Origin: Panopea generosa
Taxonomy: Eukaryota; Mollusca; Bivalvia; Adapedonta; Hiatellidae
Direction: 5' to 3'
Assembly: GCA_029582155.1 (NCBI GenBank)
Contig: CM055909.1
Location: 44,018,967 to 44,082,966 of the forward strand
DNA length: 64,000 bases
The number at the start of each line of letters is the position of its first letter. Within the stretch, counting starts at the first letter, position 1. Under the pieces are notes generated by a model. That model made no database searches and was not told the origin of the DNA. It was given only the letters and a program-made list of their open reading frames with translations. The translations under genes and the position numbers were made by a program. Below are positions 1 to 64,000 of this stretch, piece by piece.

Positions 1-195
1 TTAATTGCTAGATTATCATCCAAATTTGTCTTAAAAATGGGGAGGGCAGGATGATTTTATTTTTTACTTTTATGTTTTAATAATTTTTTTATTTTTTAAA
101 TTTTTTTTTTTATGAAAATGAAAGGTCAGGGCAGAATGAAAATTAGGGGGTGGGCGGAGATAATAATCTAGCAATTAATTTATTGTGGCCTTACT
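1..195. mobile_element. Inverted-repeat element, family M3 (left end at window edge)
   Basis: The ends are TTAATTGCTAGATTATCAT and its near inverse at about 160-180, with AT-rich and G-rich filler between and no coding capacity. Two relatives, near 19,155-19,322 and 26,088-26,226, show that the terminal repeat extends outward through CATTATAAATTAA. The left outer part of this copy is cut by the window edge. A short non-autonomous DNA transposon is the best description. Confidence 0.7.
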
Positions 196-1326
196 GAAGC
201 ATTTTATTTTGATTTTTAGTCTATGATCGTTTTCTTTGGTAAATATTTAAATTTTAAACTAGTATTTAAGTTTGCTTTTTTATTTACCCTAATTGTTTTA
301 CTTCAAGAAGGAAATAATCAATAGAATGCATATTATACTTTTGTTGTTAGCTTTTGTAATTTTTTAGGATTTTTAGTTTGTTTTATTTTTTATTTTTATT
401 TTATCAGGTCTGTGCGTTTAAGGTCTATGTTTTTGAGTTCCCTCTGGTCAAGGTCTTTGTTAATTGAGAAAATTTAATGACATATGGTGTTTCAGTCATT
501 ATGTATGTTTATAGACCAGGCAGTCAGACCTGGCATGCCATATGGACCAAAGTTAAGTTGAGGTCCATATAGAATGCTAGGTGTGACTGCCCAGTCCATT
601 AACTTGTATTTGGCCTGAAACACCATGTTGTTGTTTTTTTACATTATAGGCATAGTGCCACCATTGCAAAAAGGAAGTGTTTCTGTGGGGTAGTCGCATA
701 ATGGCGGTTATAAATAATCCTCAATTCTTCTTCTTTAAAAATGCATTTTCCTTATTTTATGCTCATTTTTTTATTTGAATGGCATTATTGATGTATTTTG
801 AACATTTTGATAGTATTGTCATGTTTGAACTGTGAATTTAGAAAAAAAATGATGCTTGGAAATTGGGGTATGAATTCATGATTTCGGAAGTCTACTTTCA
901 CTTTGTCACCAGTGTACACACTGAGCAGAAAAAAAAATCTCTTATAGGACACATGACCCCTACTTTTCTCATCATATTTTGATAGTTCAGAGGTTGACAA
1001 ACAGTAAAATGTAGGTTTCACTTCTTTCATTTGGGACTCTCTATGAATGACAAGCCTTCAAACTTTTATTATTTACTATAGAATAAAGAACAAAAATCGA
1101 TGGTGGGGTTACACCTATACCAGAAAAAAGTTCATGAAAATAACAAATTTGTCTTTGTCTTGATAAGACACACCCTATAGAAAACAATGAATGCTTCCAT
1201 TTAATGCATGTATAAAAACTTGCACATTTGAATTATTGCATCATTAGAAGTCCATTACTGGTCCATATTTTACTAGTATTTGATGAGATGTCATTGTACA
1301 AAAATAATTAGTGTCATTTTTGTCAT
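196..1326. other. No recognisable gene
   Basis: AT-rich sequence. An 81-codon open frame on the minus strand at 785-1030 has no recognisable domain and no sign of splice structure. A short inverted pair occurs around 515-570 (tagacCAGGCAGTCAgacctgg against the 'gtgtgactgcccagtcc' side). Confidence 0.5.
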
Positions 1327-1568
1327 GTTTATGCTATTGAGGGCTAACAGATGATCAGTTAACCTATCCATTCTTTCCTTGGATCCTGGAAGGTTAACCA
1401 CTACTTGAGCACACCCCTCTCCGCAAGTAACTTTCTTACTTGTATCGGCGGTGAGAGACAAATGACAATGAGAAACAATGTCGTATGTCGGTCACCAGAG
1501 AGACTGTGGCTGAGCAGTCATTCAAACCTCTCGATAGTTAGACACACTACCATCTAAGCTAACCAGAC
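1327..1568 (-). mobile_element. tRNA-headed SINE, family S1
   Basis: In minus-strand reading it begins with a degraded tRNA-like head (ggttagcttagatggtag), then 'cgacattgt', 'gggatcctggaaggttaacc' type body and 'atggcataaa' tail shared with at least eight other copies here. The head has a recognisable box A but a poor box B. Confidence 0.75.
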
Positions 1569-1884
1569 CAAGCTCACATCATGTGTGACTACTACACTTT
1601 CTCAAATAACAGTATTTCAAATGGCTGTTATTACCACACCGTTAAGAAAACACATATCAACAACACAGAGAAGAGTGTCATTTTACTCAGATTTATCTGT
1701 ATGGATCAGTGATCTTTCTCCTGCAGTGTTTACAAAATATCATTAAACCCCATTCAAGAACAGGAGAAAAGCCATCTCCAAATCAGTGGGATTGAATAAT
1801 TTTTAATGGGTTCTTTTTACTGTGTTGTTTATCACATTTGCATTTTTTTCAATGGGCCATTTCTAAGTAATCAATTTGATATTT

Positions 1885-2080
1885 TAGTTTATACTAATTT
1901 AATTTAGTTCAATTGCGATGAAAGCTCAGAGCTTATATGAACCACTCTCAATCCCCTTCCTGGGTATAACCAGTACTGAGTGTTGTTTTATGTGAGGCAT
2001 TGAGTTGAGCCGAGGATTGAACCCGCAGCCTCTGGCGTGAGCAGCAACACTATCCATAAGACTACCGCCCTGCTCTAACT
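1885..2080 (-). mobile_element. tRNA-headed SINE, family S4
   Basis: In minus-strand reading: a head with a TAGTCTTATGGATAG box-A-like stretch and GGGTTCAATCC box B, then a body ending in 'gagagtggttcatataagc' and 'catcgcaattgaac'. Related copies lie at 52,530-52,600 (fragment) and 55,325-55,735 (split by a later insertion). Confidence 0.6.
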
Positions 2081-2817
2081 TTAATTTAATTCAATATTTT
2101 CCCAATGCCAATGGGCCATTTCTTAGTAATCAATTTAATATTTTCCCAGTGTCAGTGGGACATTTTTGATAAAAAAAAAAGTGGGGGGGGGGATCTATAT
2201 GGCAAGCTATAACCTGAAACATTTTTCTTTACTTGTTATGACCTTGACCTTGACATGCTCTGGGTGTGTACACCAGTAATAAATTGCGCTGCTTCATATC
2301 AGCTAAAGGTTTTACATAGTTTTCCTCCATAAAATGGGCATGTTTTGTCTCAGTTTGTTTAACCTATCATGTTACAATACGGTTTATTTTATGTAATAAA
2401 CATTGCACTAAATCATTGCCACATGGTTAACGTAATTATAGTTTAGTTTATAATTTTTATTTATGTGTTTTTCATATTTCAATGCTATATATTAACCTTG
2501 GGTCATATGACATTTTTTTTTGTATTATGAAATATGAAGCTGCAGGAGGATTCCCACAAAATGCTGTGATCGTATACACTTTTAATTAATGGATATTATG
2601 TCATGACTGGTTTTATGGTCTGATGTTATTTCTAAAGATATAAATTCAACAAAGAAAAACTTATTTTAAATATAAACTTGAAGCCAGAAGCTAGTGCCAT
2701 ATGTGTGTAACTGCAATATCCCTCTATATGTAGTCAGTTGACCTTTGCACCAAACTGAAGTATGTTTGATTGTTTTGTGTTGCGAGAGGCTACATAATAG
2801 ACTTATTATTATTTCAG
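2081..2817. other. No recognisable gene
   Basis: AT-rich sequence with short homopolymers (A and G runs at 2168-2191). I see no domain, RNA gene or element boundary. Confidence 0.4.
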
Positions 2818-4095
2818 CTCTTTAGTTATTTTGCAGGTGTTATACACAGGTACACTTGCTATTTTACAGGTGTTATACACAGGTATTTTAGCTATTTTAC
2901 AGGTGCTATACACAGGTACTCTTGCTATTTTACAGGTGTTATACACAAGTACTCTAGCTATTTTACAGGTGTTATAAACAGGTACTCTAGCTATTTTACA
3001 GGTGTTATACACAGGTACTCTAGCTATTTTACAGGTGCTATACACAGGTACTCTAGCTATTTTACAGGTGTTATACACAGGTACTCTTGCTATTTTACAG
3101 GTTTTATTCACAAGTACTGTAGCTATTTTACAAGTGCTATACACATGTACTCTAGCTATTTTACAGGTTTTATACACAAGTATTTTAACTATTTTACAGG
3201 TGCTATACACATGTACTCTAGCTATTTTACAGGTGCTAAACACAAGTACTCTAGCTATTTTACAGGTGTTATACATATGTACTCTAGCTATTTTACAGGT
3301 GTTATACACAAGTGCTCTTGCTATTTTACAGGTGTTATACACAGGTAACTAGCTATTTTACAGGTGTTATAAACAGGTACTCTAGCTATTTTACAGGTGC
3401 TATACACAGGTACTCTAGCTATTTTACAGGTGTTATACACATGTACTCTAGCTATTGTACAGGTGTTATACACAAATACTGTAGCTATTTTACAGGTGCT
3501 ATACACAAGGACTCTAGCTATTTCACAGGTGTAATACACAGGTACTCTAGCTATTTTACAGGTGCTATACACATGTACTCTAGCTATTTTACGGTTGTTA
3601 TACTTAAGTACTCTAGCTATTTAACAGGTGCTATACACAAGTACTATAGCTATTTTAAATGTGTTATACACATGTGCTCTAGCTATTTTACAGTTGCTAT
3701 ACACAGGTACTCTAGCTATTTTACAGGTGTTATACACAGGTACTCTAGCTATTTTACAGGTGTTATACACACATATTCTAGCTGTTTTATAGGTGTTATA
3801 CACATGAACTCTAGTTATTTTACAGGTGTTATACACTTTATAGATGTTATACACATGTACTCTAGCTATTTTACAGGTGTTATACACAATAGTTACTAGT
3901 ATAAAGCTCAGTTACTGTACATATTTTAAAGATATGCTCAGGTACTCCAGCTATTTTACAGATGTTATACACATGTGTTATAGTCATTTTACAGGTGTTA
4001 TATAAAGTTGCTTTTGCTATTTTACAGATATAATGCTCAGTGACTGTAGCTGTTTTAAAGGTATTATTCTCAGGTACTCTAGCTTTTTCTAATAG
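2818..4095. repeat. 33-bp minisatellite
   Basis: About 38 units of roughly ctagctattttacaggtg + ttatacacaggtact, 33 bp each, more diverged at both ends. Because 33 is divisible by three, it creates open frames of 80-195 codons on both strands whose proteins are simple repeats (for example YSSYFTGVIHR). These are not genes: frames on both strands are equally open, and substitutions are not concentrated at third positions. Confidence 0.95.
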
Positions 4096-5247
4096 CCGAT
4101 ATATGATATATGTAATGTGATTCATTTTATATTCCTTTTACATTTTTCAAGGTTTGATCAAGGACGACACCCCCTACACAAGATTTGATGACAACTAAGG
4201 GATATAACTGACATTGTGCAATAAACCTACAACTATTGGACAAAGAAAGATAATGTTGATGTTTTTTCACCATCAGTATCAACAGTGACTTTGGACTTAA
4301 CGTTATGTACATCGAAAATTACATGGAGAAGAAAAAAGTATTGTAAAACAATGAAAAACTATGATTATAATTTTGAATTATAAAGTAGTGTAAAAAGAAA
4401 TTTTAAATTTTAAGTAAAAAGAGTAATAGAATAAAAATAAAAAACTCATATAAATAATCAGATGGAAAAAAAAGAATATTTTAAATAGTTTGTTGCAGGA
4501 GGATAATGCATTCCGTTGTATAAATCTGTTATTTGTACTCTACAGCAATCATTTGTTAATTAACAGTTTTATCTGTAAAAAGTTTGAAAAAAATATTATT
4601 TTGCTGTTTCATCTTTCTATATATATTTCACTATGACAGTTGTTTTTTTAAGTTTTATAATCAATTTTTTTATGTGTCATATTTTGCATTTAGAATAAGC
4701 TTGACACTGAAGACAAATATTGTTGCATCCAAAAGATAATATTTTTTACATGCAGTTGGGTGATATTTTTTTTTTTCTGTATACATATATGTATAGATGA
4801 GAGTAAAAATTTGCATACAGTGTTAAATTTGGTATTTTACACAGCAATATATTTGCACATTTTTTTAAAAAAAGTATTGTTGGACAATTGCTTCCTCTAT
4901 ATTTGCATGTAGTAATTCTATAGTTTACTACTGAGTTTAATATGTTCTGACTTCTTTATACAGTGTTGTGTTGGTGAGAAGAACAGAACTAGCATGTTTT
5001 TTTCCCTTCGTTTAAACAAAAAACTTTTGTAATATGTGTGATTGTACCTAGCTTTATTTACTGATTGGTAGATTGATCTGCTTTTGCTTGTCGTAATTAA
5101 ATACAGACACACACTTCAAATATTAACAGATAAATGCGTATATTGTAAAATTTATTTGATGTTATGATGTTTTATATGTTGCGAATTAATGTCACAAAAA
5201 TGAAGTGTTTTATTTTCTATGAAAAGAAAGAAAACGGTATAAACATA
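4096..5247. other. No recognisable gene
   Basis: Very AT-rich, with no recognised gene, RNA or element. Confidence 0.4.
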
Positions 5248-5391
5248 TACAGTCAAACATGTCTTAAGCAGCCAGTCAAGGGAAGGAGTAAAAGTAGCCT
5301 TTTAAGCCTGTATAATGCAGGTTAATTTGCCCTGAAGGCATTTCAAATGTGGCTGCTTAATAGCGGTGGCTGCTATTACAAGTTTGACTGT
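5248..5391. mobile_element. Inverted-repeat element, family M4
   Basis: Ends TACAGTCAAACATGT and ACAAGTTTGACTGT are imperfect inverted repeats. Internally it has 'cttaagcagccagtcaaggg' and 'tggctgcttaat'. A longer copy is at 28,610-29,029 and a truncated one at 39,392-39,478. This copy keeps an uninterrupted CTTAAG that shows the pre-insertion state of the 28.6-kb copy. Confidence 0.75.
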
Positions 5392-5839
5392 GCTGTTATT
5401 TATAGAGTTATATTTTATGGTTTCACAAACAGTGACTGGCAGATTCAAAGCTGAAATGTAATCAAATGCCATAATAAGCTGTTCATACAAATATCGTACA
5501 TCAATTCAAAATCTGAATTCGTTTTCAAAATATGCCGGTGTAAAATATTAGTAAAACCATGCTTTCAAACATTCGAAATTTTGTTTTAAAACATTTTATT
5601 TTTGGTCTATTTGTTACACAAATATGAAAATTCAGAAAAATGGTCTGATTATTTACCTGAAATGGTAGATGATTTTGGGTGGTTATAAAGATTAAACAAA
5701 AAAGTAATCTTGATTTAAAGTGAAATAGTGACATTGTAATATTATGATATGTGGATTTTGTTTCTTTCAAATGAAATACTACTATTTATACATAGAGAGA
5801 GATTATGAGAAATACTTTATGTCTTGTGTTCGATTATGA

Positions 5840-6165
5840 TTGTCCGTCTTTGTAGCTCACCTGAGCCAAAAGCTGTTGGTGAGCTTTTCTGATCTGGTGT
5901 TATCCGTTGTATGTCGATCATATTTGCCATCAATATGTCATCCATCTGTTGTCTGAAGCTAAATTTCCCCCTTTTTTCAGATTGGGACCCTGGGGTCATA
6001 TTTTGGGAAATCTTAAAAAAGATATTTTTTGTGATACGACAAATATTTGTGCTATGATATTTCATATGTAGCATATACGCATGGACCTCTTTAACCAAAA
6101 ATTAGAAGAAAATTGTTATTAAAGTGAGAATTGGGTGAGCTTCACCAGTTTGGGCACCTTGTTGT
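5840..6165. repeat. Dispersed mollusc-type repeat (fragment)
   Basis: Starts 'tagctcacctgagccaaaag' and includes 'gggaccctggggtcat'; it ends near 'ggtgagcttcacc'. Sequences of this kind are common in bivalve genomes as I remember them. No coding capacity. Identification of the family is from memory. Confidence 0.45.
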
Positions 6166-8169
6166 AAATAATTGTATATAAAACATTTTATGTATTTTTT
6201 GATGAAACTTACATTTATTATGATGTAACATATCTAGTCAGTTCCATTTGGAGAAAATATACATTCAAGTTTCTAAAAAAAAAAAAAATACTTTAGTATT
6301 TTAAAGATATGTGATGGTTAATATAATGTATATAAATTATTAAGATGTTAAAACCTTGAGTCTTAAATATACATACATTTAGTTTAAGGTTACTGTAGCT
6401 TGCATGTATATTTAATCTCATGTTGAACTGACCCCCTTTACAGGATTTTTACTGCTTTAGCTTGGATACCTAATGATTGTAAGCAACCTGTTTATGTTTG
6501 TTAGAAGAACATTGTTGGTTTAGAAGTTTTCTCCATGAAGTAAGATTACCAGTTTTATATTGGCTATGGAGCACGTGGACCTGTGGATGAGCATCAGTCC
6601 CATGATCAGAGTATCATGGGTTCAATCTTCCGCAACAGCTATGTGTGGTGTCCTTCAGCAAGACACTTTTTCGGCATATGCTTAGTACTGATTCTACTAA
6701 GAAAGACTTTGAGCATGATTAGTGTAAGTTGTAATAAATTGTTTCACAATCGAAATAAAATAAATAAGTTCAAAACTAAAGTTATCAGTTATTCATCATT
6801 GTTACAGGTGATGTGAGAAAGTTCTAGGGTAGCACATATTGCCATACGCACTTTTACTTTCACTCACATGTGGTGCTATGTTGTTGGACTGTTATAATCA
6901 CATTAATGAGAGTTGGTGTTGCATCATTTGACTGTTAAAGTCATATGGTCTGACATGACAGTTGGTATTGCATGATCTGACTGTCACACAAACAGGCTGT
7001 TCAGGTCACTTGACAGTTCTGTCCATGTCACATGGTCTGACTGCCTCTGCATCCGCACAATGAATAAACATGTCACATGTGATAAAAATTTTATATTTAT
7101 TCTTTATAAGCATCTTTGTTTACAAAAGTGTAATTTGGAAATTTATAAATGCTTTTATTGTTGTTTTTTGTTGCAATAATTTGCAATGTAGTCAGTCCAC
7201 TATGTATGTTAGCTGTTACCTTGGTTATTTAAGGATAAAGAAGGACTCCTGTACTCATTCTTGCGTCAGCTTTTGTTATAAAGTTTCTTGGCAAGCTGAG
7301 CTTTGTTAATTTAGTTCTGTAGAGTTAGTCTATCTCTCATCAAGCAATTTCAAATGGATATACTTGTTAATAAGGGGATGATTCCAGATGATTTTTGAAT
7401 AGGTCACTCAAAGGTCAGTAAGGGTCACAATGATTTGGTATTGATACAAGCTTTGAAGGTTCTCTAGGGAGATGTGTTGACTATTCTGATGCCATCGTGT
7501 CTACAATAATTTTTTGTCAGAAAAACAGTCAAACTGTACTACCATACCACAGCTTTTCATATTGTGTTGTTGTGGAAAGTGTTACACAAAATAACATTCA
7601 ATATTATAAAAATTGCCTTAAGTCAATCTGACAATTGTACGCTAAAATTTTTATCAATGTTTGAAATTATTGTATTTATTGAAAATATAATTTTCTGCAT
7701 GATTTGAGCCAGTTCTGATTTCATTCGGTCAAATATTAAAAATGTTATAAACATTTGTTGGTCAGTATTAACGTCGATTTTTGTCTTGAGTGTATTTTGT
7801 GAAATGCATGCTAGGACTTTATTCTCCAGGGTCATTCTAACCAGACTGACATAGATTTAACCACTTTGTTACCAGATTTTGGGAGTGTGTATTTAGTGAC
7901 AGATTGTTGGATCCTGGTTTGATGAGCCATAGATTGTTTAACTAATGTGTGTTCTGTAAATGAGCAAGGCAGTTTATCACCATTTGCTTAATACTGGACT
8001 CAGAATTGGAGATTTTTAAATATTTTTTAATAGGGAAATATTTAGTTAATTAGTTAAAACAAAAATTCTTGAAGGAAATTGTTTTTCAATTTTTATTGTA
8101 AAATTGTTTTAAGTTAAAAAAAATTCAGATTTTGTTTTTTTTTAGTTGTGATTTTTTTTAGACTCAAAA
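6166..8169. other. No recognisable gene
   Basis: AT-rich sequence with a cluster of short related phrases around 6,880-7,050 ('cacatggtctgact', 'tgacagttggt'), possibly a decayed tandem repeat. Open frames of 70-80 codons here have no domain. Confidence 0.4.
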
Positions 8170-8372
8170 GTTGGGTGAGTTTAAGTCCTGGTTCTCACGC
8201 TTGCTCCAGAAACTTTATGTGAGAAAGTTTGCCAGTTGCTTGTGGAAGGACGGTGGTTCTTCTCAGTTTGAGGTCTTCCTCCACCAGTAAAACTGGATAT
8301 GCCATATATAAACCTGAATTGTGTTGAAAATGGCGTTGAACCCCATTCAAAAAAAGAAAAGAAAAGAAAAAA
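8170..8372 (+). mobile_element. tRNA-Leu-like SINE, family S2 (5' truncated)
   Basis: The body 'aactttatgtgagaaagttt', 'ccaccagtaaaactggatat', 'gccatatataaacctgaa' and an A-rich tail are shared with about ten copies in the window. The tRNA-like head is mostly missing here; compare the full copy at 22,935-23,190. Confidence 0.75.
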
Positions 8373-8822
8373 AGTTCTGGTTCTGCTTTAAAAAGTAAGG
8401 CATCAAAGTAAAAAAAAAAAATTAACTTAGTTTTGATTAGTATTAGTTTATTGTGGTTACCATAACAATGTATTATGGTTAGTTTATTTTCATTTTTCAT
8501 CTTGTTTTAAATTTTGAAGTTGATCTAATAAAGTTTAAAATTAACAGTTTTTGTGTGTTTGCAGTAAGAAAACAAATTTAATGAGTAAATTTTAAAATGA
8601 CTATAAAAAAAGAAGAGACATTTATTTTTGATTGTTTTGCCTTGTTATTGTATATTTTTTTGATGAACATAAATATTTTCAAATGATTTTAATAAACTAG
8701 ACTAATCTATGTTTGTGTTCTTGGTTATATTGAGTGTATCCATGTGAATGAATATATTGGTGTTATATGATGCCAACAGGAAGAAAATTCCAGGCTTACT
8801 CATCATGTACAAAATTAACATG

Positions 8823-9185
8823 CCAGGTCTGGTTAGCTCAGTCGGTAGCACATTTGACTTTCAATCCAGGGGTAGTGAATTAGAATCAAGTTGGTTGATT
8901 AATTGATTGACTGATCGAATATTTAGCGTCATTTTTATGCCATCAAGGACAAACAGACGATCAATTAACCACTGTTTTCTGGGATCCTGGAAGGTTAACC
9001 AGTACTCGAGCACACCCCATCTCCGTAAGTAACTGATAACGTTCCCACTTGAATCAATGGTGAGAGCCAAATGATAATGAGACACAATGTCGTATATCAG
9101 TCATCATGGAGACTGTTGCCGGGCGGGGATTCTAAATCATGACCCCTGGATTGATAGTCACATGTCTGATTGTCTGTTGGTCTCG
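8823..9185. mobile_element. Two SINE S1 pieces, head to tail in opposite orientation
   Basis: 8,823-8,890 is a plus-strand tRNA-like head (ggttagctcagtcggtagc) with no body; 8,893-9,185 is a nearly complete minus-strand S1 copy. This looks like one SINE inserted at the 3' side of another. Neither is a functional tRNA gene: there is no closed acceptor stem. Confidence 0.7.
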
Positions 9186-9579
9186 GTAGTATAAAAATCA
9201 TGCTAAATATTAAAAAAAAAACCCACAAAAAAACCCCCAACAAAATCAACAGAATAGAATACAGATTGATAAAAAAAACACAAATGAATATGCAGAATGA
9301 ACCTAGAACCTTGATACCTGCAAACTGCAAAGTTATTTTCAATACTTAATTTGTTATCTCTTGTGACATGTATGAACTACAGAAGTCGTATTCTTGCCAT
9401 CACTCATTTGGTATCCTCTGACCTCACACAGGTTTCATGACATGAGAACACAGTAACAACCACATCAAATAATTATAAAATGGACATGGCACCCATTTGG
9501 ATGATTCCTATGCCAGTGTGATTTTGATGATAATACATGATAGACCTTCTGGTAATATACGTAATTATCTGAGCCCAGG

Positions 9580-9800
9580 TTGAGATACAAATTTCTTGCA
9601 TTTTTACTGGGTTTGGATATTTCTTTTTCACCCTAAGGCTGAGAAAAGATTCTAGTGCTATGACGTTGGAACCATCTACATGACGTAATGAATAAAGAAT
9701 ATGACGTAAATCATATAATTTAACATTTTGAACGCTATTACGATTAATTAATTTAAAATCATTCTTATCTGAGACTAGGTTGAGATACATATAGCAGATA
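9580..9800 (-). repeat. Dispersed repeat R1
   Basis: Its reverse complement matches 38,596-38,760 with clear but imperfect identity over 'tagatggttccaa', 'cttagggtgaaaaagaaat', 'cagtaaaaatgcaa'. It lies in a 105-codon open frame (9,473-9,790, minus) with no domain. The repeat's family is unknown to me. Confidence 0.6.
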
Positions 9801-9839
9801 CCCTTTTCCAGTATGTGAGATTACCAGTTTACAGTGCCC

Positions 9840-9960
9840 CAGATAATTATTTTGGCATGGGGGTAATTTACCCCCAGTTCTGAAATCTTGGGGGTAGTTT
9901 ACCCCCATTTTTTAAAGCTTCGGGGTAAATTGGCATAATCTTAAATTTGAGGGGGTACCG
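9840..9960. repeat. Short palindromic repeats GGGGGTARTTTACCCCC
   Basis: Three spaced, near-palindromic GGGGTAA/TTACCCC motifs lie within about 110 bp. They could form small hairpins. Function unknown. Confidence 0.5.
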
Positions 9961-10930
9961 TATTGATAAATATGATAAACAACAGCATAGAATATACACA
10001 CATTTTACGTTGTTTGTATGCCAAAATGGGCTACTGAAAGATAAGTTTTACTTATTAAACCTTCTTTCATGGCCTTTAACCAGTACTAAAGCTCACACCA
10101 CAACATTCTCAAATAAATTAGATGTGAGAGATGAATAACAATGGGACACAAAGTACGACGTCAATCATCATAGAGTGGGGGGCTTGACAGTTGCCACTGG
10201 GGTCGGACACTCCAAAATAATACTGTGGCAAAACGTGTCAAACCCGGGGATGAGACATATTAAAAATGTCACTTCAAGTCAAATTTGGAGAGAAGTATAA
10301 CAATTCTTCTTCTTCCACTTAACCAACTTCAATAAAGTCTTAACATAATTTTTAAACTTTGAGAAATGTATTTAAAATTGTATCCTGCAGTCAAATTACT
10401 TACCTATCAAGGGCCGATTTCTGAATATTCTGGGCACCAACATTTGACCAAACACCCGAGCCCTTGTGCTTTGTACATTGAACCATTGGCAGTTTCAATT
10501 TTTAGCCAAGGGAAAAGAGACTCGCCATGCCTCCGCCGTTCCTTTCGTGCAAGAAATGTGTGCCTTTTCGCCTTTGATGACTGTACTTATAATGTCATCT
10601 ATAATTTGTTTAACAATATATTTTGTTGGGATATCAGTACTTTGTATTGGTTCTTTTAAAGAAAGGATACTTTCAAGTGTCTTCTGCTGTTTCGACATTT
10701 TTCATGATCGTAAAAGCGCTTGATTTTCCACATGCGTTATGTTCGTCAAGCTTTTAAGTGAAAAATAGACTGGGTTACTGTGCAATTATAATTGAATAAC
10801 AGTATATTTACGATTAAAAAAATCATTTGTTGCAAACCAGTCGCCGTTTCACGGACGTTTACATCAAAGTGAAAGTAGAATTTAGAATTTTATTTTACGC
10901 TGGTTGTTTTCAACCTTTGCGTATATCTAA
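9961..10930. other. No recognisable gene; decayed S1 traces
   Basis: 10,060-10,210 has weak S1 SINE phrases in minus orientation ('aaccagtac', 'gagacacaaagt' type). A 97-codon frame at 10,366-10,659 has no domain. The left flank of the Ngaro-like element ends here. Confidence 0.4.
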
Positions 10931-11156
10931 AATAATAAGATTTGTCGAGTAAAATACCAAATCTGGTTATTGATGGAGGAAACCGCTTCTAAATACCCTT
11001 ATTCATGTATTTGTGTCATTATTACAGTAACGTGATTATTACAGGAACTTCGTTTTATCAACCTCCTTTTTCAGGCGTTCCGGGTTTCAGGAAGCTGTAC
11101 GCACATCCAATCGCAGAATAATTATAAATAACCCATTGTGTTTCTATGTAATGCAA
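10931..11156 (+). repeat. Split direct repeat A1 of the Ngaro-like element
   Basis: Matches A2 (15,142-15,350) from 'aataatargatttgtcgag' to 'tttctatgtaWtgcaa'. A1 has an extra stretch near 11,030 ('taacgtgattattacag') that looks like a small local duplication. Confidence 0.85.
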
Positions 11157-11961
11157 AAAAGAACTTGACAGATTTGTGCTAATAATTCTATTCAAGTTGT
11201 TATATATATTATAACTGCTTTTTCACTTTGATGTTTCTTGATTTTGATAGATTTTGAATGAAAATCAATGACAAGGCGAGACGTCGTACACGATTTCGTC
11301 TTCTGAGAAAACTTTACCAACTTTTTCGGTTTAAAATGTTCGAAATAACTAAACAGTTTATTATTGGAATTTATGATAAATGGTTTAATGTTATTATTCC
11401 ATGTAGCTTGGAGCAGTTGTTTGCGGGCAGTTTGTACTTGTCGATATGATGGATCTCGTGCATGTATCTAATGGTATACCTATTTCCGCGAATGACCATT
11501 AAAATAATATCACAGACATACGCAAAGACTTAGCGTTGGTATTTGTTCATAGTTCATACCCGCAAATGTTTATTATTCGGCACGCTTGAGTAACTTTATT
11601 ACTGTTTATTATTGATGCCATTATTTACATGGTTAACAGAATTTAGACTCGCTGTAATACGTATGACCAGTGTACATTTATAATTTTATTGTGGCATTCA
11701 ACACATTTTATATTAAAACCACATTGGTGGTTTACTTTGAGCAGATACCGTTAAACTGACGTAAGTAGTCACATAAGGCTATATTAGCATCTGGCTGTTT
11801 TAATGCTCCATGTTTTGACTAATTATAGTTGGTAAATGACAATAACGTACTGTATATATATCCATATATAATTTATAAATTTTAGTAAAAATCTAGTTTC
11901 CGTTAAAAGTAATAAAAAAGTTGCTTTAGAGTTAGTGATTAAAGAAATAGTTTAAGTCGGA

Positions 11962-12690
11962 ATGGCAGCCCCTTTTGAGGAGAAACCATTTCCCAATATA
12001 AGATTATCCCCCATTGGTATTGTGAAACGATATTTTTTATTCGTCCAGCATTTTATCGCATCCTCCTGTTTCAAGTATAAATGGTTTTATTAGTGAAGAG
12101 TTGTGTAAATTTCATTACACCCCATTTGATGAGGCAGTGACCATGGTCAGTACACTTGGGCGGGGCTTTATTAGGAAAAATGAATATTAAATCTGCACTT
12201 AAGTTATTACCAGTCCATCTACCGGACTATGAGATACCTGGCTTTAGTTTAGGAGGAAAGTACCTTTATGGGATGTTCTATTTACTGCTAGCTTTTTGAA
12301 AAGTTTTCAACCGTTTCAGAGTGGGCATTAAAACAAAGGGTACAACTTGTGTGTTCTTCATTATTTGGTGGCAAGAAAGAATCCAGTGAATAGTACATTG
12401 ATGTGTTCATTTGATAACTAATGTTTAGAGATTGGTATTCCTTTTGCAAGTGATAAAACTTTTGGTCTTACATTTTTAGGTCTAGAAATTGACTCATTTG
12501 AAATGAAAGTCAGAATTCCGTCCGAAAAGCTAAAACGAATTGAGACGATGCTTAATTTACGTTTTGGATAAAATGAAAGTAATGCTAAAAAGCATTGCAG
12601 TCAATAACTGGCATTCCCAGGGTATATTAGTTTGAAGTCCTTCAATTGAATGGGGCATACATGAGATAGCCAGATATTGTGGAAACGGAT
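11962..12690 (+). pseudogene. Reverse transcriptase remnant (DIRS/Ngaro type)
   Basis: Across three frames one reads MAAPFEEKPFPNIRLSPIG, then NGFISEELCKFHYTPFDEAV, then IKSALKLLPVHLPDYEIPGF, then LTFLGLEIDSFEMKVRIPSE with KLKRIETML. These are the expected successive blocks of a DIRS-type reverse transcriptase (the D-I-K-S-A palm block and the L-G-L-E-I-D block). At least two frame changes and several stops separate them. The YxDD catalytic block is not visible and seems deleted or scrambled between 12,300 and 12,460. Confidence 0.85.
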
Positions 12691-12924
12691 TAGTGTCTTT
12701 TCAGTGACGGTGTTTATTTGTTCTGTTATTTTTAAATATAATCACAAAAGGGCTTCATGTTTTTATAACTTGTAAGAGAATTTCTCCTTTGCCTTTTCAG
12801 AACAGTCATGGCGAGACGGTGCAGTCATGATTTCACCTAAACAATTGTTTAAGCATGTGGCTCATCAGGTTTATATATTATTTTATCCTATTTGGATAGA
12901 ATAAATTACATTGTTATTAGCTAA

Positions 12925-14735
12925 TAGATTGTTTCTATTGGAATTGTGTTGGCAATCTTCAATTTATGTTTTATGTTGCAAAATGTCCGATGCAAAATTA
13001 CAAGTACATTTGAGATAAATATTGTAAGCATAATGTGCTTCCATTAGAAGTGCATTGGCCAATCCACCATTTGATGTTTTGTAATGCAAAAATGTCTGAT
13101 GCAAAAAAACACAAAAAAACAGGATATTCGAAATAAGATGAATATTGTATGCATTATGTGCTTGATGTATGTTGGCGCAACATCACTTCCATTTGAAGTG
13201 GGTCGGCCAATCCTCCATTTGAGGTTTATAATGCAAAACACGTCTGATGCAAAAATCTAGTATATTTGAATTAAGAAATGTATGCAAAATGTTCTTGATT
13301 TATGTTGGCGCGACATATAGCTTCCATTTTATGTGTGTTGGCCAAAAATGTCCAATCCAAAAATACTAGCATATTTGAGATGAGATAAATATTGTATTCA
13401 TAATGTGCTTGATGTAACTTGGCGTGACATATTAGTTTGATTTGAAGTGTTGGCAAATCCTCCATTTGAGGTTTTATAATGCAAAAATGTCCAATGCAAA
13501 AATACTAGCATATTTGAGATAAGATGAATATTGTATGCATTATGTGCTTGAAGTATGTTGGCGCGACATAAAGCTTCCATTTGAAGTGCATCGGTCAATC
13601 CTCCATTTGAGGTTTTATAACGTATAATGTCCGTTGCAAAAATGCTAGTACAAATTTTGAGATAAGATTATTTTTGTATGCATTATGTGCTTGCTGTTTG
13701 TTGGCGCGACATATCGCTTCCATTTGAAGTGCGTAGGTCAATCCTCCATTTGAGGTTTTTTTAACGTAAAAATGTCCGTTGCAAAAATACTAGTATATTT
13801 GAGATAATATGAATATTGTATGCATTATGTGCTTGATGTATGTTGGTGCAACATATCGCTTCCATTTGAAGTGGGTTGGTCAATCCTCCATTTGAGGTTT
13901 AATAACGAAAAAAAATGTCCGATGCAAAAATACTAGTACAAATTTTGAGGTAGGATGAATATGGTAGGCATTATGTGCTTGATGTATGTTGGCGCGACAT
14001 ATGGCTTCCATTTGAAGTGCATCAGTCCTCCATTTGAGGTTTTATAACGCAAAAAATGTCCGATGCAAAAATACTAGTATATTTGAAATAAGATGAATAT
14101 TGTATGCATTATGTGCTTGATGTATGTTGGCGCGACATATCGCTTCCATTTGAAGTGCGTCCGTCAATCCTCCATTTGAGGTTTTATAATGCAAAAAATG
14201 TCCGATGCAAAAATACTAGTACATTTGAGATAAAATGAATATTGTATGCATTATGTGCTTGATGTATGTTGGCGCGAAATATCGCTTCCATTTGAAGTGC
14301 GTCAGCCAATCTTCCATTTGAGGTTTTAGAATGCAAAAATGTCCGATGCAAAATAGTAGTATATTTGAGATAAGATAAATAGTGTATGCATAATGTGCTT
14401 GAGGTATGTTTGTGCGACACATTGGTTCCATTTGAAGTGCGTTGGCCAATCCTCCATTTGAGGTTTTATGATGCTAAAATGTCCAATGCAAAAATACTAG
14501 AATATGTGAAGTATATCTGAGATAAATATTGTATGCATAATGAGATATGTTGGCACGACATATCGCTTCCATTTGAAGTGTGTTGGCCAATCCTCCAATT
14601 GAGGTTTATGATGCAAGATGTTCGATGCAAAAATACTAGTATATTTGAGAGGAGATAAAAGTTGTACGCATAATGTGCTTGGTGTATGTTGGCGCAACAT
14701 CGCGTTGGTCAATCCTCCATTTAAGGCTTGTAATT
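12925..14735. repeat. Satellite of about 137 bp, about 13 units, inside the Ngaro-like element
   Basis: Units share 'cttccatttgaagtgcgt', 'aatcctccatttgaggtttt', 'atgtccgatgcaaaaatact' and 'cattatgtgcttgatgtatg'. Spacing between the 'atgtgctt' boxes ranges about 125-147 bp, mean near 137. The first two units are the most diverged. Small open frames on the minus strand (65-80 codons) are by-products of the repeat. Confidence 0.9.
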
Positions 14736-14866
14736 TAGCTTGAATAAAACATTTTATATTGAGGGACCAGTTATTTCATTTCAATTGTTTATGTTGCTGT
14801 TTCGCTTCCCCCATTGTATGGCAGTGCTTCTAGTGGCATCTAATGCCACTATTGGATAGTGGCATA

Positions 14867-15145
14867 TGGCAGTATTTCGCGGTCACAGCACCATTTAATG
14901 ATCATTGTTTGTGTACATTTCGAAGGAAAGTGATTTAAATATTTGTGAACATCTGTACCCAGGGTTCACAGGGTCAATTTTTCAGTGACAATTACAAACT
15001 GGTCTGTGATATGAACATACTATTTCTTAATGACTTTCATGACTGCACAGTTTGTATTCATACATTACGGAAGCAATGGCCAATTAAATGCCAGTACTAT
15101 AAACTAGTTCACTTGTTTGAGTTTCGACTTTATCCATCTTCAATA
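14867..15145 (+). repeat. Split direct repeat B1
   Basis: Matches B2 (15,543-15,812) from 'tggcagtatttc' to 'actttatccatcttcaata', with scattered substitutions and a few small indels. Confidence 0.88.
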
Positions 15146-15350
15146 ATAGGATTTGTCGAGTTAAAGACCAAATCTGGTTATTGAAGGAGGAAACCGCTTC
15201 TAAATACCTTTATTCATGTATTTATGTCATTATTACAGGAACTCCGTTTTATCAACTTCCTTTTTCAGGCTTTCCAGGTTTCGGGAAGCTGTTCAGACAT
15301 CCAATCGCAGAAAAATTATTAATAACTCATTGTGTTTCTATGTATTGCAA
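15142..15350 (+). repeat. Split direct repeat A2
   Basis: Directly abuts B1, as expected where B1 and A2 meet in Ngaro-type elements. It is the second copy of A1. About 190 bp of unrelated sequence separate A2 from B2. Confidence 0.85.
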
Positions 15351-15542
15351 TAATTACCCACCCTCCCAAATCCTGCTTTTAAATTGCTATAGGTATGTCT
15401 TTTGAAACAGTTTTCGGTTGTTCTTTATATATTTTTCAGGATCTCCCCTGGAAGTCGTTTTCTGGCATGCATGACAGACCTGTTCCAATCGTCTTGGCTT
15501 CTGCAGAGGACGTAATATACACATGTTTCCTATAAAGACGAC

Positions 15543-15812
15543 TGGCAGTATTTCACGATCACAGCCCCATTTAATGATCATTGTTTGTGGTCATTTCGAA
15601 GGAAAGTGATTTAAATCTTTGTGAACATCTGTACCCAGGGTTCACAGGGTCAGTTTTTCAGTGACAGTTATAAACTGGTCTGTGATGAACATACTATTTC
15701 TTTCATGACTGCACAGTTTGTATGCATATATTATGGAAGCCATGGCCAATTAAATTCCAATACTATAAACTAGTTCACTTGTTTGAGTTTTGACTTTATC
15801 CATCTTCAATAA
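15543..15812 (+). repeat. Split direct repeat B2 (right end of the element)
   Basis: Second copy of B1. Similarity stops at 'cttcaataaa' near 15,812, which I take as the right boundary. Confidence 0.85.
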
Positions 15813-16079
15813 AGTGCGTTTTGCCTACGCATGGAAAATAATTATCATGCGTAAATTAGCTTAATTGTAGCGTAAATGATGCAACTCTGGGGCACTGACT
15901 GAGTTTAACACCCAAACAAAACTTCTCACAAATGATACATTGATGCAAACAGAGGACGAGAGGATGTTATAAAAACGTGTGTATAGTTTCAGTAATGACT
16001 GACTCAAGTGTTCTGATTAGTATGCATACTTAAGATAGAGATCTAGCAACAATATAGTAACAAGGGTGGGATCATACCT

Positions 16080-16494
16080 CACACGCACTACTAACCACGG
16101 TGCCGGAATGTTGTTTTAAAAGCTTGTTTAAGTGATTTTTCGTGTCAATTTTGGGTACATGTGTAGATTTTAAAGTTCCCATCGACCGTCTGGGTATTAG
16201 AGGTATCTATTTCACTAATATACAATTTTGTGCGACCTACAAAATTCCAAATTACCTCAAAACAGTTATGCGTCGTGTCCGGTAACGTTTACATTTAGAA
16301 TGAAGCGTAACTGTTTTGAGGTAATCTAGAATTGTGTAGATCGCACTGATCTATAAATCGCTGAAACAGATTCCTCTAATACCCAGACGGCAGGTGGTAA
16401 CTATAAAATATGCATGTGTACCAAAAAATTTAATGCAAAATCACTTGTCCAGCTTTTGAAACAGTGTGCTGGTACGTTATTTAGTGGTGTGCAT
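16080..16494. mobile_element. Foldback element with arms of about 200 bp
   Basis: The left arm (16,080-~16,284) is matched in inverse by the right arm (~16,300-16,494). Shared phrases include 'gtctgggtattagaggtat' / its inverse around 16,188 and 16,370, and 'ttacctcaaaacagtta' / its inverse at 16,252 and 16,309. There is no open frame. A non-autonomous foldback DNA element is likely. Confidence 0.8.
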
Positions 16495-16549
16495 GATTGC
16501 ATGACATAGGTTATCCCCCTTGACTAATGCAGGGCTGGTATAAAAGTAT

Positions 16550-16800
16550 TGCATTCTCCCCCGAAACCCCCCCCCCTCCCCCTGGTGGTCATGCATTTTT
16601 TTGAAAGGGGAGAGTTTATTTTTAAGATGTGTGTTACAAAACAATCTTGTGTTTCACAAAAAGATACACATAACAGATAAATTTTCTTTTTACTAATAAC
16701 AATTCAAATATAAAGATTGGACCCAAATTGGTGGTGGGAGTTATTAGGGAGGAATATAAATGATCAGGCAAGTACAGAATACATTATAAATAAAGATACC
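16550..16800. other. C-rich run and AT-rich spacer
   Basis: A run of C broken by A and T at 16,557-16,582 precedes AT-rich sequence leading into the 50-bp array. No gene seen. Confidence 0.4.
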
Positions 16801-19060
16801 TGCTATTTTTTATGTAAGTTAGGTACTGGTTATCACTGCTATCAAGTTACAGGTATTTTACTGTTAAGTTAGGTATTTGTTATCACTGCTATCAAGTTAC
16901 AGGTATTTTACTAGTAAGTTAGCTACTGGTCAACACTGCTATCAAGTTACAGGTGTTTTACTGGTACGTTAGGTACTTGTTATCACTGCTATCAAGTTAC
17001 AAGTATTTTACTGGTAAGTTAGCTACTGGTTATCACTGCTATCAAGTTACAGGAATTTTACTGGTAAGTAAGGTACTGGTTATCACTGCTATCAAGTTAC
17101 AGGAATTTTACTGCTAAGTTAGGTACTGGTTATCACTGCTATCAAGTTACAGGAATTTTACTGGTAAGTTAGGTACTGGTTATCACTGCTATCAAGTTAC
17201 AGGTATTTTACTGCTAAGTTAGGTACTGGTTATCTCTGCTATCAAGTTACAGGAATTTTACTGGTAAGTTAGGTACTTGTTATCACTGCTATCAAGTTAC
17301 AGGTATTTTACTGGTAAGTTAGGTACTGGTTATCACTGCTATCAAGTTACAGGAATTTTACTGGTAAGTTAGGTACTGGTTATCACTGCTATCAAGTTAC
17401 AGGTATTTTACTGCTAAGTTAGGTACTGGTTATCTCTGCTATCAAGTTACAGGAATTTTACTGCTAAGTTAGGTACTGGTTATCTCTGCTATCAAGTTAC
17501 AGGAATTTTACTGCTAAGTTAGGTACTGGTTATCTCTGCTATCAAGTTACAGGAATTTTACTGGTAAGTTAGGTACTGGTTATCACTGCTATCAAGTTAC
17601 AGGAATTTTACTGGTAAGTTAGGTACTGGTTATCACTGCTATCAAGTTACAGGAATTTTACTGCTAAGTTAGGTACTGGTTATCTCTGCTATCAAGTTAC
17701 AGGAATTTTACTGGTAAGTTAGGTACTGGTTATCACTGCTATCAAGTTACAGGAATTTTACTGCTAAGTTAGGTACTGGTTATCACTGCTATCAAGTTAC
17801 AGGAATTTTACTGCTAAGTTAGGTACTGGTTATCACTGCTATCAAGTTACAGGAATTTTACTGGTAAGTTAGGTACTGGTTATCACTGCTATCAAGTTAC
17901 AGGTATTTTACTGCTAAGTTAGGTACTGGTTATCTCTGCTATCAAGTTACAGGAATTTTACTGGTAAGTTAGGTACTGGTTATCACTGCTATCAAGTTAC
18001 AGGAATTTTACTGGTAAGTTAGGTACTTGTTATCACTGCTATCAAGTTACAGGTATTTTACTGGTAAGTTAGGTACTGGTTATCACTGCTATCAAGTTAC
18101 AGGAATTTTACTGGTAAGTAAGGTACTGGTTATAACTGCTATCAAGTTACAGGAATTTTACTGCTAAGTTAGGTACTGGTTATCACTGCTATCAAGTTAC
18201 AGGAATTTTACTGCTAAGTTAGGTACTGGTTATCACTGCTATCAAGTTACAGGTATTTTACTGCTAAGTTAGGTACTGGTTATCTCTGCTATCAAGTTAC
18301 AGGAATTTTACTGGTAAGTTAGGTACTTGTTATCACTGCTATCAAGTTACAGGAATTTTACTGGTAAGTTAGGTACTGGTTGTCACTGCTATCAAGTTAC
18401 AGGAATTTTACTGGTAAGTTAGGTACTGGTTGTCACTGCTATCAAGTTACAGGTATTTTACTGCTAAGTTAGGTACTGGTTATCTCTGCTATCAAGTTAC
18501 AGGAATTTTACTGCTAAGTTAGGTACTGGTTATCTCTGCTATCAAGTTACAGGAATTTTACTGCTAAGTTAGGTACTGGTTATCATTGCTATCAAGTTAC
18601 AGGAATTTTACTGCTAAGTTAGGTACTGGTTATCTCTGCTATCAAGTTACAGGAATTTTACTGGTAAGTTAGGTACTGGTTATCACTGCTATCAAGTTAC
18701 AGGAATTTTACTGGTAAGTTAGGTACTGGTTATCTCTGCTATCAAGTTACAGGAATTTTACTGGTAAGTTAGGTACTGGTTATCACTGCTATCAAGTTAC
18801 AGGAATTTTACTGGTAAGTTAGGTACTGGTTATCACTGCTATCAAGTTACAGGAATTTTACTTCTAAGTTAGGTACTTGTTATCACTGCTATCAAGTTAC
18901 AGGTATTTTACTGCTAAGTTAGATACTGGTTATCTCTGCTATGAAATTACAGATATTTTACTGGTAAGTTAGTTACTGGTTAACACTGCTATCAAATTAC
19001 AGATATTTTGCTGGTAAGTTAGGTACTGGTTAACATGGCTATCAAGTTAGATATTTTACT
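16801..19060. repeat. 50-bp satellite, 45 units
   Basis: Units read aggtactggttatcactg + ctatcaagttacaggaat + tttactgctaagtt. Unit length is exactly 50 bp through almost the whole array. Edge units (1-5 and 43-45) are diverged and inner ones near-identical, as expected for unequal exchange. Variable sites are few: G/T in 'actGgt', A/T in 'tatcActg', A/T in 'aggAatt', and C/G in 'ctgCtaag'. The period is not divisible by three and no open frame results. Confidence 0.97.
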
Positions 19061-19154
19061 TTGCACAAGGCCAAGAAATTAAATTCTTGTGAACACAAAT
19101 TAAAATTGATGTATAGTAAAAGGTTAGAGAAATGCTGGGTTGTCTCGGAGCCAT

Positions 19155-19322
19155 ATTGGGCTGTAATAAATTAATTGCCCCCTAATTTTCATGCTGGCCG
19201 GACCCTATTTATTTTCATAAAAAAACAAAAAAAAAAAAAAAATAAAAAATAAAAAATCCTCCCCATTCCCCCTTTTTAAGAAAAAATTGCATGATAATCT
19301 AACAATTAATTTATAATGACCT
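19155..19322. mobile_element. Inverted-repeat element, family M3
   Basis: Ends 'taataaattaattg' and 'caattaatttataatgacc' are inverted repeats, and the right side has the family's 'gcatgataatcta'. The middle holds an A-rich run and 'cctccccattccccc'. The left inner terminal repeat is mutated. Confidence 0.7.
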
Positions 19323-19503
19323 TATATCAAACTATTGTAAGTGATATTTACAGTTATAGAATATGTATGTAAAAGTATTTCGGTGGTAATTTTGTCAATA
19401 ATATATTATATTGACAAAATCATTACTGAAAATACCTTTACATGCATATTCTTTAACTGTGTAAATATTGCTTATAATAGTTTGATAATGTGGTTCTGAA
19501 ATT
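19323..19503. mobile_element. Palindromic element, family M5
   Basis: The arms fold on themselves: 'atatcaaactattgtaag' against 'cttataatagtttgata', 'acatgcatattct' against 'atagaatatgtatgt', with a centre of 'attttgtcaat' / 'attgacaaaat'. A second copy is at 36,222-36,410. It abuts the M3 element to its left. Confidence 0.75.
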
Positions 19504-19739
19504 CACCTGTTACTTCTTTATCCTTTTAATATATATATATATATACTGTATTACACTGATCACTGATTTGAGAGGTTAACTGGTATGCTGTAGATGGCAC
19601 AGACTTAATTTATTATTGTAGTTATGTTAGAGGTTGGGAGGGAAGTTGAAAAGCTCTGAGAAAACCTGTCTGATCGCCTTACTTCTCTTACAAATCAAAA
19701 GATAATTTTGTTGTATTATTAGGAAGGTCAAATACTGTG

Positions 19740-20045
19740 ATATGGTAACCAGCATTTGGACAATACAATGGTTGAATTAAATTAGCCATGTGAGATGAAT
19801 GACGATGAGATGCAATGTCATCACTTTTTTTAATGGAGTACCATTTTCAACAAATGGCATGCTGTATAATTATGACATTACTAGCTTAACTAGTGGAGGA
19901 AGACCTAATAATGGATTTGAGTAAAACCACCGTCCTTCCCCAAGTAACTGGCAAACTTTCTCACATAAAGTTTCTTGAATGAACAGGCTCAAACCCACGA
20001 CCTCAGCACTGAGAGGTAAGTGATCACAGAGGATCCTCCACACGG
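19740..20045 (-). mobile_element. SINE remnants (S1 fragment, then S2)
   Basis: 19,740-19,830 has S1 phrases ('gagatgaatgacgatgagat'). 19,835-20,045 is an S2 copy in minus orientation with 'ctttctcacataaagtttct' and a decayed head ('gaggtaagtgatcac'). Confidence 0.6.
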
Positions 20046-20349
20046 GTTGCTATTAGATAGAAGACCAAACTGTTGGTGTGTGATATAGGAGATGCCAAAT
20101 AGTTGAGTAGTATCCTAGTTAGTAATACAAGGGCTCGTTAGTCTTATAAAGTGACCATGTTATCGCTCAATGCTATCAATCGTGGCGATACAAGTTCCAT
20201 CCTAGGCAGAGTTGTGGTGGGACTGATGACTTGTAAGAGGCGATAACCCAACTGTAAGATGTGTTAAATGTCACTTGCATATTGTTGGATATTTTCAACT
20301 TGACTGGCAAAATGATAGTTTAAGGTGATGAACAGATTATTTGATTTGA

Positions 20350-21360
20350 CTCGGATACTAAGAAGTGACAGGCAGATTGTTAAAGGTAACGGACAGATCT
20401 TTTTATGTGACTGACAAATTGTTAGAGGTGACACGCAAATTGTTAGATGCGACTGACAGATTATTAGAGGTGATGTACAGATTGTTAGAGGTGACGGACA
20501 GACTGTTAGAGGTAACTGACAGGTTGTTCTGTGTGACCAACATATTGTAAGATGTGACCGACAGATTGTCAGTGGTGACAGACAGATTGTTAGAAGTGAC
20601 TGACAGATTGTTAGAGGTAACCGACAGGTTGTTAGATATGACTGACAGATTGTAAGAGGTGACTGACAGATTGTTAGAGGTGACTGACAGATTGTTAGAA
20701 GAGATTGACAGATTGTAAGAGGTGACTGACAGATTGTAATAGGTAACAGACAGACTGTTAAATGTGACTGACATATTGTAAGAGGTGACTGACAGATTGT
20801 TAGAGGTGACTGACAGATTGTTAGAAGTGCCTTACAGATTGTAAGAGGTGACTGACAGATTGTTAGAGGTGACAGACAGATTGTTATATGTGACAGATTG
20901 TAAGAAGTGGCTGACAGATTGTAAGAGGTGACTGACAGATTGTAAGAGGTGGCTGACAGATTGTAAGAGGTGACTGGCAGATTGTAAGAGGTGACTGACA
21001 GATTGTAAGAGGTGACTGACAGATTGTTAGAGGTGACTGACAGATTGTTAGATGTGACCTACAGATTGTAAGAGGGGACTGACAGATTGTCTGTGGTTTC
21101 AGACAGATTGTTAGAAGTGACTGACAGGTTGTTAAATGTGACTGACATATTGTAAGAGGTGACTGACAGATTGTTAGATGTGACTGACAGATTGTAAGAG
21201 GTGACTGACAGATTGTAAGATGTGACTGACAGATTGTAAGAGATGATTGACAGAATGTAAGAGGTGACTGGCAGATTGTTAGAGGTGATTGACAGATTGT
21301 AAAAGGGAACAGACAGATTGTAAGAGGGAGCAGACATATTGTTAGATGGGAATGACACAT
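20350..21360. repeat. 21-bp minisatellite
   Basis: About 47 units of agattgttagaggtgactgac. Variants 'gttag'/'gtaag' and 'tgactg'/'tgacag' alternate. The period is divisible by three, so the minus strand shows frames of 99-158 codons (SYNLSVT and TICQSPL repeats); these are by-products. Confidence 0.95.
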
Positions 21361-21639
21361 TATTTTATGTTTTATTGTTGAGAAAGCATTTAAATCACCC
21401 CCTTTAACATTTGTAAAATTGCATGTTTTTTAACATTTTCGAAAGTGTTTAAAAAAGGTTGTCTGCCTAATTTTGAAAGTCAACTATTTTACCTATGTAA
21501 ACACAAACACCTATATGTAAATTACATTTGGCCACGCACTTTGTTTGGTAATATGATAGCATTAAAGTTGAGATTTTTGTACAAAAGTGGTTTGTAGCGT
21601 TACAGGTGTGGATCAAGAACTCTCGTGATAGTTTTTTTG

Positions 21640-21875
21640 AATGGGGTTTCAATTATTACAACAGTTTTAACCCATTTCAGGTTATGTTTGCCATATCCAG
21701 TTATTAGCAAAGAAAGATCTCGGAATGAGTCTTAGTAGAACTACCATCCTTCTACAATTGACTGGTTAACTTTTATTTTTTGGACCAAGCGGGACTCGAA
21801 CCTACGTCAAAATTAGCGATGACAGGTAAATGATCTTGAGACGGCATCTTAGACCACATTGGCCACAGAGGACCC
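21640..21875 (-). mobile_element. SINE, family S2
   Basis: Complete-looking copy: tail 'gaatggggttt', body 'ccatatccagtt', head with 'ggactcgaacctac' (box B, inverse) and 'cttagaccacattggcc' (box A, inverse). Confidence 0.75.
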
Positions 21876-22053
21876 ATTCATGATAGTACTCAGTGTTGAC
21901 AGTTAAGAGCAGGTGTCTGGTTCAGCGCTTAGCACTCACACTATGGCATTTTTCTAATCTAATGAAAATGCAGTTTACAAAGTAAATTATAATATTCAAC
22001 AACTTTTATAATTTATATACTAAAGAAAACAGATAACCATATAGCTAGGATTT

Positions 22054-22132
22054 TAGTGGACATCTCAACTAATTGAAATAGGATTTTATCTAAACTCTGA
22101 GTTCAATTAGTTGAGGTGTCTGATTAGCTGTT
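22054..22132. repeat. Short inverted repeat
   Basis: 'gacatctcaactaattgaa' is matched by 'ttcaattagttgaggtgtc' about 40 bp on. It could form a hairpin; no further evidence. Confidence 0.6.
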
Positions 22133-22934
22133 TCATGAAGACTTCTTCTATGGATGTGAAGAACAGGGCCATCAATTTGTTATTGTTTTTTCAACCCGTG
22201 TCTATGGTATACTTACTGGACTCGAAATATAGTTTCAAAAAAAAACAACCTCCAAAAATTTGGCTGTTTAGGGAAGTATTAAAAATCTGCCCTTGTGAAA
22301 CTCCTCGCCCACTTAAATATCTTTTTCAAGTGCCCGTTGTATATTGTATACAGGGCTCGTAAAACGGTTTATATTTAAACATTTAAGTGGTGTTTACAAA
22401 TAAAGTATTCTTAAATTTGTGAATGCATGTCTCAAGTTTACGATAAGGCACAATACGTTCAAGATAACACACAGGATCAATATCAACTCAAATACAATAA
22501 CATTTTATCGGTATTCTACGCTTATCTGCAATGTAGGAAAACGTTGAAAATGACCACAAAAAGAGCTTTATATATTCTATAATCTTTGATATAGAAAATT
22601 GACACAATCTGATTGTTTTTGGCTACATTATTTTGATTAACATATCTTAAATAAAGATAACTAATTCTTAAATAAAGATAAATGATCCGAAGACTTGAAC
22701 GAAATTTGAAAAGAGTATTTGATTACGCATAGCTGCGATGTATTACCAGTAACTGTGTCAATATTTGTTAATGGTCCGCACTGATAAACTGGAACACAGT
22801 AACAAATTGGGGATTGGGACAGGTAGCATGGGTCCTGGGCAAACTGGTATGGTATTGTTGCAAACAGGCCAGGTACTGGGACAAAATGGTGTTTGTCCAG
22901 CAAAATTGGCACGGGGTTCTATTAAAATTGCATG

Positions 22935-23190
22935 GAGAGGGTCCTCTGAAGCCGAGTGGTCTAAGGCGCTGTCTCAAGATCACTCTCACCGCTAAGGTCG
23001 TAGGTTCGAGTCTCGCTCTCTCCAAAACCTTAAGTGGGAAAGTTTACCAGTTACTTGCGAAAGGCTGGTGGTTCTACTCAGATTTATTCTTAGGTCTTCG
23101 TCCACCAGTAAAACTGGATATGCCATATATATATATATATAACCTGAAATGTGTTGAAAATAGGGTTTAAACCCCATTAAAAAAAAAAAT
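22935..23190 (+). mobile_element. SINE, family S2, best-preserved copy
   Basis: The head 'gccgagtggtctaaggcgct' is a good tRNA-Leu-type box A and 'ggttcgagtctcgctc' a good box B. The body then runs to 'accagtaaaactggatatgc', 'aacctgaaatgtgttgaaaa' and an A tail. The 3' side lacks a complete acceptor stem, so this is a SINE and not a tRNA gene. Confidence 0.85.
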
Positions 23191-23351
23191 TGCATGGGAC
23201 TGATGCAAAATGGTATGGCACTGGTAAAAATTTGTATGGATGAAATTGATGCAAAGTGGTAAATTTTATGACCTGTGCAAATTAAATTATCATGGGATTG
23301 ATGCAAATTGGCAAAATTATATTTGGAAATTGGCATGTGAGAATTTTTCTT

Positions 23352-23798
23352 TTTTTGAATGGGGTTGATTTAACTTTCAACACATTTCAGGTTATAATTT
23401 TACTGGTGGAGGAAAAACCACTGTCCTTCCGCTAGTAACTGGGAAACTTTCTCACATAAAGTTTTTGGAGAGAGTGAGACGCGAACCTGCAACTAAAGCG
23501 GTGAGAGGTAAGTGATCTGGAGACGGCACTTTAGACCACTCGGCCACGATGAGAAAACTTGTAACTCAAATCTGTTAAGTGTATATACAACACATTTCAG
23601 GTTATAATTTTACTGGTGGAGGAAAAACCACTGTCCTTCCGCTAGTAACTGGGAAACTTTCTCACATAAAGTTTTTGGAGAGAGTGAGACGCGAACCTGC
23701 AACTAAAGCGGTGAGAGGTAAGTGATCTGGAGACGGCACTTTAGACCACTCGGCCACGATGAGAAAACTTGTAACTCAAATCTGTTAAGTGTATATTC
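23352..23798 (-). mobile_element. SINE S2 with exact 210-bp tandem duplication
   Basis: 23,352-23,588 is an S2 copy plus flank. The 210 bp from 23,379 to 23,588 are repeated, as far as I can see without any change, at 23,589-23,796. The duplicated unit begins inside the SINE body and ends about 35 bp beyond the head. Confidence 0.9.
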
Positions 23799-23944
23799 AT
23801 TATTATGAAGGCTAACATGTTAAAATCCAAAACTATCCAAAGATAACTTCTATTTATCATCTATGTAAATTACTTCCTATTATACAGGCATTTTTTATTT
23901 CTATAAATTATTTATTATCATCCAATGTTTTTCAGGAAACTTCT

Positions 23945-24066
23945 TTTTTTTTTAAATTGGGTTTAAATCCATTTTCAACACATTTCAGGTTATATGTGGC
24001 ATATCCAGTTTTATTGGTGGAGGAAGACCTCAGACTGAGTAGAACCACCATCCTTCCGCAAGTAAA
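23945..24066 (-). mobile_element. SINE S2, truncated
   Basis: Tail and body only: 'tttcaacacatttcaggtta' to 'accaccatccttccgcaagt'. The head is missing. Confidence 0.7.
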
Positions 24067-26087
24067 TGGAATTTTAGGAAACAAATAAATAACAAGTCTG
24101 GCCTAGTCGATATATAGGTCACATAAAAAGTATGAAATTATTAATGCTAAATGTAGTCTTAAACTACCATAACAAAAGGTTTTCAAATACTGCTGATATG
24201 GTTATGTTGAGAATACCAGTGTTAAAACAAGATATTATTGTAGTGTTCAGTGTATTTATATAGACATTCTGGTTCAATAAACTTAATTTGAAAAAGGTCA
24301 TGACTTGGTATGTCTGTACAAAACATAATCTTTTAACAATTCGCAAATACAAACCCGGATGAACAAGTGTGGTTTCTATTTCTGGTTAAAAGATCTTATT
24401 TCTTGGAAAATACACATTTAGACTTTAATTACCGGTTGTTAAAGTCAAATGACCTTTTCCAACAATAAAAACATTTTTATTTAGGTATAGATGTAATTTA
24501 TGCACGTTTTGATCATATAGAACCTGGGCTGTGTTCAGGAATGCCAGACAAGTAAATTTATCGTGTTTTGTACACTAATTTGAGTTTGAGCTAGTGTCCA
24601 CGACAATATATTTGGAAATATTAGAAAATGTTTGCCATCCCTGAATGCAGCCCAGTATCATAATGAGCCCAGTTAGATAAAAATTTTGGCTTATTATAAA
24701 ACCTTTGACCACCTCTGCGGTTTGATCATTTTTTGACATCCTACAAATGATGCGATAACTCCCGCACATTTTGTTACCGCAAATTTAATTTTATTAACAA
24801 TCAATAAATGTTCTATCCCACAAACATGCATAATATCCATATGCAGAAACTAGTAAAATAAAATATTTACAATACTACGCTTTTACTTATTTTGATAAAA
24901 AATGTAAACCACATTGTAAAAATGTCCTATATCACCTTATATAGAAGTCTGGCAGAGGTCTATTAGTTGTATACTACCATAAACTGACCTAGCATCCTAT
25001 AGTCTTGTATTTCTATAGATAGATTAAACAGCATGCAAGGCACTACATGCAATGGAATTGATTTTTACAATCTGAGTCACTTGCCAGCAGATATTGTCTA
25101 TGCTATATAACCAGTCCAATCAGATATTGCGTATACAACCAGTCTATAAATCTATTTTTAGACATCTGGCATGATGGAACTAACTACTAGATATCTATTG
25201 ATCACCCATTTTGTTATGGTATTACTAATGTGCGTTTATTGATTAAATTCAATCTGAAATTGTTGGAATAAGATAGCTCTGATATTAACAAAAGTTTGTC
25301 GCACAGGTAGCGCTGATTTATAAATAGATTACGTAGTGTGACACATGTATTAAGTGGAAGCAGACAATGACGGATGTCTGGGATGAGAAATGAAAATAGT
25401 TGCCACCGCAGCCCGCGTCACGGCAACTGTAGTGCGAGTTGAGACAGATTGAGACAGTCGATTGGGGGGGGGGGAGGGGGGGAACTGTCTCGGAGGATGC
25501 ACGTCTCCTTGAAAGAATGTGTAGTAACATCAGTTTATAAAGGCAATCACTTGATACCAGCCTCGTTGCCAATAGAGCAAGGAATACATGTATCTTGTTG
25601 TGCGAGACATTGCGCGTCTCTAATAAAGCTGTTTAATTTTTTTATATATCTTATGTCTCTGGCGAGTCATTTGACAATTTTTATATATATATTGTTTCCT
25701 TGTGTCCAGCACATTGACTATCCAAATAATAAAAAGCTGTCGATTAATGCCTTAAATAATCACACTTCTGTACCTTGCTGCCTTTTTGCTACGAAACAAG
25801 ATGAGATAATATACTGCATGCCTTCGCATAACACTTATGCTACTTTACCGATAAACACACCCAAACCAATTTTTATGGAAAAAAGTAAAAATAACTTTTA
25901 ATTCAAGTTTTGTTTCAAAAATTTAAAGTTAAATAAATTCCTCAGTTTTGGTGCATTTTATGGCACACTTCATACAAAACTTTTATTTCTCGGGTCCAAT
26001 TAAATGACACTCTACAGCAAAATACATTGTCACTTGAAGCATTTATTCGGGTGTGATGTATATGGTATTTATGTTTCAATATGTTGG
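24067..26087. other. No recognisable gene
   Basis: AT-rich sequence with a G run at 25,464-25,481. A 150-codon frame at 25,449-25,901 (plus) shows no domain and carries a long hydrophobic stretch of low complexity. Sequence near 25,318-25,450 is somewhat richer in CpG. I would not call a gene. Confidence 0.4.
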
Positions 26088-26226
26088 ACCATTATAAATT
26101 AATTGCTAGATTATCATCCAAATTTTTCTTGAAAAGGGGGAGAGTGGGGAGGGAAGGGGAGGATTTTATTTTTTTTTATTTTGGGGGGCAGGCGGAATGA
26201 TAATCTTGCAATTAATTTATTATGAA
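26088..26226. mobile_element. Inverted-repeat element, family M3, best-preserved copy
   Basis: Both ends carry attataaattaattgc followed by A/T-agattatca, inverted, about 30 bp long, with a G-rich middle (gggggagagtggggaggg). No open frame. Confidence 0.8.
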
Positions 26227-26239
26227 AAACTTTGTTGTT

Positions 26240-26525
26240 GTCTGGTGTTTAGTGCTACTTTCCACAATTTTCCAGTTATATCACGGCAGTTCTACTTGAG
26301 ACAGTAATCTAATCGCTGCCACACTGGAGTATCATGCTACAGACACATGGTATGATACCCCACCCTGACACCGGGCTAACCTAGGACCTACTATCTAAAT
26401 GCTGAGCGCTAAGTGAAGAAGCTTCTAGTACAATTTTTTAAGTGTTTGGTATGACCCGGTCGGGGATTGAAACCATAACCTTCCGCATGTGAGCCAAACG
26501 CTCCACCTCTCGACCACCGCTGCAG
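26240..26525. mobile_element. SINE-like repeat, family S3
   Basis: Shares 'gctgccacactggagtatca', 'tggtatgataccccaccc', 'aatgctgagc' and 'gaagctt' with 51,055-51,325. A fragment is at 58,865-58,960 in opposite orientation. The end 'cggggattgaaaccataacc' looks like an inverted box B, so the family may be tRNA-headed. Confidence 0.65.
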
Positions 26526-26684
26526 TTCCAACTGGTGAAAATGATAGTCAAAAATCATATATCGTAAATTGGTTTTTATTACTCTGTTGTTAATTCAAAG
26601 CAACATATTGATATATATACTTTAAATTGATAATAACTCCACAAAATATAAGTAATACAGCACATAATCGTGAATAGAAATAGT

Positions 26685-26830
26685 CAACTACACATGTATT
26701 ATGTCAAAATAATCGACTACACATATTGTGTGTTGAAATCTCTATCAACTACACATAGCTTGTGTGTTGAAATAATCAGCCACACATATATATTCTGTAT
26801 TGAAAATAGCCAACTACACCCAACTTGTTA
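26685..26830. repeat. Short degenerate tandem repeat of about 40 bp
   Basis: Four units of the type 'caactacacatattgtgtgt' + 'tgaaataat'. The array is short and diverged. Confidence 0.6.
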
Positions 26831-27249
26831 ATTTATTAAAATGTCAACGATAATATACAATTTTTTTTTATTATACAATAAACAAAAATTTAAATATACA
26901 TACACAATTACAGCAACAAAAAAACATTACAATAACAAACATTTTGGTACTGAAACACTCATTAAATCTTAAAAATTAATGATTCGCTGAATAACACAAT
27001 CATGGCAGTTTTCAGTTTGTGTATAGACAAAGTCAGTAAAGTTGGACCCATTCTATAATCTACATAATAAATAAATGAAAACAAAATTGTACATGATATT
27101 GACGTATGAAAAAATGAAATGAAATGCTGCCTTCTAAATAATAAAAAATATCTGAATTTACGTAACAATTTTTACAATAACAAATAAAATTTACTGGCTT
27201 GCAATTGGAAACTTTAATGAGGGAGGTGGGAGATTTGGAGGGGGAGGGG

Positions 27250-27425
27250 ACACAACACCATTTTCCACATATAGGTTATATACGGCGACCAGTTTTATTG
27301 ACCTTGGAATATATCTGAGTAAATCAACTGTCATTAAGCAAGTAAACTGTTAACTTCCTCATTTTTTTTTTTAAATCAAACTGGGCTCAAATCCATGACC
27401 TTAGAGATGAGAGGTCACAACGACA
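27250..27425 (-). mobile_element. SINE S2, diverged
   Basis: 'acacaacaccattttccaca', 'ccagttttattgacc', 'gagtaaatcaactgtc', 'ctcaaatccatgacc' follow the S2 order in minus orientation with many changes. Confidence 0.55.
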
Positions 27426-28609
27426 TTTTTAAAAAAGTAAATCTTACATAGAATAGTTATGAGGGAATAAACTAATAAAAAAAATCATAAAATTCTAAAA
27501 ACCTATTTTTTCCCAAATGAAACTGTTAAATACATTGCATCGTGAGAAACGGATCTGGATTGTTGACATTAGGAATTTTAGTATTATTTTTACTTTGATG
27601 TTTTAATCACATTTTGGGAAGTTAAACAAGACTTCAGGGATGAATACCGGTACTTGATTTTGCTGAAAATAGAGGGATTATCTAGATATGCAAAACCGAC
27701 AAGTGATATCAAAACAGATACAAGCTGTGGTCACATGTCACGGATGTTTTTTCATTGGCTGAACTGCTGGATTTGGATTTGATTAAAAAAAAAAAAACCT
27801 TTTTGCTATAAAATTGTTATATGGGACCCAAAATTAAGCAAATGTAAAACCTGCAAAGCATTTTACCCTTTTTTTCCTCTGATAAAATATGAGCTTTATC
27901 ATTTTTCATAATTAGACCATTTTCTCATTTTCATGTATTAGCAAATAATTTTTACAAATGATGATATGTGGAAAATGTATATAAATATATATTTTTTAAA
28001 AGTACTATAAAACCTCTGTTAAAAGCCCCCTCTTTAATACCCCCCACCTCTGCATTTATGAACAACATATTTTTGAGGGTTTTCTTTTCCCATGTTAAAA
28101 AATTTTTTTGTTGTTTTTTTTGTTTTTTTGGTAGTAAAGTCACAACCCCCACTCTACTCCTTTATTAGGAAATGCAAAGCCTCTGGGGAATTTAAAAGAG
28201 ATTTTATGGGCATACTACTTAATATTGGCAACAGTAGGCAGCTGTGAAGAGGTCAATGGTGGGGTCAGATGGTGGGGTCATGCATTACTTACCAGAAATT
28301 GTAATAACATTCCATTCTTTCTTCGAACAGATACATAGAAATAAATTTATCTGTAAATACAACTAAAACTCTTGCAATTAATACGCTATCTCATATATAA
28401 GATAACACCAAGCTGAGCAGTTATCTTTCTCCTAAAAAGTCCACATATACAGTATAGTCCTGCTTCAAGTACTACACAAGTTTTAACACTTTTGCACAAG
28501 TGTACCAATGTTAAAAATACAATCATGCCCTATAAACCTTTATGTGTGAACAGGCATCCTGGTCCCAATAGTCATCAAAACTCAAGAATAGAACTACCAA
28601 TCAATTATA

Positions 28610-29029
28610 TACAGTAAAACCTGTCTTAACCCTTTACTCCATAGATACGCATTTTCCTGCACCACTCACAGAAGGCCTTTGAAAACAGTGCAGGAAGTGT
28701 GCAGATTGCTCGTTACGACAATCTGGACTCTTTCTGCACTGTGTTCCACTCTGTCAGTTAATGTAAACATAATTCACCCAATAATCCAAAAGCCTTCTAT
28801 ATAAGAGGTGTCCAAAGGCGTCTATATTAGAGGTGTCCAAAGGCGTCTATATGAAGTAAAGGGTTAAGCAGCCAGTCAAGGGAACAAGTAAAAGTGACCT
28901 TTTAAGACAGGTTGTTGCTTAATACAAGTTAATTTACTCTGACAGCATAGAAATGGGAAAAAGAAAATATGGTTGCTTAAGACAGGTGACTGCTTAAAAG
29001 AGGTGACCGCTAACACAGGTTTAACTGTA
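28610..29029. mobile_element. Inverted-repeat element, family M4, interrupted by an M1 element
   Basis: Ends TACAGTAAAACCTGT and ACAGGTTTAACTGTA are inverted repeats. The left inner sequence 'cctgtcTTAA' resumes as 'TTAAgcagccagtcaaggg' only after 28,863. The uninterrupted copies at 5,248 and 39,392 read 'gtcttaagcagccag' straight through. So M4 was the older insertion. Confidence 0.85.
28630..28863 (+). mobile_element. TTAA-flanked inverted-repeat element, family M1 (234 bp)
   Basis: Flanked by TTAA at 28,626-28,629 and 28,864-28,867. The ends CCCTTTACT... and ...AGTAAAGGG are inverted. Inside is an imperfect palindrome around 'cagattgctcgttacgaca'. TTAA target duplication and CCCT-type ends are features of piggyBac transposons. 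No coding capacity, so it would depend on a transposase elsewhere. Confidence 0.85.
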
Positions 29030-29075
29030 TCTAGATTGTTTTTCATTTAAATTAAAGAAACACACTGTCCTTTAA

Positions 29076-29625
29076 AGGGAATATATCATGATTTTTAAAA
29101 AAAATTAAATTTACCAAAAACATTTTTTTTCCAATATATCATGCCTATATATACTCACTAACCCCGTGTTGCCAAAATGATACCTCTTTAAACATGTCAA
29201 AATAATAATGTTGAAAAGCGGTTTCCTAACTTGGGCTACGCGCTTAGGTTAGACTAAAATAGATTTCCCGTTTAAAATGGCAACATATTTTGTGATGTTT
29301 TAAATGAGGTACGGGATTATATTTTGATTTCGATTTCATCCTTCATACATATTTTCGCCTAAAATTTGTTTCATCTTAGAACAAGTCCGAAAGACGTTAT
29401 GAAGTTTGTATAGTAGTATTTAAATAGGGTCTATTTTTAGAATGGAGATTTCATTTCAAGTTTGCCACTCCGACTGAAACATTGATTTTATCACATTTTG
29501 GTGGATTTGATATACCAAACCATTCGGATTTTATTTATTTATGAAAATGAGATGCTTTTTGTCCATTTTAAAATAATTTTAATTTTTTTAGATATTTTCA
29601 GCATTTTTTTCGTGATATATTCCCT
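29076..29625. mobile_element. TTAA-flanked inverted-repeat element, family M2 (550 bp)
   Basis: TTAA at 29,072-29,075 and 29,626-29,629 flank ends AGGGAATATATCATGA and TCGTGATATATTCCCT. There is no open frame of note inside. Same target-site signature as M1 but different ends, so a separate piggyBac-like family. Confidence 0.8.
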
Positions 29626-29629
29626 TTAA

Positions 29630-30891
29630 GACAAATTTAACAAAGAAAAAGAATAGTGTATTCTGTAGTTTGTAGAACCCATTGACTATAACAGTACTTT
29701 CAACGAAAATGTCTTAAAGCACATATTTAATACACAACAAGCTACAAAATAAGACGTGATTTTATATCAGAATTTTGATGAAGTTTGGTTTTGAATGATG
29801 GCAGTGAAGATAGGCAAACCTGCATTATTGTATGCAGGTGTAAAAATGCTGTTATTTTATGCAGGGGTAAAAATGTTCCTTTTTTCCTTCCTTTATATAA
29901 TTGTGAAAGGACAATGCTGTGACGCTGTGTGGGAAATATTATTGACAAAGGTCAAACTCTTGTAAGTGCTGACCTATGAAGAAATCGCCTCGTTGTTGAA
30001 TATGGGGATCCACTTTTACTGCCAGGTATTGTTATTTTTAACCATTTAGTGGCAATCAACTTTATTCAGCAGATACAAACCTTGATCGTCCATTTTAAGC
30101 ACATGTGCATTTGACTGCATTTGGTATTCTTTTGTTTTTTTTTTAAGTAAAAACTTAACTTTTATGAAGAATGTCACTGATTTATACCATGTCACAGTTT
30201 CAAAGTATTCCCCTTTTTTTTATAAAAAAAAAAAAAGGTCGCTGTAATTCTTTATTATATCACATTTATTTGTACACAATTTCACATTTCCTGTCATTTC
30301 CATGCACATATTTCTTTGACCTTAAATGTCTCTCCATCACAAGTGTCTTTGACCGTAAATGTTTCTCGTAAACATATCTTTCTGTCACAAGTTTCTCTAA
30401 CCTTAAATGTTTTTTTGAACAAACTTAACTTTTAAAATTACACATAAGTGGTCTTTACTTTAGATTCTAGCACATTTAATCCAGAAAGGCTCTTGTATGT
30501 TCCTCTGTATTTATGACTCTTTTCTGCCTTTGTCATTATATATTCTCTTTTCTCCTAATCTCTGTAATGAAAATTTACCAAGTGTCCATTATGAGAAACT
30601 TTGTGTGCGAATCCCACATTATAGCAAATATTTAAAAAAATGTGTGATTCTCACACTATAGCAAACATTACAGATATATAAAAAATTTGAAATATTGGCA
30701 CCAGTTTAGTGAAGATTTTTGAAATCCTCAATTTCAATCCAGAATCAAACGAAGACGGCTAAAGCACATTTAAGAATTTGTTATAATTCATATAATAAAC
30801 ACTATACATATCACAAATGCTTTGAGAATAATAGATCAGAGAACAGAATAACAATTATCACAAAAACTTGCAACTTAAAAACTGAAGATCA
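29630..30891 (-). other. Possible 3' untranslated region and downstream DNA
   Basis: Directly downstream of the stop codon at 30,892. AT-rich, no other gene seen. Minus-strand AATAAA occurs near 30,250 and 30,270. A small repeat, 'ctttgaccttaaatgt...tctccatcacaagtgtc', recurs two to three times at 30,315-30,420. Confidence 0.4.
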
Positions 30892-31065
30892 TCATTTTTT
30901 ATCAGTAGGTTTCTCGTCATTTTTATCAGCTACGTCAAATTTGTCAACTTTATCTTTGACACAAGTGTGCGAGTCCAAAACTTTTAGAAGAGAATGTTTC
31001 TCGGCCTGGAGTGACTCCATCTGTCGTCGGAGATCGCTGTTTACGACCTCCTCTCTATGAAGCTC
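30892..31065 (-). CDS. Exon 7: leucine zipper and C-terminus
   Basis: Acceptor tttttttgcccag|GAG at 31066/31065, phase 0; TGA stop at 30892-30894. It continues the zipper started in exon 6. Heptad positions are L (2179), E (2186), L (2193), L (2200), L (2207) and H (2214), so the second heptad has Glu where Leu is usual. The end of the zipper, VLDSHTC, resembles the His-x(n)-Cys ending of ATF3, JDP2, FOS and BATF zippers. A short charged tail of Lys and Asp follows. Dimerisation is the expected role. No single polyadenylation signal can be chosen: AATAAA occurs on the minus strand at about 30,250 and 30,270, among others. Confidence 0.88.
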   Translation of the reverse strand, partial: ELHREEVVNSDLRRQMESLQAEKHSLLKVLDSHTCVKDKVDKFDVADKNDEKPTDKK

Positions 31066-32793
31066 CTGGGCAAAAAAATGAGTCTGATTATAGTGCAAGT
31101 ATTGGATTTGTGTCGGGCAAACTTATTGAATAATAAGAATTTAGGTATCATGTTTAAATTAGGAGATTCTAACCCAACGTTTACCATTTTTGTTTAAAAA
31201 TCTACGCCAAATTGTCAAAGATCTAGTAAAAAAATAAATCAAAGGTTTGAATATCCCTGTCTGAACAAGATACCTGCAATGGAACCTTTTTCCTGCATAC
31301 CATGCATAGATGGTTTTATTTTTAAATAATTTCAATTTTTTTAAAATTCCAACCTTGTAATACCATACATCATGTTAAATATTTTTCGAGGAAATTTGAT
31401 TTTTAAATAAAATTGGTATGCAAGAAAAAAAATCTCTATTGAATCAAATGATGCACTTCATAATATAGATGAAAATAATTTTTTTTTAGGTAGATGGTTA
31501 AAAAAAGTGCAACATGGGTATCTGAAAATTTCACCGACAAAACAATGACACTGAATGATGCACCTTAAGACATTGATGATGATGTAAATTTGAAGCTGAT
31601 GATAAAAATGATGAAATGAAAGATCTATAACATTTTGCATTATAGAAGAACAATGAAACAAAACAAAACAAGTTACAAATTTAAAGAAACACAAACATAA
31701 TGATAGCTGAACATTTGATGTTGGTGATAAAAATGAATACCTACTGGTTTTTCAAATTTGTACGTGTTTACATTGATTAAAAAACAACTCATTTCCTATG
31801 GATGATTATGATGTGGCCTAAAAACTTAAAATACAGTCATGCTCTACCAGTCCACTCCCCCTGATAACCCAATGACCTATAAAGTCTACCCTTTAAAGGG
31901 ATAAAATTTCACACCTTTTTCACAAAATAGTAAAGTACATATCTATGGGCTGTTTTCACTTAATAGTAAAACACATGGGTTGTTTTTATACTGTTTTTGA
32001 TAGAATTGTTAAAAAAACCCAGGTTGTGTTCATTATTTTCATAGAATAGTAAAATACATGGACTGCTTTCATACCGTTTCACAGAATAGTAGAGTAATTA
32101 TCTACGGGCTGTTTCCACATAATAATAAAATACATGGACTGCTTTCATACCGTTTCACAGAATAGTAGAGTAATTATCTACGGGCTGTTTCCACATAATA
32201 GTAAAATATATGCCAGGGTTGTTTTTATGCTGTTTTTGATAGAATAGTAAAAAAAAACAAACAGGTTGTATTCATTATTTTCACAGAATAGTAAAGTATA
32301 TAGGTTGTTTTCACAGAATAGTACAATACATGGGCCATTTTTCAGTGGCTGTGTTCAGTTTAGGTACAGCCTGTTGATTCACCACTGAGCCTCGTGCCAT
32401 TACCCTATCAAACTGCTGAAGCTGTTAGAAAATGTAAACAGCTAGCACATTGTTCGGTTAATTTGTATTAGACACGGTAAACGTTACTGATCTCTGCTCA
32501 GATATTGTGGCATCACCATTAACAATTTTCGAATGCATGGCAATTATATTGTGCATGTAACTAAAAAAAGATAGAAAGTTATAAAAACTTAACATTAAAG
32601 ATAAGACGATAGGAGTCAATTTTGATGATTTTGTTTTGAAGCATTCGTAATAAAAAAAATTTATCAACTTCATGCATATAAAATATATTACATGTAATAG
32701 GAGAGAGAGATAGATAGAGAGAGAGAGAGAGAGAGATAGATAGAGAGAGAGAGAGATAGATAGAGAGAGAGATAGACAGATATATATATATAT

Positions 32794-32856
<63 letters not shown>

Positions 32857-35800
32857 GATATAGATAGAGAGAGAGAATGAGAGAGAGAGAGATAAACAGA
32901 CAGAGACAGACAAACAGAGAGGGGGGGGGGGGGGGGGGGGGGGGGGGGAAGGAAAAGACAAAAAAATGAAAACAAAAAAGAGAGATGATGACAACAGTAT
33001 GAAAATTGAACAAGTGCATTCATGTCACATAACTAATGCAATATAAACTAAATCTATGTCACCTTCGAGCTGCTGGTAAAGAAATCTCAGCCAAAGAAAA
33101 AGGTACTTACAAAGAACTTAGCCTAGTTCATGAGTTCAAGTACCTTGTCTGAGGATGCGATTTCTCTATCCACAAGTCGTGGGCATAACACTTTTTTCTT
33201 TCTGGTAAAAAATATTATTATTGTACCAACTTCTTCGTAACCAACAAACATATCAAGGGTTGAGCGCAACACTGTTCTATCCACATATAAACAAATAAAG
33301 AAATAAAGAATGTTCGGTTGAACTGCTATGATTTTCTAGAAAGTCCAACAATTACAAGCTCTCTTGTCCAGTAGTTGAGAAAACCATAATATTTTTTTTA
33401 ACAATATTATGCAGCTTTTCAACATTTTGATACAAACGTGCACACATATACATGATAGTAGTCTGCATTCCGCAGATAGAGCAATATCTCCCTACATACA
33501 GTTGCAAATCAGGGACACGTGAAAGTTTTATAATTTTTTTTACAGTATTATGTAACAATGACTTTACATATATACAATGTACATGTTACCATGAACTAAC
33601 ATGTAAAACAGTTAGCATTTGTGGCTAATGATTGAGTCAAACAATATCAAGTCAAAATTTATGGTATTTCAATAATTACTGGCAATATCATACCAGTTAA
33701 AAAACAAAATCAGAATAGGATTGTACGTCATTTTCAACACATGATAGGTCATATATGGCATATCCTGTTTTATTGCTGGGGGATGACTGAGTAGAATCAC
33801 CCTTTCAAAGATAACTGTCAGTCTTTTAGGACCAATCTAGGATCAAACCGATGACCTCGAGGTAAGTGACACTGCCTTGGACCACTCAGCCGTGGATGAT
33901 CATTCATCCCATAAGTTAAAAAAAAAACATGTGGCCCAAATAATAGGTCTGTGTTTGATTGGAACATGTACCCCAAAATAATAGTTCTATATTTGATTGG
34001 ATCATGTGCTGCAAATAATAGGTCTGTGTTTGATTGGAACATGTGCTCCCCCCCCCCCCCCCCCCCCCCCCCCCAAATAATAAGTCTGTGTTTGATTGGA
34101 ACATGTAACCCCAAATAAAAATAATAGGTCTGTGTTTGATAGGAACATGTGCCCTCCCCCAAAATAATAAGTCTGTGTTTGATTGGAACATGTGCCTGCC
34201 TCTCCCCCCCCCACTCCCCCCACAAAAAATAAGTCTGTGTTTGATTGGAACATGTGTCCCCAAATAATAGGTTTATGTTTGATTGGAACATGTAACCCCA
34301 AATTAAAATAATAGTTCTGTGTTTGATAGGAACAAGTGCCCTCCCCCCAAATAATAAGTTTGTGTTTGATTGGAACATGTGCCTGCCTCTCCCCCCCCCC
34401 CCACTCCCCCCACAAAAAATAAGTCTGTGTTTGATTGGAACATGTGCCCCCAAATAATAGGTTTATGTTTGATTGGAACATGTAACCCCAAATTAAAATA
34501 ATAGTTCTGTGTTTGATAGGAACAAGTGCTCTCCCCCCAAATAATAAGTTTGTGTTTGATTGGAACATGTGCCTGCCTCTCCCCCCCCCCACTCCCCCCA
34601 CAAAAAATAAGTCTGTGTTTGATTGGAACATGTGCCCCCAAATAATAGGTTTATGTTTGATTGGAACATGTAACCCCAAATTAAAATAATAGGTCTGTGT
34701 TTGATAGGAACAAGTGCCCTCCCCCCAAATAATAAGTTTGTGTTTGATTGGAACATGTGCCTGCCTCTCCCCCCCCCCTCCCCCCACAAAAAAATAAGTC
34801 TGTGTTTGATTGGAACATGTGCCCCCAAATAATAGGTCTATGTTTGATTGGAACACATGCCCCAAATAATAAGTCTGTGTTTGACTGGATCACATGCCCC
34901 AAATAATAGGTCTGTGTTTGACTGGATCACATGCCCCAAATAATAGGTCGGTGTTTGATTGGATCCCGTGCCCCAAATAATAGGTCTGTGTTTGATTGGA
35001 TCCCGTGCCCCAAATAATAGGTCACAGACAGAGGTAACTACGGTTGGTATAAATGATCACGCAAGATAGTTCACAAATCTTAATTGAAATAAATGAGAGA
35101 GGAGACAAATAAAAGACAAATATGACAAGACGTGATAGCCTTCTATTCTTTGTGAGCAGCCCTCCCCCAACCCTTCCTCATTTTATTCAAGGTAATGACA
35201 TTAAATCTATAAATCAGAATATCAGATTGTCCTACTGAAAAGAAAGATTTCAACCTATCATTGGTTGATCTGTCAGATATAAAATAAAATAAAAGTCAAG
35301 CACATATTAGACATAATCTAAATTGTATGGACTGCCAGTAATGGACATTTAGTGTTACCAATGGACATTCAGTTGGAATAAGTAGATAAAATTGTTTATT
35401 CATTCAAAATCAATTTGGAGACAATCCGTACAGATGATACATATTCCTCTGACTATGGCACAAATAAGTTTTTGTTTGTTTCAATATTATGCATCATATT
35501 AAAGCTAACAGACAATCAGTTAACCTAACCACTATTTTCTAGGATCCTGGAAGGTTAACCAGTACTCAAGCACAGCCTCCTTCACAAGTAAATGACAATT
35601 TTCTCACCTAAATCGGCGGTGTGAGAAGAATGACACGGAGACGCAATGACATATGTAATTCATCATGTAGACTGTGTAAGACATGCTACAGACTGAGCTA
35701 ACCAGGCTACAGTGACACAGATGAAGGTGTTGACGTGGGACTGGACTACGAGAACGGGTGACCACAACACCAAGGTATGTGGTTCTTATTTATGTTATTA

Positions 35801-38800
35801 TTAAATAGTTGATTGTTGATTGCTTGAATATTTAGCGTCATTTTTATGCCATCGAGGGCTAACAGATGATCTTTAACCTTCCTTGGATCTTGAAAGGTTA
35901 ACCAGTACTCCAGCATACCCCATCTCCGCCAGTAAGTAGCAACTTTCCCACTTGAATCAGCAGTGAGAGATGAATGATAATGAGACACAATGTCATATAT
36001 CAATCATCATGGAGACTGTTGTTGGGCGGGGATTCAAACTCACGAACCCTAGATTAATAGTCAGATGCCTTACCGACTAATCGGGCAAAATTGTACAGTA
36101 TTGTTATTACTGACACATGTAAACCATGTACAAGCTGAAAGACGTGAAAATTAATGTCTATCTCTATATATATTTTCATAGTATTCCGGTAATGAAAAGA
36201 TGGCGAATTTCAGATCAGATAAATTTCAGAGTCACATTATCAATTTAAACCATATTTACAGTTTTATAATATGTATGTAAATGTATTTCATTAATGATTT
36301 CATAAATATTATCATTACTACTCACAAAATCATCAATGAAATATTTTTACATACATATTCTGAAATTGTAAATACCGCTTACAATAGTTTGATAATGTGG
36401 CTCTGAAATTCACCTGGTGTTTCTCAGTATATATTTAACCCTTTACTTCATATAGATGCCTTTGCACACCTCTAATATAGATGCCTTTGGACACCATTAA
36501 TATAGAAGGGTTTTGATTATTGGTCAAATTATGTTTATATAAACTGACAGAGTGGAAAACAGTGCAGGAAGTGTTCAGATTGCTCGTTACGAGCAATTTG
36601 AACTCTATCTGCACTGTTTTCAAAGACCTTCTGAGATTGGTACGAGAAAATGCGTATCTATAAAGTAAAGGGTTAAGAGTTGCGACTCATTTTTGCGCTT
36701 GGCTCTGGATTTAAAATTGGCAGTAGGACAAATTCATTAAGGTTCATTGTAAGTATCACTTGCTAGTATTCATAGCGTAAAATTGTATTTCGCTTATTAA
36801 CGACCGATAGGACAGTAAGGTATAGTTGGTAGACTGTGAAAACTTAGAATCTAAGACATAGATGACTGCTGGTATGTTCTGTTTCTCACCTCCAGTAATG
36901 TGTCCACCAAATCTTTTTTCCTTAGTCTACTTCTTTGCGCCGCCTGTCTGTTACATTCGCGACGAAAATTTAACTTTGATTTTTCCTCTTCCGTCATCTA
37001 AAACACCAAAGTTACAATTTTGAACCTGAACTATGCATTTATACAGCATACATTATGAACTATGCACTATGCACTTTTACAACATGCATCATGAATTATG
37101 TATTTTACAGACTGATTGATCAAATATTTAGCATCATTTTTATGCCATAAAGTGCTAACAGATGATCAGTTAACCTAACCACTGTTTTCTGGGATCCTGA
37201 AACGTTAACCAGTACTCCGGCACACCCCATCTCAGCAAGTAACTGATAACTTTCTAACTTGAATCAGCGGTGAGAGACGAACGATGAGACACAAAGTCTT
37301 ATTTCAATCATCACAAAGACTGATGCCAGGTGGGGATCCAAACTCATGGCCCCTGGATTGATAGTCAAACGCGTGAACCTACTGAGCTAATTGGGCTGTA
37401 AATGTATTTAATAGTATTAACTATGTTTTTTACAGTATTTATAATATAAGTAAAAAGGATTCACTAAATCGCTGAGCTAATGTTGCCACCAAGCTAAAAT
37501 AAACTAAGCAAAATAATTGGATCATTTAGTAAACATAACTGTAGTGTATTCAATAAACCAACTTTAATTATACCTCTGTGGGCTCAGGCTGTTTAAACTC
37601 CACTGTCAAATCTTCCAGGCCTTGAGACCGCCGACGAGCGTATATCTTAGCACGCAACTCTTGTCGCAAAATGTCCAAGTTCCCTGTAGCAGATGATGTT
37701 GATGTAGTTGGTGATGGAAGCATATCGCTCAGGTCGCTGCCCGTAAGAGAGGACGAGGAATCTTGTGTTTCAAGTAATGATGGATTGAGAGAAAGGAGAC
37801 GTGACCTCTGTGTTGTCTTGTTCACAGAAATTTCTAAGGATGTAGGGGGTCGTAAAGGTTTCGGCACCGCCGCTGTACTGGTGACAGTCGATGCTACAGA
37901 AAATAATAGTTCATTAGTTACTGATAATATGTGTCAGATATAAAACGTATCGAGACTGAACACATCAAATGATTGATTGATTGAAAATTAAGAGTCGTTT
38001 GTATGCCATCGATGGCTTACAGATGATCAGTTAACTTAACCACTGTTTCCTGGGATCCTGAAAGGTTAACCAGTACTGGAGCATACCCCATCTCCTCAAG
38101 TAACTGATAACTTTTCCACTTGAATCAGAGGTGAGAGACAAAAGGAAATGAAACACAATTTCGTATATTAATCATCCTGGAGACTGTTGTCGGGCAGAGA
38201 TTCGAATTCATGAACCCTGGATTGATAGTCAGATGCCTTACCGACTATTAACCCATCAAATAATGTATTTAAAATGAAATGACTTGAAAATTATAAGTTA
38301 AAAGCGATACTGGATAAACGTTCTAATTTCTCAGCTCGGGGAGTATCAGCTTATCAGCTAGGGTGTCTTGACAGACCAAGATTATAAGAATCTTACATGG
38401 GTTTGTGGTCTGGATAGAAAATTCTGTCCCAGAGAGCCTCGTACCCACAAAACCAGTCATTCCAAGGGACAGACTTCTCTATCCGAACCTAAAAAGCCAT
38501 GAATGATTCTTTTTCTTGCAAACCAAACATATTCAATGATTATTTTAACTTAATTTATCAATATAGATTTTACAACGACTGCTTTTAAGAGGCTTCATTA
38601 TACGATTTACGTCATAATTATATTTTATACGCTACATCATCTAGATGGTTCCAATGCCACAGCGTGAGAATTTTATCTTGGCCCTAGGGTGAGACAGAAA
38701 TATCTTAAACCCTGGTAAAAATGCAAATATTCTTATCCAGTTTGCAAGAAAGCAAACATATAAATACAGCTTATAGACAGGAGTTATATACTCTACGACA

Positions 38801-41800
38801 GTGAGTCTCATTATCATTTGTCTCTCACCTCCAAGTCAAGTGGGGAAGTAATCATTTACTTGTTGAAATGTGTATACTCAAATACTGGTTAACCTGTCAT
38901 TTTCTAATAAAACAACTTAAAACTTTAATTTCTTTACAGATCAAGATAACAAGTAAATAAATAAAGTCGTCATTTCTTATAAAACAACTTAAAGCTGTAA
39001 TTTCTTGACAGATCAAGATAACAAGTAAAAGAATAGTCGTCATTTCTTTTTAAACAACTTAAAGCTGTAATTTCTTGACAGATCAAGATAGCAAGTAAAT
39101 GAATATACTCGTCATTTCTTGTTAAACAACTTAAAGCTGTAATTTCTTTACAGATCAAGATAGCAAGTAAATGAATACACTCGTCATTTCTTGTTAAACA
39201 ACTTTAAGCTGTAATTTCTTGACAGATCAAGATAACAAGTAAATGAACATAGCTGTCAGTTCTAATAAAACAACTTAAAGCTGTAATTTCTTGACAGATT
39301 AAAATAACACATGTTTCAAGAATATAGATGCCATTTCTAATAAACAACTTCAAGATTTACTGTTAATCTATAAAAACAGATAAAAATAAGATACAGGAAA
39401 ACCTGTCTTAAGCAGCCAGTAAAGGGAAGGAGCAAAACTGGCCTTTTAAGACAGAATGTTGCTTAATACACTTCATTCAGGCACCTTTAAAATTACAAAT
39501 ATTTGTATTCAGCTTTCAAGTTTTTACGGCTATAAGTGTATACAAACTACATTTATTGATAAAGAAATAAAGTGATGAATAAACAAGAGGCCCAAAATGA
39601 CCTGAATCGCTCTACTGGCAACAGATGTTACATGTAAAATATCTAAGGTCTAGGTCTTAAACTTTCAGAATGTTTAAAATTTCACTAAAAATGTGCATGT
39701 AAGCCCTGAGGTGGTAGCTCATCTGAGATCTTATATATCTGCTGTTTAAGTTTAATTAAGATTCAATGAAAAATGAAGGTGCTACTGCTCCTACAAGAAA
39801 AAGTTAATGGACGGACGGATGGACGACGGACAATTTACCACGACATACACCTTGCTGGCCTTTGATCAGTAGAGCTAAAAACTGTCATTTTTCACATAGA
39901 AACTTATATATTAAAAGTATATTGCATATGAATAAACTAGAGCTATCATTTATTGACAAAGCAAATTTCAAAATTAAATATTTATGAATGCTGCTGTCAT
40001 TATTGCCAAAAAACAACAACACACAGATAAAGACTATTGCTCCATTTTTACATGTATTACATACCTGGTGTCCGTTCAGTTACAGCTGACATTCTCCCTT
40101 TGCTATGATGGATGGTTGCATCACCCTGGGACACAGTCACCAAATGTTGGGAACCTGAGTTTGGGGACACTCCATGTTCACGCATGTGTATGTGTAGATC
40201 TATCTCATTGTACAACTTTCTTCCACAGAGTTCACAGTGAAACAGGCGAACAAGAGGCGGTGGAGGCAGACTGGAGCAAGATGATGTTGACTGATTCCTT
40301 GAACTTGGGGATGACCTAGACTTTGATGGTAATGACACATTTTCAGTAGGTCGCTTCCTAATCGATAGGTCTTGAGGACAATTTTGTGTTTCACTTATAT
40401 ACTTTTCAATTCTCGATGATACTAATGATGACATTGATGCTCTTGAAACATTATGTGAAGTGGTTGCCATGGTTCTTGCATCTGAATGTGCGTATGGCAT
40501 GTTTAGGGGTGGAGCCAGTGGTGACTTACTAGATGTGCAGGGTTGAGAATTAGATAAATATATGGATGATGTGGATGATGATGCAGTTGAAGATGATGAT
40601 TTAGATAATGCTGATGATGTTGATGATGACACTGTTACAGATAATGATGACAATGATGATGGTGCAGACGACGATGCTAATGATGGAATCTGAGCTTTCA
40701 TTAGAAGTGACAGACGGTCTTGAATTATTGGATTGTGCATGTGCATTTGTGAGAGTTCGTGTAATAACTTTTGTTCCGGAGTTGGATTTTCACTCTTTAC
40801 CAGCTGTGCATTTTTCATTCTATTGTGCAGCATTTTAGACATTTTCTCCTGTCGACGCCTTTCTTGTTCAGCAGCAAGCTCAAGAACAACTGTTGGAATT
40901 TGCGGAATTGATAAGCTTGGACTGCTATTTATGACAGTTTTTGGCAGATTTGCAGTGTTGTTTACACTGCTTTTTAGTTCATTTTTCACAGGTTGATTCA
41001 GACTTTCCACTGCAGGACAATCATTAGAACTGTTGTTGGGAGGACTGTCTTTCTTTGTCATATTCACTTGAGGTTGGTCAGGTATTACAATTGGACTTTT
41101 AATTTTATTAGGCTCTATTACATTATGAGTTGCTTTACCTTTAGAATCAAAGTCATGACCTATGTTACTTTGGAAGCTTAACACATTAAGCGGATGCTCC
41201 GGTGCTTGTATCTGATTTTTATTAAATGCCTGAGTTGGATTGAAGTTTGATTCAGTTGTTGGATGAATATCTGTCACAGATTTATTCTGTATAGCTCCTC
41301 TCTTTAAGTTTGCCAAAATTTCAATAGTTTCTAGTTCTTTTTGTCTATCTTCCTGTTCTAATCTTATTAGTTCCTTTTCTTTTTCTGCATTTCTAATATC
41401 ACTGCAAACAGCACTCAGAAAATTCAAATTCATTGCATTTGGTGACACATTTGTCTTCTGTCTCAACATTTCCTCCTTCTTGGGGGACTCCGAAGAAGAG
41501 AGTTCTGTGTCTGAAAAATCGGATAAGCGATTGTCACGAACTTCTCCCTCGGAGTAAAGGTAAGTCCGAGCATCAGAGTCTGTGGAATCGTTACTATCTT
41601 CTTTAATCATAGAGTAACCCGGTTCCAAATCAGCCATTTCTAAAATTTCAGTTTTTACTTTACTCAAATCTGTATTTATTTTTGTGTTATTATTTTCAAT
41701 GTCACTTTCTCTGTCTACAATCTCCTCCTTTATTTCTGCCTCGTCTTTTCGTTTATCATAAAAACTTCCATCCAGATTTGGTGGTCCCATGGGATGTAAC

Positions 41801-44800
41801 TTCATGTGCTGTTCGTATGTGTTTCGTCGGTGGAATGTTTTACCGCACGGCATGCATTTCATTCTGTTCTCCTGGCAACTAGTTTTTAAATGGCGTAGCA
41901 GACTACAACTTTGTGTAAATCTGTGATTACACACGTGGCACTCGTACAGGTGCGTCTCAATCGTATTATGAAGAGTCATGTGCGTTTTTAAAAGCATCAC
42001 ATTTGGAAACTTTTCCTTACAGACTCTGCACGATGTTTGATAAACGCGAGTCTTACGGGATCGTTTATGGAATGTATGAAGATCTAGATCAATATTCATT
42101 GGTCCGCTGAATTCATCATTTATGCTTTGTTTTTTCTTCCTTTCAACATACGCTTTGTTGTCCAGTTCTAAAAGCAAGGTATCCGGTTTTTGTTCATTAT
42201 CACTGGGTTCATCTTGGACAGGGTTTATTTGATCTAATTTCTCTGTTACACTAATGTGGTCTGTGCAGTACTCTTGTGTAATTAATGGAGGACTAAGGTT
42301 GGCTGGACTGGTTTGAGAATGTGATGTTGTTGGTGTATTGGCAGGAGATAAAACTGGCGGAAGACATGAGGAATCTTCCATTTTAATACGTACAGATAAA
42401 TCCAAAATGTCGTTCTTTTGCTCCAGCGTATCTGGCTCTATCTTCAACTCCTTCATTTTTTCCAATTGCATCATATGAATTCTTTCTTGTCGTAACAAAG
42501 TATATGTGTCTAGCATTTTCAGTTCAAAATTGACGTCTGCAACCTGTTGTTTCAGACTTGGTACTGATGGTTTTTCATGTACAACTTTATGTCTCATAAG
42601 GCTACTCCTGTGTATGAAAGATTTTTTACAAACACTACAAACATGAGGTCGAGGCAGCATATGTGTAGCTATATGCTTGTCCAGAGTCACTTGCCGAAAA
42701 AAAGATTTACCACAGATATCACAAAGGAAACAGTTATCTTTATGAATCAAAGCATGCATTCTCAGTTTTTGCTTCGTGGTATAAGTATTATCACAGGCAT
42801 GACAAACATACCGTTTAATCTTATCAGTGCCAATTATAAACTGAACAGGTGGGTCATTCAAATCTTTGTATATTTTCATGGTTTCATATAAATGCGGCAT
42901 CGTAGGTTCTGATTCAACATCAACCTGATTCACTGCTGCAACAACAGAACTGACCATTGAAGTATTTTCCAGAGATTGTTCTCCTTCTTGAGAGGTGTTT
43001 ACATGAGATTCATCATTTAAGTCTATCTCTGGGGATTCTTCACTGGTTTGAACATTTTGAGTTATTTGAGGTGCGATGTCTGTCACAAAATCCCTGAACG
43101 CTTTACTTAAAAGTTTTCTTTGTCGTAGTTTTTCACTATGGACCCGCATGTGAGAGTTTAAACTTTTTTGGAATTTAAAAACTTTCTTGCAGATGTCACA
43201 GTTGAAACTTGTTTGACCAGCATACCCAAGCACTTTCATTTGGTTTGCTTTTGCTTTCTTCAAAGACTGAAGCATTGGATTCTTTTTATGAACAGTCATA
43301 TGTAAAACTAGATGATGATTTGAGTGGAATAATCGAAGGCAGATTTCACACTTTGCTCTTTTACTCTTCTTTTTAATTTTTTGAGTTTGTTTGTTTATTT
43401 TATTGAACTTTTCAAGACCATCACATTTTGAATCCCTCTCAATTTGTTTACTGTCTAATGCAAATGTTTGATCTGAAAGGTCTGTGTCCTCATGCTTATC
43501 TATTGTGTCATCTTTTTCTTGCAATTTCAAGACCTTATTCTTTTCACTATTAAGATTTTCTGAACTTGTTCTTTTTTGTGACTTTTTCATTTTGTTATCA
43601 CATTTTTCAATTTCATTTTCAAACATCCCTATATTAGTCTCTTTAGTATCAAGTGCAGTTGTTGAAAAGTCTTTGCTTTTGTTTTGATTTTTTACGACTG
43701 CATCAGTCTCAGTTTCAATGAATCCTGTACCATCAGATTTAAATAAATTTGAATTAAACATTTCGATTGCTTTATTCTCATTGTTTACATTACTTTTATG
43801 AACTTGAACTTTGTTTTCAATTTCATCAACTATTTCATCCATTCTTTGTCTAACTTCATCTAAGCAGTTTGATTTATTTTCAGCTTTCTCCTCCTCATAG
43901 CTCAACTGATTTATTTGTGTCTCAGTCTTAAAATCTTTCTCATTAGAAGGTAGTCCACTGGAACATGATTCAATCACAGAAGTAAGTCTATTTTCCAGTT
44001 CATCATTGCTTTTTTGTAAATCATTACAAAATTCATTAATTCTTTCCTGGGTTACCATGTATTCTGTAACAGTTTTGTTAACTTCTTTCACTTCAACACA
44101 GTTTTCATCAGATCCTTCATGAAACTCTTTATTCATTACTTTTAATTCACCAGTTTCAAAATCAAGTTCAACTTCATCATCAAATTTATATTCTGGAAAT
44201 GGATTATTAACTTCAACAGTTTCTTCAACAACCGTTACTTCCTTCTCAACCTCGTCACTAGGAATAGTTTCAACATTTGAAGTTTCGTTTTTATTACTGT
44301 TTATCTCATGATCGTTGTTTCTTGCTGTATCTTCACAAGTCATGATAACATTATTTCTCAGAGACACTTTAACAGCTGCCTCAATATTAGTTGAAGCTTT
44401 CGACAACTCCTTTGATAAATTTTTATCTTCATTAATAACATGATTTTCAACACTTAATAACGGTGGGTCACTTGTATTTTTAAGTACATCTGTCCGACCT
44501 GGTGAACCAGTAACATGAGCAGATACCACATTTGGTATTGAAAGTTCATTGGGTTCATTTGTTTCCTTCGACACATTTATGTCTTTAATCACATCTTCCT
44601 CTTTCTTACTCACTTTTATTTTGTCACTTTCAGCATCCTTGGACAGCAATGAAACCTCCTCTTCATCGGACACTATGACAAGATCGTCAACTTGGATACT
44701 TGGATGAGACACATTTCCTATTGCTTCATAATGGCTTTTTGCACCGTCACCAGTCATTTTTTTAATATGCAATTGCTGCAATTGCTTTGTAGATATTTGA

Positions 44801-47800
44801 CTTTTGGGGCTGTTTTCGCGCACATGTTTTCGCAAATGTTTGTGAAGCAGAAATATTGCCATAAATGTTTTTGAACATGCATCACATTTAAACGGTTTCT
44901 CTCCACTGTGCTTTCTCTGATGTACAATTAAGTGATGACGATGCAAAAATCGACGATGACAAGTCTGACAGCCATACTGCCTTTCCTCAGAAGTTTTGTG
45001 CACTGTTGTATGCAATTTCATGGCTGCTTTTGTTTTAAACACCTTTGGACACTGTGGACATGGGAAGCCCTGAAGCTGCTCCATCTGAATATAGTTTTGT
45101 CCCCCTACCACATGGCTTCTGCCATCAGGAGTTCGTATAACGTAACGCTGGACCAAATTATCATTCCCTTTCATAAAAGCACTATGAATATTCGGTCCTG
45201 GCTGGTCAACCATCTTACCATGGTAAGCAGTTCTGTAATCTGATTGGCTAATACCATGTCCATTATTGGCACTAGTTGTTGGCTGGTTAACGCCACTTAC
45301 ACTAACTGTTGCCTGACTTTTGGTGTTGACTGAAGAGCTGTGAGGCCGGGGCGTGGTTATAGCGATTGGTTTGTGGACACCCTGGACTACAGCTACTGAA
45401 GAATTGGAGAGGGCCATGTGTGGCACAGAGATCCCTAGAGGACGTGATGTAACTGGAGCAACAGATGAAAATGGTCGTATTGATCTAGATGCATCTGCCA
45501 TGCCCATTCCTGAAAATATCAAAGAGAAAGCTTTATTTCTGCACAAAGGAAATTTAACATGTATTAATAGCATTTGATGGAAGCTAAAGTTGATTTGATA
45601 AAAACTCTGTTTTGAGCTGCCATATTTCAACTTTATAGCTGGGTCCGGTTGGCTCAGCCAGTACCGTGTCTGACTATCAATCCACAGAATTGTGAGTTTG
45701 AATCCCTGCCCAGCCAGCCTTCCTGATGATTGATATATGATATATGTGTCTCATTGTCATTCATTTCTCATCGCTGAAAGAAATCAATTACTTGTGGAGA
45801 TATGTATGCTCAAGTACTGGTTAATCTTCCAGGATCCCAGAAGAGAGTGGTTATGTTAACTGACCATCGTCTTAGCTCTCGATGGCATAAAAATTACATA
45901 AGCACTCAAACAAAACAAACTAATTTCATAATAACAACTGTTCAAAACAGATATTAATGAATTTGAATTAAATACATACCTCCTCCAAGAAGTCTTGATC
46001 TTGATTCTGATTGGCTAGATTTCTCATAATCTGGAGGCAATGTTGAATTTGATTGGTTTGAATTCAAAGCAGCCTGCAACAAGCTGTACTGTCCTGCTAC
46101 AGCTCTGGAATGACTTGAACTGGGTGGTGTTTGTGACAATTGCTGTGGTTGGTGGAGGACTTGTTGAGCATGTTGAGACAACATATATGATTGGCTGATG
46201 ACATTCTGATCAATAGATTTTGGTGTGCTGGGCTTTGAAAGATCTAAAGCTTCAGCTTGGCCAGATAGCCCCTGTGGATAATAAATTTACATATTTTTAT
46301 TAATCTATATTGTATTACAACAATTTTCAAAGATAATGTGAGAAAACAAGCCTCCTCCAATGTTTTTTTAAAAATCGATACTCTTATTTGAACAGGATGT
46401 TACTTTGATCTTTAACATATCATAAATGTGTAACTGCCTTTTTTTATTTGCGAGAACTTAATTATTTCGCTAAAATTGCAAACATGTTCACTGTCCAAAT
46501 GTTTACTATATCGGTAATCATGTCAGTCCAATGAAGACTCATTTCAAATAATTATAAATTCTGTTTAGATTTACCATTACAAAGTTTATAAACCATTTTT
46601 AGTACTTTTGTGTATTTTGTTAATAACTTCCAAATGTAATAAAGATTTTTTTTTCATAAATATAAAATTTGAACAGGAAGTTTATTAATATAACTAGACT
46701 GGTACACATATTCAAATTCTATTCAATTCACTATTTTTACACTTATCATTAAACAGAATCAGTGTAAGGTGTTTATATACATTGCATATGAAAATATTTG
46801 TATTGTATGAGTTATATTTATTTTATAATTATTAATAAAGTTCATGCAAATTTAAAGTGTTTTAAAGAACACTTCCTGTTATATTTTATTTATTTCACCG
46901 TAGATTGGTATATATAAAAGTGCAGGCCTAGAAAGTTTTAGGGGGTGTCTGTCTTATTTTAAAATTGTAAACAACCAAAAGTGCATTTTCAGTGGTTTTG
47001 TGTGTATTTTTCTCTATGTAAAACATACCCATTGCTTATGGAAATTTAAATTTAATCAGATTTCCCCCCCACCCCCAGGGGCCTGCAGTGTCTACACCAG
47101 TGTATTTCATATAAATAAAATAAAAACTTTTCATTTTGAGTAAAAATCTGATAAATAAGTTGAAATTTGGGACACACCATAGATTAATGATATGTCAATG
47201 CTTTATGGGTCGAATTTTTCTTTTAAATTTGACTATTAATTAACAAAGAAACAAAAATATGGCTATTACCATCTGCTTGCCATAACTCGACAAGTCCAGG
47301 GCAATATCCTGCTCATTAGCCCATTTCTGTCCAGTTACCATGGCAACAGAGTAATTGCCCTGTTTTCCTGACAGGTCAAGCACCTGCTCGCTACATACGC
47401 CACGTGGCGGTGTTTCCGTGCCAAGTCCATGCGTCCGGGCCTCAACCTCAGACACAGGTTTGGTGTACTGTGACGCGTTGTATTGTAAGTATTTCTTCAT
47501 ACTCTGTTAACATTGGTAATTTCACAAACTAATTGCGACAAACTGGTCTATCCCATGACTGCATATGTATTTTTTCTGTAAAGAGAGAAATATTTTGGTT
47601 ATAACTTCTGTGTTAATTTGATGAAAGATAAATGAAAACTGCCGAGTGCTAGAGAGCACACAACAAAATGTTTAACCTTTTACTTCAAATAGACGCGTTT
47701 GGACACCTCTAATATAGACGCCTTTGGGCACCTCTAATGTAGATGCCTTTGGACAACTCTAATATAGAAGGCTTTTGAATTAATGGGTGAATTATGCTTA

Positions 47801-50800
47801 TATTAACTGACAGAGTGGAAAACAGCGCAGGAAGTGTTCAGATTGCTTGTTACGAGCAATCTGAACTCTTCCTGCACTGTTTTCAAAGGCCTTCTGTGAT
47901 TGGTGCGGGAAAATGCTATCTATGGAGTAAAGAGTTAAAATGATTAACTAACATAAACAACAGAGCAACAAGGATAAATATATAACATAACAAAGATACC
48001 ACACCCTCAAAATTAGTTAAATAACCTAAACTACAATATAACACATAAATAACTATTTAAACTAGAAATATCACTGAAGGTGATGAATACCCCCAGATGG
48101 CATCCTGATACAGTTATTGCACCCTTTTGCTGCTGGCTTAGACACAGTGAACAAATTAGAGTTGCCAAACCCTTTTGTGAAGTGTCAATGAATTCCAGCA
48201 AATGGTTGCTGAGTAATAGCGACCCCCAAAAAATGTGTGAAAAAATTCAAAGGGCCATAATTCATTGAAAAATTATCACATGCAACATGCTGATAATATA
48301 CATAACAAGGCTTGGTACCAATCACTCTTGTGAAGTATCAATGAATTCCAGCCAATGGTTGCCGAGAAATAGCAACCACAAAAATATGTATGAAAAATTC
48401 AAAGGGCCATAACTCATTGAAATATCATTCTCAGGCAACATTAATATAAGCATTAGTCACATAAACATCCCATTAACATAAACAAGTGGCATAAATATTC
48501 CATTAGTATAAACAAGTCACATAAACACTCAATTAATATAAAAAAGTCACATAAATATTCCATTAAAATAAAAAAGTCTCATAAACACTCAATTGATATA
48601 AACAAGTCGTATAACTATTCCATTAATGTAAACTACAGTCACATAAACATTCCATTGATATAAACAAGTCACATAAGTATTCCATTAATATAAACAAGTC
48701 ACATTAATATTTCATTACTATAAACAAGTCACATAAATATTCCATTAATATAAACAACAGTCACATAAATATTACACAAATATAAACAACAGCCACCTAA
48801 ATATTACACTAATATAAACAACAGCCACATAAATATTCCATCATTACAAATAACAGCCACATAAATATTACACTTATATAAACAACAGCCACATAAATAT
48901 TCCATTAATATAAACAACAGCCGCATAAATATTCCATTGATATAAACAACAGCCACATAAATATTACACTAATATAAATAACAGCCACATAAATATTCCA
49001 TTAATATAAACAACAGCCACATAAATATTCCATTAATATAAACAACAGTCACATAAATATAACACTAATATAAACAACAGCCACATAAATATTTCATTAA
49101 TATAAACAACAGTCACATAAATATTCCACTAATACAAACAACCATCACATATTCCATTAATGTTAACAACAGTACAACAGCCACATAAATATTTAGATAA
49201 TCAACTACAGTACAACAGACGCATCAATATTCCATTAATATAAACAACAGTCACATAAATATTACACTTATATAAACAACAGTCACATAAATAATCCATT
49301 AATATAAACAAGTTACATAAATATTTCATCAATACAAACAACAGTCACATAAATATGCCATTAATATAAACAACAGCCACATAAATATTCCATTAATATT
49401 TACAAGTCACATAAATATTCAGTTAGTATAAACAAGTCATATAAATATTCAAATAATATATACAAAACTTATAAATATTCCATTAATATAAGCAACAGTC
49501 ACATAAATATTCAAATAATATATACAAAACACATAAATATTCCATTAATATAAACAACAGACACATAAATATTCCATTAATATAAACAACAGTAAAAAAG
49601 CCACATAAACATTCCATTAATATTAAAAAGTCACATAAATATTCTAATTATATAAACAAGTCACATAAATATTCAATTAATATAAACAAGTCACATAAAT
49701 ATTCAAATTATATAAACAAATCACATTAATATTCAATTAATATAAACAATGTCCACATAAATAATCTATTAATATTAACAAGTCACATAAAAATTCTAAT
49801 TATATAAACAAGTCACATAAATATTCAAATAATATAAACAAATCACATAAATATTCAATTAATATAAACAACATCCACATAAATAATCTATTAATATTAA
49901 CAAGTCACATAAATATTCCAATAATATAAACAACAGTTAAACAGCCACATAAATATTCAATTAATATAAACAAGTAACATAAACATTGAAATAATATAAA
50001 CAAGTCACATAAATATTCAATTAATATAAACAAGTCACATAAATATTCAATTAATATAAACAAGTAACATAAACATTGAAATAATAGAAACAAGTCACAT
50101 AAATATTCAATTAATATAAACAAGTCACATAAATATTCAATTAATATAAACAACAGTCACACATAAATATTCAAATAACTAATTACAGTATAACAGAGTG
50201 ATAAATATTTAAATAACATAAAACAGTTCAACATGCACGCAAACATATAAAATAGTAAATACAACATGTACCTCCGTAATGTACTTGTATCACAATTTAT
50301 CCATGTCCTCGGGCCACATCACAACATACTGTGTAAATATTTATAATCATTAGTATGTCTATCTCTGTTTTAAAAAAATCTATCTATAAATCCAGTGAAA
50401 ACTCTTTTTTTTCTATAAAAATGTAAACTAACATAAACAGTGACCACTTTATGTTGTTTTTAACCTTATGCATTAACACAATAAACCCATAATACGTGGT
50501 CAAAAACCACTTGTATAACAAAGTACATATACCGACAAGCACACGCTATAACGACAGTACTGTGTGTAGAGAATTATAAATACTTAAGTTAAAACTACAA
50601 CAACGAAGGGTTATACAAACATGTACATGCGGCATTATTATCGGTATATGGTATTCGACTACAGCAGGCGACACAGAAGGTTTTTAACAGCGCAGATCAG
50701 TTAATCAATAGAGCCGATATTGTGAAAACTGAATACACATTCCTCGGTTACTCACCACAGCAAGTGCTGGTATACAGATATACCTGGCTGACTCCAACAC

Positions 50801-50899
50801 TGACTCATTCATGTGGGGTACATAAATATACAATGGTCGGGTCACAACCTGGGATTGGCACGTTTTAACATTTTGAATTTTCGATTTAAATGAAAACAT
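30892..50899 (-). CDS. Multi-zinc-finger / bZIP transcription factor (gene model, 7 coding exons)
   Basis: Probable nuclear sequence-specific transcription factor, likely able to repress. Exons 50899-50756, 47503-47270, 46271-45980, 45509-40065, 37893-37574, 36997-36890 and 31065-30892 join with phases 0,0,1,1,0,0, giving 2238 residues and a TGA stop. Every intron starts GT and ends AG. Order of parts: PxDLS-like motifs (residues 89-138), Gln/Ser-rich stretch with a PPDY motif (205-208), fingers 1-3 (~374-455), acidic linker, fingers 4-5 (~944-1015), fingers 6-8 (~1126-1200), fingers 9-11 (~1384-1460), serine-rich tract (~1830-1879), PQDLS (1935-1939), finger 12 (~1982-2004), bZIP (~2155-2216). 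ATF2-type proteins pair one C2H2 finger with a bZIP; I know of no family with twelve. The alternative is two genes, or two promoters, with exons 5-7 belonging to an ATF3-like gene. I do not recognise an orthologue. Confidence 0.72.
31905..32345. repeat. Degenerate tandem repeat around 'cacagaatagtaaaatacat'
   Basis: About ten loosely spaced copies of 'ttttcacagaatagtaaaat' with 'gggctgtttt'. One block of about 90 bp (32,040-32,205) is repeated nearly exactly. Confidence 0.75.
32698..32950. repeat. (GA)n/(GATA)n/(GACA)n microsatellite ending in a poly-G run
   Basis: Almost pure purine on the plus strand for 250 bp, with about 28 G in a row at 32,921-32,948. It lies in intron 6, so the pre-mRNA would carry (CU)n and poly-C. 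Open frames on the minus strand here (LSLSLS, PPPP) are by-products. Confidence 0.97.
33730..33905 (-). mobile_element. SINE S2, diverged
   Basis: 'cattttcaacacatgatagg', 'tggcatatcctgttttattg', 'ttggaccactcagccgtgg' follow S2 order in minus orientation. It adjoins the next array. Confidence 0.65.
33910..35035. repeat. Minisatellite with C-runs and a ~188-bp higher-order unit
   Basis: The basic unit is 'aataataggtctgtgtttga' + 'ttggaacatgtgcccc', 33-40 bp. In the middle, five to six such units with different C-runs form a larger unit of about 188 bp that recurs near 34,080, 34,267, 34,456 and 34,646. The right end (34,850-35,030) reverts to simple 36-37-bp units. Minus-strand frames up to 287 codons (HVPIKHRLI repeats) are by-products. 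Confidence 0.93.
35490..36085 (-). mobile_element. Two SINE S1 copies in the same orientation
   Basis: 35,490-35,712 and 35,805-36,085, both minus. The second has head 'cgattagtcggtaaggcatc' and box-B-like 'gttcgtgagtttgaatcc' on the minus strand. Confidence 0.8.
36222..36410. mobile_element. Palindromic element, family M5
   Basis: Ends 'aatttcagagtcacattatc' and 'gataatgtggctctgaaatt' are inverted repeats. The interior folds too ('acatatgt'-type arms either side of 36,315). Second copy of the 19.3-kb element. Confidence 0.8.
36439..36672 (-). mobile_element. TTAA-flanked element M1
   Basis: TTAA at 36,435-36,438 and 36,673-36,676; ends CCCTTTACTTC and TAAAGTAAAGGG. Opposite orientation to the 28.6-kb copy. 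Lies 218 bp beyond the donor of exon 6, inside intron 6. Confidence 0.85.
36890..36997 (-). CDS. Exon 6: bZIP basic region
   Basis: A 108-nt exon, phase 0 at both ends; acceptor tgttttag|ATG at 36998/36997 and donor CTGGAG|GTGAGA at 36890/36889. It encodes FRRECNRQAAQRSRLRKK, which fits the bZIP basic signature N-x(7)-R (N at residue 2161, R at 2169), with the first zipper leucine exactly ten residues further on (2179). DNA contact by this segment is established for the family. The exon size and phase match my recollection of the basic-region exon of FOS-type genes; that comparison was not computed. The basic region has Cys (RRECNR) where FOS/ATF3 have Arg. Confidence 0.9.
37108..37396 (-). 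mobile_element. SINE S1 (intron 5)
   Basis: Near complete, minus orientation, tail 'atttagcatcatttttatgc' to head 'gagctaattgggc'. The intron between exons 5 and 6 is only 576 bp and half of it is this SINE. Confidence 0.8.
37574..37893 (-). CDS. Exon 5: Ser/Thr-rich and basic segment before the bZIP
   Basis: Acceptor ttctgtag|CA at 37894/37893 completes the codon split after exon 4; donor ACAGAG|GTATAA at 37574/37573. It encodes 106 full codons: proline- and serine-rich first, then a charged stretch, LDILRQELRAKIYARRR, followed by an LEDLTVE segment. That order, ELR-x-x-I and basic residues then LE-x-(L/V)TV, resembles the part of vertebrate ATF3 just before its bZIP as I remember it. This exon therefore may belong to an ATF3-like module. 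Confidence 0.8.
37968..38252 (-). mobile_element. SINE S1 (intron 4)
   Basis: Minus orientation, begins 75 bp beyond the exon 5 acceptor. Confidence 0.8.
38596..38905 (+). repeat. Dispersed repeat R1 and adjoining S1 fragment
   Basis: 38,596-38,760 is R1, the inverse of 9,580-9,730. 38,788-38,905 has S1 body phrases in plus orientation ('gtctcattatcatttgtctc', 'actggttaacc'). Confidence 0.6.
38915..39350. repeat. Minisatellite of about 71 bp, six units
   Basis: Units 'aacaacttaaagctgtaatt' + 'tcttgacagatcaagata' + 'acaagtaaatgaatatactc' + 'gtcatttc'. Intron 4. Confidence 0.9.
39392..39478. mobile_element. Inverted-repeat element M4, truncated
   Basis: Left half only: TACAGGAAAACCTGT, 'cttaagcagccagtaaaggg', to 'gttgcttaatacac'. 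Confidence 0.7.
39585..39885. repeat. Dispersed mollusc-type repeat
   Basis: Runs from 'acaagaggcccaaaatgacc' to 'cttgctggcctttgatcagt' and 'agctaaaaac', with 'ggacggacggatggacgacg'. A familiar bivalve repeat as I remember it. Intron 4. Confidence 0.55.
40065..45509 (-). CDS. Exon 4: large exon encoding all twelve zinc fingers
   Basis: This 5445-nt exon is the strongest coding signal in the window. The acceptor gatattttcag|GA is at 45510/45509 and the donor CACCAG|GTATGT at 40065/40064. Reading through the donor meets a stop after two codons. Fingers follow C-x2-C-x12-H-x3-4-H. First cysteines lie near residues 374, 404, 432, 944, 994, 1126, 1154, 1182, 1384, 1414, 1442 and 1982. Fingers 2 and 3 are joined by an SGEKP linker typical of DNA-binding pairs. 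Finger 10 ends in Cys instead of the last His (C2HC). Between groups lie acidic, Ser/Thr/Glu/Lys-rich, probably disordered stretches. The exon also carries ILDLS (1257-1261) and PQDLS (1935-1939), and psi-K-x-E type motifs near 1245, 1265, 1484, 1508 and 1525. Large single exons holding many fingers are common for this class. Confidence 0.95.
45640..45915 (+). mobile_element. SINE S1 in intron 3
   Basis: Plus orientation: head 'ggttggctcagccagtacc', box B 'gagtttgaatccctg', tail 'gatggcataaaaattacat'. It makes up over half of the 470-bp intron and is antisense to the gene. Confidence 0.85.
45980..46271 (-). CDS. Exon 3: Gln/Ser-rich segment with LDLS and PPxY motifs
   Basis: Acceptor tatccacag|GGG at 46272/46271; donor GGAG|GTATGT at 45980/45979; 292 nt, phase 0 in and phase 1 out. 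It encodes ALDLS (residues 134-138), a glutamine-rich run of the type found in activation or interaction regions, and PPDY (205-208), which fits the PPxY ligand of WW domains. The frame is open upstream of any ATG up to the acceptor, which supports a spliced internal exon. Confidence 0.8.
46272..47269 (-). other. Intron 2, no further features seen
   Basis: AT-rich, with a C-run at 47,066-47,078. No element recognised. Confidence 0.6.
47270..47503 (-). CDS. Exon 2: N-terminal segment with two LDLS motifs
   Basis: Acceptor ttaacag|AGT at 47504/47503; donor CAGATG|GTAATA at 47270/47269; 78 codons, phase 0 at both ends. It encodes VLDLS (residues 89-93) and ALDLS (116-120), variants of the PxDLS motif through which repressors recruit CtBP. 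The acceptor pyrimidine tract is modest. The start codon used for the protein may lie here, at 47500. Confidence 0.75.
47676..47934 (-). mobile_element. TTAA-flanked element M1
   Basis: TTAA at 47,672-47,675 and 47,935-47,938. One end reads CCTTTTACTTC, so it has lost the CCCT start. The palindromic core 'cagattgcttgttacgagca' is intact. Lies in intron 1. Confidence 0.82.
48085..48440. repeat. Duplicated dispersed repeat
   Basis: A block of about 160 bp ('tgaattccagcaaatggttg', 'aaattcaaagggccataa') occurs twice in tandem, at ~48,170-48,290 and ~48,330-48,440. 'agggccataactc' phrases also occur near 52,720 and 53,385. Confidence 0.6.
48440..50175. repeat. Minisatellite of 30-33 bp, over 50 units
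   Basis: Unit 'cacataaatattccattaat' + 'ataaacaacag' or '...aacaagt'. The two unit types ('caacag' and 'caagt' forms) occur in blocks. Right-hand units favour 'attcaattaatataaacaag'. Intron 1. A minus-strand frame of 82 codons is a by-product. Confidence 0.95.
50756..50899 (-). CDS. Candidate first coding exon (48 codons)
   Basis: The ATG at 50899 has an A at -3 and an in-frame TAA 18 nt upstream. The frame stays open to a strong donor, GCTGTG|GTGAGT, at 50756/50755. It ends in phase 0, which matches the acceptor at 47504/47503. The encoded peptide shows no domain. If this exon is wrong, translation would start at the ATG at 47500, which also has an A at -3 and an in-frame TAA just upstream on the genomic strand. 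Confidence 0.45.
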
Positions 50900-51054
50900 C
50901 TTTTTTTTCTCTCTTTAAAGTGTTTTATTAATAAAACGAAATTTTGATTTTAAACAGAACATTGCAAACTGTGCTCCTGCATGAGTGTTTTTTAAGCTTG
51001 GTCTTGGACTACTCTGTAATCATCAAAACGAACAGTAAACTTAAGTTTCATGTT

Positions 51055-51325
51055 ATTTTATGGTGTTTAGCGTTGCTATCAACAATTTGTCAGTGATATC
51101 GCGACAGTGTCTATATTCTAAACACTGCCACGCTGGAGTATCATGCCGCAGACGTGGTATGATAACCCAGCCAGTCACATTATACTGACACCAGACAAAG
51201 CATCCTTTATATACAAAGGTAAATGCTGAGCTCCAAATGAGGAAGCTTTTAATACCATTTTAAAAGTATTTGTTATGACCCGTTTGACGCGGATGCTCTA
51301 CCATTAGCTTAACATTGGCTCAAAA
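51055..51325. mobile_element. SINE-like repeat, family S3
   Basis: Second copy of the 26.2-kb family: 'tggtgtttagcgttgctatc', 'cactgccacgctggagtatc', 'tgttatgaccc'. Confidence 0.65.
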
Positions 51326-51680
51326 TTTCTTTGTGCCATATATTTTTCTGCGAAAATGAGATGAGTAATGATCCTTGTTTCAATGGACGCTCATGCACCG
51401 TTTCTTTTGACTATAACTTAATCTGATGCTTATATAAGATAGAGCTTGTATAAGAGTTGAGTAGCCTTTTTGCACATGCGTTTCTATATTTCCAAAAAAT
51501 CCTTGGATCCAATTGAACTAGTAGAGCAATAACATATGAAATCATATAGGGCCACTTGTTTTCCTATGTCTTAAAGTGCACAGGTTTTGTGGCAGGAAAG
51601 ATGTGTTTTCTCGTAATATGCATAACAAATCTAATTTTTTACACAAACCAGTGACACCCAAATTCGAGTTAATATCCTCC

Positions 51681-51745
51681 AAAATTGAAAAACACATTTT
51701 TATTCAATTAAAGTTAAATGAAATAAAAATGTGTTTTTCAATTTT
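51681..51745. repeat. Perfect hairpin, 24-bp arms
   Basis: Arms at 51,681-51,704 and 51,722-51,745 are exact inverse copies ('aaaattgaaaaacacat...'), with a 17-bp loop. It could be the middle of a larger decayed foldback: 'aatatcctcc' and 'ggaggtatatt' flank it further out. Confidence 0.85.
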
Positions 51746-52084
51746 TTGCTTTGCAACATATTTTTTTGCATTAAGGGAGGTATATTGGGATTTTTTAAAA
51801 AGAAAAGTTTAGAATGCTAATTTCATCTCACATGTCTGATTCAAATATTATACTAGTTTTTGTCATATTTAGGTTGAAAAAAAATCACACGTTTTTTATT
51901 GATAATGATAATGAATGGCTTTACATCAATTCTAATAACAATTTTATTTATAGAACATTTTTCTGTGATTTTCCTGATATACTACCTTTAAAATGAAAAT
52001 TAATATTTTGGAGGTGAACAGTATTGTATTAGGAATGGTTAGTCTATACTAATTTTGTTTTTATCGCAACTGCAATTTTTTTTT

Positions 52085-52325
52085 TTAAAATGGAGTTTTT
52101 ACACCATTTTCAACACATTTCAGGTTATATATGGCATCTCCAGTTTTATTGGTGGAGGAAGACCTCAGAATGAATCTGAGTAAAACCTCCGTCGTTCCAC
52201 AAATAACTTAAAACTTTCTCACATTAAGTCTTTGGAGTAAGCATGACTCGAACCTACAACCCAAGCCGTGAGAGATAAGTGATCTAGAGACGGCGTGTTA
52301 GACCACTCTGCCAAGGAGAACCATC
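52085..52325 (-). mobile_element. SINE S2
   Basis: Near complete, minus orientation: tail 'tttttaaaatggagttttta', body 'ccagttttattggtggagga', head 'gactcgaacctacaacc' and 'ttagaccactctgcc'. Confidence 0.8.
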
Positions 52326-52529
52326 AATTGCGAATTAAGCTCAAAACTTATTTGAAACTCTCCAGAGTCAATTTTCCTCGAATGAACCAGTATTGCATGT
52401 TATGTTTTGGAGACTATTGGGTCAAACTGAACTGGCGACCTCTGACTTGAGCGGTTAACACTGAATCCACTGCACTGCTGCCTTACTTGGGAGTGATGTG
52501 GTCATTCAGCCAAGGTAATCTTAGTTTAT

Positions 52530-52600
52530 ACAAATTAATTTTAGCTCGATTGTGATGAAAGCTCCGAGCTTATACCAACCGCTCTCAAGGTAATCTTGTA
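52530..52600 (-). mobile_element. SINE S4 fragment
   Basis: 3' part only: 'tttagctcgattgtgatgaa' to 'cttataccaaccgctctcaa'. Confidence 0.6.
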
Positions 52601-52934
52601 CATGGATATTGCCATGTGAACAATTGAATTTTTATACTTTTGAATTTTACATAAACAAGGGCCCTGGTACTAACCAATGGAAAAAGACAGAAATAAAGAA
52701 AGTTGTGATCATTCAAGGGCCACACCTCTAACATTTATCATGACAGTATTGTTAGATTAGGCATGTTCTGAGATTTTATGATTATATAACTGTGTAAGTT
52801 TGGTAATGCAGAAACTAAAGTGAACTAATTCAAGTATCAAACCACATGTATTTACATCATTCATATTATAGGGTTGTATAACTACTGTGTATATTTGATT
52901 AAGTATCCAATAACATTACATGTACACGTGCTAG

Positions 52935-53232
52935 ATTGATTGAATATTTCGCGTCATTTTTATGCCATTAAAGGCTATCAGACAATCAGTTAACCTAACC
53001 ATTGTTTCCTCAGATCCTGAAAGGTTAACCAGTACTCGAGTACACCCCATATATGCAAATAACTGATAACTTTCCCACTTGAATCAGCGGTGAGAGACAC
53101 ATGATAATGAGACACAATAATAATGAGACACAATGTCGTATATCAATCATCACAGAGACTGTTGCTGGGCGGGGATTCAAACTCACAACCCCTAGATTGA
53201 TAGTCAGACGCGTTACCAACACTAATCGGGGC
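52935..53232 (-). mobile_element. SINE S1
   Basis: Near complete, minus orientation, with a local duplication of 'ataatgagacacaa' at 53,102-53,131. Confidence 0.8.
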
Positions 53233-53784
53233 CAGCTACTAGCGCTACATTATCAGATATGGCAAGTTCATGAGCTGATACAACTATAACTACCAGTATA
53301 TAAGTTTGGTGAAAATACATTGAATAATGCAGAAGCTAGAAAATGCAAAAGGCCAAATAATGCAATTTTTGATGATTCAAGGACCATAACTCAGACATAA
53401 ATAATCTTATTTAGACAGTTCGAGATCTAAGATATACCACTCCTGTGTGCCTTTGGTGATGTCGGATGACAATGCCGATGTAAAACTGCACACAAGATCA
53501 AATGGGGCAGTTTTGAGTGATTAAAGGGTCACACATTAAATGGTTTCATATTATATAGTACAGTATTTAATCTGCATTGTACATTTATACTGTACACCAT
53601 ATAGCATGTAGTGTACTTGACATCATTTAAACCCTCCTTTCCGACTGATAGGTCATTACAACTATGATACAATACTAAACGACTCCCAAAACCATATTTG
53701 TATTTGTCTATCATACTTGGACTTCTGGGGCAGACTACCACTGGTGATCTTTGGTTTGTGACTTGGATCAAAGTGGCAGACAAG
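53233..53784. other. No recognisable gene
   Basis: Fragments of the 'ggaccataactcagac' repeat at 53,380-53,540; otherwise AT-rich. Confidence 0.4.
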
Positions 53785-54365
53785 TTGAGACAACCTGGTG
53801 ATCTTGGAACTAAGGTCAGACTCAGACTACCTGGTGATTTTGGAACCAATGTCAAACTCAGACTACCTGGTGATTTTGGAACCAAGCTCAGACTACCTAG
53901 TGATGTTGAAACCAATGTCAGACTACCTGGTGATCTTGGAACCAATGCCAGACTACCTGGTGATGTTGAAACCTAGGTCAGACTACCTGGTGATGTTGAA
54001 ACCCAGGTCAGACTACCTAGTGATGTTGAAACCAAGGCCAGACTATCTGGTGATCTTGGAACCAATGCCAGACTACCTGGTGATGTTGAAACCCAGGTCA
54101 GACTACCTAGTGATGTTGAAACCCAGGTCAGACTACCTGGTGATCTTGGAACCAAGGCCAGACTATCTGGTGATTATGGAACCAAGGACAGAACCCCTGG
54201 TGATTATGGAACCAAGACCAGACTACCTGGTGATTTTGGAACCATAGTCAGACTACGTGGAGATTATGAAACCAAGGCCAGACTACCTGGTGATCTTGGA
54301 ACCAAGGCTAGACTACCTTGTGATTTTGGAACCAAGGTCAGACTACCTGTCTTTTTTTAGGTCAG
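53785..54365. repeat. 30-bp minisatellite
   Basis: About 19 units of gtcagactacctggtgatct + tggaaccaag. The period is divisible by three and gives open frames on both strands (SDYLVMLKPR, PGSLTLVSTS). Variants 'gatcttgga', 'gatgttgaa' and 'gattatgga' occur in blocks. Confidence 0.95.
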
Positions 54366-54714
54366 ACTACCTGGACCTAAATTCATCAATATTTTGAGTC
54401 TGAGATGTAGACTCAAACTCAAAATGTCAAAAATTTAAGATTCAATTAACATCTATTTAACAAACAAAGTACTTTATCTATTTTCAGAAACAAGCAGTTT
54501 AAATGATTCTTTAACAGAAAGACATTACAATATCAAATGCTTTACCCATAACTGTATGTTTACAGGGTTTTACAAAAATGCTATATTTTGAGTCCGAGTC
54601 CGATTCTCAGACTCAAACTAATGATGACTTTAGGCCCTGGTGGTTTTGAATATAACAGACAGACTACTTAGTGAAATTTTTGAAAATTGCAGACAGACAC
54701 TCCTGTTTATTTGC

Positions 54715-54905
54715 CGAAATAGGTTGTAGGTTTGAGTCCCCCTAACTCCAAAAACTTTATTTGAGAAAGTTTACCTGTTACCTGGGAAGGATGGTGTGTC
54801 TACTTAGGTTCATTATGAGGTCTTCCCCCACCAATAAAACTGTATATGCCATATATATATATCCCAAAATGTGTTGAAAATAGAATTAAACACCATTAAA
54901 AAATA
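54715..54905 (+). mobile_element. SINE S2, 5' truncated
   Basis: Starts at box B 'ggttgtaggtttgagtcccc' and runs to 'ccaataaaactgtatatgcc' and an A-rich tail. Confidence 0.75.
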
Positions 54906-55324
54906 CATATATATTGCCAATACAGTAAAGAACATAAAGCTGTATTTAAAAGAAACTGTCTATTGTATTTGTCAACAGTAATTTCTTTGCCGCCAAATCA
55001 TTTCTCGCATCAGCTGACATATGCTGATTAAAAATGAGTCAAGTAAACATGTGCAATAAGTAATACAATTTATATACCGGCAAATGCAAAAATGTTCATA
55101 GTGAAAATTACTACCATTTACGTGTTATGCTCCATACTACACTAGGTTACACTGACATACCTCATAACAAAGACACCAAGTTCAACCTTCTTGTGGTAAT
55201 TATTCTAATTTATTCTCTTTATGACAGATGTTTATATTTAACCACATCAAAAACTTATTCAGTAATTGTTTGGTGTCCTTTTAGTTGGATAGGGCCAAAG
55301 CCATAGCTGATCGAGGATTTTCAG

Positions 55325-55735
55325 TTAAGGATGTGAGTCAGTAGTGTAGCGGATAGAATGACGGCCACTCACGCCAGAGGTTGTGGGTTTGATTCTGAAC
55401 TTGACCCGATACCACTCAAATAACAAAACTCGGTACTGGTTCTACCCAGGAAGCGGACTTGAGAGCAGTTCCAATAACACTTAATCCTTTACTCCATAGA
55501 TACGCGTTTTCCTGCACCAATCACAGAAGGTCATTGAAAACAGTGCAGGAAGTGTTCAGATTGCTCGTAACGAGCAATCTGAACACTTCCTGCACTGTTT
55601 TCCACTCTGTCAGGTAATATAAACATAATTCACTCATTGCTGATAAGTGGTGAATTAATGCTTTCAATATTAGAGGTGTCCAAAGGCGTCTATATGAAGT
55701 AAAGGGTTAAGTGTTCTTCACAATCAAGCTAAAAT
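55325..55735 (+). mobile_element. SINE S4 split by an M1 element
   Basis: Head with box B 'gttgtgggtttgattct'; body to 'gagcagttccaataacac'; resumes after 55,706 as 'gtgttcttcacaatcaagct'. Alignment to the 1.9-kb copy shows the M1 insertion lies within the S4 body. Confidence 0.7.
55485..55706 (+). mobile_element. TTAA-flanked element M1 with perfect palindromic core
   Basis: TTAA at 55,481-55,484 and 55,707-55,710. The core 55,536-55,602 is a perfect palindrome: two 33-bp arms around one base (55,569). Same orientation as the 28.6-kb copy. Confidence 0.85.
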
Positions 55736-56149
55736 AAATTTGCATAAACTAAGGGTGGGGATGATGGGCTAGGTCCAATGTGGATTTTGTAAATCCTACT
55801 CCTTCCCCGTTCCCCTCAAACAGATCAGTGAAAATCAAAGATATTGGGAAATCAGTGGATTTGCTAGTTGCTAATATTTCTATTTTTAGTGAGAAAGTAA
55901 AAATTACGCCAGGCTATACACCTTGCCATCGAGTATCAATCAAAATATAGCTTACAGAATGGAGATCATCTAAACCTTCCATGGCAGTAAACAAAAAAGA
56001 TGTAATACATGTTTACGAATTACAACAACAAGTACATGCGGCCACTATCAACCAATGAAAATTGGAGTCACTGTTGTGTAAGGCTTTTTAACAAATTAAA
56101 AGCAAGATATTACACTCAAACAGTGAACTGGAGATTTAAACATACAGGT

Positions 56150-57535
56150 AGTATGCACTTCATTTGCTGACTAGGAATTACAAGGAAATCGTCTGCTGAC
56201 TAGGGAGAGCAAAGAAATCATCTGCTGACTAGGGACAGCAAGGAAATCATCTGCTGACTAGGGAGAGCAAGGAAATCATCTGATGACAAGGGAGAACAAG
56301 GAAATAGTCCGCTAACTAGGGAGAGCAAGGAAACCATCTGCTGACTAGGAACATCAAGGAAATCATCTGCTGACTAGAGAGAGCAAGGAAATCATCTGCT
56401 GACTAGGGACAGCAAGGAAATAGTCCGCTAACTAGGGAGAGCAAGAAAATCGTCTGCTGACTAGGGACAGCAAGGAAATCATCCACTGACTACAGAGAGC
56501 AAGGAAATAGTCTGCTGACTAGGGAGAGCAAGGAAATCATATGCTAACAAGGGAGATCAGAGAAATGATCTGCTGACAAGGGAGCAAGGCAATCATCTGG
56601 TGACTAGGAAGAACAAGGAAATCGTCTGCTGACTAGGGAGAGCAAGGAAATCATCCACTGACAAGGGAGAACAAGGAAATAGTTTGCTAACTATGGAGAA
56701 TAAGGAAATCATCCGCTGACTAGTGAAAGCAAGAAAATCATTTGCTGACAAGAGAGAGCAAAGAAATACTCTGCTAACTAAGGAGAGCAAGGAAATCATC
56801 TGCTGACAAGGGAGAGCAAGGGAATCATTTGATGACTAGGGAGAACAAGGAAATCATCTACTAACTAGGGAGAGCAAGGAAATCATCCACTGAATAGGGA
56901 TAGCAAGGAAATCATTTGCTGACCAAGGAAATCATCCGCTGACTAAGGAGAGCAAGGAAACTATTTGCTGACTAAGGAAAGCAAGGAAATCATTTGCTGA
57001 CTAGGGAGAGCAAGGAAATCATTTGCTGACTAGGGAGAGCAAGGATATCATCCACTGACTAGGGAGAGCAAGGAAATCATTTCTGACAAGGGAGAGCAAG
57101 GAAATCATTTGCTGACTAAGGAGAACAAGGAAATCATCCGCTGGCTGGGGAGAGCAAGGAAATCATTTACTGACTAGGGAGAGCAAGGAAATCATTTGCT
57201 GACCAGGGAAAGCAAGGAAATCATTTGCTGACCAGGGAAAGCAAGGAAATCATTTGTTGACCAGGGACAGCAAGGAAATCATCCGCTGATTAAGGAGAGC
57301 AAGGAAATTATTTGCTGACTAGGGAGAGCAAGGAAATCATTTGCTGACTAGGAAGAGCAAGGATATCATACACTGACTAAGGAAAGCAAGGAAATTGTTT
57401 GCTGACAAGGGAGAGCAAGGAAATCATTTGCTGACTTGGGAGAGCAAGGATATCATACACTGACTAAGGAGAGCATGGAAATCATTTGCTGACAAGGAAG
57501 ATCAGGGAAATCATCTGCTTACTAGGGAGTAGAAG
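56150..57535. repeat. 29-bp minisatellite
   Basis: About 46 units of 'agcaaggaaatcatctgctg' + 'actagggag'. Units with 'catttgctgac' replace 'catctgctgac' toward the right. Confidence 0.95.
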
Positions 57536-58864
57536 AGAAGATCCGCCATTGAAGTATCTTTGAATCCCTTAGTTCTAACACAGTATGTTTGAATCCCTAA
57601 AGCTCCCAATGGAGAATCTACTCTTTCAAAAAACAGCACAAGCACTCACCCCCGAAACTCTTATATTTTTGTTGACAAACACTATATTTCTACTGAAAAA
57701 CATGTGTGCCCCTTCAGATTGTGTGTTGCATCGTCTAAGCATGCCCACTTTAGATTGAAACGTCACTGCTTCTAACACAGTATTCTGTGAAACCCTAACA
57801 CTGTATAATGTCAACCACACATTTATGTATACACGAAGGTGATTCAATAAACATAAATATCAATTTATTCAACTCACAAACAAAAAAGTCGTTGTCCTCG
57901 TTCTATAAAACCCACGTAGTTGTAAATTGACCCATAGACATGGAGTACACAATTCCAGTATAACAAACACTACAGGAATGAAAATCAATACACGCTCCCC
58001 AAGTTATGCTCGGCTCGTCTCGGTCTATGTATCATGGAAATCCTGAACAAAAAGAATCGACCACATACACTGTGTATCGAACAGAAAACGTGGTGACGCT
58101 CGCTGCGTTTTAAATCAACAACCGCTATAATAGCCCTGTTATACGAATGAAGAAGTATGTAGGTCACTGTTTATCTCGACTCTCTGCGTATATTACACAG
58201 ATGAAACGCGGTCGCTATTTATAGAACGCATACACAATACCTTACCTGTGTATCCTGTATATTGTGTACGCGGAAATCGAATATTAGTCAAATACACAGC
58301 ATAGAACAACATGTCATTAGACTCATAGAGTGCCCCTTTGTTTGTTGGACATAACTGTCTAAAAATGCGTGAAATAAACGACAATATAAGTGCAAATACG
58401 TTAAAATAAAACGAACAACATACCAGCTCGACCTGTTCCTTTTCCGTATCCTGTCTACTTATATTATACGAGGGGTGTTCATAAAGTATATTTAGAAAAT
58501 TACCACGTGGTGTATTCGTAATTACTCGGTAATTTCCGTAATTTTTGGCGAATACGAGAAAGTGTATATTGGTGTGCGGGCTGAAACTGTATGCTTCCTA
58601 GCTACGTCTACAATGGCAGGGGAGGATGCTTGTATATATAAACTATGTATTAAACAATAAAAAAATTTAGATAACTTACTTTACAGTTAACTTGACGACA
58701 CCTACATGTATTACTGAATGGTGCATTCATATATATTCATATTGTTGAACAGTCTTGTTTTGAAACTTATCCTATATCTCATGGTTATATATAAGATATC
58801 CATTATTTTTTTTAAAATCCAGTTGAAAATAAAGCTTAAATTGAGGCATCATACCATGTATCTG
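57536..58864. other. No recognised gene; CpG-containing stretch with a donor-like site
   Basis: 57,900-58,620 has more CpG than its surroundings. On the minus strand, 'gtcgagctg|gtatgttg' at about 58,424 resembles a splice donor, so an upstream untranslated exon of the zinc-finger gene could lie at about 58,425-58,620. This is speculative. Confidence 0.3.
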
Positions 58865-58960
58865 CGTCATGTGGCAGTGTTCAGAATACTGTCTCAAGTA
58901 GACACCGTCGCGATATAACTGAAAAAGTATTGAAAGCGATGATAAACATCATACAACAAC
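58865..58960 (-). mobile_element. S3 fragment
   Basis: The minus strand reads 'tcgcgacggtgtctacttga' and 'attctgaacactgcca', matching the 5' part of S3. Confidence 0.55.
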
Positions 58961-61900
58961 ATAAAACACATAAAAGAAATATCAACAGTGTATAATTATA
59001 TAAACATATACCAAAAAAACATAAATAAAAATCAAGGAATTATCGGTAATTACTTGAAAAAATCAACAATATATAACCAAGGACTTAAATGGAATGATAG
59101 AAAACTTGTATCTCTCTACTAAATGTTTATAACATGAAGAATTACTAGTTTGGCAAAGTAATCACTTATTTTCACAGGCAACTGATTCTTGTACATAAAA
59201 TATAAGGTATATGTAACCTTAGCTGTTTTATACTGTTTTAAACACGCAAAATGAACTTGAATTTAATATATTGCAGTTTAAAGTAAAATGTCAAGTACCT
59301 TCCTTGAGTTTTAGTTGCAGTATACATATTTTGTAATCGTAAGTACTTCAACAATGGTCTCGTTTTGTAAAGAATTCCATTGTACAAAGAAAGATTTTTA
59401 TTTTGTATCTCTGAGATGAATGGAAGTTAGGATATTTGAAAACGAGATTTCGCGAGACATTGAGCCTTCATACCATCTAAATTAGTTGCTTTTCCTTCTC
59501 TATATAATTCCTTGATATAATCTAGTATGTTAATAAACAACACAAATATGAAATTACCAACATTAGCATAATTCAACAACACATAATTTAGAAACATTTG
59601 GCATGCCGTAGTCTAGTTAAACCAGTGATATATTAAGCTAGATAATGCATACCGATATAAATATAAAAGGACTCTCACATCACTATTATCTCCCTTTAGT
59701 ACAGATGAAGCAGGTAGAAATAAAACTTAAGTTCTCTTTTTTCAGGGCTTTGTACTGCAGTGATTTTTTTCCTAGCATGTATTAAATGGTCAGTATTTTA
59801 GAAATTACCACTGAAAATTTGATGCTGATACCAGTTTTCTAGACAATTCTTTGTCATTTCAGAATTGTTGATTCGAACCGCATCGTGGGCGAATTAAATA
59901 GTTGAAATATTACTCTGGAAATTGATAGGTATCACAAAAGCATTGAATTTTAAAAAAAACGATCCTGGTCAAAGTAAGCTGTTTTCCCTTTATAATTGCA
60001 TATCTTGATCCAGTGAAGAATTTGAGCCCAGACACATGCTAAAGATTTTGTTTTTTCACTGTGTTTTGGACACAAATGTTACAACGGAGCCCTATGGGAA
60101 ATGTAATAGTGGTGTGAGACGAAAAGTGAATACATTGTATTCTGAAGACGGTAACGTGAATGTTTGCTCTAATCTCATTTATTAATGTCGCTCAATATAT
60201 TATCTATAGTTTCGATCTATGTGTTAGGGTGGGTGGTGTTACCGTTCACATGTTTACTGAAATGTGTCAGTATTTTGGAAATCTATGGGAGAACAGGTAT
60301 CGGGGCTCTCCCCTCCACGGTGCCGATGAGATTAGTTTTCCCATGTTGAGATACTAGTAATTCGATGCCGTGTTTGGTTGGCGGGGAAATTCTTTTCACT
60401 GGAAAATCATTGTTTTTATATTGTGTATGTATCAAGATTCAGACTGGTTTTAAGTATTCGATATTACCATTTATTTTTTGACCACTATATTTAGTACATA
60501 TGCAATGTTTCAGGTCACATGTTATTTCAGATGGGTCCATGTGGATTATGTGGGACAACTGTCATTCGTCAATTAACGTCTTCATCAGCCGGGATGTTGG
60601 CTCGCCAAATTGAATTATACTTAATATTTATTATTAGTGTCTTAAAATGAAAATGATCGTGAAAAGGATGCGTTGCTGTGTCGTTTAAATATCATTTGAT
60701 TTTTAAGATGATACCGGAAGCCAATATGATTTTCACCACAATACGTACGAGTACAATATATTCCCATATTGTAAAAAAAACTGGAAAATGATCTTTTTAT
60801 TATATACCTCAATCTAAAAGAAACATATCAAGAGTAAAGAAAAGTCAAGTAAGTAAACCGTGAGTTCAAAGCGGCCGACAGAGGAAGTTGCGATGACAGA
60901 TATTCGGATTTGCCCAACGTCATCATCATGCGGAACATTTTGTCGGTTGTTTGTTTTTATCGTTGAAATTTCTACTAAATTTATTTCCTTTTTTTTTTAA
61001 GATGCCATTTTGAATTTTGAACTGTACAATTTAAAAGTTATTGGATCCAATAAACTTCTACATAATTGTACGGTCACGTGGTAACGTCTGGGGTAGGTGA
61101 TTGGCTATACCCAAACAGGTATAGAATAAACGTATGTTATTTTACTTTATGTAAGAATATACTCATAAAATGAGCATCCTAACAAATTGTTACACTGATG
61201 ACAAATGTTAATCTTTTTTTAAGAACAACATCGAGAATCATTTTTTTCTCTCTCTTGTATATTCTTATCCCATTTACTATACTTTTTTGTAACAAAAAAG
61301 AAAAAATAATAATTTAGCATAATTACACTATCTATAGTTCAGTATTATTTGGTCCTATGTAAGCATTTTCAAAGCACATGAAGACATTCGTAGGTTCGTA
61401 CGCATTTAAAGAATATTTGTCAACCGTTTGAAACTGTCTTAAATAGTACATATCTTGGTGTTACATTAAACGATGCTTACATTTAGTAACAACAGAAAAA
61501 TAATTAATTTAAAAATAATCTAGCACTGTACATACTACCATATATTTATACAACTGTTTGAAAAGAAAAGAACCAATACACACACAAACACTATGATTTG
61601 CTGAAGTTTTTATAGATTTCACTTAGCTTACCCCTATCCCCTATTTTTCTTAGTAGAAAAATAATACGAAGAGTCGGGAAATCGACATATTTTCAGCCTA
61701 TGTGTTCAATGTATCGATTTTCATAAGACTGCAACACAATAACGTTTCTTAAAATAAATACAAATTCAATTTTAGATATAAAATTCATAAAAATGAAAAT
61801 CTAGAAACTTCCTAGCCAACATTCTTAAATGCGTATTCAATCCTATGATGTTTTTTTTTATCAAACCAGTAGTCTGCATTTGTTCGAAAAGAGTGCTGTT

Positions 61901-62150
61901 ATTAACGTGAAAATATCCAACTTTTCCCACCATCCATATAGCTTTAAATAATGTGCATATGCATTTAGAAACCGTCAATATTACTAACTTTAGTAAAGGA
62001 GAGTTGGTCAGCTGCATATCATGGGTTATAATTAAGAAGATGACCTACTGAACTATAAATACTTAATTACAATAGTTCGTACTGAAATGGTTAAGAAACA
62101 CACGCATATATTTTGTATGCAAGACCGCTAGGTGTTTAAACCATTGTGAA
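58961..62150. other. No recognisable gene
   Basis: AT-rich sequence. Small open frames have no domain. No element ends recognised. Confidence 0.4.
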
Positions 62151-62530
62151 CGACCCTTCATACAACACCACGCAGCGAAGGTCAATATAGTATCGATCTT
62201 AAAATAGACATCGTCTGTTCTTACACTAACATCCTATGGCTTACGTATTTCGCTTCGCCGTACACGTGACTGTATTCTGATGGGAAATAAATACATGTAC
62301 AAAATCGCGAGCTATGAAACAGCCTGCGTCTTTCTGCATGGAAGAACGTAGTATAAGACAAACAATCACTGCGGAAAAAGTAGCGTGACGTCATGTATAT
62401 TTAATGTCAGGTACGAGAATAGAACGGAGCGAATAGAACATACTAGAGAACGTGATCAAAGAGAGACAACCCGTGCACCCCGACATCGGCTCATTTCAAG
62501 GAATTTAATGAGTATTATTATGTAAGCTTC
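62151..62530. promoter_or_regulatory. CpG-containing stretch with a perfect CRE (TGACGTCA)
   Basis: TGACGTCA, the palindromic site for CREB/ATF-type bZIP dimers, is at 62,386-62,393. TATATTTAA follows at 62,396 in plus orientation, and CpG is denser than in the flanks. It might be a promoter, either of a plus-strand gene to the right or of the minus-strand gene 11.5 kb away. No exon was identified next to it. Confidence 0.3.
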
Positions 62531-63300
62531 ATTTGTCGTTCTCCGCGTATAACTGTCTGAAATTTCACAATTAAAAATGCACACCACCATTACATTTCCA
62601 TATTAGATCTACATATTCCAAAAATGACAGTGAAAATTAACATGATCTAGATCTATGTAGATATACACAGCATGCGCCTGGGCCAGAGACATAGATGTGT
62701 CTATGTCTTTGCCTGGGCCATCCATTGCTCCAAGCTTTGCAAAATCAGCAGGGGAAAAACATCTAGCTTGACCGTGTTTTTATAAAACAATCTGGAAGAT
62801 CTACCGAATGCCAGAGATATATAAACGAGCACAAGGCAATATTACTTTTGATTCTATAGATTATGTAACTGCGAACGTATATAACCATGTGACGATATTA
62901 TCTCCAAAAACTCTAATTTTATCTCCAAAAACTCTAATTTTATAAAACTACAGCTTTAGTGGTAATCTCGTTCGTGAAATACAAATAAAATATTAAAAAA
63001 AAAATTACTGATGAAAACTGATAAAAAGTACAATTTTTTGTTACACTTTTTGGGTTATTGTCACCATGAATACATGCTTTTTGTCATTTATGAAAAATAA
63101 AATTCCTAAATCAAAGTTTCAAAACTTGTTTTAATTAAAAAAACAACAACCTGTCTATAATTACAAAATATGACACATAATCTGCAAATTTTGACCTTTG
63201 AACTGTTCTTAAGATTGGTGGAAGTTAAGTGTATGTGACACACTGTGTTTTATGTCTGACAATTACAAACTATGACGAATCTAGTATACAATCCAAATTG
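62531..63300. other. No recognisable gene
   Basis: AT-rich. A small hairpin, 'agacatagatgtgtctatgt', lies at 62,685-62,706 between two 'gcctgggcca' direct repeats. Confidence 0.4.
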
Positions 63301-64000
63301 CAGTATATAATCATAAAAGTCAGCCATATTGAAGTAAACAATTCAGAAACTCTGTCAAGTCAAATACAATCCCAATGACCTGTCATATTGCAGTATATAA
63401 ATCCAAAGGTCAGTCAAATACAATCCCAATGACCAGTCATATTGCAGTATGTATGACCAGTTATATTGCAGTATGAAAACAATTATAAAGTCAACCAAGT
63501 TAAATATGATCATTATAGCCGGACATATTGCAGTAAACATTTCCAAAGGTTTGTCAAATACAATTCCAATGGCCAGTTATATTGCAGTATACAATTCCGA
63601 AGGTCAATCAATTCAAATATAATCATTATAGCCGGACATATTGCAGTAAACAATTTCAAAGGTCTGTCAAGTCAAATACAATCCCAATGGCCTGTCATAT
63701 TGCAGTATACAATATCAAAGGTCTGTCAAGTCAAATATAACCACAATGGCCTGTCATATTGCAGTTTACAATATCAATAGTCAGTCAAGTCAAATATAAT
63801 CATAATGGCCTGTCATGTTGCAGTATACAATATCAAAGGTCAGTCAAGTCAATTATAATCATAATGGCCAGTCATATTGCAGTATACAATATCAATCTGT
63901 CAAGTCAACTATAATCATAATGGCCTGTCATATTGCAGTATACAATATCAAAGGTCAGTCAAGTCAACTATAATCATAATGGCCAGTCATATTGCAGTAT
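63300..64000. repeat. Minisatellite of about 59 bp, open at the right edge
   Basis: About 12 units of 'gtcaagtcaaatataatcat' + 'aatggcctgtcatattgcag' + 'tatacaatatcaaaggtca'. Units become more alike toward the right edge, so the array probably continues beyond the window. Confidence 0.93.

Follow-up and report, generated by a model that had tools for sequence, protein, structure and literature searches.

A putative single gene joining twelve zinc fingers to an ATF3/FOS-like bZIP domain in the bivalve Panopea generosa

Introduction

The locus described here raises the question of whether a long run of zinc fingers and a bZIP domain, encoded one after the other on the same strand of Panopea generosa DNA, are made as one protein or belong to two neighboring genes. 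The original prediction, made from the letters of a 64,000-nucleotide stretch (hereafter the window), joined a twelve-finger exon to a downstream bZIP in one reading frame, and compared the product to ATF2, ATF7 and CREB5. Each of these three proteins combines a bZIP at its C-terminus with a single N-terminal C2H2 finger that is used for activation. The members of the ATF3/JDP2/FOS/BATF group are small and do not contain zinc fingers, and the known partner domains of animal bZIP families are few. RREB1/Hindsight, EVI1 and ZEB are large multi-C2H2 repressors that recruit CtBP, and we know of none of them with a bZIP.

Results

A six-exon model with one open frame

Our model of the locus consists of six coding exons, E1 to E6, on the minus strand (Table 1), where E3, E4, E5 and E6 correspond to exons 4, 5, 6 and 7 of the original prediction. 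The joined frame of 6570 nt encodes 2189 amino acids followed by a stop codon, with no internal stops, and an in-frame TAA is located immediately 5′ of the first ATG in E1. All five introns are GT-AG with consistent phases, i.e., phase 1 at the E3/E4 junction and phase 0 at both the E4/E5 and E5/E6 junctions. We confirmed that the finger exon ends at a phase 1 donor with a stop two codons into the intron (ACA CCA GGT ATG TAA), and that the downstream exons keep the phase and complete a full bZIP. The joined open frame and the Pfam matches to its domains rule out a chance open frame, and both domains, the fingers and the bZIP, are real.

Table 1. Exons of the minus-strand model and features of its third intron (positions in the window; ranks refer to splice-site scores)
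Feature	Position	Strand	Content	Splice sites and other remarks
E1	47270-47500	minus	First coding exon found (MKKYLQ...KQM), two LDLS motifs	Donor ATG/GTAATA weak, top 8.7%
E2	45980-46271	minus	Coding exon with ALDLSKP motif	Acceptor phase 0; donor GAG/GTATGT phase 1
E3	40065-45509	minus	5445-nt finger exon; 12 fingers in dispersed groups; ILDLSVR and PQDLSIRK	
Start of intron 3	40056-40064	minus	Strong donor gtatgt, then in-frame stop TAA at 40059-40057	
Intron 3	37894-40064	minus	2171 nt	72-bp tandem array 38896-39354; tRNA-like repeat copy; two AATAAA
E4	37574-37893	minus	Ser/Thr-rich stretch, then LRQELRAKI	Acceptor phase 1, top 9.7%; donor GAG/GTATAA phase 0, top 11.6%
E5	36890-36997	minus	108-nt exon, bZIP basic region NRQAAQRSR	Acceptor weak, top 21.2%; donor GAG/GTGAGA, rank 6 of 3739
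E6	30892-31065	minus	Leucine zipper and C-terminus up to stop TGA	

The window is AT-rich, and the ORF lists, together with Pfam searches of five other stretches, showed no clear second gene in it, barring one candidate coding exon at 5861-5952 on the minus strand. This exon carries MDDILMANMIDIQRITPDQKSSPTAFGSG before a donor CAG/GTGAGC, has no Pfam match, and perhaps belongs to the next gene. Rfam and tRNA scans gave no matches, and the single NCBIfam match was far under its cut-off (16.9 versus 386 bits). E2 contains no CpG at all (observed/expected ratio, o/e, 0.00), with E5 at 1.54 and E6 at 1.08; this contrast perhaps reflects chance in short exons, or a differing methylation history of the two halves.

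Several kinds of repeat are present in and around the gene. Near-perfect, MITE-like palindromes are located at 47818-47884, at 36555-36621, and at about 55530-55620; the first two have 33-nt arms that are 88-91% complementary around a 1-nt loop, and the third copy was read by eye. Dispersed repeats with a tRNA-like head, located in or around introns (approximately 38022-38270, 37110-37395, 45640-45870 and 53000-53240), are probably SINEs, with ARAGORN finding no tRNA. Long minisatellites occupy 33926-35023 in intron 5 and 48439-50178 upstream of the gene, with periods of ~37-187 and 30-90 bp.

The zinc-finger half

The count of twelve fingers in E3 stands, with 11 of them fitting the strict C2H2 pattern C-x2-4-C-x12-H-x3-5-H, and with the twelfth, at residue 1365, being instead C2HC. 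The Pfam zf-C2H2 match is above its cut-off of 25.2 (88.4 bits, E 1.6e-25), and the solved relatives, among the best 60 of 141, are generic zinc-finger chains. A classical GEKP linker is present between just two of the fingers (355 and 383), so it is unlikely that the finger groups together recognize a single extended DNA site. When viral and prokaryote contigs were searched for sequences related to E3 and to the bZIP portion, there were 6, 4, 11 and 70 pattern matches, none of which was confirmed; these collections are animal-free, and are therefore silent on conservation.

The joined protein contains eight DLS motifs, where composition shuffles average 1.1, and four LDLS motifs, where they average 0.10, with none of 2000 shuffles reaching either count. 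PxDLS alone is weakly enriched, since 115 of 2000 shuffles reach the observed count. One of the motifs, PQDLSIRK, matches the CtBP-binding consensus, PxDLSxK/R. The enrichment of DLS motifs suggests a predicted CtBP-recruiting repressor, and lends sequence support to the earlier description of the finger protein as repressor-like. RREB1/Hindsight, EVI1 and ZEB likewise have dispersed finger groups, long spacers and PxDLS-like motifs.

The bZIP half is closest to the FOS/ATF3/JDP2/BATF group

The Pfam bZIP_1 score (22.7 bits, E 1e-4) is under the curated cut-off of 27.6, from which we conclude that the domain is divergent; bZIP_2 is also under its cut-off (18.5 versus 22.3). The best solved relatives are FOS and FOSB (eight chains up to E 1, the first five with E 0.0012 to 0.023). 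The alignment to FOS/FOSB is ungapped over ~55-65 residues and crosses the E5/E6 junction, which supports this splice, and the ungapped score against FOS is 93, where 5000 shuffles peak at 37. The zipper d positions read L-E-L-L-L-H, i.e., Leu at four of the first five with Glu at the second, and the leucine heptads run on from the basic region without a gap, in register with FOS. In the sections of a bZIP survey available to us (PMC4736632), the DNA-contact residues are given as Asn-Ala-Ala-Ser/Cys-Arg, and NRQAAQRSR in E5 satisfies all five.

We compared the domain with 14 bZIPs, for which the letters of FOS and FOSB came from solved chains, ATF2 was checked, and the others were provisional sequences. 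Against this mostly provisional set, ungapped BLOSUM scores were 88-106 for the six FOS/ATF3/JDP2/BATF members versus 31-54 for the eight other bZIPs, and the zipper alone gave 46-64 versus 25 or less. The groups could not be told apart by the basic region on its own, for which BACH1 gave the highest identity (12/18) in this mostly provisional set. Over the whole domain, again relative to mostly provisional sequences, identity was 25/63 to BATF and BATF3, and 23/63 to ATF3, JDP2, FOS and FOSB. At the positions that determine zipper specificity, the g residues are EVQEV, where the provisional ATF3 sequence has EVQEM, and the third a position is Asn and the fifth Lys, as in that sequence. These comparisons, made to mostly provisional sequences, support placing the bZIP with FOS/ATF3/JDP2/BATF, with zipper specificity positions that appear closely ATF3-like, and are in line with the ATF3-type assignment of the original prediction.

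This domain shares with the ATF3/JDP2/FOS/BATF group a basic region of the form N..AA..SR and a zipper that aligns without gaps and has His as its last residue, but differs in being divergent, its second d position being Glu, and in its putative place in a long protein with fingers. In ATF3, JDP2 and FOS the basic region is presumably encoded by an exon of 108 nt that lies between two phase 0 introns, and E5 agrees with this in both length (108 nt) and phase (0/0). The segment LRQELRAKI in E4 also resembles the provisional ATF3 sequence. In the available part of PMC4736632, the FOS-ATF3 pair is described as having arisen on the bilaterian stem.

The comparison to ATF2, ATF7 and CREB5 holds to the extent that C2H2 fingers and a C-terminal bZIP would be on the same chain, but it is a loose one, as the bZIP is nearer to FOS/ATF3/JDP2/BATF than to ATF2 (score 53 for ATF2 versus 101-106 for ATF3 and JDP2). 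Here there are also 12 fingers and CtBP-like motifs. An ATF2-type fusion was rejected, since the ATF2 score is below those of all six FOS/ATF3-group members; a fusion at this locus would thus be independent of the one in ATF2/ATF7/CREB5. The zinc-finger-like transactivation domain of ATF2 is cited in the reference list of PMC4736632.

One gene or two

Splice sites were ranked using approximate splice frequencies, and the donor that closes E3 (CAG/GTATGT, phase 1) is the 8th of the 3739 GT sites on the strand. The probability of such a donor occurring by chance at the very end of the finger ORF is ~0.001 (8 per 64000 positions x 9). The presence of this strong donor eight bases before the finger ORF ends makes it unlikely that a finger-only ORF ends there by chance, and E3 as the terminal exon of the main product was rejected on donor strength. 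The exon that follows was scored with a codon model trained on E3, and with a background that overlaps the null stretches. Among the 242 phase-1 continuation frames between 40000 and 22000 (18 kb), E4 was first at 26.2; of the runners-up, the one at 13.1 is E6 read from another, upstream acceptor, and the one at 9.7 is noise. Some nulls scored high with this model: the minus strand gave up to 14.9, and the plus strand 22.4 opposite E4, in antisense, and 18.6 within a repeat near 53900-54230. On balance the sequence favors a single gene, and we consider it moderately probable that this is a real ZF-bZIP fusion gene, whose two halves would be joined in one mRNA and made as one protein.

The main competing explanation, which we regard as fairly unlikely, is that two adjacent genes lie on the same strand, with a finger-only gene ending just past E3, and with E4-E6 forming a small ATF3-like gene whose first exon, located in intron 3, is noncoding and whose translation starts at the Met at 37720. 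The first coding exon of ATF3 carries a start Met and an EELR segment, and E4 would likewise be of this kind. An AATAAA at 39954, 111 nt past E3, would allow a finger-only mRNA; another is present at 39557, and there are 106 such hexamers on the strand. TATAAA at 38629 and TGACGTAA at 38614, close together in intron 3, could form an internal promoter, although the window has 199 copies of the first and 4 of the second when its two strands are pooled. Intron 3 itself is in part tandem repeat and SINE-like sequence, with an overall CpG o/e of 0.52; these features count against two genes, as does the very strong donor closing E3.

The codons ahead of the Met at 37720 bear on both readings. All 57 of them are open, which was the case for 183 of 5743 overlapping null windows, and only 3 of these 183 scored equally high; this counts against two genes. 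The coding signal in this part is small (2.9), and the antisense frame is also open with a nearly equal score (2.1), as two genes would allow; in composition shuffles, 1636 of 20000 were open. We take the coding signal upstream of the first Met of E4 as suggestive only. A short ATG-bearing first exon for E4 within intron 3 was also considered and rejected, since the best of 28 candidates able to feed E4 scored 2.3; the best such exon per noncoding stretch (n = 31, overlapping) scored 4.2 in the median and 15.5 at most.

It is also conceivable, and in our view quite unlikely, that both forms are made, i.e., the full-length ZF-bZIP protein along with shorter products that would arise from a promoter or a polyadenylation site within an intron, or from skipping of E5, the last of these leaving a zipper without its DNA-binding region. 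With its 108 nt and equal phases at both ends (0/0), E5 can be skipped without loss of the frame. In the search for the next in-frame exon after the E4 donor, E6 scored 27.7 and E5 16.0, which makes a form without the basic region possible. Weak splice sites are typical of many alternatively used exons, and both sites of E4 and the acceptor of E5 are weak (Table 1), but such weakness is by itself no proof of alternative use. A nested arrangement, with the bZIP gene inside a long finger-gene intron and E3 joined to an exon downstream of 30892, is very improbable, as the plausible same-strand coding exon near 5952-5861 would require a 34-kb intron, scores 14.2 in phase 1, well under the 26.2 of E4, and lacks a Pfam match.

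Discussion

Twelve fingers followed by an ATF3/FOS-like bZIP is a combination that we did not find described, and would be a new architecture built from two known kinds of protein. A search of titles and abstract openings, with subscription journals mostly outside its reach, found no multi-finger bZIP protein, which is weak evidence for novelty; the one phrase match came from a passage concerning two separate families. No multi-finger bZIP is named in the portions of the PMC4736632 bZIP survey available to us.

If the fusion is real, this single gene would encode a single protein of ~2190 residues, with a large multi-C2H2 body, long spacers that are probably disordered, several LDLS/PxDLS motifs probably recruiting the CtBP co-repressor, and a divergent FOS/ATF3-group bZIP at its C-terminus. 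It likely arose by fusion of tandem genes, in which the last donor of the finger gene came to be spliced into the second-exon acceptor of an ATF3-like gene, and the former 5′-untranslated sequence, 57 codons ahead of the old start Met, would have become the Ser/Thr-rich linker. The zipper would mediate dimerization, probably with JUN-type partners like FOS and ATF3, and the basic region would bind AP-1/CRE-like sites, with the finger groups making further DNA or protein contacts and with repression exerted via CtBP. Skipping of E5, which keeps the frame, could yield a zipper-only antagonist form.

We tentatively propose, as a reading that may well not hold, that this is a lineage-specific yet conserved factor in which a 12-finger repressor that binds CtBP is united in one protein with a dimerization domain of the ATF3/FOS group. 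If true, a large repressor would be covalently tethered to AP-1/CRE sites, and stress-responsive AP-1 partners would be drawn into repressor heterodimers. A fusion of this kind would mean that a stress-factor module had been hard-wired to a co-repressor platform by the splicing of neighboring genes.
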